A DNA stretch of 64,000 nt from Halobacterium noricense (GTDB lineage Archaea; Halobacteriota; Halobacteria; Halobacteriales; Halobacteriaceae), in the NCBI RefSeq assembly GCF_021233435.1, contig NZ_CP089468.1, positions 1,426,001 to 1,490,000 of the forward strand, in the 5' to 3' direction. The position numbers were made by a program, and so were the translations under genes. Under the pieces are notes generated by a model. That model had not been told where the DNA came from. It did not search any database and saw only the letters and a program-made list of their open reading frames with translations. Below are positions 1 to 64,000 of this stretch, in pieces. Numbering within the stretch: position 1 is the first letter of the stretch; each line of letters starts with the position of its first letter.

Positions 1-347
1 GTGACATCTCCCGGCTGATGGGTGTAAACATTAATCGGTATCAATCGCTGTCCTACGGCGCATATGCGGCGATGACCGCGTCTGCAGGCGTCTTCATCGG
101 GATGGTGTACTCGGCAAGCGTCGGCATGGGCATGCAGTATACTGGCTTCGCATTCTTCATGATCGTGCTCGCCGGAATGGGCTACCTTCCTGGAATCATC
201 CTTAGCGGGCTCGTACTCGGTATCGTACAATCACTAACCGCGGTTTACCTGGGGTCCGAGTACGTCTTCTTCATCCTCTTCGGCCTCATCTGGGTGCTAT
301 TGCTTGTTCGGCCGACCGGCCTTCTCGGCAAGGGAGAGGTGGCATAA
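1..347 (+). CDS. livH: Branched-chain amino acid ABC transporter permease LivH (C-terminal part)
   Basis: This is the end of an inner-membrane permease of the LivH type; the reading frame is open from base 3 and continues in from outside the window. The first visible residues, DISRLMGVNINR, match the LivH segment just after the cytoplasmic loop. They are followed by hydrophobic segments and the typical ending LLVRPTGLLGKGE. LivH pairs with LivM to form the membrane channel for leucine, isoleucine and valine, or related substrates. The stop codon overlaps the livM start by one base (TAATG), and livM, livG and livF follow, so this is one operon. The true start and the solute-binding protein lie upstream, outside the window. 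Confidence 0.9.
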   Translation, partial: DISRLMGVNINRYQSLSYGAYAAMTASAGVFIGMVYSASVGMGMQYTGFAFFMIVLAGMGYLPGIILSGLVLGIVQSLTAVYLGSEYVFFILFGLIWVLLLVRPTGLLGKGEVA

Positions 348-1399
348 TGTCGGATACAGACTCCAAAACGACCCGTGATCGCTTCCGCCTGCTCCTCGAC
401 CAAGCGAACAATCGCGTCGTCGCTGGCGGACTAATCGTCGTCCTCCTCCTCTTGCCAGCGGCGTTGAACGCCTTCTGGACGCGTATCGCCGTCGGGGCGT
501 TGATGTGGATCGGGCTTGCCCAATCGTGGAACATGATCGGTGGCTATGCGGGCTACCTGGACTTCGGCCATGGGGCCTACTTCGGGATTGGCGCGTTCGC
601 CGCCGGCATTACCATGACGACGTACGGATTACCGTTTATCGCCGGACTCTCCGTCGCAGCGATCGTCTGCGCCATCGTCGCACTCGGCGTCGGTATTCCC
701 ACCCTCCGACTGAAGGGAGCGTACTTTGCGATTGCCACGTGGGCATTCGCGGAATCGATGCATGAGCTCGCACTCATCTTAGATATCACCGGCGGAACGT
801 TCGGGATGAGCCTCCCGACTGGTGCGGACGCCATCATCCTCCCGCTCTCGGGGCCGCCCACGGAGATGTTCTTCTATTATGTGATGTTGGCCCTCGCCGT
901 AGGAACGACGGTTCTGGCGTACGTCCTCTTCGAACGCAGCGAATTCGGATTCCGCGTGAAGGCGATCCGGGACAACGAGGACGCTGCCCAAACGCTCGGG
1001 ATTAATGCTGAGCGCATCAAGCGTCAGGTGTACGTGCTTTCCTGCTCGATTGCCGGCCTCTTCGGGGCTGCGAACGCGTTCTATATTACCTTCATTCACC
1101 CGAACGACGTGCTGGCATCCATCCTCACTGACCAGATGATCATCATGGCTTTGCTGGGTGGCCTCGGAACGATTGCCGGCCCCATCGTTGGTGGGATCTC
1201 CATCTTCATGCTTGACCGCATGTCGTCGTTGTTCCTCGGCACGTCGACGTTGTACCTGCCGATGATCGGCCTCCTGATCATGCTGACTGTCCTGTTCGCA
1301 CCCAGTGGGATTATCGGAATTCTCCGGGGTGAAGTCGGTCTAACCGAAATCAAGGACAACGTGAGTGAACTTGCTGACAAATTCAACTTCACCAGATAG
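347..1399 (+). CDS. livM: Branched-chain amino acid ABC transporter permease LivM
   Basis: 350 residues, normal for LivM. The hydrophilic N-terminus of about 25 residues is followed by many membrane segments. The LivM signature GYAGYLDFGHGAYFGIGAF lies near residue 67; the usual family form has SLGH where this protein has DFGH. The EAA-type loop around ERSEFGFRVKAIRDNEDAAQTLGI is the contact site for the ATPases. The ATG overlaps the livH stop codon, and the stop lies two bases before livG, so translation is probably coupled. The gene encodes one half of the membrane channel of a Liv/HAAT-type importer. The substrate could be branched-chain amino acids, but family members also carry urea or short-chain amides, and the sequence alone does not decide this. 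Confidence 0.92.
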   Translation: MSDTDSKTTRDRFRLLLDQANNRVVAGGLIVVLLLLPAALNAFWTRIAVGALMWIGLAQSWNMIGGYAGYLDFGHGAYFGIGAFAAGITMTTYGLPFIAGLSVAAIVCAIVALGVGIPTLRLKGAYFAIATWAFAESMHELALILDITGGTFGMSLPTGADAIILPLSGPPTEMFFYYVMLALAVGTTVLAYVLFERSEFGFRVKAIRDNEDAAQTLGINAERIKRQVYVLSCSIAGLFGAANAFYITFIHPNDVLASILTDQMIIMALLGGLGTIAGPIVGGISIFMLDRMSSLFLGTSTLYLPMIGLLIMLTVLFAPSGIIGILRGEVGLTEIKDNVSELADKFNFTR

Positions 1400-1401
1400 C
1401 C

Positions 1402-2130
1402 ATGCCTGAACACATTATTGAAACAGAAAGCCTGACGAAGCAGTTCGGGGCGTTGACCGCCAACGACGAGATCACACTCAGTGTTGAGCGTGGGTCCATT
1501 CATGGCATCATCGGGCCGAACGGCAGCGGCAAAACGACGTTCTTCAATACACTCACGGGAATGCACCAGCCGGACGGAGGGACGGTCACCTTCGATGGAA
1601 CGGACATTACTGGATGGAAGCCACACCGGATTGCCCGCAGGGGGCTTGGCCGGACGTTCCAGATCGTCTCCCCGTTCAAGAACATGACCGTCCGGCAAAA
1701 TCTCCTCGCCGCGAAAACAGGCGGGAACAACAAACGGGCACGAGCCGACGAAATCCTCGAGTTCCTCGAAATCGATCATCTCGCCGACGACGAAGCCAGC
1801 GACATGAGCGGCGGGCAGAAGAAACTGCTCGAACTCGGTCGTGTCCTCATGCTTGATCCGGACTGCATCCTGTTGGACGAACCGACTGCCGGCGTCAACC
1901 CGGCGCTCGAACAACGGATTCTCGATCATCTCGAAGAGATCAATAACAACGGTACGTCGTTCCTCATCGTCGAGCACGACATGAACGTCATTCGAGACGT
2001 CGTCGACCGTGTCTCCGTATTCGACCAAGGCCAACACATCGTCGAAGGAAGCTTCGATGAAGTCACCAACGACGAACGCGTTCGCGAAGCCTACCTTGGC
2101 TCTGCCGACGACGAGGAGGTCCCAATATGA
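1402..2130 (+). CDS. livG: Branched-chain amino acid ABC transporter ATP-binding protein LivG
   Basis: 242 residues, typical of LivG. The Walker A motif GPNGSGKTT is near residue 37, the Q-loop follows GRTFQIVSPF, the ABC signature MSGGQKKLLELGR is near residue 135, and the Walker B and catalytic Glu are in ILLDEPTAGVNP. The switch His is in IVEHDMNVI. The segment after the Q-loop has the longer helical insert of the LivG group rather than the short LivF form. The gene starts two bases after livM, and its end overlaps livF by four bases (ATGA). It is one of the two cytoplasmic ATPases that power the importer. Confidence 0.93.
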   Translation: MPEHIIETESLTKQFGALTANDEITLSVERGSIHGIIGPNGSGKTTFFNTLTGMHQPDGGTVTFDGTDITGWKPHRIARRGLGRTFQIVSPFKNMTVRQNLLAAKTGGNNKRARADEILEFLEIDHLADDEASDMSGGQKKLLELGRVLMLDPDCILLDEPTAGVNPALEQRILDHLEEINNNGTSFLIVEHDMNVIRDVVDRVSVFDQGQHIVEGSFDEVTNDERVREAYLGSADDEEVPI

Positions 2131-2846
2131 ATTCCGAGACGCCAACACTCCGCGCGACTGACATCGTCGCCGGCTACGGAGATCACGAAGTCCTGCACGG
2201 CGTCTCCATCGAGTCCCACGAAGGCATCACCTGCCTGTTCGGCCCCAACGGCAGTGGGAAGTCCACTCTCCTGAAAACGCTTAATGGGACCGTCCCAGTC
2301 TGGTCCGGCTCGATCACGTACGGTGACGTCGATCTCACAGACGCAACACCCGAAGAGACTGTCAAAGCAGACATCGCAACGGTCCCACAGGGTGGGGGCG
2401 TCCTCTCCTCGCTTACTGTTGAAGAAAATCTCCGCATCGGCGGCTTCACCGTTGACGACGAAAGCGTCTATCAAGACCGTCGTACCGAAGTCTTGGATGC
2501 ATTCCCCGCACTCCAGGAGAAACTAGACGAGCGCGCTGGCTCGCTATCCGGCGGCCAGCAAATGATGGTTAGTCTCGGCCGCGCGATGATGACCGGTGCT
2601 GATACCTTCCTCATGGACGAACCCAGTGCCGGCCTCTCACCCGCACTCGTCGAAGACGCCTTCGATCTCGTCGAACGGTTAGTCGACCGCGGCGCCCGAG
2701 TCATTCTCATCGAACAGAACGTCAGGGCCGCCCTTCGCATCGCCGACTACGTCTACATTCTCGCAGAAGGAAACATGCAATTCCACGGCGAACCAGAGAG
2801 CCTCGCCGAGGAAGATGACCTCATCGAAACCTACCTCGGCCTCTAG
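2127..2846 (+). CDS. livF: Branched-chain amino acid ABC transporter ATP-binding protein LivF
   Basis: 239 residues with a complete nucleotide-binding domain. Walker A is GPNGSGKST, the signature is LSGGQQMMVSLGRAMM, Walker B is FLMDEPSAGLSP, and the switch region is LIEQNVRAAL. Gln-Asn after the Glu, in place of the His-Asp of LivG, is typical of LivF. The ATG overlaps the livG stop (ATGA), so the two ATPases are probably made in equal amounts. It is the last gene of the operon; more than 800 bases without a convincing gene follow. Confidence 0.93.
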   Translation: MNSETPTLRATDIVAGYGDHEVLHGVSIESHEGITCLFGPNGSGKSTLLKTLNGTVPVWSGSITYGDVDLTDATPEETVKADIATVPQGGGVLSSLTVEENLRIGGFTVDDESVYQDRRTEVLDAFPALQEKLDERAGSLSGGQQMMVSLGRAMMTGADTFLMDEPSAGLSPALVEDAFDLVERLVDRGARVILIEQNVRAALRIADYVYILAEGNMQFHGEPESLAEEDDLIETYLGL

Positions 2847-3686
2847 CCAACTCATACTTTTCGCGATATGGCTCTATCATCGCGTTTGCATCGGCGAACG
2901 TAGTATAGTAACGAGACCACGTATTCGAGCGGTAGCTGATCGTTGCCGAAGAACTCTCCAAACTGGCCGTCGGCTCTGCAAAGCTATGTGAAAAGGTGTG
3001 TCGCCGGTCTTCCTCTACAGGGGTTAGAGGAAGCGGGGTGGTGACAGACAATATGGCGACAGCGGTCTCAATTCTGGCGCCGTGTCGACGACACATGCGT
3101 TGATGAGAACTCGTGTAATGTATCTTTTTCGACCACTCTAATACTTTCTACAGACAGACAGCCACTCGCCTTCGGCGTTCCCGGGTTTGGCCCGCTCGTG
3201 ATGACACTCTCGGTGTCGAGGAGATCTCCAGTAGCTGGATTCCATGTCTTCGAACAATTCCTTGCGTCACCGCTGAACGGTCGAAGTTGTTGAGGGAGCC
3301 GTGAGAGCTATCCGGGAGGTAGCAGTGTCCTGGTGCATCCAAGCGCGTTCGTACCAGCACCTCGTCGAATTTGTACAGCGCCGAGGCGGGGAGTATTTCT
3401 GGACAGCGGTCTCATTCACCGACGGTTGGGAGGATTCGTCTGTCGGCAAAACAATATTCTGCGTGAGCGTGCTGAAGCGCGCACTGACGGCGCCGTCGCA
3501 GGGCCCCGTCGACCGAATAGGTGATTAACTGGACTCGCCGTTGAGATTTGCTCCGTGCGCGAGAAGAGGGATCCCGACGACGTCCGATATTGGGCAGTGA
3601 GAACGAAGGTGCTGACAGCGGACAATAGTACGGTGCCGAGTAGATATACCGGCGATTTTATGCGAATTGATTGATGAAGCGTGGGT
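2847..3686. other. Long intergenic stretch, no convincing gene
   Basis: About 840 bases between livF and the lipoprotein gene. The short open frames on both strands are broken and none has a clear family match. On the minus strand around 3150-3380 one frame reads YKFDEVLVRTRLDAPGHCY and continues with a plausible residue mix, but it is interrupted upstream. It could be the remnant of a decayed gene or transposase that I do not recognise. At the right end an ATTTTAT box near 3654-3660 is the likely promoter of the lipoprotein gene. Confidence 0.4.
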
Positions 3687-4367
3687 ATGCGACACCGTGT
3701 GCTGATTGGGTTCGTGGCCCTGCTAGTTTTGACGGGGTGTTCTGCGTTCCCTGGTTCGAATAGCCAACCTGCGCCAGCGGAGACTGAGAATGTCCCACCA
3801 ACCACGGTGATAGCGGACACAGAAACTTCGACATCGACAATAGACCGTACTGACACGACGTTTACGGAATCAACGGCGACTGGAGAAATCCTCCTTCAGT
3901 CATCTGAATTACCTAGCGGGTACCTGCTCGATGGGGAAACGGAGGAAACTCGCCGCACCGTAGAGAATGCGACTGCCGAAACGTTTGCTGAACGAAACAT
4001 CATCAAACTCCATGAACGCGCCTACGCCCGTTCCGGGACAGATGTAAATGGGCCTGAACTCATCCTGTTCTCAACAACCATCTTTGAGTCTCCTGAAGCG
4101 GCAACAGAGTACATAGAGTCGGTTATTGACTCACTGGCAGCGAACGGCACGGTCAACACCGTCGAATACGGTAACGCAATCACAGCGCAGCGAATCCAGT
4201 TTACTAACGAGAACGGCTATCGAACCGTCGTGACAGTGGCGCGCATCGATAATCTCGTCATGTATATCGCAGGCAGCGATCCCAACCAATACTATACGAA
4301 TAACACCCTCGACCAGTTCATCACGATGTACCGGGACGCAGAGGGGCTCGCAGCCGACGCGAACTAA
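3687..4367 (+). CDS. Secreted lipoprotein of unknown function
   Basis: About 226 residues. The N-terminus is a short Sec-type lipoprotein signal, MRHRVLIGFVALLVLTGCSA, with the lipobox LTGC. A Thr/Ser/Glu-rich linker of about 50 residues follows, as in many haloarchaeal cell-surface lipoproteins, and then a globular domain of about 160 residues. The domain has no motif I can name. I chose the ATG at 3687 rather than the GTG six bases upstream because it gives a better signal peptide and lies about 30 bases from a TATA-like ATTTTAT. The last four bases overlap the end of the large convergent gene on the other strand. Placement beside a toxin-like protein raises the thought of an outer-face protective partner, but nothing in the sequence shows this. 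Confidence 0.7.
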   Translation: MRHRVLIGFVALLVLTGCSAFPGSNSQPAPAETENVPPTTVIADTETSTSTIDRTDTTFTESTATGEILLQSSELPSGYLLDGETEETRRTVENATAETFAERNIIKLHERAYARSGTDVNGPELILFSTTIFESPEAATEYIESVIDSLAANGTVNTVEYGNAITAQRIQFTNENGYRTVVTVARIDNLVMYIAGSDPNQYYTNNTLDQFITMYRDAEGLAADAN

Positions 4368-7300
4368 CCCAGACCTGGTGAACGAACTGGCGCTATGGAT
4401 GCTACCTGTGGTGAGCGGATCGATGGCTCCTGTATTGGGGTGCGGGAGTGTTCTGCGCCCGGGTATGTGATATCGAAGTCCTCGACGTCGAACGTATGGA
4501 CTTGGCGGTCCGTGCCACTGCCAGCGACGATACGAACACGATCGAACCGGGGTGGGTTTGCGCTGTCAGCCAGCCACTGTCCGAGGACCTGACGGAGGTT
4601 CTCACGGGAGGCGAGATCCGCACTGACTTTCCGAGCGCCGATTGTCGCCACGGACGTTCCATCACTGGTTTCAACTGAACTCTTCCGAATTTGACCTTGC
4701 ACACCACTCAGCTCGCTCCGGAGTTTCCGAGTGTCAAGTGCCGGTTTGGTCGGATCCCGGTTTTTCACTTCGATGTACTCCGTTTCCCCATCGGTTTTCC
4801 GAACCAGTAAGTCGAACACACCACCGTCTGTCGGTTCGACAATCACCTCCCGTACGGATTGCTGATTCGCGAGGTCAACCGCACGCTCGGCTTCCAGGAC
4901 TGTTCCAGTGAGCTTCGACGCCCCTTGCTCGGAGATGTCTTTGAAGTACCCTGCAGAGCCTTGAATCGCCTCTGTATTCCGGGCAGCCTTCACGTTTCGG
5001 AGATACCGTTTCAGTTGGCTAGTCGGCACGTTACTGTTCCGGCGGAATTGGTCGATACTGTCCCGCCACGCACGTGCGGAGACCTCACCAGGTGTCTTGA
5101 CGTGGTACTGTGCTTTCCCGATTCCACTCCGGAGCGACGCCTCGAACTTCACAGCCTGCTTCACTTCAGGCACCGACGTATCCCGAAGATGGTCAGCAGC
5201 ATCTGCGAGCCGGTCCGAGCTTTTGACGTAGTTCGTGATACCCGTCCCGAGATACGAGGTCATCACGAGATACGTCATATAGCCAGCGTACCAGCTATGC
5301 TTGTACGCCTCGTATTGCTGCGGCTGATGTGTTTTGGAATGCGGGTTATCGGCTCGCTGTTGTTCCTGAATTTGTTGTGGGAGTTGCGCGATCAGGTCGT
5401 CGAGTAATCCGATATCTCCCATCACGGTCACCACTAGATTAACCATCGATTTCGCGGATTTCACCGGTTCGCCGAGCGCTTCAAGTCCCTCGATTGAATC
5501 TTGAAGGCCAGCACTCACTCCATCGACCATCCCCTGGCTTGAGGCAATTCCCTCCGCGGTCGTCATCCGGTATGACTTACACGTTTCCCGGCTGTTATAC
5601 CACGCACACGGGCCGGATGTTCGGTAAGTGTCGTCATCGGCCATGAAGTAGTTTGGACCTGTTTCAGCACGATCCACCGATGGGTCAGATCCAACAACGG
5701 CGCTGTTTTCGGGGAAGATCTGGGATTTCTGCGCTTCCGTCGAATCCTCGAAGAGGTTCGCCGCAGCATGCGAGAGCCGATCACGAATACTCGCAGCGCC
5801 TTCGAGTTCCTCGTCAGGAATCTCGAAGTTCACAGTCTGTGTCCCCTGCACGAACTCTCGTTGTATACTCGCTAGCTTATCGGCGCCCTGCCATACCTCG
5901 ATCGTATACTCATCGTTTGACTCCATTCGACGGAGTTCGAAATTACCGTTCGAACCGACGGGGACTTCTGTACCGTTCCCGGCAACACGGATCGTTGCGT
6001 CAGTAATCGCGGCTCCATTACTGTCCGTGACCGTTCCGGTGACTGTTGTCGCGCGCTCAAATTCGGCGATAATCCTGGTTCGCTTTCCTTCTTCAATCGT
6101 TGAGGTATACGACCCCGTTGGCTTCGCGGTCACAAACCCACGATCGCGCAAGTTCTCCACGAACACCAACGCATCACTACTCCCAGACAAATTCGTGTAC
6201 TTGACCAGCCCCGTCTCGTCGGTGGCTTTTCGCTCTAGGTCTGGGACGTACGGCTCGACTGGCACCCCGGAAATTGGATCCCCATCTTGATCGATGGCAT
6301 ATACCTCAAGCACCGTCTGCGCCGGCGACGCATCCACCGACGCTGAATCCAGTACGGTCCCATCTGACGCTGCAAGCGCGAGTTCAAGCGTCCGCTGCGT
6401 CTCCTCAGCATTCACACTCACTGGAATCGAGACCGTCCGAAGCTCGCCCGCTCCAAGTGTAACTTCCCGAGGAGACTCCGCTATGATACGAACGCCACTC
6501 TGCTCTGCTGGAACAAGCTCGTACGACCGTTCGGTCGTCGTTGGATTATGCAGTCGAACGCTGACCGTCGCCGAATCCTCGCCGTCACCGGATGAGAACG
6601 TCATGTCCTCGATGCTCCCTGCCGGGCTATCTACAACAGTGAGCACCCCGGACTGGACGGACTCTGTGAGCAGTGTTTGCTCAGCTGGCGAATCCCAGAC
6701 TGCAACTCGAGTCGCATACGCCCCAGCCGAAAGGGAACCGGAGACCTCCGTACTAAGTGCGATCGATCGACGTTCACCCGGACCAATCGTGATCTCAACA
6801 CCATCAGCTCCACTATCACCACGAGGGATACCATAGCTCACGTATACTGTGCGTTCTTCCTCGCCGCGATTCTCAATCACGGCACTCGCGTCTACCACTC
6901 CATCCTCGTAGTATTTGCCAGAGTCAACATCAACCGCATTCACGTGCATCGCTGACGTGGATTCCCCCACTACTTCGAACGCTGTCTCCTGCACAGCGTC
7001 ATCCAAGCGGGTTTGGAGGTTATCCCGATCGGTCTCTCGCCAGATGGAGACGCGACCGTAATACTCACCACTGGGTACCGACTCAGGGACCGTCCACTCT
7101 ACCGTAATCGCTCGTCTTTCCCCCGAACCGAGTGTTATCGGTGTTCCCGTCTGGTCATTATTCGAGTACGAATCGCCCTCCGGGCCAATTACCGAATACC
7201 CAACGAAGAACGATGCTTCTGTGTTCCCAGTATTTTCCACGACGGCAGTTGCCATGACTTCTTCATCCGGTTGGAACTCACCAGATGCACCGTCTAGCTC

Positions 7301-8938
7301 CACAATCTTCACCGATTGAGCTGTTGACTCAACCACACTAAACGAACTAGACCGACGAACAGAATCAACACGCGTCTGCAAATTGTCTCGATTCTGCTCC
7401 GCCCACACCGAAATCTCCGCACCATAACTGCCCGCTGGGGTACCGTCTTCAACTGTCCACTCCAGCGAAACCGATCGACGTTCACCAGCAGCCAACGTCA
7501 CCGTCCGCCCGGTCTGTCCATCGTTATCGTAGACACCACCATCCGGTCCAAGTGCGGAGTACCCGACGAAAAACGTGTGCTCTGTATTTCCCGTATTTTC
7601 TACAATCGCCGTCGCATCCACCGAACTACCACTTTGGAACTCACCCGACGCGATATCAACCGAAACGACTTCCGCGGCCACTTCCGTTTCCTCTGTCACT
7701 GAGAACTGATCCGCACGACGTACGTCGTCCAATCGCGTCCGCAAGTTATCCCGGTCACGCTCTTTCCAAACTGAAATCCGTGCATCGTAGTCCCCCGTCA
7801 CTGCAGTGCTCTGGACGGTCCACTCCAGCGAAACCGTTCGCTGTTCACCGGGCTGTAACGTGACTGTTTGTCCTGTTGCTTCGTTATTATCGTACGACTC
7901 GCTGTCAGGGCCAATCACTGAATATCCGACGAAGAATGTGTGCTCGGTGTTCCCCGTATTCTCGATGACAGCCGTCGCATCAACGGCGTCACCCGGCGTA
8001 TACTCACCTGATGCCACAGAGGCTTCCACCACTTGCGCCGAGATATCCGCCGGCTCAGTCACAGTAAACACGTTCTCCCGGTGCACGTCATCTAACCGCG
8101 TTCGCACATTGTCTCGGTCTTGCTCCGCCCACACAGAGATTCGACTACCGAATTCCCCACTCGAAACTCCGTCTTCAACGGTCCACTCAACCTGCACTGA
8201 TCGACGTTCACCGGGGTCAAGCGTGACGACTTGCCCTGTCTCACCATTATTATCGTACAGCTCACCGTTCGGGCCGACCGCCGAGTACCCCGCGAAAAAC
8301 GCATGGGATTCGTCACCAGTATTTTCAACGACTACCGTCGCATCTACCGTTTCACCGCGGTCATACGTTCCTCCATCCACAGACACATCCCGAATCGCGG
8401 CGTCAACCTCCGCTGGTTCAACCACCTCAAACGCACCATTCTGCCGAGCACTATCAAGTCGCGTCTGCAGATTATCGCGATCGCTCTCCGCCCACACAGA
8501 CGTTACAGCATCATATTCGCCAACCGGCACATCATTACTGACGGTCCAACTAACACTCACCCACTCTCGCTCGTTCGGACTAAGCGTGACCGTCGTCCCA
8601 GTCTGCCCGTCATTATCATGCCAATTCCCATTCGGGCCAACCATACTGTAGCCGACGAAAAACGTCTGGTCACTACTGCCGGTATTCCGGACTTCAACCT
8701 CAGCAGTCACGCGCTCCCCCGCTTCAAAACTCCCGGAGTCCTGATTAAAATTCAAAATCCGAGCACTCGCTGCAGCTGCCCCTACCTGTGGCTGCGCCCC
8801 TGCATGACTACCAACCGCTCGCTCAGTAGTCATACCCCCACCACGTTCGAACGAGACGGCACCAGCCACCGGTGCTGACAGGAGCAACACCACCGAAACC
8901 ACCGCAAACACCGTTCGGAATGTATCACTCAACATCAC
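4364..8938 (-). CDS. Giant secreted repeat protein with C-terminal PD-(D/E)xK-like nuclease signature
   Basis: 1524 residues. An N-terminal signal peptide, with a hydrophobic run ending near residue 27, is followed by six beta-sandwich repeats of about 118 residues (about 58-770; CARDB-like). Each repeat carries NTG, FFVGYS and WTV motifs, and five end in W-x-E-x-x-RDN-x-x-TR. Next come a further beta domain and a carboxypeptidase-regulatory-like domain (TGTVTDSNGAAI). A helical part of about 300 residues contains two Cys (SGPCAWYNSRETC) and a hydrophobic segment. The C-terminal domain (about 1355-1480) reads GGVFDLLVRK then EYIEVKNR, giving Asp1376, Glu1390 and Lys1392, the pattern of PD-(D/E)xK nucleases. 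Signal, adhesive repeats and a C-terminal nuclease is the plan of polymorphic toxins, but no immunity gene is evident on the same strand. The role as a toxin is inferred. Confidence 0.75.
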   Translation of the reverse strand: MMLSDTFRTVFAVVSVVLLLSAPVAGAVSFERGGGMTTERAVGSHAGAQPQVGAAAASARILNFNQDSGSFEAGERVTAEVEVRNTGSSDQTFFVGYSMVGPNGNWHDNDGQTGTTVTLSPNEREWVSVSWTVSNDVPVGEYDAVTSVWAESDRDNLQTRLDSARQNGAFEVVEPAEVDAAIRDVSVDGGTYDRGETVDATVVVENTGDESHAFFAGYSAVGPNGELYDNNGETGQVVTLDPGERRSVQVEWTVEDGVSSGEFGSRISVWAEQDRDNVRTRLDDVHRENVFTVTEPADISAQVVEASVASGEYTPGDAVDATAVIENTGNTEHTFFVGYSVIGPDSESYDNNEATGQTVTLQPGEQRTVSLEWTVQSTAVTGDYDARISVWKERDRDNLRTRLDDVRRADQFSVTEETEVAAEVVSVDIASGEFQSGSSVDATAIVENTGNTEHTFFVGYSALGPDGGVYDNDGQTGRTVTLAAGERRSVSLEWTVEDGTPAGSYGAEISVWAEQNRDNLQTRVDSVRRSSSFSVVESTAQSVKIVELDGASGEFQPDEEVMATAVVENTGNTEASFFVGYSVIGPEGDSYSNNDQTGTPITLGSGERRAITVEWTVPESVPSGEYYGRVSIWRETDRDNLQTRLDDAVQETAFEVVGESTSAMHVNAVDVDSGKYYEDGVVDASAVIENRGEEERTVYVSYGIPRGDSGADGVEITIGPGERRSIALSTEVSGSLSAGAYATRVAVWDSPAEQTLLTESVQSGVLTVVDSPAGSIEDMTFSSGDGEDSATVSVRLHNPTTTERSYELVPAEQSGVRIIAESPREVTLGAGELRTVSIPVSVNAEETQRTLELALAASDGTVLDSASVDASPAQTVLEVYAIDQDGDPISGVPVEPYVPDLERKATDETGLVKYTNLSGSSDALVFVENLRDRGFVTAKPTGSYTSTIEEGKRTRIIAEFERATTVTGTVTDSNGAAITDATIRVAGNGTEVPVGSNGNFELRRMESNDEYTIEVWQGADKLASIQREFVQGTQTVNFEIPDEELEGAASIRDRLSHAAANLFEDSTEAQKSQIFPENSAVVGSDPSVDRAETGPNYFMADDDTYRTSGPCAWYNSRETCKSYRMTTAEGIASSQGMVDGVSAGLQDSIEGLEALGEPVKSAKSMVNLVVTVMGDIGLLDDLIAQLPQQIQEQQRADNPHSKTHQPQQYEAYKHSWYAGYMTYLVMTSYLGTGITNYVKSSDRLADAADHLRDTSVPEVKQAVKFEASLRSGIGKAQYHVKTPGEVSARAWRDSIDQFRRNSNVPTSQLKRYLRNVKAARNTEAIQGSAGYFKDISEQGASKLTGTVLEAERAVDLANQQSVREVIVEPTDGGVFDLLVRKTDGETEYIEVKNRDPTKPALDTRKLRSELSGVQGQIRKSSVETSDGTSVATIGARKVSADLASRENLRQVLGQWLADSANPPRFDRVRIVAGSGTDRQVHTFDVEDFDITYPGAEHSRTPIQEPSIRSPQVASIAPVRSPGLG
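6631..8767 (-). repeat. Six tandem about 118-residue beta-sandwich repeats inside the large secreted protein
   Basis: Visible in the translation: six consecutive units, each with a start like SGxF/Y-x-x-G, an ENTG or RNTG turn, FFVGYSxxGP, a DN-x-x-TG turn, GERRSV followed by WTV, and, in the first five, a closing (D/N)RDN-x-x-TR-(L/V)D segment. The sixth unit is diverged and lacks the closing segment. The DNA of the units has diverged well beyond recent duplication, so this is an old protein repeat, not a simple DNA repeat. Confidence 0.8.
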
Positions 8939-9009
8939 TGAATACCGTAGTTAACCCACAATTCCGCCACACTAACAAATTTCCTACGGTCGTACTAGCC
9001 AGCTGTAAC

Positions 9010-9707
9010 GGCAGTGTTCAGATAAGGATTGAAAGGCGAGGCGGTGCGGTTTTTCGGGTGTCCATGCCAGAAAACGCCCGCCTCAGCGGTTGTTTAGACT
9101 AGATCGACTTAGAGTTTGTTGAACGAGAAGCGACACCGCAGCTGCTGATGAAGCTCAGTGTTCAACTCCATCTTGCTGGACTCTCGCTTTCGAATACTGT
9201 CTCAATTCTTGAGCTATTCGGTATCAATCGAGCTCAATCCACCGTTCATAATTGGGTCCATAAAGCCGACCTACAGCCCGAGTCTGGACGGAATCCGGAT
9301 CACGTCGGGGTTGACGAAACCGTGATCCGACTCAATAACGAGCAGTACTGGCTGTACGCTGCTGTCGATCCCGACACAAACAAATTACTCCATACGAAGC
9401 TTGAATCGACGCGTACGAACGTGATTGCTCGCTCGTTTTTCGCACAGCTCCGGGAGAAACACGACGTCGATGATGCCGTGGTTCTCGTGGATGGCGCACC
9501 CACGCTGAAAGACGCCTGCAACCGACACGGCCTCCGATTCCAGTATGAAAAACATGGGAATCGGAATGCTGTCGAACGTGTCTTTCGAGAGATAAAACGT
9601 CGAACCTCATCGTTCTCAAACTGTTTCAGCAACGCCGCAGCAGATACCGCCGACGATTGGCTCAGATCCTTCAGCTTCGCATGGAATCAGCTTATCTGAA
9701 CACTACC
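9010..9707 (+). mobile_element. IS6-type insertion sequence, copy 1
   Basis: 698 bases bounded by 17-base inverted repeats, GGCAGTGTTCAGATAAG at 9010-9026 and the complement of GGTAGTGTTCAGATAAG at 9691-9707, with one mismatch. Inside is a single transposase gene with a broken start. The flanking 8-base strings (9002-9009 and 9708-9715) do not match, so no target duplication remains. A second copy lies at 37420-38116, and a MITE using the same ends lies at 22107-22497. Confidence 0.9.
9064..9699 (+). pseudogene. IS6-family (IS240-type DDE) transposase, premature stop at codon 13
   Basis: The frame starts as MPENARLSGCLD and then hits TAG at 9100, where the copy at 37467 has CAG. Past the stop the frame is open to 9699 and could still give 183 residues from the ATG at 9148. 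Domains: an N-terminal helical DNA-binding region, then the DDE catalytic core with Asp in HVGVDET, Asp in VVLVDGAPT and Glu in AVERVFREIKRR. Without the first 28 residues the protein may or may not work. It is the only gene of the element. Confidence 0.85.
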
Positions 9708-9949
9708 GTTCTTGGAGCGCATCAACATATGTGGTTAGCCACGCTGTGTCGCCAACAGCGACAATCACAGACGAGTCAAGGACATGATGTGGTTGCGAAT
9801 TCATGGGGAGGGTGGCCAGTACCAACCACAGAATACGATTCTGTACGCGTTGATACTCTCGACCACTCACCAGACATGCAAAACCACTCCTATTTACTAT
9901 TCAACCCCGCGTTGAACTGTAGATCTCAAAAACAACCCATAGCGGAGCC

Positions 9950-9967
9950 ACGGCTTTCGCCGTGGAA
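9950..9967 (+). other. Perfect hairpin, possible remnant of an IS200/IS605-type end
   Basis: CCACGGC-TTTC-GCCGTGG forms a 7-base-pair stem with a 4-base loop. The hairpin is flanked by AGCGGAG and AAGCGG. It lies nine bases past the end of the UspA gene on the other strand, so it could also serve as that gene's terminator region, but there is no T-run. The rest of 9708-9975 contains nothing I can identify. Confidence 0.35.
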
Positions 9968-9975
9968 GCGGACAA

Positions 9976-10410
9976 CTATCGGAGGATGGTGACCGGGACG
10001 GGCGCGCGTCGAGTGACGGTTTCGGCGACGCTTCCGAACAGTACCCGACCGACGCCCGAGCGCCCACGACTCCCCATTACGATGTGGTCGATATCTTCGG
10101 CTTCGACTGTTTCGATGATCTTTGCGGCCGGCTTTCCTGTTTCAAGTCTGGTTTCGAAATCGACGCCGCGCTCGCTCGCCGTCTCACCGTATTCTCCGAG
10201 TAGTTGCTCGGCGTGCTCGTGCTGTCGCTTCGCTTCCGCTTGATACCCTTCGAAGTCGAAGTATTCGTCGTCGCCGTAAGTGTACGTGCTCGCGGGATTG
10301 AGGACGTGGAGCAGCAGCACCTGCGCGTCGGGGTGGTTGTCCAGCACGTAGTCGAGCGCTGCCTCTGATTGCGGTGACCCATCGACTGGCACGAGGATAC
10401 GTCGGCTCAT
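9976..10410 (-). CDS. UspA-family universal stress protein
   Basis: 144 residues, the normal single-domain length. It starts MSRRILVPVDGSPQSEAA, with the family's first strand and the Asp used in nucleotide binding. It carries the ATP-binding signature GSRGRSGVGRVLFGSVAE (G-x2-G-x9-G-S) and ends in PVPVTILR. Members are cytoplasmic ATP-binding proteins that accumulate under stress; a specific partner cannot be read here. The upstream region holds a short remnant of another gene, so this UspA may once have been paired with a transporter. Confidence 0.9.
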   Translation of the reverse strand: MSRRILVPVDGSPQSEAALDYVLDNHPDAQVLLLHVLNPASTYTYGDDEYFDFEGYQAEAKRQHEHAEQLLGEYGETASERGVDFETRLETGKPAAKIIETVEAEDIDHIVMGSRGRSGVGRVLFGSVAETVTRRAPVPVTILR

Positions 10411-10440
10411 ACTGACCAGTGACTCGGGACACGCATAAGT

Positions 10441-10530
10441 GCTAACCTCTGTTTAGCGCCCGTTCTATCCGAGTACGGTCTGTTCCGAAGAACACGGCTA
10501 TCAGCGGCTCACTGATGAGCGCGAGCGGAA
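10441..10530 (-). pseudogene. C-terminal scrap of a membrane protein gene
   Basis: Reading the minus strand just upstream of the UspA gene gives FCIIPLALISEPLIAVFF followed by TDRTRIERALN and a stop. Immediately before this the frame is closed by a stop codon. The hydrophobic run followed by a charged tail looks like the last helix and tail of a transporter. It is too short to name, and it may be chance. Confidence 0.3.
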
Positions 10531-10718
10531 TGATGCAGAATCAAGCGATACCGACTGTGGCATACTCGATAGCTGCTATCCGGGTACCGTCGATAGCTAC
10601 TGCATAACTGGGCTGACGACCCCGTAGTTCTGACATCGAAGGGGTCGTAACCTCTACGAGACTTCGGATACTGAGTTTCTGGTATGGTGTCAAAGCCTCC
10701 ACTTCGACAGCATTAGCC

Positions 10719-11174
10719 GTGATTGGCGTTCTCTCGCTGATCGCCTCGATGATTCCCGTGGGGGCGTCGTCCGAGCCAGTCGAGTTCGTCCACCGTGTCG
10801 ATCCCGCCGATAACGGAACGCTGGCATACGGAATCGAGTACGAGACGAGCGACGTTCGGGCGTACGAAAATCTCTCCGAGCGCGGGCAGACCGTCTTCGA
10901 CCGTGCTCGTGCTGGGTCACCGTACGTGGTCACGAATCAGTCCGCAACTGCGCCAGACTTCGAGTACGCGACTGATCACGTCGCCCTCGGGGAAGGTGTG
11001 TACGCTATTGCGTACGAGGACGAGGTGTACTCGTTACACACCCAGCGCGACGCCCCCGGATTCAACATCGCTGCCTCCCTCGCCGAGCTCGCTACTGTCG
11101 CCGCCCGCGTCCTCAGTGCCATCTTCATCGCAGCCGGACTGCTCTACGCCGGCTGGCAACAATACAGCCAGTGA
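10719..11174 (+). CDS. Small two-helix membrane protein of unknown function
   Basis: About 151 residues from a GTG start; the frame is open further upstream without an ATG, so the start is uncertain. There is an N-terminal hydrophobic segment (VIGVLSLIASMIPV), then a soluble domain of about 90 residues rich in Glu and Asp. A C-terminal helix, VAARVLSAIFIAAGLLYAGW, follows. This suggests an extracytoplasmic domain held by helices at both ends. The sequence does not match a family whose function I know. It stands alone between the two UspA genes. Confidence 0.6.
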   Translation: MIGVLSLIASMIPVGASSEPVEFVHRVDPADNGTLAYGIEYETSDVRAYENLSERGQTVFDRARAGSPYVVTNQSATAPDFEYATDHVALGEGVYAIAYEDEVYSLHTQRDAPGFNIAASLAELATVAARVLSAIFIAAGLLYAGWQQYSQ

Positions 11175-11963
11175 TTCACCCTGGCGGGCTGGCTGTTCGA
11201 GTTTGTCTGCAGGCTGATATCTGGATTGGGATGATATTTCGGCAGAATCGGTGCGAAGTCGATCAATAGGTACGAGATTAGTTCGTGCTCTCGGTTGCTG
11301 TCGTCTCACCGTCGACGGTGCTGGTGACTTCTGACTGTCCTGCCGGCGTCCGGATGACGTTCGGAGAGCAGTCATTCTCCGACTCTTGCGTCCGCGTCGA
11401 GGGTGTGGTACCGAAACCGGAATTCAGCGACCCCTGTACAGAAGCACTACAGCGCCTGGAGAAATAGTTTGTAAAATGTTCATTTCTAACTCCAACCAAA
11501 TATACTATGGTAAAAGTGATTCCGGAATAGCATACTCCTATTTCGAGCCAGAAGGTTTAACGACGAAATACATCCGATATGATATCCATGGATTATCGAT
11601 GATCCCGCCTCCTATTGGTTTTAAAGAGTATATTCGTCCTTCAACGGTCCTGGTTGCATCTCTACAATTCCTCATCTGCTTACTAAAATATACCCCACCC
11701 AAGAAATTATATTTTCTGAACTGGTGCCTTATTAATTTCCCTTTTCTACAGTATTACCCATTATTTTGACGTTATACTGTAGAATTACCTCTCTAGTCGA
11801 GGTTCTATGGAACTGTCTCTTGTGAGTATACACTCCCCCCACAAACCAATATCAGACATATCTTTGATATGACTATCTTATTGATGGTTCTCGTGTTTCG
11901 GTGTCTTCGCGCGGCAAATCGGTTGAAGCGTGCTACAAATTTTAAGATGGAGCAGTCTGATTC
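11175..11963. other. Intergenic stretch with a marked AT-rich core
   Basis: About 790 bases without a credible gene. From about 11470 to 11950 the base composition drops sharply in GC compared with the surroundings (runs such as AAATTATATTTT). A frame from about 11476 to 11769 encodes roughly 97 residues with many Tyr, Phe and Ile, unlike the acidic proteins around it, and probably does not represent a gene. A 60-codon frame at 11285-11467 is also unsupported. The AT-rich block may be foreign DNA or a decayed region. Confidence 0.45.
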
Positions 11964-12419
11964 GTGGATGTGGCATTAGAACCCATCCTACTAGCGGTCG
12001 GTCCCAAGGATAGCGACCGAGCAGAGAAACTCGCAGATTTTGCTGTCGATATTGCCGCGCCCGCGGATTCCACAGTCGTCCTCGCACACGTGTTCACCGA
12101 GGAGGAGTACACGTCTGCGACGGAACAACTAGGAATCGAAAGCCCCACGGAAGTAACACCAGACGAGGTGGCACGACGTCACAGCACGACACGCGCAATC
12201 TCGAAAGCGCTCGACGATGCTGGGGTGAACCATGAGATACGAGGCACGATTGGCCCGCACGGTGACGAAATCATTCGGCTTGCGGCAGAGGACGACTCCG
12301 GCCTCGTCGTTGTCGGCGGGCGAAAGCGATCACCCACAGGCAAAGCTGTTTTCGGGTCAACCGCACAGGAGGTTATGCTCTCCGCACCGTGCCCAGTGAC
12401 GTTCGTCCGCGGGGAGTAG
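11964..12419 (+). CDS. UspA-family universal stress protein (diverged)
   Basis: 151 residues from a GTG start (MDVALEPILLAVGPKDSDRA). The fold pattern is that of UspA: first strand, a central helix-rich segment, LVVVGGRKRSPTGKAVFG and an ending APCPVTFVRGE. The nucleotide signature is altered. GGRKRSPTGK replaces the G-R-G-x-G-G form and the first strand lacks the usual Asp-Gly-S, so ATP binding may be weak or absent. It is about 1.5 kb from the other UspA but not in an operon with it. Confidence 0.85.
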   Translation: MDVALEPILLAVGPKDSDRAEKLADFAVDIAAPADSTVVLAHVFTEEEYTSATEQLGIESPTEVTPDEVARRHSTTRAISKALDDAGVNHEIRGTIGPHGDEIIRLAAEDDSGLVVVGGRKRSPTGKAVFGSTAQEVMLSAPCPVTFVRGE

Positions 12420-12465
12420 TCGGAACATCTCCGATCGCCCCTTCATTTCCACGTCGATTATCCGC

Positions 12466-13239
12466 TTACTCGTCGCCCGCAGAGCGGTCTTCGTTGGACC
12501 CCTCTATTGTGACAGCTTCACGAAGTCGCGCTATCGCCGTCAGTACTGGATAGGTCCAAGATTGCTCCCCGTAGAGGTACGTACAGAGGGAGTGATCGTC
12601 GAGGTATGTCTCTAACGGCCTGTTCCGCAGCGTCTGCTGTCGATTTTCTGCGATTGTATTTAGCTCTCCGGCGAAGTTTTCGTGGTACCAATCCGGGAGA
12701 ATCGTCGTGTCCAGCTGTACGAAGAGTGTATTCAGGGAATTCCGGGCCTCAGTAATCGACTGAGATTCTTCAGTGAGCGTCGTGAGGAAATGCTGTCGGC
12801 TGTGTATTGCGTGCTTGAGGCGTGCCTGGAACATAGCTTTGAATGACGCCGTAAAGGCTGTTCCAGAATCGGTGAGCCGATCGGCAAACTCGACCCCGAA
12901 CTCTTTGGCAACGTGCTCCTCGAGAGACTCCCCGTACACGTCGTCATAATGTGGGAGGTCCATCACAGTTTCACGATACGTAGTACAAACCCGGTCTATC
13001 TTGCCATCTGAAGGACTGTAATCCGTGAGTACTGTCGATGGCGCTGGAGAGCGCAGAGCCTGCGTTGGTGTGATTGCTGCGATTCGCTCAGACAGTGGTT
13101 TGTAAGCATCGCGTTCGTCTGCTGTTTCCGAATACTCCTGTTCTACGAGAGTGGTTGCTGTCGAGAGAGGAGAAAACGTGTAACTGCGTAAGGACTGGAG
13201 AAAGTATAGAGGATGCTCTTCAGTCTGTGCACCCGCCAT
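12466..13239 (-). CDS. DUF7260-like haloarchaeal protein
   Basis: 257 residues from the ATG at 13239 (MAGAQTEEHPLYFLQSL); an upstream in-frame ATG at 13326 gives an unlikely extra N-terminus. The protein is soluble, rich in helices and acidic. Conserved blocks shared with the gene at 49956-50735 are FxxxLSTA near residue 25, YRETVMDLPHYDD in the middle, and LCTYLYGEQSWTYPVLTA near the end. These blocks are what I recall of the haloarchaeal DUF7260 family, which has no known function. No partner gene is conserved between the two loci in this window. Confidence 0.7.
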   Translation of the reverse strand: MAGAQTEEHPLYFLQSLRSYTFSPLSTATTLVEQEYSETADERDAYKPLSERIAAITPTQALRSPAPSTVLTDYSPSDGKIDRVCTTYRETVMDLPHYDDVYGESLEEHVAKEFGVEFADRLTDSGTAFTASFKAMFQARLKHAIHSRQHFLTTLTEESQSITEARNSLNTLFVQLDTTILPDWYHENFAGELNTIAENRQQTLRNRPLETYLDDHSLCTYLYGEQSWTYPVLTAIARLREAVTIEGSNEDRSAGDE

Positions 13240-13548
13240 AGTGATAGATACGGTAACAACCGACAAAAAGATATTGTGGGTTTGAATACATGAAATGTGG
13301 CTAGTATACAGGTTTCGAGTAGGCACGGAAACATACCTTACATAGACTGTAATTACTGATAACGAAGCTCAAACTGTACGTTCCCACTCGCTGCTCCCCC
13401 GATACCTGCGAAGGTGTGTGCCATCGTCGTCTTCTGGCGTGACGTAATCGGGACAGACACGACCATCGACGGTGGCGAGTGTGGAGCAGTCGTCGTTGTC
13501 TGTGGTGCGGGCCCCGTACACGACGCCTTTGCCACGGAACGTGAACCG

Positions 13549-13638
13549 CCTCGGGGTCAAGTGGTTCAAGACGCCGAAGGCGTCTCGTCATCACGAGAGA
13601 GCTTCGCTCTCTCGGACGACCCCGAGGCTTCCCGAGGG
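13549..13638 (-). ncRNA. Candidate omega (guide) RNA region at the 3' end of tnpB
   Basis: Directly downstream of the tnpB stop, the sequence can fold into a branched structure. The outer stem is CCTCGGGGTC (13549-13558) with GACCCCGAGG (13618-13627). Inside lie the hairpins GACGCCGAAGGCGTC (13570-13584) and GAGAGAGCTTCGCTCTCTC (13595-13613). TnpB guide RNAs are known to come from this position, overlapping the end of the gene and the element end. The fold is seen in the sequence; expression and guide use are inferred. Confidence 0.5.
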
Positions 13639-14676
13639 TTAGTCGGACACTCCCATCCGACCATCGGCCTGATAGCCTCGGGCGGTCGGGTGGGTCACGG
13701 TCGGGGCGTCCACGGCCCCCGATGCCTGCCGTCGCACCTTCCGAACAACGGGAAGGTTGTTGAGAGCAGGCACATTCCAATCGAGTTTCTTTATGCCTTT
13801 CACGGCGATATTGACGCTTGCACCACGGTCACTGTGGTCTTGATGCCCGCACGACCGACACTTGAACCGCTTCTTATGTCGATTCGCACGCTCCGTATGC
13901 CCGCACATCGGACACCGTTGACTCGTGTATTCGGGGTTAATCCACGCAGTCGGGATGCCCTCGAACGACGCCTTGTACGACGTATAGAACTGAAGGGCGC
14001 GGAACGGGAGGTGGTGCAAGCGTCGGTTCATTCGCGTGCCGTAGTCGATACTGTCGCGCATCTCTTTGAGGTCTTCAAAGACGATGCACGGCTTCTCGAA
14101 CTGCTGGCTCCACTCCACGATGTGACGGCTCACTTTGTGGAGTCGGTCGCGGACGAACCGTTCCTCACGTCCTTCCAGCGTGTCGTGCATACTCGACTTC
14201 CCCGCGTTCTGGACGCGCTTTCGCATCGTGAAATAGCGGTGGCGCTCGAACTTGATTTCGGGGAAGTCGATGACGAGCGTGTCTTCGACGCCACCCTCGG
14301 AGAGTGCGGTGAGGGCCACGTTGTCTTCGTTCACGTCCACACCGACGACCGTCCGCGAGTCCTGCTTGTCTCGAACAGTCTGCTCGGTATTGGTGACGTT
14401 GACGTGCAACTCGGCGTTGTCGTTGTGGAGCAGGGCTTCAGCTGTCCCAATCTTCCACTCGTCGCTTTCGAGGGCGGTCTTGAGAATGTCGAGGTGAGCG
14501 TCACTCCCTTCGAGAACACCCTTGACGTGCTTGTACGGTTTCGCGCTGATGCGGAACGCAACGTCACCGTCGTCGGTGAGCGACAGGTTGTACCCTTCCT
14601 CGTAGTTCGCACGAAGCGGGTACGCACCGTCCGCTACGAGATACTGTCGTTGCACATCTCGCCCGACCACGTACAC
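13639..14676 (-). CDS. tnpB: TnpB-family RNA-guided nuclease, N-terminally truncated
   Basis: 345 residues with all three RuvC acidic residues: Asp114 in GVDVNEDN, Glu201 in FEDLKEM and Asp283 in HSDRGASVN. The zinc ribbon CPMCGH...CRSCGH lies near 255-277. TnpB proteins of this group are usually around 400 residues or more; here the first part of the beta-barrel (WED-like) region is missing, because the open frame begins in what is tnpA DNA on the other strand. The start codon is therefore artificial. The nuclease centre is intact, but guide-RNA binding needs the N-terminal part, so activity is doubtful. Confidence 0.8.
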   Translation of the reverse strand: MYVVGRDVQRQYLVADGAYPLRANYEEGYNLSLTDDGDVAFRISAKPYKHVKGVLEGSDAHLDILKTALESDEWKIGTAEALLHNDNAELHVNVTNTEQTVRDKQDSRTVVGVDVNEDNVALTALSEGGVEDTLVIDFPEIKFERHRYFTMRKRVQNAGKSSMHDTLEGREERFVRDRLHKVSRHIVEWSQQFEKPCIVFEDLKEMRDSIDYGTRMNRRLHHLPFRALQFYTSYKASFEGIPTAWINPEYTSQRCPMCGHTERANRHKKRFKCRSCGHQDHSDRGASVNIAVKGIKKLDWNVPALNNLPVVRKVRRQASGAVDAPTVTHPTARGYQADGRMGVSD

Positions 14677-14892
14677 CTGTTCCTGTCAGCCCATCCGAAG
14701 CACGCGCCGAGAGAGATTGTGCGGACGGTCAAGAGCATCACGGCGCGGGAGATGTGGGAACAACACGAACCACTCTTGGAGGAGTATCTGTGGGGCGGTG
14801 GGTTCTGGGAGGAATCATACTACGTGGGGACGGCAGGCGACGTTTCGACAGACACGATTGAGCAGTATATCGAGCGCACGGAACACGTTTAG
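14641..14892 (+). pseudogene. tnpA: IS200-type transposase TnpA, C-terminal half only
   Basis: The frame reads YEILSLHISPDHVHLFLSAH, containing the HUH motif (HVH), and ends with DTIEQYIERTEHV, which carries the catalytic Tyr. So the catalytic residues remain but the first 45-50 residues, with the first strand and helix of the Y1 fold, are gone. There is no start codon of its own; the frame runs on into tnpB antisense DNA. The break near 14640 is the same one that truncates tnpB. Confidence 0.8.
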
Positions 14893-15227
14893 CGGAGCGT
14901 ACGGCCTTCACCCTCGGGGTCAAGCCCCGAGGCACTCGGCCTGCTCAGCCTGTAGACTTGGTCGCGTTCCTTCCGCCGAAACTGCGGTCTTGGCAGTTTG
15001 ACAGTACGTCGACGGCGAAGCTACGAGTAGATTGGACGTGGTTCGAGTGAAGTTGATCTCTTCGCGTACGTCGTCGTAGGTGGCGGCGTCGAGGTCGCCT
15101 TGGCTGGTGCCGATCTCACTCGACCATCGGTCCATCTCCGGCAACTGAAGAGATGTCCGGACGCGAAGAACAAATTGCCCGGGAACTAAACCCCTGGCGA
15201 AAACCACCTTCCGTCTTCGCTACGCCG

Positions 15228-16676
15228 TCAGTAGTTGTCGTAGACGGTTTTCTCGATGGTGTAGAACTCTAGTCCGGCATCCCCTTGCTCGCGCCAGGTT
15301 TCCGAGGAGGAGCGCTTGAACCCGCCGAACGGAACGTGCAGTTCCAGCCCGGTCGTTTTCTCGTTGACTTTGACGACACCAGCCTCGGCGTCGTCGATGA
15401 AGCGATTGGCTTCGGTGTGGTCGTCGGTCACGACGCTCGCCGAAAGGCCGTACTCGACGTCGTTGGCGGTTTCGAGGCCTTCGTCGAAGTCGCTGACTTT
15501 GATGACGGCGACGACCGGCCCGAACACCTCCTCCTGGGCGATGCGCATGTCGTTGTCGACGTCCACGAACACCGTCGGCTCCACGAAGTAACCGTCCTCC
15601 ACGTCTTCACCTTCGGGCGTGTTCCCGCCAGCCGCCAACGTCGCGCCCTCCTCCTGGGCGATGTCGATGTAGTCCAGCGTGGAGTCGAGTTCGCTCTCGC
15701 TGACTTGGGGGCCCATCTCGTGGTCGAGACCGGGACCGATGTCGATGGCCTCAGCCTCGTCCACGAGTTCGTCGACGAACTCGTCGTAAACATCCTCGTG
15801 AACAATCGCCCGAGAACACGCCGTACAGGACTGGCCAGTCGTCCCGAAGCCACCAGAAGCGACGATTTCGGCGGCTTCCGCGGGATTTGCGGAGTCCGCG
15901 ACCAGCGTCGGATTTTTGCCGCCGAGTTCGGTCTGGACGCGCTTGCCCTGGTCGGTCGCTTGGTCGTAGACCATCTCACCGACTTGGCTGCTGCCCGTGA
16001 ACGAGACGGCATCAGTACCTTCGTGCTCGATGAATTCGCTGCCGACCGAGCTTCCGGGACCAGTCACGACGTTGAACACGCCGTCCGGGAGACCGGCTTC
16101 GTCAAGGGCTTGCGCGATAGCCAGCACCACGCCAGGCGCGGCGCTGGCGGGCTTGAGGACGACCGTGTTGCCGGCTGTCAGGGCGGGCGCGAGCTTCCAC
16201 GCCGGAATGGCGATGGGATAGTTCCACGGCGTGACCAGCGCGGCGACGCCGACCGGCTCTTTGCGCGTGTACAGCGTCGTATCCCGGCTACTAGAGCCTT
16301 TGACAGTGCCACCGAGGTCGGAGGCCTTCCCGGCGAAGTAGTGGAAGATGTCGATTGCCCGCTGTACCTCGCCCGCTGCCTCCGGGCGAGCTTTCCCCTC
16401 CTCTTCGACGAGGAGTTCCGTGAGCTCGTCTTTGCGGTCGGCCAGAATCGAGCCAGCCTGCCGGAGGATGCGGCCGCGCTCCGGACCCGGTGTGTTCGCC
16501 CACTCGTCCTCGGCGGCGACGGCGGCCTCGACGGCCGCGGTGGCGTCGTCGGCGCTGGACTGCTGGTAAGTTGCGACCGTCTCGCTGGGGTTCGCCGGGT
16601 TCTCGACGTCGAAAGTCTCGCCCGTCTCCGAAGCGACCCACTCTCCGTTCACGTAGTTCTGTTTGCCATTCGGCAT
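15228..16676 (-). CDS. NAD(P)-dependent aldehyde dehydrogenase, probable 2-oxoglutarate semialdehyde dehydrogenase
   Basis: 482 residues from the ATG at 16676 (MPNGKQNYVNGEWV). The full aldehyde dehydrogenase fold is present: the cofactor loop around TPWNYPIAIPAWK, the general base in ELGGKNP, and the catalytic Cys in GQSCTACSR. The best functional guess is oxidation of 2,5-dioxopentanoate to 2-oxoglutarate, the last step of oxidative pentose and aldarate pathways (as with XacC of Haloferax), because the neighbours are sugar-acid dehydratases and KdgD-like enzymes. Succinate-semialdehyde or glycolaldehyde oxidation are alternatives. It is divergent from uxuA, sharing a 190-base promoter region. 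Confidence 0.8.
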   Translation of the reverse strand: MPNGKQNYVNGEWVASETGETFDVENPANPSETVATYQQSSADDATAAVEAAVAAEDEWANTPGPERGRILRQAGSILADRKDELTELLVEEEGKARPEAAGEVQRAIDIFHYFAGKASDLGGTVKGSSSRDTTLYTRKEPVGVAALVTPWNYPIAIPAWKLAPALTAGNTVVLKPASAAPGVVLAIAQALDEAGLPDGVFNVVTGPGSSVGSEFIEHEGTDAVSFTGSSQVGEMVYDQATDQGKRVQTELGGKNPTLVADSANPAEAAEIVASGGFGTTGQSCTACSRAIVHEDVYDEFVDELVDEAEAIDIGPGLDHEMGPQVSESELDSTLDYIDIAQEEGATLAAGGNTPEGEDVEDGYFVEPTVFVDVDNDMRIAQEEVFGPVVAVIKVSDFDEGLETANDVEYGLSASVVTDDHTEANRFIDDAEAGVVKVNEKTTGLELHVPFGGFKRSSSETWREQGDAGLEFYTIEKTVYDNY

Positions 16677-16867
16677 ATGGAGTGAATCTCTGCACTCCCA
16701 TACCATTCTTACGATTTTGTCGCTTGTTACCAGATATATCGTGAGTGGCGTTTGCACCCCTGGCTGTTCACTCTGCTACCGTTGAAGCGGGATAACCAGA
16801 TTTCAGGGAGGACCGCGAGAGAAAATGCTCCGGAATGATTTAGTAGTTAGAAAAATTGGCGATAGGT

Positions 16868-17944
16868 GTGAGCCAAAATGACAATACTGGCGTTCGAGTA
16901 GGCGTTCGAACGCGATCACTCGCAGAGCCGAGACTGCGCTACATCAAGCAACTCGGTGCGACAGACATCTTCGTCGACCATGCGGATACGGAAGAAGAAC
17001 CCGACGAGTTTAACGATCGGGATGGGACTGATACGATTGCAGTCGGTCCAGATCAAATTCCGTCCGTTTCCGAGCTCGAAGCTGCGAGAAGCCGTATCGA
17101 GGATGCAGGACTCTCGTTCACTGGCATCCAATCTCTGCCGTATTCGATGTACGGCGATATCATGTTCGACCGTGAAGGCGCCGGCGAAGCACTTGAACAA
17201 ATCAAGACCCTAATCAGGAATCTTGGGGAGGCCGGGATTCCGATTCTGGGCTACCAGTGGAATCCTCGGAGTGTAGTTCCGATGCGGACCTCCCCGGTTG
17301 AGACGCGTGGTGGTGCCGAAGCCACGGCCTTCGATTATGACGAGCTCGAGAATCCAGACAAGCTCGCACCCGGTATCGATCGAGCGTACACGGAGGAGGA
17401 GTTCTGGGACTACTATCAACGGTTCCTTGAGGAAATTCTTCCGGTCACAGAGGAAGCTGGCGTGGATCTTGCACTACATCCCGTTGATCCACCCGTGTTG
17501 GAGTTGCTCGGGGGAATCCCCCGGCTGTTCCGTAACGTCGAAAACTTCGAGAAGGCCATGGACCTTGTGCCGAGCGACAACCATGGATTGAAGCTCTGTC
17601 TGGGGTGTTTCTCTCAGATGGGCGAAGATATTCCCGACGTAATTCGTCGGTTTGGCGAGCGCGACGAGATTGTCTTTATCCACTTCCGGGATGTGATCGG
17701 CACTGTCCCACGATTCCACGAAACCTTCGTCGACAGAGGGAACTTCGATACTACCGCAGTCATCAGAACGCTTTATGATGTCGGGTACGATGGCCCGGTG
17801 ATTCCGGACCACGTGCCGAAAATGGAGGGGGATGACGACTGGCGGCACCGTGCACGCGGGTTTACTGTCGGGTATCTCCGCGGTGTCATCGACACAGTTC
17901 AGACATCCCACCAAGAGAAGGCCGGTGAGTATCAGGGAAACTAA
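16868..17944 (+). CDS. uxuA: Mannonate dehydratase UxuA
   Basis: 358 residues from the GTG at 16868; a TTG twelve bases earlier is less likely. The protein is a TIM barrel of the xylose-isomerase-like type. UxuA hallmarks are LALHPVDPP, LKLCLGCFSQMGED, IVFIHFRDVIG and VIPDHVPKM, which carry the metal-binding His, Cys, Asp and His residues. It removes water from D-mannonate to give 2-keto-3-deoxygluconate. The length is near the family norm. A second UxuA enters at the far right end of the window (63722-64000). Located in the sugar-acid island, divergent from the aldehyde dehydrogenase. Confidence 0.9.
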   Translation: MSQNDNTGVRVGVRTRSLAEPRLRYIKQLGATDIFVDHADTEEEPDEFNDRDGTDTIAVGPDQIPSVSELEAARSRIEDAGLSFTGIQSLPYSMYGDIMFDREGAGEALEQIKTLIRNLGEAGIPILGYQWNPRSVVPMRTSPVETRGGAEATAFDYDELENPDKLAPGIDRAYTEEEFWDYYQRFLEEILPVTEEAGVDLALHPVDPPVLELLGGIPRLFRNVENFEKAMDLVPSDNHGLKLCLGCFSQMGEDIPDVIRRFGERDEIVFIHFRDVIGTVPRFHETFVDRGNFDTTAVIRTLYDVGYDGPVIPDHVPKMEGDDDWRHRARGFTVGYLRGVIDTVQTSHQEKAGEYQGN

Positions 17945-18094
17945 TCTCTGGGGCCATTCCCCGCGTCTGTCCACTTATTTTGCGAGGTGATTACCGAGTC
18001 GTAGTTCGTGGAGCCAAGTCAGACGGTTAGTCCCCTTTCAATTAACGGAGTTCGTCAATTGTCGTCGGAGATTTTATTAATCGTTGTATCGTGG

Positions 18095-18208
18095 ATGCCA
18101 CGTACGATGCGATGCGACAACTGCGGCTGTACGTTGGTTGCACCGTACGAATATCCGCAATTCATGTGCGAACAGTGTGGGTACGTGCCGGCACAGGGTT
18201 CTGACTAA
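18095..18208 (+). CDS. 37-residue zinc-ribbon mini-protein
   Basis: A very short gene starting MPRTMRCDNCGCTLVAPYEY and containing two CxxC knuckles (CDNC and CEQC) that can hold one zinc ion. It ends in VPAQGSD. The frame extends upstream without cysteines, and the ATG at 18095 is the natural start. It resembles the 33-residue protein at 52520-52621 in plan and in its ending. Haloarchaea carry many such zinc-finger micro-proteins; their partners are mostly unknown. It may be part of the uxuA transcript, 150 bases downstream. Confidence 0.6.
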   Translation: MPRTMRCDNCGCTLVAPYEYPQFMCEQCGYVPAQGSD

Positions 18209-18312
18209 GCGTAGACAGGGAGATGACACATCGCGAGGAGAAACTATTGCTCGCCCTGCGACTTCTACTTGCAGCCTAGTTGACAGGGTGAAATCGGAGG
18301 TGGCAATCGTCG

Positions 18313-19581
18313 CTATTCGTCGTAGTGGAATTCAGTCCACGGTCCTTCGATGAAGGAATATTCCTCAATTGCGTCCAGATCAACTTCAATTCCAAGTCCG
18401 GGATCGTCGGGTACAGTGAGCTGGCCGTTTTGCATCGGTGGTTGCCCCTTCACGAGATCGAAGGCGAGGTCAAACGGATACATTCCCGGGTCACCAGATG
18501 CATCCACGAGTGGGTCATCCTCGAAGATCGGATATTCTACGAGGGAGACTTCCGGTGCAGCAGCAACGAGATGCGCGTTTGCAAGTAGGCCCAGCCACGT
18601 TCCAAAGTTATGCGGGACAAATTCGATATCCCGCCCTCGACAGAATTCAATTGCTCTATGACAGCCGGTGAAGCCCCGATGATGACGAACGTCGCCCTGA
18701 AGAAAGTCGACAGCACCAGTTTTCCCGAGTGCAAGCAGGCCTTCCGGGGACTCCTCGCTTTCGCCACCTGCCAGAGCTGCTCCGGTTTCAGCTAGGCGTT
18801 CGTATCCACTGTAGTCGTCAGGGGCGACGGGTTCTTCAACCCAATAGGCCCCGTTCTCATCGGCACAGGCGACGATATCGTCAACTTCCGCCTTACTGTA
18901 GGAATCCTCTAGTTTCCACCACGTATGAGAGTCGAGCATCATCTCGGTTTCATCGAGCGCATCCGAAACAAGATCGATCGTTCGACGGTCCTCGTCAGGC
19001 CCTATTCCTGGTCGGTATTTGTATCCGAAAAAGCCGGCTTCTTCAACGTAATGTGCTTGCTCGGCGAAGCCTTCCGGCTCCATGTACATCCCAGAACTGG
19101 CATAGAGTGGCAGTTCCGTCGTTAGCTCTGGCGGATTCTCGTATTGATCGTGGAGAAGTTCGTATACTGGAGTGCCTAGCTCTTTTCCGCGAATATCGTA
19201 AAGCGCGACGTCGAGAGCTGAAATGGCCTTTGTCTTCAGTCGATCCGATAGGTTTGTCTCCTCGATTAATTCGTGAGCATCGGTGATCTGCTCGATGGAT
19301 TCACCTTCCAACGCATCAGCGGCCTCATTTTCCAGAACATCGGCAAAGGTTCCCTGAGAGTCTCCTTCAAAATACTCTCGCATCGACGAGCTAGTCGCAC
19401 CTGCAGTCGCAGCTCCTCGGAGACCGTCAGCGGTTTCTACGATTGCAAGTACAACGTCGCGTTTCAGTAGACGTCGCGTGCCGCCATGGAAGGAACGTTC
19501 TTGTGGCGGGTCAATTGGTGACGAAAGCGCGAATGCTTTAACTTCTGTAATGCGCATACGTTGAGCGGTATTCGTAGCCAT
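18313..19581 (-). CDS. Enolase-superfamily (mandelate racemase-like) sugar-acid dehydratase
   Basis: 422 residues. An N-terminal capping domain (ITEVKAFALSSP) is followed by the barrel. Metal ligands are seen as Asp in MMLDSHTWW, Glu in WVEEPV and Glu in GGESEES; further catalytic groups are in GYKYRPG (Lys), FLQGDVRHHRG and FVPHNFGTWLG (His). These fit aldonate or aldarate dehydratases, which turn sugar acids into 2-keto-3-deoxy acids. Haloferax xylonate dehydratase (XacD) is in this superfamily, but the exact substrate is not fixed by the motifs. It shares a 450-base divergent region with an IclR regulator containing two palindromes. Confidence 0.8.
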   Translation of the reverse strand: MATNTAQRMRITEVKAFALSSPIDPPQERSFHGGTRRLLKRDVVLAIVETADGLRGAATAGATSSSMREYFEGDSQGTFADVLENEAADALEGESIEQITDAHELIEETNLSDRLKTKAISALDVALYDIRGKELGTPVYELLHDQYENPPELTTELPLYASSGMYMEPEGFAEQAHYVEEAGFFGYKYRPGIGPDEDRRTIDLVSDALDETEMMLDSHTWWKLEDSYSKAEVDDIVACADENGAYWVEEPVAPDDYSGYERLAETGAALAGGESEESPEGLLALGKTGAVDFLQGDVRHHRGFTGCHRAIEFCRGRDIEFVPHNFGTWLGLLANAHLVAAAPEVSLVEYPIFEDDPLVDASGDPGMYPFDLAFDLVKGQPPMQNGQLTVPDDPGLGIEVDLDAIEEYSFIEGPWTEFHYDE

Positions 19582-19842
19582 ATATCTTCTTTGGTTAGGG
19601 TTGTGTTGTTTACTACTTCAAGTAATTTCGATGGTCAGCATCGAGATGATTTCGGTGCTTTCTGCGCAAGAGAATTCCCGTGTTGCGAATCATTACGTCC
19701 ATATATTTGTAATATCGAGCGACATCGATATTACGGACGTAGTGGTGTAATCCCCTCGATAGAGTCGTCCAACACCAGCCCTCGTACATCAAGGAATCGT
19801 GTTATTGGCCCTCATCCATAGCGATTCTATGCGATACATGAT

Positions 19843-19859
19843 GTTCCCGAGAGAGGAAC
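19843..19859. promoter_or_regulatory. Palindrome GTTCC-N7-GGAAC, candidate IclR operator 1
   Basis: GTTCCCGAGAGAGGAAC is a 17-base inverted repeat with 5-base arms in the divergent region between the enolase-family gene and the IclR gene. The same arms and spacing recur at 19980-19996. Spacing and position suit a dimeric helix-turn-helix regulator; the link to this IclR protein is inferred. Confidence 0.5.
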
Positions 19860-19979
19860 AACATGACCGAGTTGTGTGGTCCCATCCTATTCTTATACAT
19901 CGATATTCCCACTATTTGGACGACACAACCGGCGAAAAGCAACTTTAGCGAATGAGGGTCATCCATCCGATTGTGGAGG

Positions 19980-19996
19980 GTTCCCAACACGGGAAC
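19980..19996. promoter_or_regulatory. Palindrome GTTCC-N7-GGAAC, candidate IclR operator 2
   Basis: GTTCCCAACACGGGAAC, with 6-base perfect arms, lies 34 bases before the IclR start codon. A separate short palindrome, AGGGT-GG-ACCCT, lies at 20006-20017, directly before the start. Binding here would be expected to control the regulator's own expression. Confidence 0.5.
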
Positions 19997-20029
19997 AATC
20001 TTATGAGGGTGGACCCTAACTACACCATT

Positions 20030-20803
20030 ATGGCAAACGCACCCACGGGAGATGGCGGCAGGCGGATACAAGCGGTCGAGATCACGCTCAATCTCATTAA
20101 TGTACTACAGAGCGAGGGGCAGCTGGGTGTCACAGAAATTGCCGACCGTCTCGACCACTCGAAAAGCACCATTCACAGCCACCTCCAAACGCTGGAGGAC
20201 CGAAAACTGATCGTTAAAGAAAACGATGGGTACCGACTGAGCCTCCAGATTCTCAATATGGCAAAGAACGTCCGAGACCAGGTCGGGAATTACGACGTTA
20301 TAAAGAGCCAAGTTGACGAGCTAGTTGAGGAGACGGGAGAAATCGTACAGTTCGGCATCGAGGAGCACGGGAAGGTATCGTATCTGTACAAGGCTACTGG
20401 CGAACAGTCCGTCGAAACGGTTTCGCGAGTCGGTATGCGACAACCGATGTACTCGACATCTCTCGGGAAGGCAATCCTCACGTACTTGCCTGAAGGCCGG
20501 ATCGAAGAGATCATCCAATCGATGGACTTCGAAGCCAAAACGAGCGAGACGATCACGTCTTCAACTGAGTTATACGAGGAGCTCGATCGAATCGAAGACA
20601 ACGGCTACGCAATTGATGACGAGGAGAATATCAAAGGACTCCGTTGTATTGCAGCCCCAGTTAGAGATGGTGAAACCGTACTTGGCGCAATCAGCATCAC
20701 TGGTCCCTCGAGTCGAGTTACCGATGATCGCCTTCACGGAGAACTGGCAGAAACCGTCCAGCGAGCGGCCAACATCATCGAACTCAATACAAAATTTTCC
20801 TGA
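20030..20803 (+). CDS. IclR-family transcriptional regulator
   Basis: 257 residues from the ATG at 20030 (MANAPTGDGGRRIQAVE). The N-terminal winged helix has the recognition segment ITLNLINVL...EIADRLDHSKSTIHSHLQTL. The C-terminal effector domain has the block [24 protein letters not shown]. IclR proteins are dimeric repressors or activators that sense small acids. The divergent enolase-family dehydratase and the nearby DapA-family and transporter genes are the likely targets, through the GTTCC-N7-GGAAC sites upstream. The upstream in-frame ATG at 19952 would overlap the second operator and is rejected as start. Confidence 0.88.
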   Translation: MANAPTGDGGRRIQAVEITLNLINVLQSEGQLGVTEIADRLDHSKSTIHSHLQTLEDRKLIVKENDGYRLSLQILNMAKNVRDQVGNYDVIKSQVDELVEETGEIVQFGIEEHGKVSYLYKATGEQSVETVSRVGMRQPMYSTSLGKAILTYLPEGRIEEIIQSMDFEAKTSETITSSTELYEELDRIEDNGYAIDDEENIKGLRCIAAPVRDGETVLGAISITGPSSRVTDDRLHGELAETVQRAANIIELNTKFS

Positions 20804-20919
20804 CTGAGACCGTACGTCTCCCGCTCGAAGAGACCTTCGTTGGAATTCTGGCCCTGTCGATTTACCCTGGCGTCAAAATCGAAGACGCTCAATCTACATA
20901 TCGAACGGCGGGTATGGAC

Positions 20920-21873
20920 TCACTGAACCGCGCCGGTGATTCGGAGGCGTTCGAGGTCCTTCTCAAGCTGGCTGTACAGCTCCTTTGCTCGATTCTCGTC
21001 GGACGGGGAAAGTGGCCGAATCGGTTCGCGGACCTGGCCACCATGAAGCCCGGATAGCTCTAGGCCTTCTTTGACCGCGGGAATGCTGATTGCTGCTTCA
21101 ATCTCGTTATCTTCTCCGGTCTCATCTCGGAAGTTCTGGAACGGCAGACAAGCATTCCGGATCTTTCGTGCCCGTTCCCACTTACCTGCAGAGAGCGCAT
21201 CGAACAGTTCGAGGCCGACTTCGGGACGGAAGTTGCTGACTCCAGCAGAGAACCCTTCGGCGCCCTCTGCCCAGAATGAAACAGCGAACGGTTCGGCGAG
21301 GCCATCTACCCAAACGACATCGTCGTCACCAGCGTCGACTCCGTGGCCGAGCTTGACAGGGTCTTTCAGCGCGTATTTGATGCCTGCCACTCCGTCAATC
21401 TGTGTGAGCTGTTTGAGATACTCCACAGATGGGTCAAATCCACGAACATACGGGACAAGGGGGCGGTCAGAGGCATCGTCGAGTTTCTCGTAATATCGTA
21501 GAAGGCCTTGCTCGTGCAAGTACGAATGATCTGGTGGCATAATCATCATCGCATCTGCCCCAATCGATTCGTACGCATGAATGAGCTCTTTCGCGTCCGA
21601 AGTGCTGCCCCCGACGCCAGCAAGTACGCAAGCATCCTCCGGAAGCGCCTCAATCGACGATTGTGCGACCGCGATTCGCTCCTCCTGCGAGAGGGAGTGG
21701 TACTCGCTGATGTTTGCAGTTGCGAGGAAGGTCCGGATTCCATCACTGTAGAGGCTCTTCGCGTTCGCTTCGATTTTGTCGTGTTCGATTTGGAGGTCGT
21801 CATCGAAAGGAGTCAGGAGCCCAGCAGCTACACCACGAAGGTGTTCCTGCACCTCGTTGGCTGACAATACCAT
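20920..21873 (-). CDS. DapA-family (KdgD-like) keto-deoxy sugar-acid dehydratase or aldolase
   Basis: 317 residues, a single TIM barrel of the dihydrodipicolinate synthase family. The Schiff-base Lys is in GIKYALKDP and the catalytic Tyr in VPYVRGF. The substrate loop is ANISEYHSLSQEER, at the position of the GTGEFFSL-type loop of 5-keto-4-deoxyglucarate dehydratase. The plausible reaction is conversion of a 2-keto-3-deoxy acid either by dehydration to 2,5-dioxopentanoate or by aldol cleavage to pyruvate and an aldehyde. A close paralogue is at 31582-32526. A role in lysine synthesis is unlikely given the context. Confidence 0.8.
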   Translation of the reverse strand: MVLSANEVQEHLRGVAAGLLTPFDDDLQIEHDKIEANAKSLYSDGIRTFLATANISEYHSLSQEERIAVAQSSIEALPEDACVLAGVGGSTSDAKELIHAYESIGADAMMIMPPDHSYLHEQGLLRYYEKLDDASDRPLVPYVRGFDPSVEYLKQLTQIDGVAGIKYALKDPVKLGHGVDAGDDDVVWVDGLAEPFAVSFWAEGAEGFSAGVSNFRPEVGLELFDALSAGKWERARKIRNACLPFQNFRDETGEDNEIEAAISIPAVKEGLELSGLHGGQVREPIRPLSPSDENRAKELYSQLEKDLERLRITGAVQ

Positions 21874-22106
21874 GAACGGACGCTATAGAGGGACAAAGAT
21901 AAATCCACCGACTAGGCGGGAGAGGAGGCGAATTTATGGCTATTTTGAACGAGTCTAATGTGTTGTTCCGCACGGGCACCCAAAGACCAGATTTACTTGC
22001 GCCCCAGGGAGTCACCAGCATCTACTCACCCCAACTGGAACCCCCAGTACTCAGGACGAGTATTTCGGATCCAGAGAGACGATAAACATCATAACAATTC
22101 TGCGCC

Positions 22107-22497
22107 GGTAGTGTTCAGATAAGCAGACGAAAGTAGGGGAGATGCCGTTGCGTTTTGAAAGCCCTCGGTGATCTCGACCGTTGGGAGACTCGCAGTGCTC
22201 GTCTCCCGTGGTCTCGTTCGTTGCACTCACGACACTCCCGCGGCTCGATGCGCGCGTTCGCTCCCGTTGGTCGCTCACGTGCTTGCGTTGCCGGGGTTCG
22301 TCGAGTGGGCGGTCGGCTACGCCAACCGCCGCAAAACGTGGCGGCTTCGCCGCCACGCGCGCCTCGCTCCTTCAATCCGCCGGAAATCCCCGATTTCCGA
22401 GGCCTCGGGAGCGCGTTGCTCTCCCGGCGACCACCAGGGAAGCGGCTGGTTTGCCGGCTGAATCTGTGTTCAGACGAATCCTTATCTGAACACCACC
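22107..22497. mobile_element. 391-base MITE with IS6-type ends and 8-base target duplication
   Basis: Ends are GGTAGTGTTCAGATAAG (22107-22123) and the complement of GGTGGTGTTCAGATAAG (22481-22497), one mismatch. TCTGCGCC is repeated directly on both sides (22099-22106 and 22498-22505), a perfect 8-base target duplication as expected for IS6-type transposition. There is no transposase inside. The interior is GC-rich and full of hairpins, for example GTGGCGGC-TTC-GCCGCCAC and CGGAAATC-CCC-GATTTCCG. Its left end matches the right end of the IS copies at 9010 and 37420, and its right end matches their left end, so it lies in reverse orientation to them. Confidence 0.85.
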
Positions 22498-22514
22498 TCT
22501 GCGCCATCCCAAAT

Positions 22515-22523
22515 CTTAATATA
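22515..22523 (+). promoter_or_regulatory. TATA-like box of the sugar ABC transporter operon
   Basis: CTTAATATA is centred about 29 bases before the ATG at 22548, the spacing of a leaderless archaeal promoter. The target duplication of the MITE ends only nine bases upstream, so the original upstream control sequence has been displaced by 399 bases. Confidence 0.55.
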
Positions 22524-22547
22524 GTATGGTAAATATGGGTATGATGC

Positions 22548-23993
22548 ATGGCAACAGATTCCAATCTGTCGCGGCGAAGAGTGATGAAATTAGCTGCAGC
22601 TGCCGGGGCGACCTCTCTCACGGGATGTCTCGGCGGCGGTGGCGGCGGTAGCGACGGTGACAGCGGTGAAGGTGGTCCGTCAGGCACCCTCGGCGAATGG
22701 AGCCTAGACATTAACTCTCCCAACCCGGTAACCGAACGTATCAGTGGTAACGAGTGGATCCCGCCAGAATACGACGAATCAGAGGTTGCAAGCGGGTTCG
22801 AGCGCATGAACCTCGGGGGAATGGAAAATGACCCGGCTACGGCCTGGTTCCAGGACTACTATAATGAGAAGACAGGGATTACGCCGAAAGCGGTCACAGT
22901 CCCGTCAGCAGACGCCGTTTCGAAGATGCGGACGTTACTGTCTTCTCGCTCGGAGAGTCCTGCGCTCATGCAGATTTCACAGGAGTTCTTCATGGACTTC
23001 GTGGAACAAGGCTGGCTGGAGCCTGTTGATGACCTCTGGACGGAAGAGGCGTATGGACAGTTCCCACCATACTTCCAAGACCAGCTGATGACTGGTATTG
23101 ACCAGTCACTAGATGGGGAACACACGTACATGAGCGTGGGGCTTTCCGAAGCACACGGTCTCAATTATAACCCCACCGTACTCGAGGAATTGGGCTTCGA
23201 TCCCGATTTCTACGATGATGCTACGTGGGCAGATGTACGTGAGGTATGTGAAGAGGCCACCTCACAAAGTGGTAATCTCCACGGATGGGTTTGGTACGGC
23301 AGCGGGAATCGCTACCCTGTGTACCCATTCCTTCGACAAGCATGGTCGAGAGGTGGAACCTTCGTTCAAGACGATGGCACAGTCGTTGTTAATAATGATG
23401 CGGCTGTCACCACCCTGGAATGGCAGAGTCAGATGCTTGCTGACGGGCTCCTTCCAGACGTCATGCAGTACGGCGAAGGTGGTCCCGCAGACCTCTTCCT
23501 CGGTGGCGGGCTGGCTGGCTTCGGCGGGGGTCTCGGATTGATGGCACTCGCCCACGAAGAATGGGGCGAAGACACCGACCAATATAACGTGTCACTTCTC
23601 CCGAAAGGAGAGAGCCAGGAAGAGCACGTTAGCTACATGAACACGGATTTCCTGACGATTAATCGGTTCGCGCCCCCGGAGAAGAAACGCGCGGCGATGG
23701 TGTACATGGATGGTGGGCGCAGCGCGATTGCGAGTGCAAATGAGTATGATCAGGAGGGGAATTATCCCGCGAACACCCAGGCTTGGGAACACGAACTGCT
23801 CTCGGACGCAAAATACAAGGAAACGGCACAGCGGATCGGTGAAACAGCGAAAGTGGAACTGTGGCCCAAACAGATTGAGACATACGACGCACTGGTCACG
23901 AAGCTCCAAGGAGCATGGCTCGGTCAAAAATCTGCTCAGGCTGCACTCGACGAAGCACAGTCGCAGGTGGATAACATCCTAGAGCAAAACTAA
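22548..23993 (+). CDS. Extracellular solute-binding lipoprotein, CUT1-type sugar ABC transporter
   Basis: 481 residues. A twin-arginine signal (LSRRRVMKLAAAAGATSL) is followed by the lipobox TGCLGG and a Gly/Ser linker; the protein is probably exported folded by Tat and lipid-anchored. The mature part is a family-1 binding protein with two lobes (VTVPSADAVSKMRTLLSSR in the first lobe, a Gly-rich LFLGGGLAGFGGGLG hinge region). It captures the substrate and delivers it to the two permeases downstream. The substrate is probably a sugar acid or oligosaccharide from the surrounding pathway; family membership alone does not tell. Confidence 0.88.
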   Translation: MATDSNLSRRRVMKLAAAAGATSLTGCLGGGGGGSDGDSGEGGPSGTLGEWSLDINSPNPVTERISGNEWIPPEYDESEVASGFERMNLGGMENDPATAWFQDYYNEKTGITPKAVTVPSADAVSKMRTLLSSRSESPALMQISQEFFMDFVEQGWLEPVDDLWTEEAYGQFPPYFQDQLMTGIDQSLDGEHTYMSVGLSEAHGLNYNPTVLEELGFDPDFYDDATWADVREVCEEATSQSGNLHGWVWYGSGNRYPVYPFLRQAWSRGGTFVQDDGTVVVNNDAAVTTLEWQSQMLADGLLPDVMQYGEGGPADLFLGGGLAGFGGGLGLMALAHEEWGEDTDQYNVSLLPKGESQEEHVSYMNTDFLTINRFAPPEKKRAAMVYMDGGRSAIASANEYDQEGNYPANTQAWEHELLSDAKYKETAQRIGETAKVELWPKQIETYDALVTKLQGAWLGQKSAQAALDEAQSQVDNILEQN

Positions 23994-24145
23994 AGGCAAG
24001 ATGGCAATTGTAGAGCTGTTCAGACACACCCAGTTAAATCTGGTTCCGGTTTCAGCCCGGGGTTCCGTACGGCGGGATACATAACCAAATCGTGTCTGAA
24101 TGATAACAAAAGTTTTAAGCAACCAATTGTACTCGACATAAGCAG

Positions 24146-25117
24146 ATGGCATCAGAAAATCTATTGAGTTCCGTCCGCGAGGTGATTTTCGATCACCCTG
24201 ACGGAAAAGACACCGGTGATATCGGACCGATCCGGGAGTTCATAAATGACCACTTCATGTTCTTCGTGCTCACACCACCACTGCTGGTGTTGGGTACGTT
24301 GGTGATACTCCCGTCGAGCTACCTCGTTTGGTCAAGTGTTCACGAGGCACGATCATGGGGGCCCGACGTTTTCGTCGGCCTGGAGAATTACATCGCAATT
24401 TTCCAGGACCCGATGTTCTTCCTGTCATTAAAACATTCCGTCATGTATGTGCTCGGGTCCGTATCGCTCGCATTCGTTCTAGGGCTAACAGCGGCTCTCG
24501 CAATTAATCAGGTCGCGTCTAAGCGAGTAAGAAGCTCATTTACTGTGCTCATCCTTCTTGCATGGGCAGTCCCGCTCGTCGTTACGGGGCTCATCTGGCG
24601 CTTCATGCTCCACGCAGACTACGGGATTGTCAACGCCCTCCTGATGCAAGCCGGACTGATCTCCACGAAGCTTGGATTTGTTTCAGATCCAGCACTAGCC
24701 TTCATTTCAGTAGTCGTGGTAGACGCGTGGGCACGCGCCCCATTCGCGGCAATTCTCCTCCTAGCCGGCCTCCAAACAATCCCCGATGACCTTTATGAAG
24801 CCGCCAAGGTGGATGGAGCGAACTTCTTCCAGAAATTCCGCGATATCACTATTCCCCACTTGAAGCCGCAAGCAGCTATTGCACTGGTGATTATGACGAT
24901 GTTCGCGTTCCGGACATTCTCCATCGTCTTCGCACTCACTGGTGGTGGTCCGGCGAACAGTACACGGGTCCTAGCGACGTACATTTACCAAGCAGGGATC
25001 AACCAGGGGAACATCGGATATGCGTCCGCACTATCGGTCATTATGATTCTGATGACGATGGTGTTCGTGACGTTTTACGTCCTCCAGATTCAGGAAGACG
25101 CACTTGACACAGCATAA
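24146..25117 (+). CDS. Sugar ABC transporter permease (MalF/UgpA type)
   Basis: 323 residues with six predicted membrane helices, the first near residues 43-65. The EAA loop is LYEAAKVDGANFFQKFRDITIPHL near residue 220, which docks on the ATPase. The order binding protein, MalF-like, MalG-like, ATPase is that of a CUT1 importer. A separate promoter is suggested by AAGTTTTAAGC about 30 bases upstream, after a 150-base gap from the binding-protein gene, so the binding protein may be made in excess over the channel. Confidence 0.9.
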   Translation: MASENLLSSVREVIFDHPDGKDTGDIGPIREFINDHFMFFVLTPPLLVLGTLVILPSSYLVWSSVHEARSWGPDVFVGLENYIAIFQDPMFFLSLKHSVMYVLGSVSLAFVLGLTAALAINQVASKRVRSSFTVLILLAWAVPLVVTGLIWRFMLHADYGIVNALLMQAGLISTKLGFVSDPALAFISVVVVDAWARAPFAAILLLAGLQTIPDDLYEAAKVDGANFFQKFRDITIPHLKPQAAIALVIMTMFAFRTFSIVFALTGGGPANSTRVLATYIYQAGINQGNIGYASALSVIMILMTMVFVTFYVLQIQEDALDTA

Positions 25118-25124
25118 CAATATA

Positions 25125-26027
25125 ATGTCAATTACCAATCGCATCATGGACACGGACCAGCAGTACCGGATTAGCCAAACAATCGGGAGTCTACTCACCA
25201 GTAAGTACACCATTACGGCGCTCCTCACGGCGTTGGTTCTGTACTTCACCTTCCCAATCTACTGGACCGCTGTCTCGAGTGTGAAAACCCTCGACGGGAT
25301 TCACGCTTTCCCGCCGACTCTCATCCCGAGCGGAAGCGAAATCGTCGACCCTATCTGGGGGAACTACGCCACGCTACTGTTCGAGAAGTCGTTCAACATG
25401 TTTACGTTGAACAGTCTACTCGTAGCGATCGCGACGACCATCATCGTCGTGACCTTCGGTACGCTTGCAGGGTACGGGTTCTCTCGTTTCCGGTTCCCGT
25501 ACGATGATTACGTCTTTATTGGGATTCTGGGTGCGCGTCTCTTGCCACCAATCGGAATGCTAGTGCCGTTCTACCGGCTCTTCGGCGAACTGAGCCTAAT
25601 TGACACGCGAATCGCCCTCATCGTCGTGTACACGTACATGAACCTCCCGCTGGTCATCTGGCTCATGCGGAATTACTTCATCTCGATTCCCGCAGATCTG
25701 GACGAAGCATCGTACATCGACGGCGCGACCCGCTTCCAGACGTTCAAGGATATCATCCTTCCACTCGCAAAGCCGGGAGTGGCCGCGTGTTCCATCCTCA
25801 CGTTCCTGTTCTCGTGGCGCGAGTTCCTCTTTGCGTTCTCACTCACGTTCACGCCGAGCGCAAAGACGCTCCCGGTCGGTGCAATGATGATGATCGAGGA
25901 CGTTGTCGTCCTCTGGAACTACCTTGCTGCTGGTGGGTTCATCGCGATGCTTCCGGCTCTGCTCTTCGTGATATTCTTCCAGCGCCACATCGTCAGCGGC
26001 CTCACCGCAGGTGCAGTGAAGGGGTAG
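25125..26027 (+). CDS. Sugar ABC transporter permease (MalG/UgpE type)
   Basis: 300 residues from the ATG at 25125, eight bases after the end of the first permease; a TTG at 25104 would overlap it and is less likely. Six membrane helices and the EAA loop LDEASYIDGATRFQTFKDIILPL are present, with the second-permease pattern TLPVGAMMMI near the end. It forms the channel together with the preceding permease and is clearly in one transcript with it. Confidence 0.9.
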   Translation: MSITNRIMDTDQQYRISQTIGSLLTSKYTITALLTALVLYFTFPIYWTAVSSVKTLDGIHAFPPTLIPSGSEIVDPIWGNYATLLFEKSFNMFTLNSLLVAIATTIIVVTFGTLAGYGFSRFRFPYDDYVFIGILGARLLPPIGMLVPFYRLFGELSLIDTRIALIVVYTYMNLPLVIWLMRNYFISIPADLDEASYIDGATRFQTFKDIILPLAKPGVAACSILTFLFSWREFLFAFSLTFTPSAKTLPVGAMMMIEDVVVLWNYLAAGGFIAMLPALLFVIFFQRHIVSGLTAGAVKG

Positions 26028-26087
26028 CCCAATAATTATGTACAGTGATACCAAAGACCTACTCAGATTCAACGAGGATTCATTATA

Positions 26088-27314
26088 ATGAGCAAGACAA
26101 AGAACGAGGCAGGCGATCCCGAGACAACGAATACCACGACTAACGACGCCGGTGAGGAAACCATGACCACCACGAGTAATAACACGGAAGACGACGCGTA
26201 CCTCGAGATTAACAATCTAACCAAGGTGTATGATGACGGGGGTGACGGCGTCGTTGCTGTCGATGATATGAACATCGACGTAGCCGATGGAGAATTCCTC
26301 GTGTTCGTCGGCCCAAGTGGTTGCGGGAAGACGACGACCCTCCGTTCAATTGCAGGCCTCGAAGAGATCACCGAGGGCGACCTGATCATCGACGGAGAGA
26401 ATGTTAACGGGCAGGCTCCTCGGGAACGGGATGTTGCCATGGTCTTCCAGACGTATGCACTCTACCCGCACATGAGTGTCTACGAGAACATGGAATACCC
26501 GTTGAAAGTACGGGGCATGGAGAAAGCCGAACGCGAGCGACGCGTGCAAGAGAGCGCCGAGCTGCTCGAGATTGAAGAGCTACTTGATCGGCAGCCAAAG
26601 GATCTCTCGGGCGGCCAACAGCAGCGTGTTGCGCTCGGTCGCGCTATCGTCCGTGAGCCCCGCGTCTTCTTGTTCGACGAGCCGCTGTCGAACCTAGACG
26701 CGAAATTGCGTGTCCACATGCGGACGGAGCTGAATCGCCTCCACAACAAGATTGGGAAGACATCCATCTACGTCACCCACGACCAGGCAGAAGCGATGAC
26801 GCTTGGCGATCGAATTGTTGTTATGGATGAAGGCGAGGTGCAGCAAGTTGCACCCCCCCAAGAGGTGTACGATCACCCGACGAACGAATTCGTTGCCGGC
26901 TTCATCGGCAGCCCGCAAATGAATTTCTTCAACGCAACTGTTGATCCGACAGAAGGCGTCATTAAGACGGATGCGTTCAGCCTCCCATATCCGGACTGGA
27001 TGCAAGAGCAGATCGACCGGGACGACGAATTTGATGCCCGGTTTGGTATTCGTCCGGAAGATATCGCCGTCCAAGCAATCTCTCACGATTCAACAGCGGA
27101 GAGCCACGCGACGGCTGATGTGGTCGTCGTCGAAGAGATGGGGTCTGACTTCTTCCTCACGCTGGAGAATAATGGCGTTGAATATCAGGCGATTGTCGAG
27201 CCGAACACTGAGATTCATCGAAACGACACGATCAGCCTCAGCTTCGATCTGGATCGGATCCACCTATTCGACACGAAGACGGGAGATTCGCTCGTTCAGT
27301 CCGTCAGTCGGTAA
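26088..27314 (+). CDS. Sugar ABC transporter ATP-binding protein (MalK/UgpC type)
   Basis: 408 residues. An acidic, Thr-rich N-terminal extension of about 35 residues precedes the domain; an internal ATG at 26163 could be the true start. Walker A is GPSGCGKTT, the signature LSGGQQQRVALGRAIV, Walker B VFLFDEPLSNLDA, and the switch His is in VTHDQAEAM. A C-terminal TOBE domain (about 130 residues, FGIRPEDIAVQ) marks the CUT1 ATPases. It powers the importer encoded just upstream, 60 bases away. Confidence 0.92.
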   Translation: MSKTKNEAGDPETTNTTTNDAGEETMTTTSNNTEDDAYLEINNLTKVYDDGGDGVVAVDDMNIDVADGEFLVFVGPSGCGKTTTLRSIAGLEEITEGDLIIDGENVNGQAPRERDVAMVFQTYALYPHMSVYENMEYPLKVRGMEKAERERRVQESAELLEIEELLDRQPKDLSGGQQQRVALGRAIVREPRVFLFDEPLSNLDAKLRVHMRTELNRLHNKIGKTSIYVTHDQAEAMTLGDRIVVMDEGEVQQVAPPQEVYDHPTNEFVAGFIGSPQMNFFNATVDPTEGVIKTDAFSLPYPDWMQEQIDRDDEFDARFGIRPEDIAVQAISHDSTAESHATADVVVVEEMGSDFFLTLENNGVEYQAIVEPNTEIHRNDTISLSFDLDRIHLFDTKTGDSLVQSVSR

Positions 27315-27487
27315 CCCATAGCTACCGACGAGGGCCTCCAACAGGCCGCTGGTTTCTCTGTCCGAGCGTTTTGCCGACATCGCCGTAGGACCTACCCAAC
27401 TTTGCGGGCAGGTTGTTCTTTATCGAAGGGCCAGACGTCGGTAGTTTCCCCCATATTTATGCTCGTCCCCTGACTCCGATATGTATT

Positions 27488-28444
27488 GTGAGCCACCCAA
27501 AGACGCTGCTCTTACACGAAGCACCGCATGGCGGCGATCCAGATTCCCTTGCCGCTGAGCTCAAAGAACAAACTGCGGATCTCGGCCTTGTTCGTGCACA
27601 AAATTATGACGACGCCCTACAGCACATCAAAACTGCAGATATCGTTATCACACGCAAGTTGACGAATGAACTCTTAGGCCAGGCAGAGAACCTTGACTGG
27701 ATACAAGCACTTAACGCGGGAGTCGACAGCTACGATCTCGATCGAATTGGGGATATGAATATCACCCTCACTAATGCATCGGGGGTCCACGCCAATCCCA
27801 TCGCCGAACAGGTGTTGGGATATATGCTGATGTTCGAGCGAAACCTCAATCAGGGTCTCGAACAACAACGCCGTCGTGAATGGAACCACTACGGCGGTGG
27901 CGAACTTCGAAGACAGACGCTTGGCGTTCTTGGCGTTGGGAAAATTGGAAGTCGAATCGCTCAATTAGGATCGGCGCTGGACATGCGTGTTCTCGGGACA
28001 AAACGGGATACCAACGAGATACCAGACAGCGTCGACGAAATTTTTCCACCACAGGAGACTCATACAGTACTTGGACGGTGTGATTACGTTGTCGTGGCGT
28101 GCCCGCTTAATGAGAGTACACGTGGATCGATTGGCTTACCCGAGTTCGCGTCGATGAAACATGATTCGGTTGTCATCAATATTGGACGTGGCGCCGTCGT
28201 CGACCAGGATGATCTCATCACTGCAATTCAGAAGTCAAAAATTCGGGGAGCAGCTCTAGACGTGACTGACCCCGAGCCACTCCCTGAAGACTCACCGCTT
28301 TGGGAGCTCTCGAACGTCATTATCACGCCTCATATGGCAGGGTCGACGCCACACTACTGGGAGCGTTGTGCAGAGATTTTCTCGACTAATTACGCCCGGT
28401 ATCTCGAACAGAATTATGAGGAGTTCATCAATCGTGTACTCTGA
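27488..28444 (+). CDS. D-isomer 2-hydroxyacid dehydrogenase, NAD(P)-dependent
   Basis: 318 residues from the GTG at 27488, which lies about 30 bases after a TATA-like CATATTTATG; the frame is open for another 25 codons upstream but without support. The Rossmann motif is GVLGVGKIG. Catalytic residues are Arg in INIGRGAVVDQDDL, Glu in TDPEPLPEDSPLW and His in ITPHMAGSTP. Likely substrates are glyoxylate, hydroxypyruvate or a related 2-keto acid. The neighbours point to a side product of the sugar-acid pathway, but which one is not clear. Confidence 0.85.
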   Translation: MSHPKTLLLHEAPHGGDPDSLAAELKEQTADLGLVRAQNYDDALQHIKTADIVITRKLTNELLGQAENLDWIQALNAGVDSYDLDRIGDMNITLTNASGVHANPIAEQVLGYMLMFERNLNQGLEQQRRREWNHYGGGELRRQTLGVLGVGKIGSRIAQLGSALDMRVLGTKRDTNEIPDSVDEIFPPQETHTVLGRCDYVVVACPLNESTRGSIGLPEFASMKHDSVVINIGRGAVVDQDDLITAIQKSKIRGAALDVTDPEPLPEDSPLWELSNVIITPHMAGSTPHYWERCAEIFSTNYARYLEQNYEEFINRVL

Positions 28445-28589
28445 AGACTGAAACACGCCTCTTCACGAAGGTTGCGACCTCGAGGCGAGCGTTTCAGCTG
28501 TCGTTGCGCATCCGGAAGTGTGGCTGCCGCCTGCTCGACCACTCGGATTGCATCCCAAATTATAACCTCTCAACTCCAAAGGATACTCC

Positions 28590-30290
28590 ATGGTCACGGA
28601 TAGTGAAAATCCCGAAGCCAAGCGCGGTGGCGAATACATCTACGATGCGTTGGTGGATGCTGGTATCGAATTGCTTGTCGGCCTCCCCGGAACCCAAACG
28701 CTTCCGCTTGACCGTGTCGTTGCAGATCGTGACGAGATGGACTACATCATGGCGCGGCACGAAACCTCCATTCCGCATCTCGCGTGGGGGTATTATGAAG
28801 CTTCAGAGCGACCAGCAGCTACGTTGACCGTCCCAGGGCCAGGTGATACGAATACGATGCATGGCCTCAAGAACGCCTATAACGACTGCGTGCCGTTGGT
28901 CCACATCTCAGCTGACGCCGACCCAGAGGATCGTGGAAAAGCCCCAATCCACGAGATTGAGCCCGATACGTATGATAACGTCGTAAAGGCGAATATAAAC
29001 GTCGAGAAGCAAGTTGAGCTCACGAGGAAAGTGGAACAAGCTATCGAAGCCGCACTAACGGAACCCTATGGTCCAGTCCGGTTAGGTGTTCCAAGCGGGA
29101 TCCTCCAAGCGACATTCGAAGCGACACCCGTCACCATTTCTCCAGAGACAGTCCAATACGATAACACCGAAAATTACGCCGCGGCAGCCAGAGAGCTAGC
29201 TGCAGCGGAACGGCCAGTTGTCTATGTCGGCGGTGGAGCACGGCGATCATCTAACGGCCAAGATATCGTTATGCGACTGGCAAAGGCGCTTGATGCACCA
29301 GTTGTGACCTCATATAAGGGGAAGGGTGTTTTCCCGGAAGATAATCCCCGATTTGCGGGCGTAACTGCGAAACACCTCCCCCAAGGAGCAGTAAAGATGC
29401 TCGAATCCGCAGATGTCGTGCTGGCACTCGGCACAGATTTCGACGGCGTCACTACTTCAAACTGGAGTCTCCCGATGGGAGACACGGTTGTTCACGTGAA
29501 TCTCGACGTCGACGACATTAACGCCGGCTATCAGGCAGACATTCCCATTATCGACGATGTCGGACACGCCGGAGAGGAAATCCTGTCGAGGATGCGGATA
29601 GCGAGTGACCGAGTTTCGGGCTGGAACGGAACGGTGATCGGATCGGATATTCAGGACGAGTATATTTCACATTTGGAAGCAGAAGGGCTACTCGACGACA
29701 CGGATATCTCGACGCCAAGCGGACTTCGGACAGTCCGTGAGGCTCTTCCACGTGGCGGAATCGTCACGACCGATATTGGCGGCTTTCGTCTCTGGTCAAA
29801 ACAAGTATTTTCAGCGTATGATCAGGCGTGCTACATCACTGCCGGTTCTTGGGCGGGAATGGGTGTCGGCCTCCCCGCTGCATTAGGTGCGAAGGCTGCA
29901 CACCCGGAGCGCCCAGTCGTCTCACTTCACGGCGATGGCGGACTAATGATGTGTCTGACCGAACTCCATACCGCCGTCGAAAGCAACCTCAGCATCGTCC
30001 TAGTGGTATTCAACAACAGTGACTACGGGATCATCAGTAAATCCTCGAAAATCGATGAGTACACGGATGGAAGTCAATTTGAATGGGCGTCCCCAGATTT
30101 CACGGCGATCGCCGAGGGATTCGGTTGTCGCGGGGTTGATGTCGACTCACAGAGTGAACTCCGCACTGCCGTCAAGGAGGGTATGGATGCTGATGTACCG
30201 ACGGTCATCAACGTCGACGTACCAGCCGACGAGCAATCAGTAGTCGACGCGAGTACGTACGAATCGAAGCTATATTTCGAGGAATTATAG
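28590..30290 (+). CDS. Thiamine-diphosphate-dependent enzyme, acetolactate-synthase-like
   Basis: 566 residues with the three-domain plan of the family. The N-terminal pyrimidine-binding domain has the activating Glu in MARHETSIPH. The middle domain contains RPVVYVGGGARRSS. The C-terminal ThDP site is GDGGLMMCLTELHTAVESN followed by NNSDYG. The Glu is kept, so this is not a glyoxylate carboligase, which lacks it. The FAD-loop pattern of true acetolactate synthases is not obvious. The reaction is a decarboxylation or carboligation of a 2-keto acid, substrate unknown. A TATA-like AATTATAA lies about 30 bases before the ATG. Confidence 0.8.
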   Translation: MVTDSENPEAKRGGEYIYDALVDAGIELLVGLPGTQTLPLDRVVADRDEMDYIMARHETSIPHLAWGYYEASERPAATLTVPGPGDTNTMHGLKNAYNDCVPLVHISADADPEDRGKAPIHEIEPDTYDNVVKANINVEKQVELTRKVEQAIEAALTEPYGPVRLGVPSGILQATFEATPVTISPETVQYDNTENYAAAARELAAAERPVVYVGGGARRSSNGQDIVMRLAKALDAPVVTSYKGKGVFPEDNPRFAGVTAKHLPQGAVKMLESADVVLALGTDFDGVTTSNWSLPMGDTVVHVNLDVDDINAGYQADIPIIDDVGHAGEEILSRMRIASDRVSGWNGTVIGSDIQDEYISHLEAEGLLDDTDISTPSGLRTVREALPRGGIVTTDIGGFRLWSKQVFSAYDQACYITAGSWAGMGVGLPAALGAKAAHPERPVVSLHGDGGLMMCLTELHTAVESNLSIVLVVFNNSDYGIISKSSKIDEYTDGSQFEWASPDFTAIAEGFGCRGVDVDSQSELRTAVKEGMDADVPTVINVDVPADEQSVVDASTYESKLYFEEL

Positions 30291-30392
30291 TCGTCCCACT
30301 TATCCCGGAAGAGCTGCTGTTCTTGATGTCAAGACGAGGTCAGCCTCGGCACGATCCAGGGATCAGGATTGAGTCACGATGGTTGAGAGTGA

Positions 30393-31463
30393 TTACCGAA
30401 GTGAGGTAGGGAGTTCATGTTCGATATTGAGTTCGTTGGCGAGATTGCGGAGGCCGTCTGCGACAGCGTCTTCGATTGGGATTCCATTTTGTCGTCGTTC
30501 CTCCGAAGTCCGGTATTCAGGTTCGCCTGGGAGAAGAACCTCGAGAGAATCCTCGATCGGTTCTGCCGAGCGAATATACTCCGACAGGGCCTTGACGCGG
30601 ATCGACAGTTCTTCCCGTGTCGTGAATATCTCGGGATCGATTGCGATGAACGCGGCGCCATTCCCCTGCCAGTTTTGATCTTCCTTGGCGGAGACGGGGC
30701 CATCTCCAATTATGCTGGCAAATAGCTCCGTCATGACTGCAAGATCAAATCCCTTATACCCGGTTTCACGACCTCCAAGCGGAAGGAGAGCACCGATCCC
30801 CTCTTCGAAGTCAGCTGCGTATTCGACAGGGTCACCTGAGCCCGTCGTTGTCCAGTCTACAGGAAGCGTCTCCCCGGAGCCATCGCGCTCAATAATTTTT
30901 CCGTGCGCTACCTGGCTGGTTGCTCCGTCATATAGCAAGTCGAACGGTAGCGCATCGAACGTCGGGACACCGAATGTAATCGGGTTGGTTCCAAGCCGCC
31001 GGTCAGCAGTTCCAGGAGGGGCGATCCGTTGTGCTCCGCCTTGGAGATTAACCCAGGACATGAACAGCAGGCCTTCCTCCGTAACTCGGTTAGCCCATTC
31101 TCCGATGCGACCAAGATGGCCTGAATCGCGAATCCCGACGATGCCAACACCATGTGAATTAGCTGTTTCAATTAATTCTTCAACGGCGTACCGGCCAGTA
31201 ATTTGTCCGAAAGCTGCGCCACCCACAACTTGAGTGAAGGGGCCTGCTGATTCGATCGTTGGTGTCGCTGTTGGGTCAAGTGACCCATCATTAGCTTGTG
31301 CTTCGTAGTATGGAATTCTGACAACTCCATGTGAAGAGTGGCCTACCAGGTCTGCCGAGACCAGGGAGTTTGAGACGGTTTGAGCGACGTCTTTTGATGC
31401 TCCGTATGCCTCGATGGCACGCGTAGCAAAGGCTTCGAGGGCGTCTACATCAGTCGATGTCAT
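30393..31463 (-). CDS. Ldh2/MDH-type 2-hydroxyacid dehydrogenase (malate/L-lactate dehydrogenase family)
   Basis: 356 residues from the ATG at 31463 (MTSTDVDALEAFATRA). Family marks are HSSHGVVRIPYY with the catalytic His near residue 40, the GRIGEWA stretch, LGTNPITFGVP, and LPLGGRETGYKGFDLAVM. The family uses NAD(P)H without the usual Rossmann fold; members reduce 2,3-diketogulonate, sulfopyruvate, ureidoglycolate or simple 2-keto acids. In this setting reduction or oxidation of a sugar-derived 2-hydroxyacid is likely. It is convergent with the ThDP gene and shares a direction with the DapA-family paralogue upstream. Confidence 0.82.
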   Translation of the reverse strand: MTSTDVDALEAFATRAIEAYGASKDVAQTVSNSLVSADLVGHSSHGVVRIPYYEAQANDGSLDPTATPTIESAGPFTQVVGGAAFGQITGRYAVEELIETANSHGVGIVGIRDSGHLGRIGEWANRVTEEGLLFMSWVNLQGGAQRIAPPGTADRRLGTNPITFGVPTFDALPFDLLYDGATSQVAHGKIIERDGSGETLPVDWTTTGSGDPVEYAADFEEGIGALLPLGGRETGYKGFDLAVMTELFASIIGDGPVSAKEDQNWQGNGAAFIAIDPEIFTTREELSIRVKALSEYIRSAEPIEDSLEVLLPGEPEYRTSEERRQNGIPIEDAVADGLRNLANELNIEHELPTSLR

Positions 31464-31581
31464 CAGTGTCTGGCAACACAACCAACCAACATTAATCACC
31501 CGATTCATGGTTAACATTACAATAATAAAATCGGAATCAGCGGACGCAGTTTCGCGAGCCTACCGGAGCAGCTTCTACCGA

Positions 31582-32526
31582 CTAATCTGCGGAGGCGATG
31601 GGCTCAAGATTCGCACTCTGGATCTCCTCATAGTACTTTTTAGCACGTTTTCGGTCAGCTTTAGAGAGTTCAGTAAGTGGTTCTCGAACAGGCCCTCCGT
31701 AACGGTCTGTAAGCTCCATCCCATATTTGACTGCAGGAACATTATTTGCGGCGCTCAAGCGGTTCTCATCGCCCGTCCCGTCACGGAGCTTTTCGTACGG
31801 ACGGAGCACCTCCCGTATCTGCTTCGCGCGACCCCAATCTTCCTCACAAATCGCTTCCATAAGGGCAAGCGTGGCTTCAGGAACAAAGTTTCCAATTCCA
31901 GTCGTGAACCCCTCCGCACCTTCAAGTGCGTATGCGGGCGCAAATCGTTCAGCAATTCCGTTAGACCAGACCACATCACCAGGGGATGACTCAACAAGAT
32001 CGGAGAAGGCCTCGATATCATTAACTGCGTATTTAACTGCAACAACGTTATCCAGCAGAGTGAGTTCCGAAATCACTTCGTCGCTGAGTTCAGGCCCTCT
32101 CTTGTAGAGGACGACACCGCAATCAACGGCATCAGCAATTCGCTCGTAATAGTCGAGAAGACCCTGCTCATGGATGTACGTGTGATCAGGATGCATGACC
32201 ATGATCGCATCAACACCCGCTTCTTGATAGCGGTCGGCAAGGTCAAGCACAGTTTTCGTGCTCCCAGCAGCGCCACCAACAACAGCATCATCTTCACTAG
32301 CGCCCTGAACAGTAGCACGCACCACACCGACTCGTTCGTCGTCAGTCAACGAATAGTACTCACCAGTATTCCCACATGGAATGAAAACCCCACCTCCCAC
32401 GCTGGAAAGACTTTGAATGTGTTCTTGAAGGCGCTCGTACTGTACTTCTTTCTGGTCTTGACTAAACGGGGTAGCTGTCGTAAAAGCTACACCGCGAAGT
32501 TTCTCTTTGAGAGCGGCAAAGCTCAT
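31582..32526 (-). CDS. DapA-family (KdgD-like) keto-deoxy sugar-acid enzyme, second copy
   Basis: 314 residues from the ATG at 32526 (MSFAALKEKLRGVAF). Schiff-base Lys is in VAVKYAVND, Tyr in VVLYKRGPE, and the substrate loop IPCGNTGEYYSL is very close to that of 5-keto-4-deoxyglucarate dehydratase. It shares with the copy at 20920-21873 the block PDHxYxHEQGLLxYYE, yet the two differ in many other places, so the duplication is old and the two may act on different acids. It is divergent from the second IclR gene, which probably controls it. Confidence 0.82.
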   Translation of the reverse strand: MSFAALKEKLRGVAFTTATPFSQDQKEVQYERLQEHIQSLSSVGGGVFIPCGNTGEYYSLTDDERVGVVRATVQGASEDDAVVGGAAGSTKTVLDLADRYQEAGVDAIMVMHPDHTYIHEQGLLDYYERIADAVDCGVVLYKRGPELSDEVISELTLLDNVVAVKYAVNDIEAFSDLVESSPGDVVWSNGIAERFAPAYALEGAEGFTTGIGNFVPEATLALMEAICEEDWGRAKQIREVLRPYEKLRDGTGDENRLSAANNVPAVKYGMELTDRYGGPVREPLTELSKADRKRAKKYYEEIQSANLEPIASAD

Positions 32527-32803
32527 GGTGCACACAATCCCACACAGACGTGATAGTTAAATCTTCCCTCGGAGGTTCTGATTCTATCCCAGAGAAACCG
32601 TCTATTCCGAGGGGCACGCTTTTCTTTGAGTGGTTCTGGCGGGCAGGAAGTATCTAAGAGACAGTCCCTCAAATTCTGATTGTGTTGGCTCAAGCAATAA
32701 TTCCGTATGAAGAATCGGACCAGCCCTCAGTTGGCATCGGTGTTTGTTCACCACAATAGAACGAATCGCATTCTTTTTACTATTCCCATATGATAGGCCG
32801 TGT

Positions 32804-33580
32804 ATGTCGAACTCAAATGACGAGAACATCGCCAAGACAATACAATCAGTTGATACTGTGTTCACCATCGTTGAATATATTTCGCAGAATTCAGAAGCAG
32901 GCGTGACCGAGATCGCGAACGAAATTGGAGTGTCAAAGAGTACAGTCCACAACCACCTCAAGACGCTCGAACAGCGCGAATATATCAGGAAGGACAAGTC
33001 TGGTCACTACGTACTGGGATATCAGTTTCTCACACTAGGTGGAAGAGCCCGGGAACGGTCAAATTTACACCCTGTTGCCAAACCAGAGATCAATTGGTTA
33101 GTTGAGGAAACCAGTGAATCAGCGTGCGTCGCGACGGAAGAATATGGACGAATCATATATCTCTACCAAGCACGTGGCGAACAAGCGATCACGACGGACT
33201 CACAGACGGGAACGCGCGTCTATCCACACTGCACCGCACTCGGAAAGTCGATACTCGCACACTGCTCCGGGGAGCGAGTTGACGGAATTATTGACCGTCA
33301 CGGATTGCCAAAATCCACGGAGAATACGATCACATCCCGTGAAACGTTACGAACGGAGCTGGAAACCATCCGTGAACGCGGGTATGCGTTTGACGATGAA
33401 GAACGAATAGAGGGACTCCGATGTATTGCTGCCCCCATAATGCACAACGACCAGGTATGTGGAGCTATTAGCGTCTCCGGTCCAGCTAAACGATTACAGG
33501 GGAACAGGTTCAAAGAAACCATCCCCGAACAGGTGCGTCGGGCTGTGAGGGTTATCGAAATGAACCTCGAATATTCATAG
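32804..33580 (+). CDS. IclR-family transcriptional regulator, second copy
   Basis: 258 residues from the ATG at 32804 (MSNSNDENIAKTIQSVD). The winged helix contains EIANEIGVSKSTVHNHLKTL and the effector domain ends with [24 protein letters not shown]. It is similar in plan to the protein at 20030 but lacks GTTCC-N7-GGAAC sites upstream, so it probably reads a different operator. Divergent from the DapA-family gene across about 275 bases. It closes the sugar-acid island; decayed mobile DNA begins just beyond. Confidence 0.87.
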   Translation: MSNSNDENIAKTIQSVDTVFTIVEYISQNSEAGVTEIANEIGVSKSTVHNHLKTLEQREYIRKDKSGHYVLGYQFLTLGGRARERSNLHPVAKPEINWLVEETSESACVATEEYGRIIYLYQARGEQAITTDSQTGTRVYPHCTALGKSILAHCSGERVDGIIDRHGLPKSTENTITSRETLRTELETIRERGYAFDDEERIEGLRCIAAPIMHNDQVCGAISVSGPAKRLQGNRFKETIPEQVRRAVRVIEMNLEYS

Positions 33581-33743
33581 CGTTCCTTATAGGGAAACAG
33601 TGACAGTGGTTCTGATTCTGGTTCTGCGTATCACTTGACGAACACACATATCGAAACCAGAGCTATACCTGATATGGGAATTACACCAATATCGATGTAA
33701 TCCGCTCAAGCTCGTAATAGCAGACAGCGATTTCGGTTGTTCG

Positions 33744-34942
33744 TCACCTGTCGCGACTATTCAGAAGGTTCCAGTTCGACGTACTGTCAACCTCCTCTAA
33801 GGCCTCGGTAGCGACATCACCTAGTCCCCCGGCCTCGATATGTGAATAACGTACGCGAACAATCTCTTCAGAGTTATCCAAGTATCGGGCTGCAACCTGT
33901 CCCGAATGCTCGAACAGGGACTTCCCCCATTCCGCGTCGACCACCGTGGGTGCGAGATAATCGTGTTTAGGATGGTTGATGTCGATCTCAGCGTCGTCTG
34001 AAGTGCTGGAGAATCGACCGTGCCCCATCCGTCGTGATTGACGGCGGTCGAAAGTCTTCGTCGAGCGCCAGCAAGAGGCACGAGCGTACTCGTCACTCGT
34101 CGATTACATCCGGGCGTTCCCCCGCGGTCAGCCAGTTCATTCTGCACGAGCGTTGCAAGCGTCTACTGGTTGAACGTCGGGAATACTGGCTACTGCTCTG
34201 TTGGGTGGTCTATCAACTTGCGGTAGCTCCGAAGCGGAGAGATCGCCGGATCGGGGAGACTCGCCGCATCCCACTGCTGCTTCTTTCGATCGACATGCAA
34301 TACTGTCTTCCTCAAGGGAGGGTTCCTCCCAGCGTACGCCACGCCGGCGTGGGCCGTTTGGGTCACGGAGCAGTTCCCCAACACGGACAGCAGTGTACGA
34401 GAGAACGAACACGAGTGCGCGATCACGAGCGGCCTTCAGCGCCTCGTAGCGAGATCGTTGCCTATCGAGTGGGTCGACATCCTCTGTGAGTGTCGTGTAC
34501 GCCCCGATGGCGTTCCGGGCTTGCGGCCGTCGTCCTCAGGAAGGGGGTCCATCGCGCTGGCGCGCTGGGTGAAGTGCGCTCAAGGTAGCCCTCGTTGACG
34601 AATCAGCCATATCACACAAATATATAGCGATGATTGGTTCATACAGTATTCTGTTTAAGTCCACGATCGCCGACAAGGCAGGGCGTACTCTCGGAACACA
34701 CGTTCATCGGGGTCCTCGAATGTTGGGGCACGGTCGACGTTGTCGGGGACGATTCCGGTCCAATCGTCGTCACTGCGGTCGCCGGCGGGCCACTCGGCGA
34801 ATCGGTCGAGCTCGCCGCCGGCGTTGCGTCGATAGTTCCCGCCATCCCCACCACGGCTTTTGCCCTTGTCTTGCAGGTAGCGCTCGAAGGAGGCCCCCAG
34901 TGACTGATCGGCGCGCTCTCTCAGTGATTTATCGGGAGTCAT
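33744..34942 (-). pseudogene. Tyrosine-recombinase (XerC/D-like integrase), heavily frameshifted
   Basis: Pieces of one integrase lie in order but in changing frames. The N-terminus starts MTPDKSLRERADQSLGASFE and contains the SAM-like arm-binding part. In the middle is VLSYTAVRVGELLRDP, the RxGE block with the catalytic Arg. Then come RKKQQWDAASLPDPAIS and VQNELADRGG. The last part has HDYLAP, with the expected HGGRR damaged, followed by QVAARYLDNSEEIVRVRYSH, where the Tyr nucleophile would be. At least three frameshifts and several stops make it dead. The frame starts overlapping the preceding gene remnant (ATGA), showing a former operon. Confidence 0.8.
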
Positions 34943-35394
34943 AATTCCTCGTCCAGGGACTGATAATTCGACGAACGTCCTCGAGGAGTTCTTCGACGAT
35001 TCCCCAGAGGATCAACGATGGAGTCTCGTGTTCAAATGTGACGCCCCGACGGCCCTCCGTATTGCAGCGGAGTACTGGAAGTGTGCCCGACCGGGATTAG
35101 GGTGGTCTTCGTCCTGATGCCAGCCTGCGTGAAATCCAGTATTTGGGTCGGTGTAGTTGATACGGAACCAATCGTGTGGGTCTTGGCGATATCATTTGAC
35201 GGTTAATTCCGGTGACTCCGGTCCTGTCGGTGGGGTAAGACGGTTCGGATCGAATACTGCTCGGAGCTCTTGGCCTCGATATCATCAAGGATGGACTCAA
35301 TTGCCGTAATTTGCGGCACACGGTCGAAGACATCGCGCTTTAGCTGTGCGTAGAAATTCGCGTTCAGGTCACCACCTGGATGTGGAACCGACAT
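34939..35394 (-). pseudogene. Decayed gene of unknown function between an HTH-type gene and the integrase
   Basis: It starts MSVPHPGGDLNANFYAQLKR and reads well to about residue 50. After a frameshift it continues as TDRTGVTGINRQ, and near the end, in another frame, as VTFEHETPSLILWGIVEELL. Its stop overlaps the integrase start. I recall similar proteins next to integrases in haloarchaeal integrative elements, but their function is unknown. Confidence 0.6.
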
Positions 35395-35397
35395 CCG

Positions 35398-35935
35398 TCA
35401 GCTACTGGCCTCAGCGGAATCTGTTGGGGCAAGGAAGTCCATTCGCGGATGGCGAAGCCGACGATTTTGATGCGGCGCTGGAGATGCTCCCACTCGCGGG
35501 CGATCTCACGGCGCCGGTCTTCCTCCTCGGCGTCGAGAGACTCGTCAGCGAGCGTGCCGCGAAGCTGGTTCGGTGACTCAACGTCGAATTCGTCCTCCCA
35601 GTCCCGAATTTGGGTCTTCATATCCGCGAGACGGTCCGTGAGTTCCTCGACAGAATGCCCGCTGTCCCGCAGGCGCATCGCCTCTTGCATCGCCTGACGG
35701 CGGTAATCAGGGTAGTACGTCGTGTGCGGGCCGCTTTCGTCACGGTGGAGGATGCCATCGACGACGAGCCGTTCGAGAACACGCTTGGTCGGCTCGTGTG
35801 ACCAGTCTGCTTCGGAAGCGATCCAGTTGGCCGTCTGAGGCTCCGAAAGCTGCCGAGCAGCCATCCGCATTCGGTCTTCCCCCGTGTGGTCTGGCGCTGC
35901 ATTAAGCCCTCGGAGTTCGATTCGTCTTCAGTCAT
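35398..35935 (-). pseudogene. DUF7342-like helix-turn-helix protein, two frameshifts
   Basis: The start MTEDESNSEG is in one frame. After a frameshift near 35890 the main body reads MAARQLSEPQTANWIASEAD and the winged-helix-like ETNWIA...KRVLERLVVDGILHR pattern, followed by a coiled, acidic helix with ELTDRLADMKTQIRDWEDE. A second frameshift near 35440 hides the original end, which would read FLAPTDSAEASS. The open part (35364-35870) could still give a 168-residue protein. It is the first gene of the decayed integrase operon. Confidence 0.65.
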
Positions 35936-35937
35936 AC

Positions 35938-36681
35938 GGCACTGTCTAGTTAAGCCAGTTTGAGAAGTGAGCAGGTCGTTGAGTGAGTTTGGGATGAAGC
36001 TCGCAGACCTGCTCAGTAAGTGCTTTGGGGCGGATTTAGAAGAAACTTGGGAGCGTGAGCGGACAGCAACGCCCGTCAGGGCGTTTGCTGTCCGCCTTCA
36101 CGCGACTGGTTGTTCGCTCAGAGAGACAACAACGATTCTCGCGGAATTAGGTGTTGAACGCTCTCATCAAGCCGTTTGGCAGTGGGTACATCGGCTGGCT
36201 GACAGCGTTCCCGACCCGCCGGCGGCTTCGCCGTTGCGGGTCGCGGTTGACGAAACTGCTGTCAAAATTAACGGTGAGTGGTCTTGGTTGTACGCTGCAA
36301 TAGACCTTAACACGAAACTCATTCTTGACGTTGCGTTGTTCGGACGCCATGGCACGGATCCGGCGGCTGCGTTCCTGTCTGGACTGGCGGAGAAACACGA
36401 TCTTTCAGACACCACGTTTCTCGTCGATCAGTTCGGCTACCGGACTGCCCTTGCTCGGTTAGGGCTGAACGGTCGGGTTGACTACACCGACCGAAACCTC
36501 ATCGAAAAATGGTTTCACACGCTGAAAATGCGACTCCACCGTTTCCATAATTCGTGGGTGGGCAGTCGGCGGAGCGTTCGCCAGTGGCTTGCGTTATTTG
36601 CACATTACTACAACCGCTCAGGCCGCACCAATCGCTCGATGATCGAACACCAGCCGACGAGGTCCTAAACTAGACAGTGCC
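35938..36681 (+). mobile_element. IS6-type insertion sequence, intact, second family
   Basis: 744 bases with ends GGCACTGTCTAGTTAAG (35938-35954) and the complement of GGCACTGTCTAGTTTAG (36665-36681), one mismatch. It encodes one complete transposase. The flanking 8-base strings do not match, so no target duplication remains; the left flank is the start region of the DUF7342-like gene and the right flank is inside a PPC-domain gene, which suggests a deletion at the time of, or after, insertion. Confidence 0.88.
35967..36668 (+). CDS. IS6-family transposase, apparently complete
   Basis: 233 residues from GTG (an ATG at 35994 is the alternative). The helix-turn-helix region is TTTILAELGVERSHQAVWQW. 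The DDE core has Asp in VAVDETAV, Asp in FLVDQFGYR and Glu in NLIEKWFHTLKMRLHRFH. The frame is uninterrupted, unlike the other three IS6-type copies in this window, so this element could still be mobile and supply transposase to related remnants such as the one at 38117. Confidence 0.9.
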   Translation: MSRSLSEFGMKLADLLSKCFGADLEETWERERTATPVRAFAVRLHATGCSLRETTTILAELGVERSHQAVWQWVHRLADSVPDPPAASPLRVAVDETAVKINGEWSWLYAAIDLNTKLILDVALFGRHGTDPAAAFLSGLAEKHDLSDTTFLVDQFGYRTALARLGLNGRVDYTDRNLIEKWFHTLKMRLHRFHNSWVGSRRSVRQWLALFAHYYNRSGRTNRSMIEHQPTRS

Positions 36682-37089
36682 GAGTACACTCACGAGTCTA
36701 ACCAAATTGTCGTACGCCTTGACCCAGGTGATGAAGTCCTTGAATCCCTACGTTCGCTCCGAGACGAATTCCAGATCGAGAATGGATTCTTTATAGGGAT
36801 CCGCGCTGTGGATCGCGCGACACTGGGCCACTATAATGTCGATTCACAGTCGTACTCAGAGGAGACATTCACGGATCAGTTCGAAGTGACAGCCTTTAAT
36901 GGGAATATCGGTCCAGACAAAATCCACGCGCATATTGAACTAGGTACAGAGTCGTTCGATACACTTGTTGGTCACTGTTCCGGCGCCCGCGTCTCCGGGA
37001 CGTTCGAAATTGTGATTTTAATTGGCGGGACTCCACTCAACCACCAACGTGATAAGCAAACCGGACTTGATGTCTTTGAATTTCGGTAA
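36682..37089 (+). pseudogene. PPC/DUF296 domain protein, 5' end lost to the insertion
   Basis: Directly after the insertion sequence the frame reads AEYTHESNQIVVRLDPGDEV and continues to 37089 with the PPC fold: GFFIGI, GHYNVDSQSY, FEVTAFNGNIG and HAHIELG, where the metal-binding His residues lie. No start codon remains before the insertion, although a GTG at 36808 gives 93 residues. PPC domain proteins in prokaryotes are small trimeric proteins of unclear role, often near DNA-binding proteins. Confidence 0.7.
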
Positions 37090-37419
37090 CTACACGACCC
37101 CTCGTTAAGAGCTATCCTGGCATAACTCTGCAGAAATTTATTGCTTCCTGATCAGGGTGTCAGCGCGGCCTGGTGTTTCAGCAAGCCAGCTCTCTTCACC
37201 ATGAATTGTACTTAACCCCTTCAACAAGATTAGGATGGTCTGTTCAAGCATCTCTACGTTCTCATTCCATGATGCACGCGCGAATCTGTATAATGCCATC
37301 CGATGGGGTCAATCTCATCGAGGACGAGAAGCTATTCCGTCGCGCCGAGCCCATCCAGTTCGTCGAACAGCATCGTGTAAATCATCATGCCGGATGATAT
37401 CCGTTCGGTGTAATGGAGT
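37090..37419. other. Gene-free stretch, nothing recognised
   Basis: 330 bases between the PPC remnant and the next insertion sequence. A frame at 37173-37397 ends in VNLIEDEKLFRRAEPIQFVE, which looks protein-like, but it has no family match I can recall and no start signal. Probably debris of a lost gene. Confidence 0.35.
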
Positions 37420-38116
37420 GGCGGTGTTCAGATAAGGATTGAAAGGTGAGGCGGAGCGTTTTCTGAGTGTCTATGCCCGAAAACACCCGCCTCAACGGGA
37501 ATATCAACCAGATCGACTTAGAGTTTGTTGAACGAGAAGTGACACCGCAGCTGCTGATGAAGCTCAGTATTCAGCTCCATCTTGCTGGACTCTCGCTTTC
37601 GAATACTGTCTCAATTCTTGAGCTATTCGGTGTCAATCGAGCTCGATCCACCGTTCATAATTGGGTCCATAAAGCCGACCTACAGCCCGAGTCTGGACGG
37701 AATCCGGATCACGTCGCGGTTGACGAAACCGTGATCCGACTCAATAACGAGTAATACTGGCTGTACGCCGATGTTGATCCCGACACAAACGAATTACTCC
37801 ATACGAAGCTTGAACCGACGCGTACGAACGTGATTGCGCGCCCGTTTTTCGCCAAACTCCGCGAGAAACACGACGTCGATGATGCCGTGTTTCTCGTTGA
37901 TTGTGCACCCACGCTGAAAGACGCCTGTCAACGATACGGCCTCCGATTCCAGTATGAAAAACATGGGAATCGGAATGTTGTCGAACGTGTCTTTCGAGAG
38001 ATAAAACGACGAACTTCATCGTTCTCAAACTGTTTCAGCAACGCCGACGCAGCCACCGCCGACGATTGGCTCAGATCATTCAGCTTCGCATGGAATCAGC
38101 TTATCTGAACACTACC
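37420..38116 (+). mobile_element. IS6-type insertion sequence, copy 2 of the 9010 element
   Basis: 697 bases with ends GGCGGTGTTCAGATAAG (37420-37436) and the complement of GGTAGTGTTCAGATAAG (38100-38116). The body is nearly identical to the element at 9010-9707. No matching 8-base flanks. The right end directly abuts a fragment of the other IS6 family, whose left part is missing. Confidence 0.9.
37467..38108 (+). pseudogene. IS6-family transposase, interrupted by an in-frame stop
   Basis: The frame starts normally at ATG 37473 or in-frame just before (MPENTRLNGNINQIDLEFVE) and runs to VIRLNNE, where TAA at 37753 replaces the CAG of copy 1. After the stop the same frame continues to SFAWNQLI. 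The two copies carry different single lesions, at codon 13 in copy 1 and near codon 94 here. Asp in VAVDET and Glu in VVERVFREIKRR are present, while the second Asp lies in VFLVDCAPT. Confidence 0.85.
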
Positions 38117-38737
38117 GTAAGCGGACAGAAACGCCCGTCAGGGCGTTTGCTGTCCGCCTTCACACGACCGGTTGTTCGCTCAGAGAGACAACAATAATTC
38201 TCGCGGAATTGGTCGTGGAACGCTCTCGTCAAGCAGTTTGGTAGTGAACATATTGTCTGTATGACATCGTTCCCGACCCGCCTGAAGCGCAGCTGAAGCG
38301 GGTCGCGGTTGACGAAACCGCTGTCAAAATTAACGATGAGTGGTCTTGGTTGTACGCTGCAATAGACCTCGACACAAAGCTCATTCTTGACGTTGCGTTG
38401 TTCGGACGCCATGGCACCGATCCGGTGGCTGCGTTCCTGTCTGGACTGGCGGAGAAACACGATCTCTCAGACACCACGTTTCTCGTCGATCAGTTCGGCT
38501 ACCGGACTGCCCTTGCACGATTATGATTGAACGATCGGGTTGAATATATCGACTGAAACCTCATCGAAAAATGGTTTTACACACTGAAAATGCGGCTCGA
38601 CCGTTTCCATAACTCATGAGTGGGAAGTCGGCTGATTGTTCGCTAGTATCTTGCATTATTTACGCATTACTACAACCGCCTCAGACCGCATCAATCGCTT
38701 GGTGATCGAACGCCAGCTGACGAGGTCCTAAACTAGA
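38117..38737 (+). pseudogene. Left-truncated, decayed copy of the 35938 insertion sequence
   Basis: Starting at the junction with the preceding element, the DNA matches 36060-36672 closely, but the left inverted repeat and the first part of the transposase are missing. It has several in-frame stops, for example TAG in place of TGG near 38243 and TGA near 38525. The right end, CCTAAACTAGATACT, is a damaged inverted repeat. DDE residues are partly kept (VAVDETAV, FLVDQFGY). Confidence 0.8.
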
Positions 38738-38903
38738 TACTCTCTAAACCATCCATCCACATTCCCGATCCGCAAAGCAGTCAACTACTCAGACAAAAGA
38801 CCATTTCAGTGTATTTTAATTTATGGTATTTGGCCGTGTGATGGTGTCTATCCGTTACGCGCTCTATACACTGAACCCCTACGGAGTCCAGCCACGCTTC
38901 AGC

Positions 38904-39896
38904 CTAGCGTTCAAGGATCGTTCCGCTCGCGCCGACTGCGATGTGCGGGTGTCCAAGTGCGACTGCGTGGAGGTTTTGGCCGGTGGGCGAGGTTTGCGTC
39001 CACCAGTCGAACCAGCGTGAAAGCGTCCGGAGCGGCGGTGTGTCGTAGCCCGTCCGGTGTAAGATTGTTCCACTCGCGCCGACTGCATGGACACAGCCAC
39101 ACTCCTCGACTTCGACGTCGTGTAGCGCTGCATTCGCCGCTGATTCCTGCTCCCATTCACCGTTCGAACCAATAACGACCGTTCCACTGGACCCTGCGAG
39201 CACGACAGTCTCGGAACTCCGCATCCCGACGTCAGTGAGTGTCTCGTCGAAGGAAGGGGTGTCCAGTTCAGTCCACGTCTCGCCGTCGGTTGTCTTGAAT
39301 ATTGAGCCGTTTTGGTCGACGAGGAAGCCGGTCGAATCAGACACGGCCACGGCAGAGATTTCTGCCCCGCTCCCAGGGGTCGTGTGCGTCCACGTGCCGG
39401 GTTCCCCGTTCTCTTCGGAGACGTGGACGTTCCCGGACGCGTCCACGAGGTAGACGGTCGCGTCCCCTGCCGGCCCAGTAACGGCGATGTCGGTGAACGT
39501 GTTCGTCACGTCGTCGGGAGCGCTCCGTGAGGTTACCGACTCCGCCGACGGGTCGTATTCGCCGACGGTTCCGCTCGCACCGGCGACCCATAGGCGGTCT
39601 CCGTTCGACGTCGTCGCGGTACTCGAGAGATTATTTCCGTTTCCTGCTGGCCCAGATTCGGTGACGAACGACCAGCCGTCCTCAGTTCGTTCGAGAATGA
39701 CTCCGCCAGAACCGACCGCGAACGCCCCTGCCTCGGCATGGACGGCGTCGTGTAACGTTCGCTGTGTCGGTGGATCAACGGCTTCCCAATCGTCCGTATC
39801 GGGCGCATGTGGCTGTGTGCTTCCCCGACTGAGTGCTGTCGGAGCGACGGCCACACTCGTCAGGCGGAGGAACGTGCGGCGGGTGCGCTCAGGCAT
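38904..39896 (-). CDS. Tat-secreted YCF48/BNR-like beta-propeller protein
   Basis: 330 residues from the ATG at 39896. The N-terminal MPERTRRTFLRLTSVAVAP is a twin-arginine signal. The mature part repeats a blade pattern of the form VxAxGxSGTVxxx, seen as AVGSGGVILERT, VAGASGTVGEY, VLAGSSGTVVIG, AVGASGTILHR and AVGASGTILER, giving about six short blades as in YCF48-type propellers. The role is unknown; such proteins often act as assembly or sensor scaffolds outside the cell. No lipobox is seen. Confidence 0.72.
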   Translation of the reverse strand: MPERTRRTFLRLTSVAVAPTALSRGSTQPHAPDTDDWEAVDPPTQRTLHDAVHAEAGAFAVGSGGVILERTEDGWSFVTESGPAGNGNNLSSTATTSNGDRLWVAGASGTVGEYDPSAESVTSRSAPDDVTNTFTDIAVTGPAGDATVYLVDASGNVHVSEENGEPGTWTHTTPGSGAEISAVAVSDSTGFLVDQNGSIFKTTDGETWTELDTPSFDETLTDVGMRSSETVVLAGSSGTVVIGSNGEWEQESAANAALHDVEVEECGCVHAVGASGTILHRTGYDTPPLRTLSRWFDWWTQTSPTGQNLHAVALGHPHIAVGASGTILER

Positions 39897-40134
39897 CTCA
39901 CTGCTGATGGTTATCGACGTAGAGGAAAGTATTCTGTGGCCGCCTCTTCGTGCGGCGGTAGTCATTTCCACGAAGGTCGAGCCGATTTGTGAGGGTATGG
40001 TCGGTTTCGGTTAGTCTGCGTGGTTCTCTTTGGCTTTGTGTCGGTCTATGGTTGCCAAATCAAAACTGTGTTAATAATCATCGGATATTTTTACAAACGT
40101 AGGAATTATTTTGCTGCATTCTATTAATAGTGGT

Positions 40135-40377
40135 ATGAGCACAACTGGCATGGGCGAAGAGACGATTGACGCACTCGAAGACCTCCCACCGAGCGCAAAA
40201 CTTGTCGCGAAAGTCCTCGAATACAACGACACCCTCACCCAGAGCGAACTCGCCGAGAAAACGCTGCTCCCCGACCGTACCGTCCGGTACGCACTCACTC
40301 GCCTCGAAGAACAGGACATCGTCGAATCCCGCTTCTCGTTCTCCGACGCCCGGAAACAAGTGTACACACTCGCCTAG
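40135..40377 (+). CDS. Small winged-helix (MarR-like) transcriptional regulator
   Basis: 80 residues from the ATG at 40135 (MSTTGMGEETIDALEDLPPS). It is almost entirely one winged helix: LVAKVLEYNDTLTQSELAEK, then TLLPDRTVRYALTRLEEQDI and the wing SRFSFSDARKQVYTLA. Single-domain regulators like this are common in haloarchaea and probably bind as dimers. An AT-rich box (AATTATTTT) lies about 30 bases upstream. It is convergent with gdh. Confidence 0.8.
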   Translation: MSTTGMGEETIDALEDLPPSAKLVAKVLEYNDTLTQSELAEKTLLPDRTVRYALTRLEEQDIVESRFSFSDARKQVYTLA

Positions 40378-40428
40378 CCACAAAACCACGACAAGCCCCG
40401 CTACAATTGCCGACCGGTAGCTGGTTTC

Positions 40429-41724
40429 TTAGGGCCAGAGTCCGCGTGTGTCGTGGGCTTCGGCAATACGGGAGAGAGCGACGATGTACGCAGCGTCGCG
40501 CCAGGTCACCTCACGAGCCTCGAACTCCTCACGAACGGCTTTCCAGGCAGTGAGCATCTCCGTTTCGAGTTCGTCGTTCACTCGTTCCAGCGACCACGCC
40601 CGCCGGTTGATATCCTGTAGCCACTCGAAATAGGAGACAGTGACACCGCCCGCGTTCGCGAGAATATCCGGGATGACAGGAATCCCGCGTTCCGCGAAGA
40701 TTTCGCTAGCCGTGCTCGTCGTTGGGCCGTTAGCCCCTTCGATAATGAGGTCTGCGTCGATCTCGCCGGCGTTGTCCGCAGTGAGCACGTTCCCGATAGC
40801 TGCCGGGACAAGTACATCGACGTCGAGTTCGAGCAACTCGTCGTTGGTGACGGTCTCAGGAGCGTCATGGCCGAGAACTGCTTCCGGCTCCTCGTGATGT
40901 GATGGGATCGAGTGGGTGTCGAGGCCGTTCGTGTCGTAGACGCCGCCGTTTACGTCGCTCACCGCGACGATATTTGCGCCCCACTCGTCGAGGAGACGAG
41001 CGGCGTTTGACCCGACGCTGCCGTAGCCTTGGATGGCGACATCGGTCACTTTGATGTCCTTGTCGTAGTAGTCGATTGCTTCGCGGACGATGATAGCGAC
41101 GCTGCGACCGGGCGCGCCATCACGGCCTTTGCTGCCGCCGACGATTGGTGGTTTCCCGGTGACGACGCCAGGGATTGTTTCACCCTCCTGCATGGAGTAG
41201 GCGTCCATCAGCCACGCCATCGTCTGCGGGTCCGTTCCCATATCAGGTGCCGGGATGTCGACCGTCGGGCCGATAACGTCCCGGATTTCTTCGGTGAATC
41301 GTCGCGTGAGCTGTTCTTTCTCGTCGTCGCTAAGCTCCTTGGGGTTGACGGCGATACCGCCTTTCGCGCCGCCGAACGGGAGGTCCATAACCGCGCACTT
41401 CCAGGTCATCCACATCCCAAGGCCGACACACTCGTCTCGCGTGACTTCAGGATGATACCGGAGACCGCCTTTGAACGGGCCACGGACGCTATCATGTTGG
41501 GCTCGATACCCCGTGAAGACGTCGACTGTGCCGTCGTCGCGCTCGATCGGAACCGTGACTTCGTGCACGCCTCGTGGGTGTTTGAGCCGCTCGACGATGT
41601 TCGGATCGATGTCGAGGTGGTCGGCAGCGTGCTGGAGTTGCCGACGCGCTGTCTCCAACGCCGACTCCGGTTCGGCCTCGTCTTCGGCGGGTTCGTCAGA
41701 GGACGGTGTCGATGAAGTAGCCAT
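40429..41724 (-). CDS. gdhB: Glutamate dehydrogenase
   Basis: 431 residues from the ATG at 41724. The substrate site has [10 protein letters not shown] and the catalytic Lys in [11 protein letters not shown]; the cofactor domain has [17 protein letters not shown]. It interconverts glutamate with 2-oxoglutarate and ammonia; whether NAD or NADP is used cannot be told safely. The ATG overlaps the stop of the rubrerythrin-like mini-gene by one base (TAATG), so the two are translationally coupled. The longer frame upstream is the mini-gene's DNA in another frame and not part of the protein. Confidence 0.93.
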
Positions 41725-41868
41725 TATTCGAGTGGTGTTTGTCGATTTCTCATCGCTCCGGCACAGTCTGGGCACTTCCCAGGATTGTTTTCGGACACGA
41801 TGACGTTCCCGCAGTCGAAGCACTCGTAGGGCGACTCTTCGCCGGAATTCTGGGTTACGTCTCTCATG
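41724..41868 (-). CDS. Rubrerythrin-like mini-protein (47 residues)
   Basis: The protein reads [20 protein letters not shown], then further CxxC in [10 protein letters not shown] and ends RNRQTPLE. The two CxxC pairs form a rubredoxin/rubrerythrin-like iron or zinc knuckle. It stands directly before glutamate dehydrogenase with a TAATG overlap. Such mini-proteins are frequent in haloarchaea; function unknown, and coupling to gdh suggests an accessory or redox role, which is inference only. Confidence 0.8.
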
Positions 41869-42011
41869 GTCAAGCGAGCACCAGTCGGAGACCAAGATGC
41901 TCTACCAATCCGTAATAGGTGTCTAAGGGAATATTCCCCAGTTGATTACCGAACCCCACATCAATTCCGGCGTTTACTATTCAACCCGCTCACCGGAAAC
42001 GAGCATTCAAA

Positions 42012-44903
42012 TCAGCGATCACCGTGCGCTGACGCAACCGGAACGTGGTCGTCGACAAGCGCCGCGAAGAGCTTCCCTTGGACCGACCGGATGTGCTGGT
42101 AGAACGCCTGCGGCGAAATTCCCAGAGAATCAGCAACGTCCTCGCCGGTGGCTTGCCGTGGCGTCTCGAAGAACCCGCTGTAGTACGCAGTCTCCAAGAC
42201 CTCCAGTTGTCGGTCAGTAACTTGGTCGAGAACGGACGCGTAGAACCCGTGTTCGGAAGCTTGCTCGCGGGTCTGCTTCGACGTGAGCGCGACCTCACCG
42301 TAGCGATCCGTAATGAACTGTGTGATATGTCTGGTATCGACGCTTCCCGGCACGTCGACGACCAGTGACGTCGCTTGCGGCGACACCGTCGCTGTTCGGA
42401 GAATTGCACCGTGGTCAGCTAACTCTGTCGCGAGGAACGGTTGCGAGAGCCGAAGTCGAATCACACCACCAGTTTCACCACCACGAATCCGCTCGACGTC
42501 GTCGATGACGACAAGTTCCCCGGCTGCATCGACGACGGCTTCGACGGACGCATTCTCAACAGTAACGAAGACGTGATTCCCGTCGGCAGTCTGTTGGACG
42601 CCGCCCTCGTAGATGATCGTACATTCGGCAGCAGCTGCAAGCTGTGAGAGTACGAACGCCGGTGCATCGACGGTGTACTCTGCTCGTGTCAGCGACGTCG
42701 TGAGTAACGCACGTTTGCGCTCGCTTGCGCTGATGGCTGCAGCAATTGTTTCGCCGAGTTCTCCTAACACGGTACGGACTGTTTCGTCGAACGCATCGGG
42801 TGTTTCCGCGTAAACCGTTAAGACGCCGTACGTGAGGTCATTATACACGAGCGGGATGCTCAACACGGACAGGAAGTCACGAGCGAGAGCGTCTTTGCGC
42901 CACGACGCGTCCCGGAGGTCGGCAGCGACGTTCGACACCAACGTGACCTCGCCGGTCGCTGCGGCCTGCCCGGCTGGTTCGACGTGTTTGGGCTGGATAG
43001 GGAAGGACTGACTGTCGAGATAGCCATGATCGACGCCCGCCCATGCCTGCGGGGTGACCGCGTCAGTTGTTTCGTCGACTGTCCCAACCCACGCGAACTG
43101 GAAGCGGTCGCCGGCAGTGAGCCGCTCACAGACTGTATGGTCGATTTCCTCACGGGTTTCCGCCCGGAGGAGCGCCTGGTCGATTTCGCGAATCGTCTCG
43201 TTGATTCGGTTGAGAGTAGTGAGCTGGTCGTTCTGTTGTTGGAGCTCACGGTCCTGCTCGCGGAGCCGGGATTCGCGGCTGACGCGGTCCAGCGCTGCCT
43301 CCGCGGTCGCGGCGAGCAAGTCCGCAAGTTCCTTCGTCACGTCGTCGAAGACGCCGACTTCCGTCGACCCAACAAAGAATACGCCGTGGTTCCCCAACGG
43401 GATGTACGCCGCGCTGCGGAGGCCAGTCGCAGGATTCTTGAGTCGGTCAGCATCGTGGATATCGCCGAAGAACAGGGGTTCGTCCTCGACGAAGCTGTAA
43501 CTCGTGAGGTCCTGGCCGTTGGCATGTACAGTCGGGAGTGGTCCGTGGGCGTCTCGCATCGCTTGCGAGTGAGCAGCCGGCTGGAGGTGGTTGTCGTCGG
43601 CGTCAAAGAGGTAGACTGCGCTTGCATCGAGGCCCAGTACTTCTTGCGTGTCGTCGACGACGTGTTGGGCGATCTCCTGATGGGTTTCGGCGTAGAGGAA
43701 GTCTCGTGCGGTCTCCTGAAGTGTGGCGAGGGCTTGTTCACGCTGCTTGCGCTTTGTGATGTCCCGGCAACTGTACAGGAGTTCCCCATCCTGAATGGAG
43801 ACCTCTCGAACGTTGACTAGCAGCGTGTGCTCGCGGCCAGCTTTGTCGGTTGCGGTACATTCGATGTTCTTCAGGACGCCGTTCTCAGCGAGTTCCTCAC
43901 GGTCGAAGAGGTCATCTCCGAGCAGTTCCTCGATCGTTCCGAGGTCCTGGATTTCGCCGGCGGTGTAGCCGAAGATGAAATGAACGTTCGGGCAGACGTA
44001 CGTGTAGTCGCCGTCCTCGTCAGTGATGAGGACGGTGTCGGTCATGTTGTTGAGGGTGACGCGATGGAGTTCCTCGGACCGACGGAGTTCACGTTCGAGG
44101 TCGACGCGATCGGAGATGTCCACCCCGTCGACGACGATGGAGACGAGGCTGCCGTGCTCGTCAGTAACCGGTTGGACGGATAGCTCGATGACATGGTCAC
44201 TTGTGACACCATCGCGGGTGACAACCGCATGGCCGAACTCGCCGCTTCGAGCTGCATCCACGAGACGATGCATATCTGCGCTGGCATCCGATTCGGTCGC
44301 CCACCACGGCAGTGTCCAGAATACGTCGCCGATTACTTCGTCGACGTCGATATTGGCCATCTCTCGCGCGGTCTCGTTCACTCGAACGAGTGTCCCATCG
44401 GGATTGAGGACCCAGGTTGCGGCCCGAGTATCGTGGAAGATGGCATCGAATTGACGGGCGCGCTCGCGTTGCATCGTCGTTCGTTGGGCCGTCCGAATCG
44501 ACTGTTCGATGCGTCCGATTACGTCATCAAGGAATTCCTCAACTGGCTCTCGGACAGCGATATAATCGGTGATACCTGCCTTGATTGCCTCGCTTGCGAT
44601 CGTTTCGCTACCGTTGGCCGACCCCAGCATGATGGGGACGGTCGCGTTTCTCTTTCGGATTGTTTCGACTAGATCGATGCCTGTCGCATCCTGCAGGTCG
44701 TACTCAGTGATGATACAATCGACATTCGTCCCGACGACAGCATCGTGTGCGGCTGCCAGCGTTCGCACGACGCTGACAGATGCGTTCGTTTGTTCTCGTA
44801 GCGATTCCGCCACTACAGTTGTCCAGTCCGTGTCACCGACGACAACGATTCTCGACGTATCGAGCACGGGTTTCGTTGATGAGTTCATGGAACGGGAGAC
44901 CAT
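42012..44903 (-). CDS. BAT-type multidomain sensor-regulator (receiver-like, PAS, GAF, HTH-10)
   Basis: 963 residues. Order: a receiver-like domain (1-130, with Asp in IITEYDLQD), a PAS domain (about 150-270, then VDISDRVDLERELRRS), a second PAS (about 275-390), a GAF domain (about 395-540), a coiled linker (RLREQDRELQQQNDQLTTLN), a second GAF (about 570-720), a bacterioopsin-activator domain (about 730-890), and a C-terminal HTH-10 (VTDRQLEVLETAYYSGFF ... SLGISPQAFYQHI). Members are soluble sensors that switch genes in response to redox, light or oxygen. There is no kinase domain. An internal ATG at 44888 is an alternative start. The target is unknown. Confidence 0.88.
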   Translation of the reverse strand: MVSRSMNSSTKPVLDTSRIVVVGDTDWTTVVAESLREQTNASVSVVRTLAAAHDAVVGTNVDCIITEYDLQDATGIDLVETIRKRNATVPIMLGSANGSETIASEAIKAGITDYIAVREPVEEFLDDVIGRIEQSIRTAQRTTMQRERARQFDAIFHDTRAATWVLNPDGTLVRVNETAREMANIDVDEVIGDVFWTLPWWATESDASADMHRLVDAARSGEFGHAVVTRDGVTSDHVIELSVQPVTDEHGSLVSIVVDGVDISDRVDLERELRRSEELHRVTLNNMTDTVLITDEDGDYTYVCPNVHFIFGYTAGEIQDLGTIEELLGDDLFDREELAENGVLKNIECTATDKAGREHTLLVNVREVSIQDGELLYSCRDITKRKQREQALATLQETARDFLYAETHQEIAQHVVDDTQEVLGLDASAVYLFDADDNHLQPAAHSQAMRDAHGPLPTVHANGQDLTSYSFVEDEPLFFGDIHDADRLKNPATGLRSAAYIPLGNHGVFFVGSTEVGVFDDVTKELADLLAATAEAALDRVSRESRLREQDRELQQQNDQLTTLNRINETIREIDQALLRAETREEIDHTVCERLTAGDRFQFAWVGTVDETTDAVTPQAWAGVDHGYLDSQSFPIQPKHVEPAGQAAATGEVTLVSNVAADLRDASWRKDALARDFLSVLSIPLVYNDLTYGVLTVYAETPDAFDETVRTVLGELGETIAAAISASERKRALLTTSLTRAEYTVDAPAFVLSQLAAAAECTIIYEGGVQQTADGNHVFVTVENASVEAVVDAAGELVVIDDVERIRGGETGGVIRLRLSQPFLATELADHGAILRTATVSPQATSLVVDVPGSVDTRHITQFITDRYGEVALTSKQTREQASEHGFYASVLDQVTDRQLEVLETAYYSGFFETPRQATGEDVADSLGISPQAFYQHIRSVQGKLFAALVDDHVPVASAHGDR

Positions 44904-45713
44904 TCAGAGTGGAAACGGCCAGTCCAGCGATGGCCTGATAACTGAACGTACAGCCGGAACGATGAAAGCCCCATCGTTTAATTATGAACCCCAACTCTAC
45001 TATTTGGTTTCAAGGTAAACCCCAGAACCCTCTCCCGATTGATCGTGGGCAATCCACATAAATGTATACTGATACTTTTCTGTAATCATCAAATATGCTT
45101 AACATGAGATGTCATAATTCAGTAACATTCCGGGTACTTTGCTCAAAATTATATTATCGGAGAAAACTCCTTTCTTCGGAGATACCGACCCAGGTTAGTG
45201 ACAGCCCCACAGTCTAGCTGACCGGGATTCAGGACAGTATCGGCAAGAAGCCTAATGTGGTGTTTCTCGTATATTTCCTACGTGGTTGTTAGCTAATTTC
45301 GGTATTATCGCCTTGAGTGTGCATATACGGGTTTTCCCGAGGTAAATTGAGACCGTGTGCTACGAGTTCGCGTCGCTGACGAGATATAGGTTAGCTCTCT
45401 GCGTCCAGTTGAGGGCTATTCTTTGGGAATGTCTAATACCAAATAGGACAATATTTTTACTATCATACGAGATTGATAATGTGGCTGTGTAAGGCGGGGA
45501 CCAGCCCACATCAACGGCTTCGGTATCCAGTCACGCGTCGCAAACACGAGCTCGTTTCTATAGAGCCGCCATGAAGCCGATATTGGCGGGGACGCGCCCC
45601 ATCCCGTGATATTTTCCCTCACTGTCTCGGCGTATGACACATCCCTCGACGTCGTCGCGCTGGTCCGGGACGTCGAATAGTCCGGAGCCGCAGACGACGT
45701 CGCCGCGGCCAGT
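44904..45713. other. Long AT-rich intergenic stretch, no gene seen
   Basis: About 810 bases between the sensor gene and the halogenase. The middle (about 45050-45520) is clearly AT-rich. A 74-codon minus frame at 45416-45640 contains RLYRNELVFATRDWIPKPLM but has no recognised relatives. Scattered short inverted repeats (GGAGAAAACTCC) do not form a clear RNA structure. Confidence 0.4.
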
Positions 45714-47258
45714 CTAGAAGTCCATGATGCCGCGGTACAGTTCCTCGACCGTCAGGTGGTCGTTCGCGGCTTGCCGTTTCGTCTGCCGGTAGAACCGGTC
45801 GCGCTCGTCGACGACGTCGTCGCTCACTTCGAAGTCGTTCGTCTCGTAGAACTCCGAGGTCGCGCCCATGTTACGCATGACCGTGTAGAAGTCGGGGAGC
45901 GCGAAGACCTTGAGCTCCGCGAGGTGGGAGGCGTCCTCGACGTCGACGTTCCAGTTGTAGCCGTACCGGTCGAACTCCTCGGTAATCTGGTCGATACGTG
46001 GGCTGACGTCCAGCGACTGCATCGCCTCCCAGAACTCCGTGTCGCCCGAGGCGTACTCGTAGTGGATGCCGATGAAGTCGTGGATGGACTCCCAGGTACG
46101 GCGGACCGACGCGTTGAATGCGTCCCGAATCGCGTCGTCGACGACTCGGCCGTGCGAGGACAACAGATTCGAGAACTGCACCGCGAGCGAGGCGTTGGCG
46201 GTGAGCGCGGTCGACTGCAACGGCTCGACGAACCCCTCGGCGTTCCCGATGGTCAGACAGTTAGCTACCCACGCCCGGTCGTAGTACCCGGACTCGAAGT
46301 CGTACCTGTCGACGTCCGCCTCCGCGACGTCTGCCCCACTCCTAGCGCCCGTGGGGGACACTTCGGTGATGAACTCACGGAACTCGGTCATGGCGGTCTC
46401 CTCGTCGACGTACTCGGAGGCGAATACGTACCCGAGGTCGCGGTCGTCGTAGGTGTCGATTTGCCAGAACCACCCGTGGTCGCCCGTCTCGATGACGGTT
46501 GCGGGGACGACGTCCGACAGCGGCCGGTCGATGCGGACGTTGAGCGCCGCGTCGAGTGGGAACTCGAACTCGCGGAATTCGACGTCCTGCTCGCGCCGGA
46601 GGACACGGTTGAACCCCGTCGCGTCGACGTAGAGGTCCGCGTCGTACCGGTGTTGGGTGCTGCGGACACCGTCGATTCGCTGGCCGGTCGTCTCGACGGC
46701 GGTGATTTCGTCGTCGACGAGCGAGATGTCGCGGGAGTGGCAGAGTTTCCGGAGGAACGTGTTGAACCGTTTCGTGTCGAGGTGGTAGGCGACCTTGTCG
46801 TATCTGTCGAGGTCGCCGTCGGGCCCGTAGTACCACGGCGACTTGCCCTGCGCGACGATTTGCTCGTCCCGCGTCAGGTGGTCGGGGCTGTCGTAGAGCT
46901 CGTCGTAGTGGTGGTAGTAGTGTTCGACGGCGTTGGGCGTGTCCGCGTTGGGGTACTTGTCCGGCGGGTCGAAGGGGTACTGGAAGGACGGCCGGTCACA
47001 CCAGTCGCGGAAGAACACCGACGCCTTCCAGATCGGCTTCACCTCCGAGATGAACTGGTGTTCGTCGATGTCGAGCGAGCCGTGGAGGATGTTCTGAATC
47101 TCCCGGTACGTGCTCTTGCCGACCTGCGGGATCTCCTGCCGGAAGTCGTCGACGACCGAGACGTCCACGTCCGGGTTCATCTGGCGGATGCTGAGCGCGG
47201 TCAGCAGTCCGACGTCGCCGCCGCCCACGATAGCTACGCTGTCTACGTTCCCGTCCAT
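45714..47258 (-). CDS. Flavin-dependent (tryptophan-halogenase-like) halogenase
   Basis: 514 residues from the ATG at 47258. The FAD-binding start is VDSVAIVGGGDVGLLTALS. Lys78 (in PIWKASVFF) stands where the chlorinating Lys79 of PrnA is. The halogenase signature W-x-W-x-I is WFWQID (263-268). Glu345 in EGFVEPLQST matches the catalytic Glu346 of PrnA. So the full catalytic set for halogenation is present; this is stronger than a mere FAD monooxygenase match. The substrate is unknown and no flavin reductase or biosynthetic partners are adjacent. TTATTATT about 60 bases upstream may be its promoter. Confidence 0.85.
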   Translation of the reverse strand: MDGNVDSVAIVGGGDVGLLTALSIRQMNPDVDVSVVDDFRQEIPQVGKSTYREIQNILHGSLDIDEHQFISEVKPIWKASVFFRDWCDRPSFQYPFDPPDKYPNADTPNAVEHYYHHYDELYDSPDHLTRDEQIVAQGKSPWYYGPDGDLDRYDKVAYHLDTKRFNTFLRKLCHSRDISLVDDEITAVETTGQRIDGVRSTQHRYDADLYVDATGFNRVLRREQDVEFREFEFPLDAALNVRIDRPLSDVVPATVIETGDHGWFWQIDTYDDRDLGYVFASEYVDEETAMTEFREFITEVSPTGARSGADVAEADVDRYDFESGYYDRAWVANCLTIGNAEGFVEPLQSTALTANASLAVQFSNLLSSHGRVVDDAIRDAFNASVRRTWESIHDFIGIHYEYASGDTEFWEAMQSLDVSPRIDQITEEFDRYGYNWNVDVEDASHLAELKVFALPDFYTVMRNMGATSEFYETNDFEVSDDVVDERDRFYRQTKRQAANDHLTVEELYRGIMDF

Positions 47259-47402
47259 CGTTGTCAACAACCGCGTCGTTGGGGACAATAGCTTCGACGG
47301 TTGTATTCACGTTCTAATTGTTGTCAATAATAATCCGGGGTGTGTACTGAGACATTCGCCGTCGATAACAGGGATTATTGGAATGGAACGACTCGTTCCA
47401 CT

Positions 47403-47873
47403 ATGCCAATCGCCACCGGAGACGCCGTGACGTTCGAGTACACTGGCCGCCTCGAAGACGGCACCGTCTTCGACACCTCACGGGAAGTCGTCGCCGAGGA
47501 AGCCGGACTCACCGATGCGGAACTGGACCGCGAGTACACACCGCTGACAATCGACGTCGGAACCCACCAGGTCATCGAAGGGATGGAGAATGGGCTGATT
47601 GGATTGGAAGAGGGAGAGGCTGCGACTATCGAAATCCCGCCCGAAGAAGCGTACGGCAAGTGGGACGAGGCGGACGTTCAGGAGTTCGACACCGCCGAAC
47701 TCGAAGAAATGATCGGCGGGCAGACGCCCGAGGAGGGTGGCTATCTCGAAGCGGAGAACGGCCGGCAGGGAGAAATCGTCCACGTCGACGACGAAACCAC
47801 GCGCGTGGACTTCAATCACGAACTCGCCGGGAAACCACTCGCCTTCGACGTAGAGATTCTCGACGTCAACTGA
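47403..47873 (+). CDS. FKBP-type peptidyl-prolyl isomerase, SlyD-like
   Basis: 156 residues from the ATG at 47403 (MPIATGDAVTFEYTGRLEDG). FKBP domain with DGTVFDTS, the flap insert (IF domain) in the middle as in SlyD, and VIEGMENGLIGLEEGEAA near the active site, followed by IEIPPEEAYG. It lacks the His-rich metal tail of bacterial SlyD. It is a cytoplasmic proline isomerase and folding helper. Divergent from the halogenase across 144 bases. Confidence 0.9.
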   Translation: MPIATGDAVTFEYTGRLEDGTVFDTSREVVAEEAGLTDAELDREYTPLTIDVGTHQVIEGMENGLIGLEEGEAATIEIPPEEAYGKWDEADVQEFDTAELEEMIGGQTPEEGGYLEAENGRQGEIVHVDDETTRVDFNHELAGKPLAFDVEILDVN

Positions 47874-47985
47874 ACGGCGAGCCCCGTGGTTGCGGACCGT
47901 ACGGCGATTGCGAGACGTGTACGACGAACTGCAGAGACGGGTGTGGTCGGAGGGGAGCGTCGCTACTGCAACGACCGGTGCCTGT

Positions 47986-49779
47986 TCAGCCGTTGTACTG
48001 GAGGTCGCCCTCGTGGACCCACCAGAACTGCGGCCACTTCACTTTCCGGTTCGGGTTGTCCTCGCTGGCGACCGTCCACTCGTCGTCGGTCGTCCACGAC
48101 TGCTCGTACTTCGAGACCAGTCCCAGGAACGGTAGCTCGATGTGGTTGTGCCACGCCGCCCGCTGGACGTACTCACGGGCAGATTCGTCGTCGGGCTGTT
48201 GGGCGATCTGCTCGACCTCGTCCAGCGGTGTCAGGGACATTTCGCCGCCGTCGGGCCCCGGAATCGTCTGCTCGGATTGAGCAGCCTCGCGGTAGTTGTG
48301 ACCGCCGCCGATCTCCGACTCCCAGAGCTGGTAGTACAGTGGGAAGTACGGGAACGACGACCGCGACCCGCCCGGCAGCCAGTACAGCGACCCCATCGCG
48401 AAGTTGCTGTCCGAGTACTGACTGAACCAGTCGTTGGTCGGCAGCGTACTGATGGAGAAGTCGAAGCCGAAGTCGTTGAGCTGACTGACCACCGTCTGGG
48501 TCATCGTCGTCCAGTCACTCCATCCCGCGGGGGAGAAGTAGTCGCCGCCGATGGTGTTGCCGCTGTCGTCTTTCCACGTCCCGCCCTGCTTGGAGTAGCC
48601 GGCGTCTTCGAGGAGCTGAGTGGCCTCTTCGGTGTTCTGGGACTCGGGGCCGTACGTTTCGAAGGAGTCCTGCATGTCGTCCAGCCAGTACTCCTGGTCT
48701 TTCGGCGCGATACCGCACGGCGTCTCCGTCACGAATTTCGTGCGCGGGCCGGCGTTTTTGACCAGCGACTGGCGGTTGATGACGTGGGCGACGGCCTGGC
48801 GAACGTTCCGTTTGCCGAAGTGCTCGTCGTTGTGGTTGAAGACGATGCCGTACCCCCACTTCGCCGGAATGTTGACCTCGACGACGTTGTCCGCGAACTG
48901 TTCGGCAATCTCCTGTGGGGCGAACGCGCTCATCGCGCCGTCGATGTGGTCGCCGGCCATGAGCGCCTGGTGTTGCGCCGTCGCACCGCCGGTGTTCTCG
49001 ATGAGGTGCGTCTGGAAGTTGACGTTGTCGGCGTTGTAGAAGTCCTCGTTGCGCTCGAACTCGAAGGCCTGCCGGTCCTTGTTGACGAACGAGAACATGC
49101 CGCTCGCGACGGGTTCCTCCCACGCCCACTGCAGGAACTCCGAGGCGTCCTTGTCGAGGAACTGCTCGTGGGTTTCGGCCTTCGTGTCCACGAGGTAGTT
49201 CGTCAGTTCGAATTTGATGATCCGCGGGTTCGTGGCATCCGTGAGGTGTAGTACGGCCGTCTTGTCGTCGACGATTTCGTAGTCGTCGAGGTAGCCCCAG
49301 ATCGAACTCCCCGTCTTCTTCCCTAACTGGAGCTGGACGTCGAAGTCTTCGGTGGTCCACTCGTCGCCGTTGTCCCACATCAGGTCGTCGCGGAACGTCA
49401 GTGTGACCTCCGTACCGTCGACGTTCAGGTCGGAGAGTGCACCCAGGAGGAATTCGTTGGTGGTGAACGAGTATTTCAGGAACGGTGCGAACACCGAGCG
49501 GCCCGCCGGCCACCGGTAGTTCTGAATCCCGGACGTGTTGAAGTGCAGGTCGGCTGGGTTACCGTTGTACGCGTCGTTGTACGTGGCATCGTAGACCTGC
49601 GGGCCGTCCGAATCGGACGAGTCTGTGCTTCCCGACCCCGGTTCCTCGGTTGGGTCGGATTCGGCACCGCCACCGCTACACCCGGCGAGTGCCGCGAGCC
49701 CGGACGCTCCGGCCACGGATAGTATCTTTCGTCGGCTGACCGCGTGGTTATATCTGTCGCTTCCGTCGTCTGCTGACAT
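47986..49779 (-). CDS. Family-5 extracellular solute-binding lipoprotein (peptide/oligosaccharide type)
   Basis: 597 residues from the ATG at 49779. The Tat signal AVSRRKILSVAGASGLAALA leads to the lipobox AGCSGG and a Ser/Asp/Gly-rich linker. The mature protein has family-5 marks: LTFRDDLMWDNGDEWTTEDF and NHNDEHFGKRNVRQAVAHVI. No permease or ATPase genes lie beside it, so it is an orphan here. It is a paralogue of the gene at 58293-60092, and a 122-base block (48449-48570) is identical in DNA to that gene. TATTTATG about 30 bases upstream is a likely promoter. The ligand could be an oligosaccharide, given the relative in the uronate cluster. Confidence 0.85.
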   Translation of the reverse strand: MSADDGSDRYNHAVSRRKILSVAGASGLAALAGCSGGGAESDPTEEPGSGSTDSSDSDGPQVYDATYNDAYNGNPADLHFNTSGIQNYRWPAGRSVFAPFLKYSFTTNEFLLGALSDLNVDGTEVTLTFRDDLMWDNGDEWTTEDFDVQLQLGKKTGSSIWGYLDDYEIVDDKTAVLHLTDATNPRIIKFELTNYLVDTKAETHEQFLDKDASEFLQWAWEEPVASGMFSFVNKDRQAFEFERNEDFYNADNVNFQTHLIENTGGATAQHQALMAGDHIDGAMSAFAPQEIAEQFADNVVEVNIPAKWGYGIVFNHNDEHFGKRNVRQAVAHVINRQSLVKNAGPRTKFVTETPCGIAPKDQEYWLDDMQDSFETYGPESQNTEEATQLLEDAGYSKQGGTWKDDSGNTIGGDYFSPAGWSDWTTMTQTVVSQLNDFGFDFSISTLPTNDWFSQYSDSNFAMGSLYWLPGGSRSSFPYFPLYYQLWESEIGGGHNYREAAQSEQTIPGPDGGEMSLTPLDEVEQIAQQPDDESAREYVQRAAWHNHIELPFLGLVSKYEQSWTTDDEWTVASEDNPNRKVKWPQFWWVHEGDLQYNG

Positions 49780-49955
49780 AGCGTAGCATGGGTTACCGTA
49801 ATACTTCATAAATATTTGGAATGATATCTCCGGAGCTGCGTCAGTTCGTCGAAGCCACACGTCAGAGAACACCGGGCCGCTTCCGCTGGTCACCGTGTCC
49901 CACCGAGTACTCCGACCCGGGGTTTGCTCCCACTCACCGACACCCCGAACGTAGG

Positions 49956-50735
49956 TCAGCCGCGGGCGGAGTTCGTGGTTCCCGGGCCGGTCGAGCGTTC
50001 GAGACTAACGGCTTCCCGCGTCCGCGCGACCGCCGTCAACACCGGGTACGTCCACGGTTCGTCATCGTAGAGGTACGTACACAGGGAGTGCTCGTCGAAG
50101 CGGGGAACAGAGTCCCGTCGCTGAATCGTCTGCTGGCGGCACTGCGCGACGGCGTCGAGCTGTTCCGTGAACGACTCACAGTGCCAGTCCGGAATTATCG
50201 TCGTGTCCAGCGCGGCGAAGACGTCCTCGAGGTCCGTCCGCGCCGACTCAAGTGACCGCGCTTCCCTCTGGAGCGTTGCAAGGAAGTGCTCGCGTCTGCG
50301 CACGGCTTCCGCCGCTGCCCCCACGAGCGCGTGCTTGTACGCCGCAGTGAACGACACCGACGACTCGGGCCGAACGCCCTCAGCGACTTCCGGGCCGAAC
50401 TCGCCGGCGAGGTGCTCCGCGAGCGACTCGTCGTACGCGTCGTCGTAGTGTGGCATGCTCAGGACGGTCTCGCGGTAGGCAGTACGAACGCAGTCGACCC
50501 TGTCGGTCGTCGACGCGCGATTCGCGATTCGCGTCGCCCGGTCCGGTGGGGTCGACGGTGCCGGGTCGATGCCCTCCAGGCGCTCGCGGAACGCCTCGAA
50601 TGCGTCCTGTTCGGCGTTCACTTCGGCACGCTCCCGTTCGAGGCGGCGCTCGGCCGTCGACAGCGGCGCGAGCACGTGCTGCTGGAGGGAGTGCACGAAG
50701 TACTGCGGGTTCCGTTCGCTGCCCGTGTTGCTCAT
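49956..50735 (-). CDS. DUF7260-like haloarchaeal protein, second copy
   Basis: 259 residues (MSNTGSERNPQYFVHSLQQH). It follows the plan of the protein at 12466-13239: APLSTAERRLERERAE near the start, VRTAYRETVLSMPHYDDAYDE in the middle and SLCTYLYDDEPWTYPVLTAV at the end. It is soluble, helical and acidic, with no catalytic pattern I recognise. The two loci share no neighbours except that both are on the minus strand with an AT-rich promoter (TTTTTGTGCTATG). Function unknown. Confidence 0.7.
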   Translation of the reverse strand: MSNTGSERNPQYFVHSLQQHVLAPLSTAERRLERERAEVNAEQDAFEAFRERLEGIDPAPSTPPDRATRIANRASTTDRVDCVRTAYRETVLSMPHYDDAYDESLAEHLAGEFGPEVAEGVRPESSVSFTAAYKHALVGAAAEAVRRREHFLATLQREARSLESARTDLEDVFAALDTTIIPDWHCESFTEQLDAVAQCRQQTIQRRDSVPRFDEHSLCTYLYDDEPWTYPVLTAVARTREAVSLERSTGPGTTNSARG

Positions 50736-50890
50736 GTATGTGTTTTACAGTAACATAGCACAAAAATCTACTGTCGGCACACGTCAGGGGTGCGAGGTGC
50801 GAGCCCGTACCGGAATCTGAGTTAATGTTTTTCGTCGATATCCTCATCTTCAACAGCCTTATTAGACTCTCACGCCGACTACGATGCAAA

Positions 50891-52405
50891 ATGGTAGGTC
50901 TCAAAAGCGTCCCGAAGCCGACAGAGTATCCGGACCCCGAAACAGCCGAGCACGTCACGTACAACCCGTCACTGGACGCGCTCCGCGAGTTCTCCTCGGC
51001 GCTGGAGACGACGACCGAATTCGGTGCCCCAGCGTACGTCAGCGAGCACCGCTCGCGCAGCGCCGACCGAACCGAGAATGCCGTTGACGCCGACTTCGAC
51101 GGTGAGGACTTCACCGTCTTCGAGGAGGGCCTGGACTGGGTGACCGACCCCAGCAACGACGTGATTTGTGTCGACCGCGTCGTCGGCCGCCACCCCGACT
51201 CCTCGTACGTCTGCCGGCTCTACCTCCCCAAGGCGTACGGCCGTATCGCACTCTCCTGGGCAAAACTCCTCGAACCAGCCGAGGGCACAGAGCCCGACTT
51301 CGTTACCGTTCAACTTCCCGATGCCACCGACGAGCCGAAGATTCGCGTCCACCCTGAAACAGGCGTCACGACCGTGCTGGGTAGCGACTACACGGGCGAG
51401 GCGAAGAAGTCGTTCCTCCGCTTGTTCATGCTGCGCGCGAAAGAGCAGGGCGGGCTCGGCCTCCACGCCGGCAGCAAACGCGTCACCCTCCACGACGACC
51501 AGGGCCACCGCGACGTCGGCCAACTCTTCCTCGGCCTCTCTGGAACCGGAAAATCGACGCTGACCAGCCACGGCCTCTGGCTTGACGATCCTGAAGGGGT
51601 CGAGATGATTCAGGACGACGTCTGCGCACTTCTGCCTTCGGGGACTGTCGCCGGCAGTGAGGGCGGTGGGCTCTACATCAAAACCATCGGCCTCGACGGC
51701 GACGAGCAGCCCGAACTCTACGATGCAGCAACCGACGAGAGCGCTGTCTTGGAGAACGTGGCTGTCGACGACGACGGTACGGTCCACTTCGACGAACCGC
51801 GCCACGGCCGCAACGCACGCGCCGTCGTCCAGCGCGACCATCTCGAAAGCTCCGCGGACGACATCGACCTCGAGAGCGTCGACCAAGTATTCTTCATCAC
51901 GCGGAATCCGCTGATGCCGCCGGTCGCCCGCCTCAGCAACGAGCAGGCCGCCGTCGCGTTCATGCTCGGCGAATCCATCGAAACCAGCGCCGGCGACCCC
52001 ACCAAAGCAGGGGAATCCATCCGCGTCGTCGGCACCAACCCATTCATCGTCGGCTCCGAAGGCAAGGAGGGCAACCGCTTCCGCGACCTCATCGCGGACC
52101 TCGACGTCGAGTGCTACGTCATCAACACCGGCGCCGTCGGCACTGACGACCCTGCCGACGTCGGCGTCGAGGAAACCGTTTCAATCCTCGAGGGCGTCGC
52201 TCGCGGCAACATCGACTGGACGTACGACGAGGCGCTCGACCTCACTGTCCCCGGTAGCGTGCCGGGCATGGACATCAAGCAGTTCAGCGTTCCCGATCGC
52301 GTCGAGGACTTCGACGCTGCGCAGGCCAACCTACGCGAGGAACGGCTGACCTACCTCGACCAGTTCGACGACCTCGACGACGACATCCGCGACGCAACCT
52401 ACTGA
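50891..52405 (+). CDS. pckA: ATP-dependent phosphoenolpyruvate carboxykinase
   Basis: 504 residues from the ATG at 50891 (MVGLKSVPKPTEYPDP); the frame upstream lacks family features. The nucleotide loop is LGLSGTGKSTLTSHG, followed by IQDDVCALLPSG (kinase-2-like, metal-binding Asp pair), FDEPRHGRNARAV and FITRNPLMPPVARLS. The metal-site His is in HAGSKRVTLHDD. It makes phosphoenolpyruvate from oxaloacetate, linking the TCA cycle to gluconeogenesis, which suits a cell feeding on acids that enter as 2-oxoglutarate or pyruvate. Haloarchaea often rely on PEP synthase, so the ATP type is worth noting. Confidence 0.9.
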   Translation: MVGLKSVPKPTEYPDPETAEHVTYNPSLDALREFSSALETTTEFGAPAYVSEHRSRSADRTENAVDADFDGEDFTVFEEGLDWVTDPSNDVICVDRVVGRHPDSSYVCRLYLPKAYGRIALSWAKLLEPAEGTEPDFVTVQLPDATDEPKIRVHPETGVTTVLGSDYTGEAKKSFLRLFMLRAKEQGGLGLHAGSKRVTLHDDQGHRDVGQLFLGLSGTGKSTLTSHGLWLDDPEGVEMIQDDVCALLPSGTVAGSEGGGLYIKTIGLDGDEQPELYDAATDESAVLENVAVDDDGTVHFDEPRHGRNARAVVQRDHLESSADDIDLESVDQVFFITRNPLMPPVARLSNEQAAVAFMLGESIETSAGDPTKAGESIRVVGTNPFIVGSEGKEGNRFRDLIADLDVECYVINTGAVGTDDPADVGVEETVSILEGVARGNIDWTYDEALDLTVPGSVPGMDIKQFSVPDRVEDFDAAQANLREERLTYLDQFDDLDDDIRDATY

Positions 52406-52519
52406 CGGCGCTGTCGGCTCCGGTTCGATTCCTGCCGATGTCGGCTGGCAATACTGCTGGCGTATCTGTGTTCTGTCGGCTATCTTCTCGCTTCCTACTC
52501 GGCTCGGTGTTCTTGGTGG

Positions 52520-52621
52520 TCAGTCCGCGCCGTGTCGGGGAGCGTGACCGCAGTCTCGGCAGACGAATGAGCCGTGTTCTCGTGTCACGCCACTGTTGCA
52601 CTGAGGGCACTTCCAACGCAT
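52520..52621 (-). CDS. 33-residue zinc-ribbon mini-protein
   Basis: It reads MRWKCPQCNSGVTREHGSFV and then CRDCGHAPRHGAD, with two CxxC pairs that can bind one zinc. The ATG follows a region whose longer open frame is only the antisense of the deacetylase gene, so this short start is preferred. The plan (CxxC, about 14 residues, CxxCG) matches the protein at 18095-18208. Confidence 0.6.
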   Translation of the reverse strand: MRWKCPQCNSGVTREHGSFVCRDCGHAPRHGAD

Positions 52622-52822
52622 GTGTGCCGGTTGTTCGACATCCACCTTATACGTTATCGTTGATTGTCGATAACTCCGAGTTATTCCGCCCGACCCAGTT
52701 CGTAGATAGGTGCGGCGTCGAGGGAAACGCACGACACCGACCTGATACAGGGGACCGCCACGCTTACCCTCGACGCCACCGTCACACGGAGTAACTGGCA
52801 CTAGCTGCCCGCAACCACACCC

Positions 52823-53452
52823 ATGAACGCATACCTCACCATCGACGATGCGCCCTCGGAGACGCTGGGCGCGAAACTCGACGCACTGGACGCACACGAC
52901 GTCCCCGCAGTGCTCTTCTGTGAGGGGCGGCGACTCGACGACTACCCGGCGCTCGCCGAGCGCGCCGTCGAAGCCGGCTACCACCTCGGCAACCACACGT
53001 ACTCGCACCCGTACGCGTCCGACAGCTCCGTCGAGGCGTTCGAGCAGGAGCTCGCGCGCACCGAGCGACGCATCGACGCCGTCTACGACCGCACGAGCGT
53101 CACGCGCCCCGCGCGCCTGTTCCGCTTCCCCTACGGAGACGACGGCGGCGACCACGCCGAACTCTTCCAGCAAATCCTCGACGACTACGGATTCACGGGT
53201 CCAAACGGGGCCGCGACCGGAGAACGTCCGCGCTTCGACTGGTCGTGGACCCTCGACGCCGAAGACTGGGAAACCGACGACGTCGCGGAGCTGCGAGCGC
53301 GCTTCGAGACCGCTCTCAGCGAAGCCGGCGACGGGGACGAAATCGTCCTGTTCCACGACGCCGGGAACTCGCCCGAACTGTTCGAGGCGTTCGTCGGCTG
53401 GCTCGACGACAGCGACCTCGACCTCGCGGACCCGCTCGACCTGATTCGGTGA
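52823..53452 (+). CDS. Polysaccharide deacetylase (NodB-homology) family protein
   Basis: 209 residues. The NodB motifs are present: LTIDDAPS with the catalytic and metal Asp, HLGNHTYSHPYA with the two metal His, RLFRFPYGDDGG, and EIVLFHDAGN near the end. No signal peptide is seen, so it acts in the cytoplasm or is exported in an unusual way. It removes acetyl groups from a sugar polymer or a smaller sugar compound; the xylanase remnant and GH4 enzyme nearby make an acetylated plant-sugar fragment a possible substrate, which is inference. Confidence 0.85.
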   Translation: MNAYLTIDDAPSETLGAKLDALDAHDVPAVLFCEGRRLDDYPALAERAVEAGYHLGNHTYSHPYASDSSVEAFEQELARTERRIDAVYDRTSVTRPARLFRFPYGDDGGDHAELFQQILDDYGFTGPNGAATGERPRFDWSWTLDAEDWETDDVAELRARFETALSEAGDGDEIVLFHDAGNSPELFEAFVGWLDDSDLDLADPLDLIR

Positions 53453-53470
53453 GCAGGCCGCTCGGAGCCG

Positions 53471-54913
53471 TCAGTCGTCGGTCGCGGCCTCCGGGCGATA
53501 CCCCCGGCTGATGGCCTTCCACTTCCCGGAGCGGAATCGATAGTAGTTGATGGCGGCGCCCGGCACGCTCTCCGCGAGGAACGAGAGGTGAATCCCGATG
53601 ATGCCCAGCGGCGTCGTCGCACCGAGGTAGACCAGCGGGATGGCGAGCCCGAACATCCCGATTGCGCGGCTGTAGAACGGCCAGTTCGTGTCGCCGGTGG
53701 CGTCGAGCGCGCCCGCCACCGCGCTCGTGACACCCTGCGGGACGACCGCGATGCAGGCCGCGTAGACGAGCGTGACGGCGACCGGGACGGCCTGCGACGT
53801 TGGGTCGTCGACGAACAGCCGCACGATTGGCTCCGCGAAGAGCGCGACGACGACGGCCGCGAACACGTAGACGGCGACAGTGAACGTGGTGATTTCGCGG
53901 CCGTACAGTTCTGCGGTGGACTCGTCGTCAGCGCCTAACGACTGGCCGACGAGGCTGGACGCGGCGAGGCCGAACCCCCAGCCGGGCGTGTTCATCAATC
54001 CCCAGATGCGCCGGCTAATGACGTACGCCGCGACGACGTGCGATCCGAACATGCCGACGAACGCGAGAATCGGGAACCGCGCGACCGTCCACACCGAACT
54101 CCGCCCGACGACCGGGACGCCGATGGAGACGAGGTCGCGGCACAGCTCCCACTGGACGTACCGGTCGAACCACTGCACCTGAATCGGGAATTCACCGACC
54201 AGCGGGAGGCGGCCGAACGCCAGCCCGATTGCGAACGCGGTCGTGACGAGCACGCCCGCGACGACGGTGCCGAGCGCCGCACCGACGACGCCCATGTCGA
54301 GCACGAAGATGAACACCGCGTTGAGCGCGACGTTCGTGACAGCGCCGCTGGAGCGGACGACCATCGGGGTCCACGCGTCGTCGGCACCGACGAGCGCGCG
54401 ACTCCCAATCTGGTTGAGGATGGCGAACGGGACGCCGACGGCGAGCACGCGGAGGTAATCGGCACCGTACGCGACCGCAACAGGGTCGTCGCTCAGCAGC
54501 GTGACCAGCTGGCTCGGGAACACCCAGAAGAGCACGGCTATCGGGAGCGCCATCGCGGTGACGACCGCCGCGCTCGACCGGACGACCTGCCCGAGTTCGT
54601 CGTACGCTTGTGCGCCGTAGCGCTGGGAGACGAGCGCGATGGTTCCCGCCGCCATCCCGCCGCCGATGGCGAACGTCATCCCCCAGTACGGCCCCGCGAA
54701 CCCCATCCCGGCGATGGCTGTCGGCCCGAGCGTCACGCCGACCATCGCGACATCCGCGACGCCCTTCGACATGCGGGCGAGCCCGGTGACGATGCGCGGC
54801 CACGCGAGGTCCGTCGTCTCTCGCGCCCGCTCGCCGGAGATGAGGCCGAGGCGAGCGAGTGCCGCGCCGATGCCAAACAGGAGCAGCCGAATCGGGTTCC
54901 GAAGGCGAACCAC
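53471..54913 (-). CDS. MATE-family multidrug/solute exporter
   Basis: 480 residues from the GTG at 54913 (VVRLRNPIRLLLFGIG); the frame is open to 55006, but the TTG there overlaps the promoter region. Twelve membrane helices in two halves are present, with MATE patterns AMVGVTLGPTAIAGMG near residue 60 and SLVGQSLGADDE in the second half. It exports organic cations or sugar-like compounds using a sodium or proton gradient. A TATA-like CACTTATTGG lies about 30 bases upstream. Confidence 0.88.
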   Translation of the reverse strand: MVRLRNPIRLLLFGIGAALARLGLISGERARETTDLAWPRIVTGLARMSKGVADVAMVGVTLGPTAIAGMGFAGPYWGMTFAIGGGMAAGTIALVSQRYGAQAYDELGQVVRSSAAVVTAMALPIAVLFWVFPSQLVTLLSDDPVAVAYGADYLRVLAVGVPFAILNQIGSRALVGADDAWTPMVVRSSGAVTNVALNAVFIFVLDMGVVGAALGTVVAGVLVTTAFAIGLAFGRLPLVGEFPIQVQWFDRYVQWELCRDLVSIGVPVVGRSSVWTVARFPILAFVGMFGSHVVAAYVISRRIWGLMNTPGWGFGLAASSLVGQSLGADDESTAELYGREITTFTVAVYVFAAVVVALFAEPIVRLFVDDPTSQAVPVAVTLVYAACIAVVPQGVTSAVAGALDATGDTNWPFYSRAIGMFGLAIPLVYLGATTPLGIIGIHLSFLAESVPGAAINYYRFRSGKWKAISRGYRPEAATDD

Positions 54914-55008
54914 CGTACGCCGCGGCAACTCACACCGACCCAATAAGTGTTGTTCCCGCGAGCGGTCGCGGCTGGTGCTTTCAAGACTCGGCCTGGTGAA
55001 GGGCAACT

Positions 55009-55650
55009 ATGCGAACGCTCCGAGACGCTGCCACAGACGCAGACGTACACGTCGGCGCTGCCGTCGACGTCGATTCGCTCCGCACTGACACCGACTACCG
55101 GGAGACGCTCGCTCGCGAATTCGACGCCGTTACGGCCGAGAACGCGATGAAGTGGGGGCCACTGGCCGACGGTGAACGCGGCTACGACTTCACGGACGCC
55201 GCTGACGTCTCCGACGCCGACCTCTTCTACAACGACTACGGTGCCGACGGTTTCTCCGCGAAATCCGACGAGGTGTACGACCTCGTCGCGCGCGGCGTTC
55301 CCATCGACGGCGTCGGCCTCCAGCTCCACGTCTTCGACGACCTCGTGCCGCCCGCGGACGTGGCCGCGAACGTCGAACGGCTCACGGACCTCGGGCTGGA
55401 CGTCCACATCACCGAACTCGACGTCGGCATCGGCGACGCTGCCGACGACTGCGAGGAACAGGCCGAATACTACCACGACGTCGTCGCCGCTGCCGTGGAC
55501 GCTGGTGTCGACACAGTCGTCACGTGAGGCGTAGACGACGGCCAGTCGTGGCTCTCACCGAATGGCTTCGGCGAAGCGCCGCTGCTGTTCGACGAGGAGT
55601 TCGAGCGAAAGCCCGCCTACGACGCGGTCGTCGACGCGATCGAGGCGTAG
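55009..55650 (+). pseudogene. GH10 endo-1,4-beta-xylanase, internal deletion plus nonsense mutation
   Basis: The start (MRTLRDAATDADVHVGAAVD) and the substrate block VTAENAMKWGPLADGE are those of GH10. Near residue 66 the frame jumps from YDFTDAADVS straight to DADLFYNDYGADG, which in intact enzymes lies far downstream; the part with the acid/base Glu (the VNE motif) is deleted. The nucleophile Glu is kept in DVHITELDVGI. At 55525 TGA stands where VTxWGVDD needs Trp. After it the frame continues GVDDGQSWL to the end at 55650. The enzyme cannot work. It points to ancestral xylan use. Confidence 0.85.
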
Positions 55651-56580
55651 CTAGGCGAAGTCCGGGCCGTCGGCGTCTTCGTCGGCGGCGTCCCGCCACG
55701 TGTGTTCGGGCGTCCAGCCGAGGTCGCGTTCGGCTTTCGCGGTGGTGAACGCAGCCTCGTTGCCCTCGGTGTCGCAGGGCGGCGCGTCCTCGAAGAGCGC
55801 GTCGAACAGGGCGGCAGTGTCGACGTCGAGATAGTTCTCGTCGGCGTGACAGAGGTACGCCTCGTGCCCGGAGACGTCGGCGTCCAGCGCGGCCGTGACC
55901 ATCGACGCGAAGTCCCGGACGTCGATGTACGACCAGAAGTTTCCGATGCCGCCGTCCGGCGGGTCCTCGGTCGACCGCGCGGCCAGCCCGTCGACGTCGA
56001 AGGCCTCGCGGTTCTGTTCGGTGAGGTACCCACCGGGGTACTGCACCCACGACGGGCGGATGGAGACGACGGAGACGTCGTGTCGCCGCGCAGTCGCCTT
56101 CGCAACGGCTTCGCCCGAGACTTTCGAGACGCCGTATGGGTCCTCGGGACGGAACGGGTGGGCCTCGTCGATGGGAACGTACTCGGGTTTCAGCACGCTG
56201 TCGGCGAACGGGAAGCCGTACGCCGACTCCGAACTCGCCCACACGATGTCCGCCCCGACGCGCCCGCCGGCGTCGAGGACGTTGTACGCGCTCTCGACGT
56301 TGTTCGTGAACACTCGTGACCCGGCGTGGTTGGTCGGGTCCGGAATCGCCGCAAGGTGGACAACTGCGTCCGGGTCAGCATCCGAAATCAGTTCGTTTGT
56401 CTCGCCTTGGTCAGTCAGGTCCACCTCGAAGAACGACGCGCCCTCGGGGCCGCCCTCCGCGGGAAGGCGTTGGTCGAGTCCGACGACGTCGTGGCCGTCG
56501 GCGACGAGCCTGTCGACTACCCACTGTCCGACGCCGCCGAGCGCGCCGGTGACGACGACACTCGATGATGCTGAACACAT
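55651..56580 (-). CDS. Extended SDR, NAD-dependent epimerase/dehydratase family; uronate-dehydrogenase-like
   Basis: 309 residues. The nucleotide motif is VVVTGALGGVGQWVV, followed by VVHLAAIPDP and the catalytic Tyr and Lys in YGVSKVSGEAVAK. ASSESAYGFPF supplies the Ser/Thr of the triad. Uronate dehydrogenases, which oxidise glucuronate or galacturonate to the lactone, have this plan and length (about 265-300); sugar epimerases are the alternative. The GH4 gene, UxaC and UxuA nearby favour a uronate substrate. The stop is directly next to the end of the xylanase remnant. Confidence 0.75.
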   Translation of the reverse strand: MCSASSSVVVTGALGGVGQWVVDRLVADGHDVVGLDQRLPAEGGPEGASFFEVDLTDQGETNELISDADPDAVVHLAAIPDPTNHAGSRVFTNNVESAYNVLDAGGRVGADIVWASSESAYGFPFADSVLKPEYVPIDEAHPFRPEDPYGVSKVSGEAVAKATARRHDVSVVSIRPSWVQYPGGYLTEQNREAFDVDGLAARSTEDPPDGGIGNFWSYIDVRDFASMVTAALDADVSGHEAYLCHADENYLDVDTAALFDALFEDAPPCDTEGNEAAFTTAKAERDLGWTPEHTWRDAADEDADGPDFA

Positions 56581-56634
56581 GGCTGTTGCGAGAGTGCGCG
56601 TCCTAATGAAACACGGGGAGACGCGCTGCTCGGT

Positions 56635-58116
56635 TCAGTACGAGTCTGCCGCCGCGAGCACGTCCGCGTCGTCGAGGGCCCAGTCGTCGAGATACGCTTC
56701 TTGAGAGTCGACGAGTTCGGCGAACATCTCGCGGGCGTCCTCGGTCTGGAGTGTGCGCACCTGCGGATCCAGGAGGAACGCCTGGAACGCGTGGTCGACG
56801 TCGCCGTCGCGGGCCGCCGCGACGACGGTTTCGATGGTGTCGACGTGCGTGGAGAGCAGCGAGCGCACGGGCCGCGGGAACCCGCCCGCACTCAGCGGCC
56901 GGATTTCGCTGGCGGAGACGAGCGCGTTCGTCTCCACGACCGCGCCCGACTCCAGCCCCTCGACCTGCCCGCGGTTCGGGAGGTTGACGTTCGTGACGAA
57001 CTCCTCGCCGCCCGCGAGCGCGCCCAACACGTCCAACAGCACCTCACCCGACGATTCGAGGTCGAACGCGCGGTCGCCGGAGAGCCACGCCTCGACGTCG
57101 GTGGTCTGTTCGGATTCGGCGGGCGTCCAGTGTTTCGCGCGGAAGTCGCTGCCCGTGCGCTTGACGCCCCAGCGGTTCAGGCCCTCCTTGCCGCCCTGCA
57201 GGAACCACGTCGCGTACTCGACGATGTGCCGGTCGCCCGCGAACGGGAGCAGCCCGAAGTTCCGGTAGAGCTCCCAGGAGACCTGCCACGGGTCCGTGAA
57301 CGGACTCCCGTCTTCGAGGTCCGCCGGCTCGTACGTGCGAGTGCCTTCCTCGCCGTGCGCGAGGTCGTCGAGCAGCGGCCAGAGGTCGACGCCGTCGACG
57401 TACGCTTCGTCGATCCACGTGAAGTGGTTGATGCCCTTGACGTTCGCCGAGACGTCCGCGCGGTCGGCGTCCATCCCCAGGTGGTCGTTGGCGAACGCCG
57501 CAAGTTTGTCGCGGGCGTGCAGCACTTCGTGGCACATGCCGACCGCGTTGATGCCGGGGTACTCGTCGTAGAGCGCGCGCGTCACGAAGTGGACTGGATT
57601 CGTGAAGTTGAACACCCACGCATCCGGGCAGTGTTCGCGGATGGCGGCTGCGAAGCGCCGGTAGAGCGGAATCGTTCGCATCGCGCGGAAGATGCCGCCG
57701 GGGCCGATAGTCGCGGAGACAGCGCCGTAGATGCCGTACGACTCGGGGATGTCGAGGTCGTGGACGAACGTCTCCGTCGGGTCGTACTGGGTGGACAGCA
57801 ACACGACGTCCGCGCCGTCGAGCGCGGCGTCGAGGTCGCCGGTCGCGGTGTAGGTCCACTCGGCGGTGGCGTCCTCGTCGTCCTGCACCCGGTTGCCGAA
57901 CTCGGCGTTCCGCTCGGCCGCCTCGACGTTCACGTCGTAGAGGCGGACTTCGCCGTCGAACGAGGAGAGCGCGAGGTCCTGTACGAGGTTCGGGACCCAC
58001 TGTCGGCTGCCGCCGCCGACGTACGCGATAGTCACGTCTTCGCTGTCGAGTGCTTTTCCAGCCGCCGCCTCCGCATTCACGGACGACGAACTGTCGTCTC
58101 TGTGAACGTGGCTCAT
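56635..58116 (-). CDS. Glycoside hydrolase family 4 protein
   Basis: 493 residues from the ATG at 58116 (MSHVHRDDSSSSVNAE). The NAD-binding start is VTIAYVGGGSRQWVPNLVQD. The metal-binding Cys-His block reads GMCHEVLHARDK, and MNxTNP appears as FNFTNPVHF. GH4 enzymes use NAD and a divalent metal to open glycosidic bonds by an oxidation-elimination route. As far as I recall the CHEV form is that of alpha-glucosidase-type members, whereas alpha-glucuronidases carry CHG; the uronate setting argues for a glucuronidase. The exact activity is open. No signal peptide, so it works in the cytoplasm on imported oligosaccharides. Confidence 0.85.
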   Translation of the reverse strand: MSHVHRDDSSSSVNAEAAAGKALDSEDVTIAYVGGGSRQWVPNLVQDLALSSFDGEVRLYDVNVEAAERNAEFGNRVQDDEDATAEWTYTATGDLDAALDGADVVLLSTQYDPTETFVHDLDIPESYGIYGAVSATIGPGGIFRAMRTIPLYRRFAAAIREHCPDAWVFNFTNPVHFVTRALYDEYPGINAVGMCHEVLHARDKLAAFANDHLGMDADRADVSANVKGINHFTWIDEAYVDGVDLWPLLDDLAHGEEGTRTYEPADLEDGSPFTDPWQVSWELYRNFGLLPFAGDRHIVEYATWFLQGGKEGLNRWGVKRTGSDFRAKHWTPAESEQTTDVEAWLSGDRAFDLESSGEVLLDVLGALAGGEEFVTNVNLPNRGQVEGLESGAVVETNALVSASEIRPLSAGGFPRPVRSLLSTHVDTIETVVAAARDGDVDHAFQAFLLDPQVRTLQTEDAREMFAELVDSQEAYLDDWALDDADVLAAADSY

Positions 58117-58292
58117 ACCACCCGACTCCGACTCTCGGTACAAAACCGTACCGGAGCCAGGAGGGAAAGCAGGCCTCCTCAGAGCGGGATAGAAGTCCCG
58201 AAAGCGTCGGTCTCTGCACCCTCACAGCTACGTGCGAGCAGTGACCCGGCGTTCGTCGCGACTGCACGCCACTCGACTCGAAGTCCTCGTCG

Positions 58293-60092
58293 TTACGGCG
58301 GCTTCGCGGTCAGTTCACCCTCGTGAATCGGCCACATCGGCGGCCGCGGCACCTTCCGGGAGGGGTCGTCCTCCGCCGGGAGGTTCCACTCGTCGCTCGT
58401 GAGCCACTGCTGGCCGTTCGTCCCCACTATCGACAGCATCGGCAACTCGATGTGGTTGTGCCAGGCAGCCCGCTTCACAATCGGCGTCGCTTCCTCGTCC
58501 GAGGACATCTGCGAGATGCTGTTGACCTCCTGGAGCGGGTTGATGGTCATCTCGCCGGACCCGTCCATCCCGCGGAGGGTGTACTCGGTGTCGGCCTCGT
58601 ACTGGTGGCCACCGTTGACGTGCGTGTTGAGCAGCTGGTAGCGCAGCGGGAAGTACGGGAACGCCGACCGCGCTCCGCCCGGGAGCCAGTACAGCGACCC
58701 CATCGCGAAGTTGCTGTCGGCGTACTGGGTGAACCAGTCGTTGGTCGGCTTCGTGCTGATGGAGAAGTCGAAGCCGAAGTCGTTGAGCTGACTGACCACC
58801 GTCTGGGTCATCGTCGTCCAGTCACTCCATCCCGCGGGGGAGAAGTAGTCGCCGCCGATGGTGTTGCCGCTGTCGTCCTGCCAACTGCCGTTCTGCTTGC
58901 TGTAGCCGGCGTCCTGCAGCAACTGCGTGGCTTCCTCCTCGCGGGATTCGTCGACCCCGTAGGTGTCGAAGTTGCTCATCGAGTCGCCCAGCCACTCCTC
59001 TTGGTCTTTCGGCGCGATGCCACACGGCACCGGCGCGGGGAACTTCGTCCGGCGACCGCCGTTGTCGACGATTTGCTGGCGGTCGAGCAGGTTCGCCACC
59101 GCCTGCCGGACGTTGCGCTTGCCGAAGTGCTCGTCCTCGTGGTTGAAGATGATGCCGTACCCCCACTTCGAGGGCATCCTGTTCTCTACCACGTTGTCCG
59201 CGAGCTGGTCGACAACCTGCGGCGGCACGAACAGGCTCGACACGCCGTCGATGGAATCCCCGGCGATTAGGGCTTGCTGGAGCGCGTTGTTACCACCGTA
59301 GGACTCCAGCAGGAAGCTCGTGAAGTTGACGTTCTCGGCGGCGTAGAACTCCTCGTTGCGTTCGAACTCCCAGCCCTGCCGGTCCTTGCCCACGTGCGAC
59401 CACGGACCGCTCGCGACGATGTCGTCCTCCCACAAGAACTGCTGGACCTCCGAAGCCGGCTGTTCGAGGAACTCCCCGAAGACGTCGTGAGGCGTGTCCA
59501 CCCGCATGTTGTTGAAGGTGAATTTGATTATCTTCGGATTCGTCGGCTCGGTGAGTTCGAGTTCGAGCGTCTTGTCGTCGACGACGGAGTAGTCGTCGAG
59601 GTAGCCCCATATCTCGCCGTTCGTCTTCTTCGACAGCTCCAGTTGGGTCTGGATGTCGCGGGTCGTGACGTCGGTGCCGTTGTCCCAACTGAGGCTCTCG
59701 CGGAGCTTCAGCGTGACCGTCGTCCCGTCGAAGTTCATCTCTTCGAGGGCGACGGGCTGGAACTCGCTGGTGGCGAACGAGTACGCCACGTACCGGTCGT
59801 GGAGGAGTCGCCCGGCGAGTTCGGAGAAGTTCTGTGAACTGTAGGAGTTGGCGTGGAGGTCGACGGGATTGTTCGGGAACCCGTTCCGGTACATCCTGTC
59901 GTACACTTCGGGCCCGCTGTCCTCGGTCGTCGTACTGTCGGTACCACTGGTACTGGTCGGTTCGTCGTCGCTTTCGGCCCCGCTGCCACTGCAGCCTGCG
60001 AGGGCAGCGACGCCGGAAGCGCCAGCGACGGCCAGCACTTTTCGACGGCTCAGCCGCTCACGAGAGCGGTCGCTCGCATCGTCATTTGGCAT
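58293..60092 (-). CDS. Family-5 extracellular solute-binding lipoprotein, uronate cluster
   Basis: 599 residues. Tat signal ERLSRRKVLAVAGASGVAALA and lipobox AGCSGS, then a Ser/Thr/Asp linker. The mature protein has the same family-5 blocks as the gene at 47986 (LSWDNGTDVTTRDI, NHEDEHFGKRNVRQAVANLL). A 122-base block, 58756-58877, is identical to 48449-48570, although most of the genes differ. It is divergent from the IclR gene and 176 bases before the GH4 gene on the same strand, so it probably binds the oligosaccharide that GH4 cleaves. The transporter's membrane and ATPase parts are not in the window. Confidence 0.86.
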   Translation of the reverse strand: MPNDDASDRSRERLSRRKVLAVAGASGVAALAGCSGSGAESDDEPTSTSGTDSTTTEDSGPEVYDRMYRNGFPNNPVDLHANSYSSQNFSELAGRLLHDRYVAYSFATSEFQPVALEEMNFDGTTVTLKLRESLSWDNGTDVTTRDIQTQLELSKKTNGEIWGYLDDYSVVDDKTLELELTEPTNPKIIKFTFNNMRVDTPHDVFGEFLEQPASEVQQFLWEDDIVASGPWSHVGKDRQGWEFERNEEFYAAENVNFTSFLLESYGGNNALQQALIAGDSIDGVSSLFVPPQVVDQLADNVVENRMPSKWGYGIIFNHEDEHFGKRNVRQAVANLLDRQQIVDNGGRRTKFPAPVPCGIAPKDQEEWLGDSMSNFDTYGVDESREEEATQLLQDAGYSKQNGSWQDDSGNTIGGDYFSPAGWSDWTTMTQTVVSQLNDFGFDFSISTKPTNDWFTQYADSNFAMGSLYWLPGGARSAFPYFPLRYQLLNTHVNGGHQYEADTEYTLRGMDGSGEMTINPLQEVNSISQMSSDEEATPIVKRAAWHNHIELPMLSIVGTNGQQWLTSDEWNLPAEDDPSRKVPRPPMWPIHEGELTAKPP

Positions 60093-60306
60093 GACGTCCC
60101 ACAGTATAGACGATTATAATTTAAAATTTTCGGAGACACGCACAATTCATACTACTACATCGGGGTTCGGAACTCCTGCCGTCGCGCTCAGTCCGATTCT
60201 ACGCTGCCGCGAAACGGGGTGTCGATTCGGATTTATCCGACGAGAATTCGGTAGTTCGTTCTCCAATCCAGAACACTTTAGCCGTCGTACGTAGTGAGTA
60301 TCTAGC
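60093..60306. promoter_or_regulatory. Divergent promoter region between solute-binding protein and IclR genes
   Basis: On the minus strand TTTAAATTATAAT lies about 25-35 bases before the solute-binding protein ATG and is a strong archaeal TATA box. Towards the IclR gene the sequence ACACTTTAGC lies about 30 bases before its ATG. An imperfect inverted pair, TTCGGATTTATCCGA, at 60225-60239 is a possible operator. Confidence 0.5.
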
Positions 60307-61062
60307 ATGGACGCCAAACATCCGGTGCGGACGACCGAGAAGACTCTCGCTCTGGTCGAAGAGCTGATGGACCGGGGACCCTGCGGCGTGACAGAGCTCA
60401 CTCAGGGCCTCGACATGGGGAAGAGCGCGGTCCACAACCACCTCACGACCCTCCAGAAGCACGGCTACGTCCTCAAGACCGGCGACGAGTACCAGCTCGG
60501 CCTGAAATTCCTCGAAGTCGGTGGCTCGACGCGGAAGTCCATGGAGTTCTATCAGGTCGCCGAGCCCGAGGTGAAGGCGCTCGGGAACGAGACGGGCGAG
60601 CTCGCGAACCTGCTCGTCGAGGAGCAGGGGATGGGCGTCTACCTGATGCGGTCGAAGGGCGAGGAAGCCGTCGACCTCGACACTTACGCCGGGCTCCGGA
60701 CGCATCTCCACACGACCGCGCTGGGGAAGGCGATTCTCGCTCACCTCCCCGAGGAGCGCGTCGAGGAAATCATCGAGCACCGGGGCCTCGAACGGATGAC
60801 GCCGCGCAGTATCGGGTCGCGTGAGGAGCTGGACGAGGTGCTGGACGGGGTCCGCGACCGTGGGTACGCCATCGACGACGGCGAACGTCTCGAAGGACTG
60901 CGCTGTATCGCGGCCCCAGTCAAGGACTCCTCGGACGAGGTGCTCGGTGCCATCAGCGTCTCCGCGCCAGCGAGCCGCGTCAGCGACGAGGACCTCCACG
61001 GGGAACTCCCCGAGCGCGTGCTCAGCGCGGCGAACGTCATCGAACTCAACATCAACTACTGA
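60307..61062 (+). CDS. IclR-family transcriptional regulator, third copy
   Basis: 251 residues ([20 protein letters not shown]). The winged helix has [20 protein letters not shown], and the effector domain has [17 protein letters not shown] and [20 protein letters not shown]. It is divergent from the solute-binding protein and embedded in the uronate cluster, so it likely senses a uronate or its breakdown product. It is similar in length to the other two IclR proteins but not a recent duplicate. Confidence 0.9.
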
Positions 61063-61472
61063 ACAATTGTTCTGAATAGTAGAACACATTCTGTTCCGCG
61101 ACTACACCGGTCGAAGTTCCTGAATTCGTCCGTTCTACCGTGGTATAATACCTAAAGAGATTCGAGCGATGGGGGAATTACACCTCTACGTATGTAATAG
61201 TGGCGTGGCCCGTTTGGAATGTGTCGTTCTGTATGTCAGAATTTGATTCTGCCGGCAGACGAACAGCCGCATCGCTACTCGTCGCGAGCGCGCAGCGGTG
61301 CGTACGAGGACGCACTCGCCCGGCGAGACGGGCGGCATCGCGTGGGACAACGCTCCGGAGTACAGACGATACTCTGGACGCCGCGTGCAATCTCTGCCCG
61401 GCGAGCCGAGTAGTACCCAGTACCGACTCTACACAATTCTTTCGGAATTTCGAACGGCCCCGCGTGATGCCG
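61063..61472. other. Convergent intergenic stretch with GAACA/TGTTC palindromes
   Basis: About 410 bases between the ends of the IclR and SDR genes, with no credible gene. Right at the IclR stop lies GAACAATTGTTC (61061-61072), a perfect palindrome, and GAACA-CATTC-TGTTC (61082-61096) follows ten bases later. They could be protein-binding sites or part of a transcription end signal. The remainder is GC-rich and unassigned. Confidence 0.4.
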
Positions 61473-62252
61473 TTACTGGTCGCCCGCGCCCCAGCCGTAC
61501 GCCTGCCAGCCGCCGTCGGCGTACAGCACTTCGCCCGTCACGAAGTTGTTCCGGCTCACGAGGAACAGCGCACACTCGGCCATCTCGTCGACGGTCCCGA
61601 AGCGCCCCAGCGGCGTCCGGTCGCGGATGTCGTCGTTGGTGTACCCCGCCGACCCCTGGGTCTGCTCGGTAATCTCCGTCCAGATGAACCCCGGCGCGAG
61701 CGCGTTGACGTGGATGTCGTGTTCGGCCCACTCGACAGCCAGCGTCTGCGTGAGGTTGTTCACGCCGGCCTTCGACGCGCAGTACGGCGACCGCAGCTGG
61801 AGGCCGCGACCGCCCATCAGCGAGGACATGTTGAGAATCGCACCGCCCTCGTCCTGCGCTATCATCTGTCGGCCCGCGGCCTGACAGCCGACGAACGTCC
61901 CCACGAGGTCGACGTTCACGACCTCCCGCCAGTCGTCGATATCGAACTCCTCGGCGGGCCCGAGCGTCGTGACGCCGGCGTTGTTCACGAACACGTCGAG
62001 GCTCCCGAACTCCTCGACGGTCGTCTGCACCAGGGCTTCCATCTCGTCCTCGTCGGTGACGTCGGCCTCGACACCGATGGCAGTCCCACCGTCGGCTTCG
62101 ATGGCGGCGGCGGCCTCCTCGGCACGCTCCTGCGAGCGCGAGTTCACGACGACGTTCGCGCCCTCGGCGGCGAAGTGCTCCGCGATGCCCTTCCCGATTC
62201 CCTGACTGGACCCCGTGATGATGGCGGTGTCTCCGCTGAGTCGTCCGGTCAT
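61473..62252 (-). CDS. Classical SDR oxidoreductase, probable fructuronate reductase in the uronate pathway
   Basis: 259 residues. The cofactor motif is IITGSSQGIGKG, then FVNNAGVTTLG, catalytic Ser in LNMSSLMGG, Tyr and Lys in SPYCASKAGVNN, and the ending TGEVLYADGGWQAYGWG. The gene lies between UxaC, which makes fructuronate, and a convergent region, and a UxuA lies next in the same direction. The missing step between them is reduction of fructuronate to mannonate, usually by UxuB of another family. The SDR is the best candidate, but the motifs do not prove the substrate; KduD-type ketoreductases are related. Confidence 0.8.
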   Translation of the reverse strand: MTGRLSGDTAIITGSSQGIGKGIAEHFAAEGANVVVNSRSQERAEEAAAAIEADGGTAIGVEADVTDEDEMEALVQTTVEEFGSLDVFVNNAGVTTLGPAEEFDIDDWREVVNVDLVGTFVGCQAAGRQMIAQDEGGAILNMSSLMGGRGLQLRSPYCASKAGVNNLTQTLAVEWAEHDIHVNALAPGFIWTEITEQTQGSAGYTNDDIRDRTPLGRFGTVDEMAECALFLVSRNNFVTGEVLYADGGWQAYGWGAGDQ

Positions 62253-62282
62253 ACGTACGCCAGACGACCCACGAGTGCCACT

Positions 62283-63668
62283 TTACTGTGTCGATGACGC
62301 CGACAGGCCGTACAGCTCCTTCGGGCGGTCGTAGGCGACGTGCTCGACGAGGCGCTCTGCGTTGTCGTAGGGAATCCGGCCGCGTTCGACCATCTCACCG
62401 ACCACGTCCGCGAGCGTCCGCCGGAACATCTCGAAGCGCGACCCGTAGGAGACGAGCTTCCGTGAGTCGCTGACCATCCCAGCGTGGTTCGCGAGCAAGT
62501 CGACGGCTGCCACGCGCTCCAACTGGTTCTCGATGCCCATCGGGCTGTCGTTGAACCACCACGCTGGACCGATGCTCACGTTCGGATAGGCGCGCGCGAC
62601 GACCGTCGCGCTCGGGTAGTGCGTCGGGTCGAGCGTGTAGAGGACGATTTCGGTCTCGCCGTCGAAACAGTCGAAGAAGTAGTCCAGTCCGTCCACGAGG
62701 TCGACGTCCGGCGTGGACACGTCCCCGCCCGCGTTCTTCCCGAGGTCCTCGTAGAGGGACTCGCGGTAGTCCCGCACCGCGCCGACGTGCAGTTGGGTCG
62801 TCCAGCCCGCCTCGCTGTTCAACTCGCCGACGAACTCCAGCAGGTACGCCTTGTAGTCGCGTATCTCCGCGTCCGAGAGGCTCGCGCCCCGGCGCGCCTT
62901 CGCGTACACGTCGCCGGCGCGCTCGTCGCTCACGGGCTTGGAGACCGGATCCGTGCCCATTCCGACGTCGCAAGCGACGCAGCCGTGGTCCGCGAAGTAG
63001 TCGTGGGTCTCCGCGAGCGCGTCGAGGAACCCCTCGAAGTCACTGAGGTCGGCCGCCGTGACGTCGTCGAGTTCGGCGACGAACGTCTCCCAGGCCGCGT
63101 TCTCGACCTTCAACGCGCGGTCGGGCCGCCACGTCGGCCGGACGTCGACAGCCTCCACCTCGGTTTCGGCACGCTCGTGGTACTCGAGTCGGGAGGTCGG
63201 GTCGTCGCTGCTGCACAGCACCTCGACGTTCATGTCCCGCAGCACCTGCTGCGGGCGCATCTCGTCGTCGGCGAGCTGGCGCTTCGTCTCCGCCCAGATT
63301 TCGTCGGCGGTGTCGGCGTTCAGCGGCTTGTCGATACCGAATCGGCGCTTCAGGTCGAGGTGTACCCAGTCGTACGTCGGGTTGCCCGCGAAGTCCGGGA
63401 ACACGTCCGCGAGCGCGTCCCACTTCTCGCGGTTGGTGGCGTCGCCCGTGATTTTCGCTTCGGGGACGCCGCGCTTGCGCATCAACTGCCAGACGTAGTG
63501 GTCGGTCGCGCCCTCGACCGCCCAGATGTCGTCCCAGGGCTCGTTCTCGACGACCTCCGCGAGGTCGATGTGGTTGTGCGGGTCGACGACTGGCAGGTCG
63601 GCAATCGACTCGTAGAGATCGACTGCCGTCTCCGAACCGAGCAGGTAGTGCTCGTCGAGGAAGCTCAT
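62283..63668 (-). CDS. uxaC: Uronate isomerase UxaC
   Basis: 461 residues, normal for the family. Amidohydrolase-type barrel with the metal pair in VVDPHNHIDL near residue 30, VEVLCSSDDPTSRLEYH near residue 155 and GMVSDSRKLVSYGSRFEMFRR near the end. It converts D-glucuronate to D-fructuronate or D-galacturonate to D-tagaturonate. It ends 30 bases before the SDR start, and the next gene on the same strand is UxuA, which gives the order UxuA, UxaC, SDR in one transcript. Confidence 0.93.
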   Translation of the reverse strand: MSFLDEHYLLGSETAVDLYESIADLPVVDPHNHIDLAEVVENEPWDDIWAVEGATDHYVWQLMRKRGVPEAKITGDATNREKWDALADVFPDFAGNPTYDWVHLDLKRRFGIDKPLNADTADEIWAETKRQLADDEMRPQQVLRDMNVEVLCSSDDPTSRLEYHERAETEVEAVDVRPTWRPDRALKVENAAWETFVAELDDVTAADLSDFEGFLDALAETHDYFADHGCVACDVGMGTDPVSKPVSDERAGDVYAKARRGASLSDAEIRDYKAYLLEFVGELNSEAGWTTQLHVGAVRDYRESLYEDLGKNAGGDVSTPDVDLVDGLDYFFDCFDGETEIVLYTLDPTHYPSATVVARAYPNVSIGPAWWFNDSPMGIENQLERVAAVDLLANHAGMVSDSRKLVSYGSRFEMFRRTLADVVGEMVERGRIPYDNAERLVEHVAYDRPKELYGLSASSTQ

Positions 63669-63721
63669 GGACGTAGTTGCTCGGAGGTCGACAATAAAGC
63701 TTGGACAAATGAAGTTCGTAC

Positions 63722-64000
63722 CTAGGCGTTAGTCTGCTCCAGCAACCCCTTCATGTACCCGACGGCGAACAGCCGACCCATGTCCGTGTAGCCGGCTTGG
63801 GCGTCGTCGCGGTGGCCCTCGTCGAGCATGCGCGGAACGTGGTCGGGGCGAATCGGGCCGTCGAAGCCGACCTCGCGGTACGCCTCCATCGCCGCGAGCA
63901 TGTCCGTCGGGCCGTCGTCCTGCCACGTCTCGACGAACGACTCGGAGGAGCCGTCGACGTCCCGGAAGTGCACGAAGTGGATGCGGTCCCCGAACTGCCG
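63722..64000 (-). CDS. uxuA: Mannonate dehydratase UxuA, C-terminal part at window edge
   Basis: The frame is open to the window edge and reads RQFGDRIHFVHFRDVDGSSE, with the metal-site HFRDV, and then FDGPIRPDHVPRMLDEG with the PDHVP His. The end is RLFAVGYMKGLLEQTNA. This is the last quarter of a second UxuA, separate from the one at 16868. It lies 53 bases before the UxaC start on the same strand. Together with UxaC and the SDR it completes the isomerase route from glucuronate to 2-keto-3-deoxygluconate. Confidence 0.9.
   Translation of the reverse strand, partial: RQFGDRIHFVHFRDVDGSSESFVETWQDDGPTDMLAAMEAYREVGFDGPIRPDHVPRMLDEGHRDDAQAGYTDMGRLFAVGYMKGLLEQTNA

Follow-up and report, generated by a model that had tools for sequence, protein, structure and literature searches.

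A PF04820-fold flavin enzyme homologue with glutamine at the catalytic glutamate position in Halobacterium noricense and other haloarchaea

The DNA analysed here (the window) is a stretch of 64,000 nucleotides from Halobacterium noricense (assembly GCF_021233435.1, contig NZ_CP089468.1, positions 1,426,001 to 1,490,000 of the forward strand). Its minus strand contains an intact open reading frame, at the position claimed in an initial annotation of this DNA, encoding a 514-residue homologue of the flavin-dependent halogenases. The coding sequence and a short element upstream of it are as follows.

45714..47258, minus strand: coding sequence of the halogenase homologue, 514 aa, intact open reading frame, PF04820 (Trp_halogenase), Gln at the catalytic Glu position
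47283..47302, minus strand: upstream element AACCGTCGAAGCTATTGTCC, common to five orthologues from three families, the flanking DNA having diverged

The AACCGTCGAAGCTATTGTCC element has no second exact match elsewhere in the genome and is likely to be a promoter or operator. Directly upstream of the start codon (window 47258-47330, minus strand) TTGACAAC occurs twice, the two copies being about 60 bp apart; these repeats are absent from the other orthologues examined.

The protein matches the PF04820 profile with E = 6.1e-67 and 226.9 bits, against a curated cut-off of 21, and is the sole strong PF04820 match in its own genome. In the ranking of PDB sequences MibH came first (1e-42) and VirX1 second, followed by the tryptophan halogenases, and the MibH match rose to 2e-63 when a profile of the haloarchaeal clade was used as the query. 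The AlphaFold2 model has a mean pLDDT of 91.6 and matches solved tryptophan halogenases with Z of 36-41 over about 475 residues (AbeH/PyrH: Z 40.8, 2.4 Å over 477 residues), falling to Z 28 for the next subgroup, CndH. Membership of the PF04820 family and the tryptophan-halogenase fold are secure on the strength of the profile match, the PDB matches, the model confidence and the gap in Z down to CndH, and the earlier assignment of a halogenase-family protein to a haloarchaeon is confirmed (PF04820 E = 6e-67, fold Z about 40). Membership of a non-halogenase monooxygenase family was rejected, as the NCBIfam matches to QhpG and LodB were far under their cut-offs.

The haloarchaeal sequences form one monophyletic clade (support 100/100), which was found in 19 of 391 Halobacteria genomes, including the congeneric G353. 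A copy is carried by Halobacterium sp. CBA1126, of the same genus. Other PF04820 lineages were not detected in the 391 genomes, a phylum-wide sample gave haloarchaeal matches only, and a search for a viral carrier of the clade produced no match. Phylogeny had been suggested as a check for placement inside FAD monooxygenases lacking halogenase activity; the clade falls instead among the PF04820 halogenases, on a branch with MibH (98/95, and 99/93 after removal of the longest other branches), a sisterhood that is tentative because the branches are long. Two copies are located on plasmids. The orthologue of G247 (L040, about 8584-11717) is interrupted: its N-terminal 55 residues are encoded about 1.6 kb away from the remainder, and an IS66-family transposase gene is found between the two parts on the opposite strand. 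On account of its presence in 19/391 genomes, the plasmid copies and the IS66-split copy, the gene is regarded as patchy and dispensable. The dN/dS ratio against four orthologues was about 0.2-0.3, indicating purifying selection, which argues for a working protein.

The yardstick for residue assignment was the halogenase L058, a PrnA homologue of 538 residues, as in PrnA, from a Burkholderia pyrrocinia plasmid locus in which it is annotated next to PrnB. Residues were counted in 24 haloarchaeal sequences and in 94 homologues from plasmids, phages, viruses and the PDB. The viral homologues were drawn with a pattern permitting either Glu or Gln at the Glu346 position, and so the absence of Gln from the viral set is not a selection artefact. 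The codons of interest are listed below.

47115..47117, minus strand: Lys48 (PrnA Glu49, VGEAT/VGEST motif), by alignment
47025..47027, minus strand: Lys78 (PrnA Lys79, the catalytic Lys), by alignment; Lys in 24/24 haloarchaeal sequences
46455..46472, minus strand: W263-F-W-Q-I-D268; WxWxI conserved, with Asp in place of the optional Pro in 24/24
46224..46226, minus strand: Glu345 (PrnA Glu343), by alignment; the catalytic Glu of the initial annotation
46215..46217, minus strand: Gln348 (PrnA Glu346, the catalytic Glu), by alignment; Gln in 24/24 haloarchaeal sequences

The protein had been credited with a full catalytic set, and this holds only in part. Lys78 aligns with PrnA Lys79, as proposed, and the W-x-W-x-I signature is present at W263-x-W265-x-I267, but the set lacks its catalytic Glu, because the residue aligned to PrnA Glu346 is Gln348. 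Glu345, previously named as the catalytic residue, is ruled out, since its partner in the alignment is PrnA Glu343 (the E in E-P-L) and not Glu346 (the E in E-S-T). Loss of Lys78 or Glu345 in close relatives was looked for and both are kept, yet Glu345 was the wrong residue to check. Of the 94 non-haloarchaeal homologues, 90 have Glu at the Glu346 position, the other four having Asp, Ala, Gly and Asn there, and Gln occurs in none. The Glu49 position is covered by 23 of the 24 haloarchaeal sequences, of which 20 have Lys there and three have Gln; it is Glu in 93/94 plasmid, phage, viral and PDB homologues, and the Pro after WxWxI is kept in 92/94. None of the 24 haloarchaeal sequences lacks Trp263, Trp265, Ile267 or Asp268 (PrnA Pro277). 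GGGDVG, the first glycine motif, is as reported earlier; it occupies residues 12-17 and still satisfies GxGxxG, with Asp15 specific to the clade. The Fx.Px.Sx.G tunnel motif retains F343, P346 and S349, and its last Gly (PrnA Gly349, Ala351 here) is Ala in 15, Gly in six and Ser in three of the haloarchaeal sequences. The PrnA tryptophan contacts Y443, Y444, E450, F454 and N459 are absent or variable in the clade, in a gapped alignment in which single positions are uncertain.

The K79A substitution abolishes the PrnA reaction and E346Q slows it about 100-fold (PMC5727139), and in simulations deprotonated Glu346 holds HOCl, orients tryptophan and deprotonates the intermediate (PMC9764358). By alignment, the active site of the haloarchaeal clade is a natural equivalent of PrnA E346Q in which the Glu49 position is altered as well, and the catalytic Glu that defines the PrnA/RebH-type tryptophan halogenases is, at the level of sequence, replaced by Gln348 throughout the clade (24/24).

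The gene in the window adjoins genes for an FKBP-type prolyl isomerase, a solute-binding protein and a PAS/GAF/HTH_10 regulator, and across lineages the neighbours vary (FKBP, tRNA ligase, primase, chaperonin, tRNA-splicing endonuclease). No conserved operon or RiPP cluster was found among the relatives when open reading frames of at least 60-70 aa were compared, a size above that of a very small precursor peptide, which would escape. Neither of the flavin reductase families PF01613 and PF03358 was found in the genome of the window, and 12 of the 19 carrier genomes have no PF01613 match; the idea of a dedicated partner from these two families was dropped. The description of the gene as an orphan, with no biosynthetic cluster or flavin reductase nearby, is upheld, and no pathway common to the relatives was seen.

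Several associations were spotted post hoc and are not counted as functional evidence. A DUF7260 gene adjoins the halogenase homologue or lies within about 3 kb of it (window 49956-50735; L031, L029, L048 and L049) in the genus of the window and in G282/G138; genomes carry about 2-8 DUF7260 genes and the proximity may be due to chance. In G136 and G261, which belong to one genus, the gene is preceded on the same strand, with a gap of about 145 bp, by an open reading frame (L034 7236-9080, L036 7096-9012) whose product, an F420-hydrogenase beta-type FrhB/FdhB 4Fe-4S flavoprotein, is a possible electron donor. In three lineages the gene and a glycoside hydrolase gene face each other tail-to-tail (L048 11584-13647, GH42; L027 9553-11754, GH3; L042 5909-9145, GH2). 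Elsewhere, in Halosimplex salinum a 2Fe-2S ferredoxin gene (L028 7100-7678) precedes the gene by about 0.3 kb on the same strand, open reading frames with similar N-termini are also found upstream in H. aquaticum and G161, and the bacterial PF04820 genes L052, L053 and L057 adjoin TonB-dependent receptors, two of them also being near glycosyl hydrolases.

The literature on archaeal halogenases, covered in full text for open-licence papers, yielded no characterised haloarchaeal member and no activity data for the clade. The protein is not classed as a tryptophan halogenase, because the defining residue, the catalytic Glu, was tested for and Gln was found. The preferred reading, which we would as readily believe as doubt, is that of an orphan, stand-alone flavin enzyme of PF04820 fold, belonging to a haloarchaeal clade that is monophyletic and has a re-wired active site, and halogenating via HOX and Lys78. 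The haloarchaeal cytoplasm has a very high chloride content. Reduced FAD (FADH2), obtained from some reductase, would react with O2 and, in the FAD pocket, with the abundant intracellular chloride (or bromide), yielding HOX, which would pass along the internal tunnel of the family to Lys78. This residue would either activate HOX or become haloaminated and transfer X+ to an electron-rich substrate. In PrnA a Glu positions HOCl and tryptophan and takes the proton from the Wheland intermediate, and Gln348 stands in its place here. Deprotonation would therefore have to be carried out by water or some other group, unless the substrate is activated enough to proceed without it. The substrate is probably something other than free tryptophan, since the PrnA tryptophan contacts are not conserved. 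Halogenation by the 514-residue protein is plausible on present sequence evidence, and about an even bet: Lys78, the counterpart of the residue whose mutation kills PrnA, is found in 24/24 sequences, as are Trp263, Trp265 and Ile267 of WxWxI, and on the other side are the absence of PF01613 and PF03358 from the genome and of any visible substrate gene cluster.

The clade-wide replacement of the Glu346 and Glu49 equivalents, with Asp for the Pro of WxWxIP, means that the haloarchaeal proteins may carry out a different flavin chemistry. It is somewhat unlikely that the clade has lost halogenation and consists of flavin monooxygenases, oxidases or other redox enzymes built on a halogenase fold, with Lys78, Gln348, Lys48 and Asp268 serving a new reaction. 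Such a reading is favoured by the catalytic Glu being missing without exception, by E49K, by the Pro-to-Asp change and the Asp in the FAD glycine motif, and by the use of halogenase-like folds in hydroxylases such as QhpG (a weak match here), whereas the equivalent of Lys79, essential for halogenation, is kept in 24/24, and the likewise invariant WxWxI has been proposed to prevent monooxygenation (PMC5945002, PMC12871659). An improbable alternative is that the enzyme produces hypohalite or protein haloamines in an oxidative or antimicrobial role, in place of halogenating one metabolite, and that Lys48 and Lys78 could both be close to the tunnel end; an orphan gene without a common pathway, the additional Lys at the Glu49 position and the chloride level of the haloarchaeal cytoplasm would suit such an enzyme, but neither a secretion signal nor an oxidative-stress partner was seen. 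That the protein is an ordinary tryptophan halogenase tolerating the Glu-to-Gln change, as the records of the Halalkalicoccus and Haloarcula marina copies, labelled 'tryptophan 7-halogenase', would have it, is very improbable in view of the roughly 100-fold cost of E346Q to PrnA (PMC5727139) and the missing free-tryptophan contact residues.

Whether Lys alone is sufficient, as a haloamine or by hydrogen-bonding HOX, is a mechanistic question in flavin halogenases that is usually probed via damaged mutants, and here an entire clade combines Glu-to-Gln with E49K under purifying selection in chloride-filled cells. It is possible, if rather doubtful, that these are active halogenases without the catalytic Glu, relying on Lys78 (perhaps with Lys48) and near-saturating chloride and acting on a non-tryptophan substrate, in which case the protein could become the first characterised archaeal flavin halogenase. 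If active, the clade would provide a natural separation of the roles of Lys and Glu; if inactive as halogenases, its members would reveal other uses of the fold. Haloarchaeal genes that carry an automatic 'tryptophan 7-halogenase' label are probably misnamed.

Among known systems, the best sequence and Foldseek match is MibH (PDB 5UAO), a tryptophan 5-halogenase acting on a lanthipeptide, which shares with the haloarchaeal clade PxWK at the catalytic Lys and GN ahead of the third motif. MibH differs from the 514-residue protein, to which it is about 24-26% identical, in having the catalytic Glu, VGEAT and WxWxIP, and its peptide gene cluster was not seen around the haloarchaeal gene. VirX1 (PDB 6QGM) and the cyanophage and viral PF04820 proteins keep the catalytic Glu and VGEST and form a separate branch of the tree. 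PyrH E46Q (PDB 2WES) is a laboratory mutant whose altered strap Glu probably corresponds to PrnA Glu49, the two being equated by numbering only; it has Gln at a position that is Lys in 20/23 of the covered haloarchaeal sequences and Gln in three. PrnA, a tryptophan 7-halogenase, resembles the 514-residue protein in its fold, GxGxxG, Lys79 (Lys78 here), WxWxI, S347 and T348, and differs from it at E346 (Q348), E49 (K48), P277 (D268), G349 (A351) and the tryptophan contacts.
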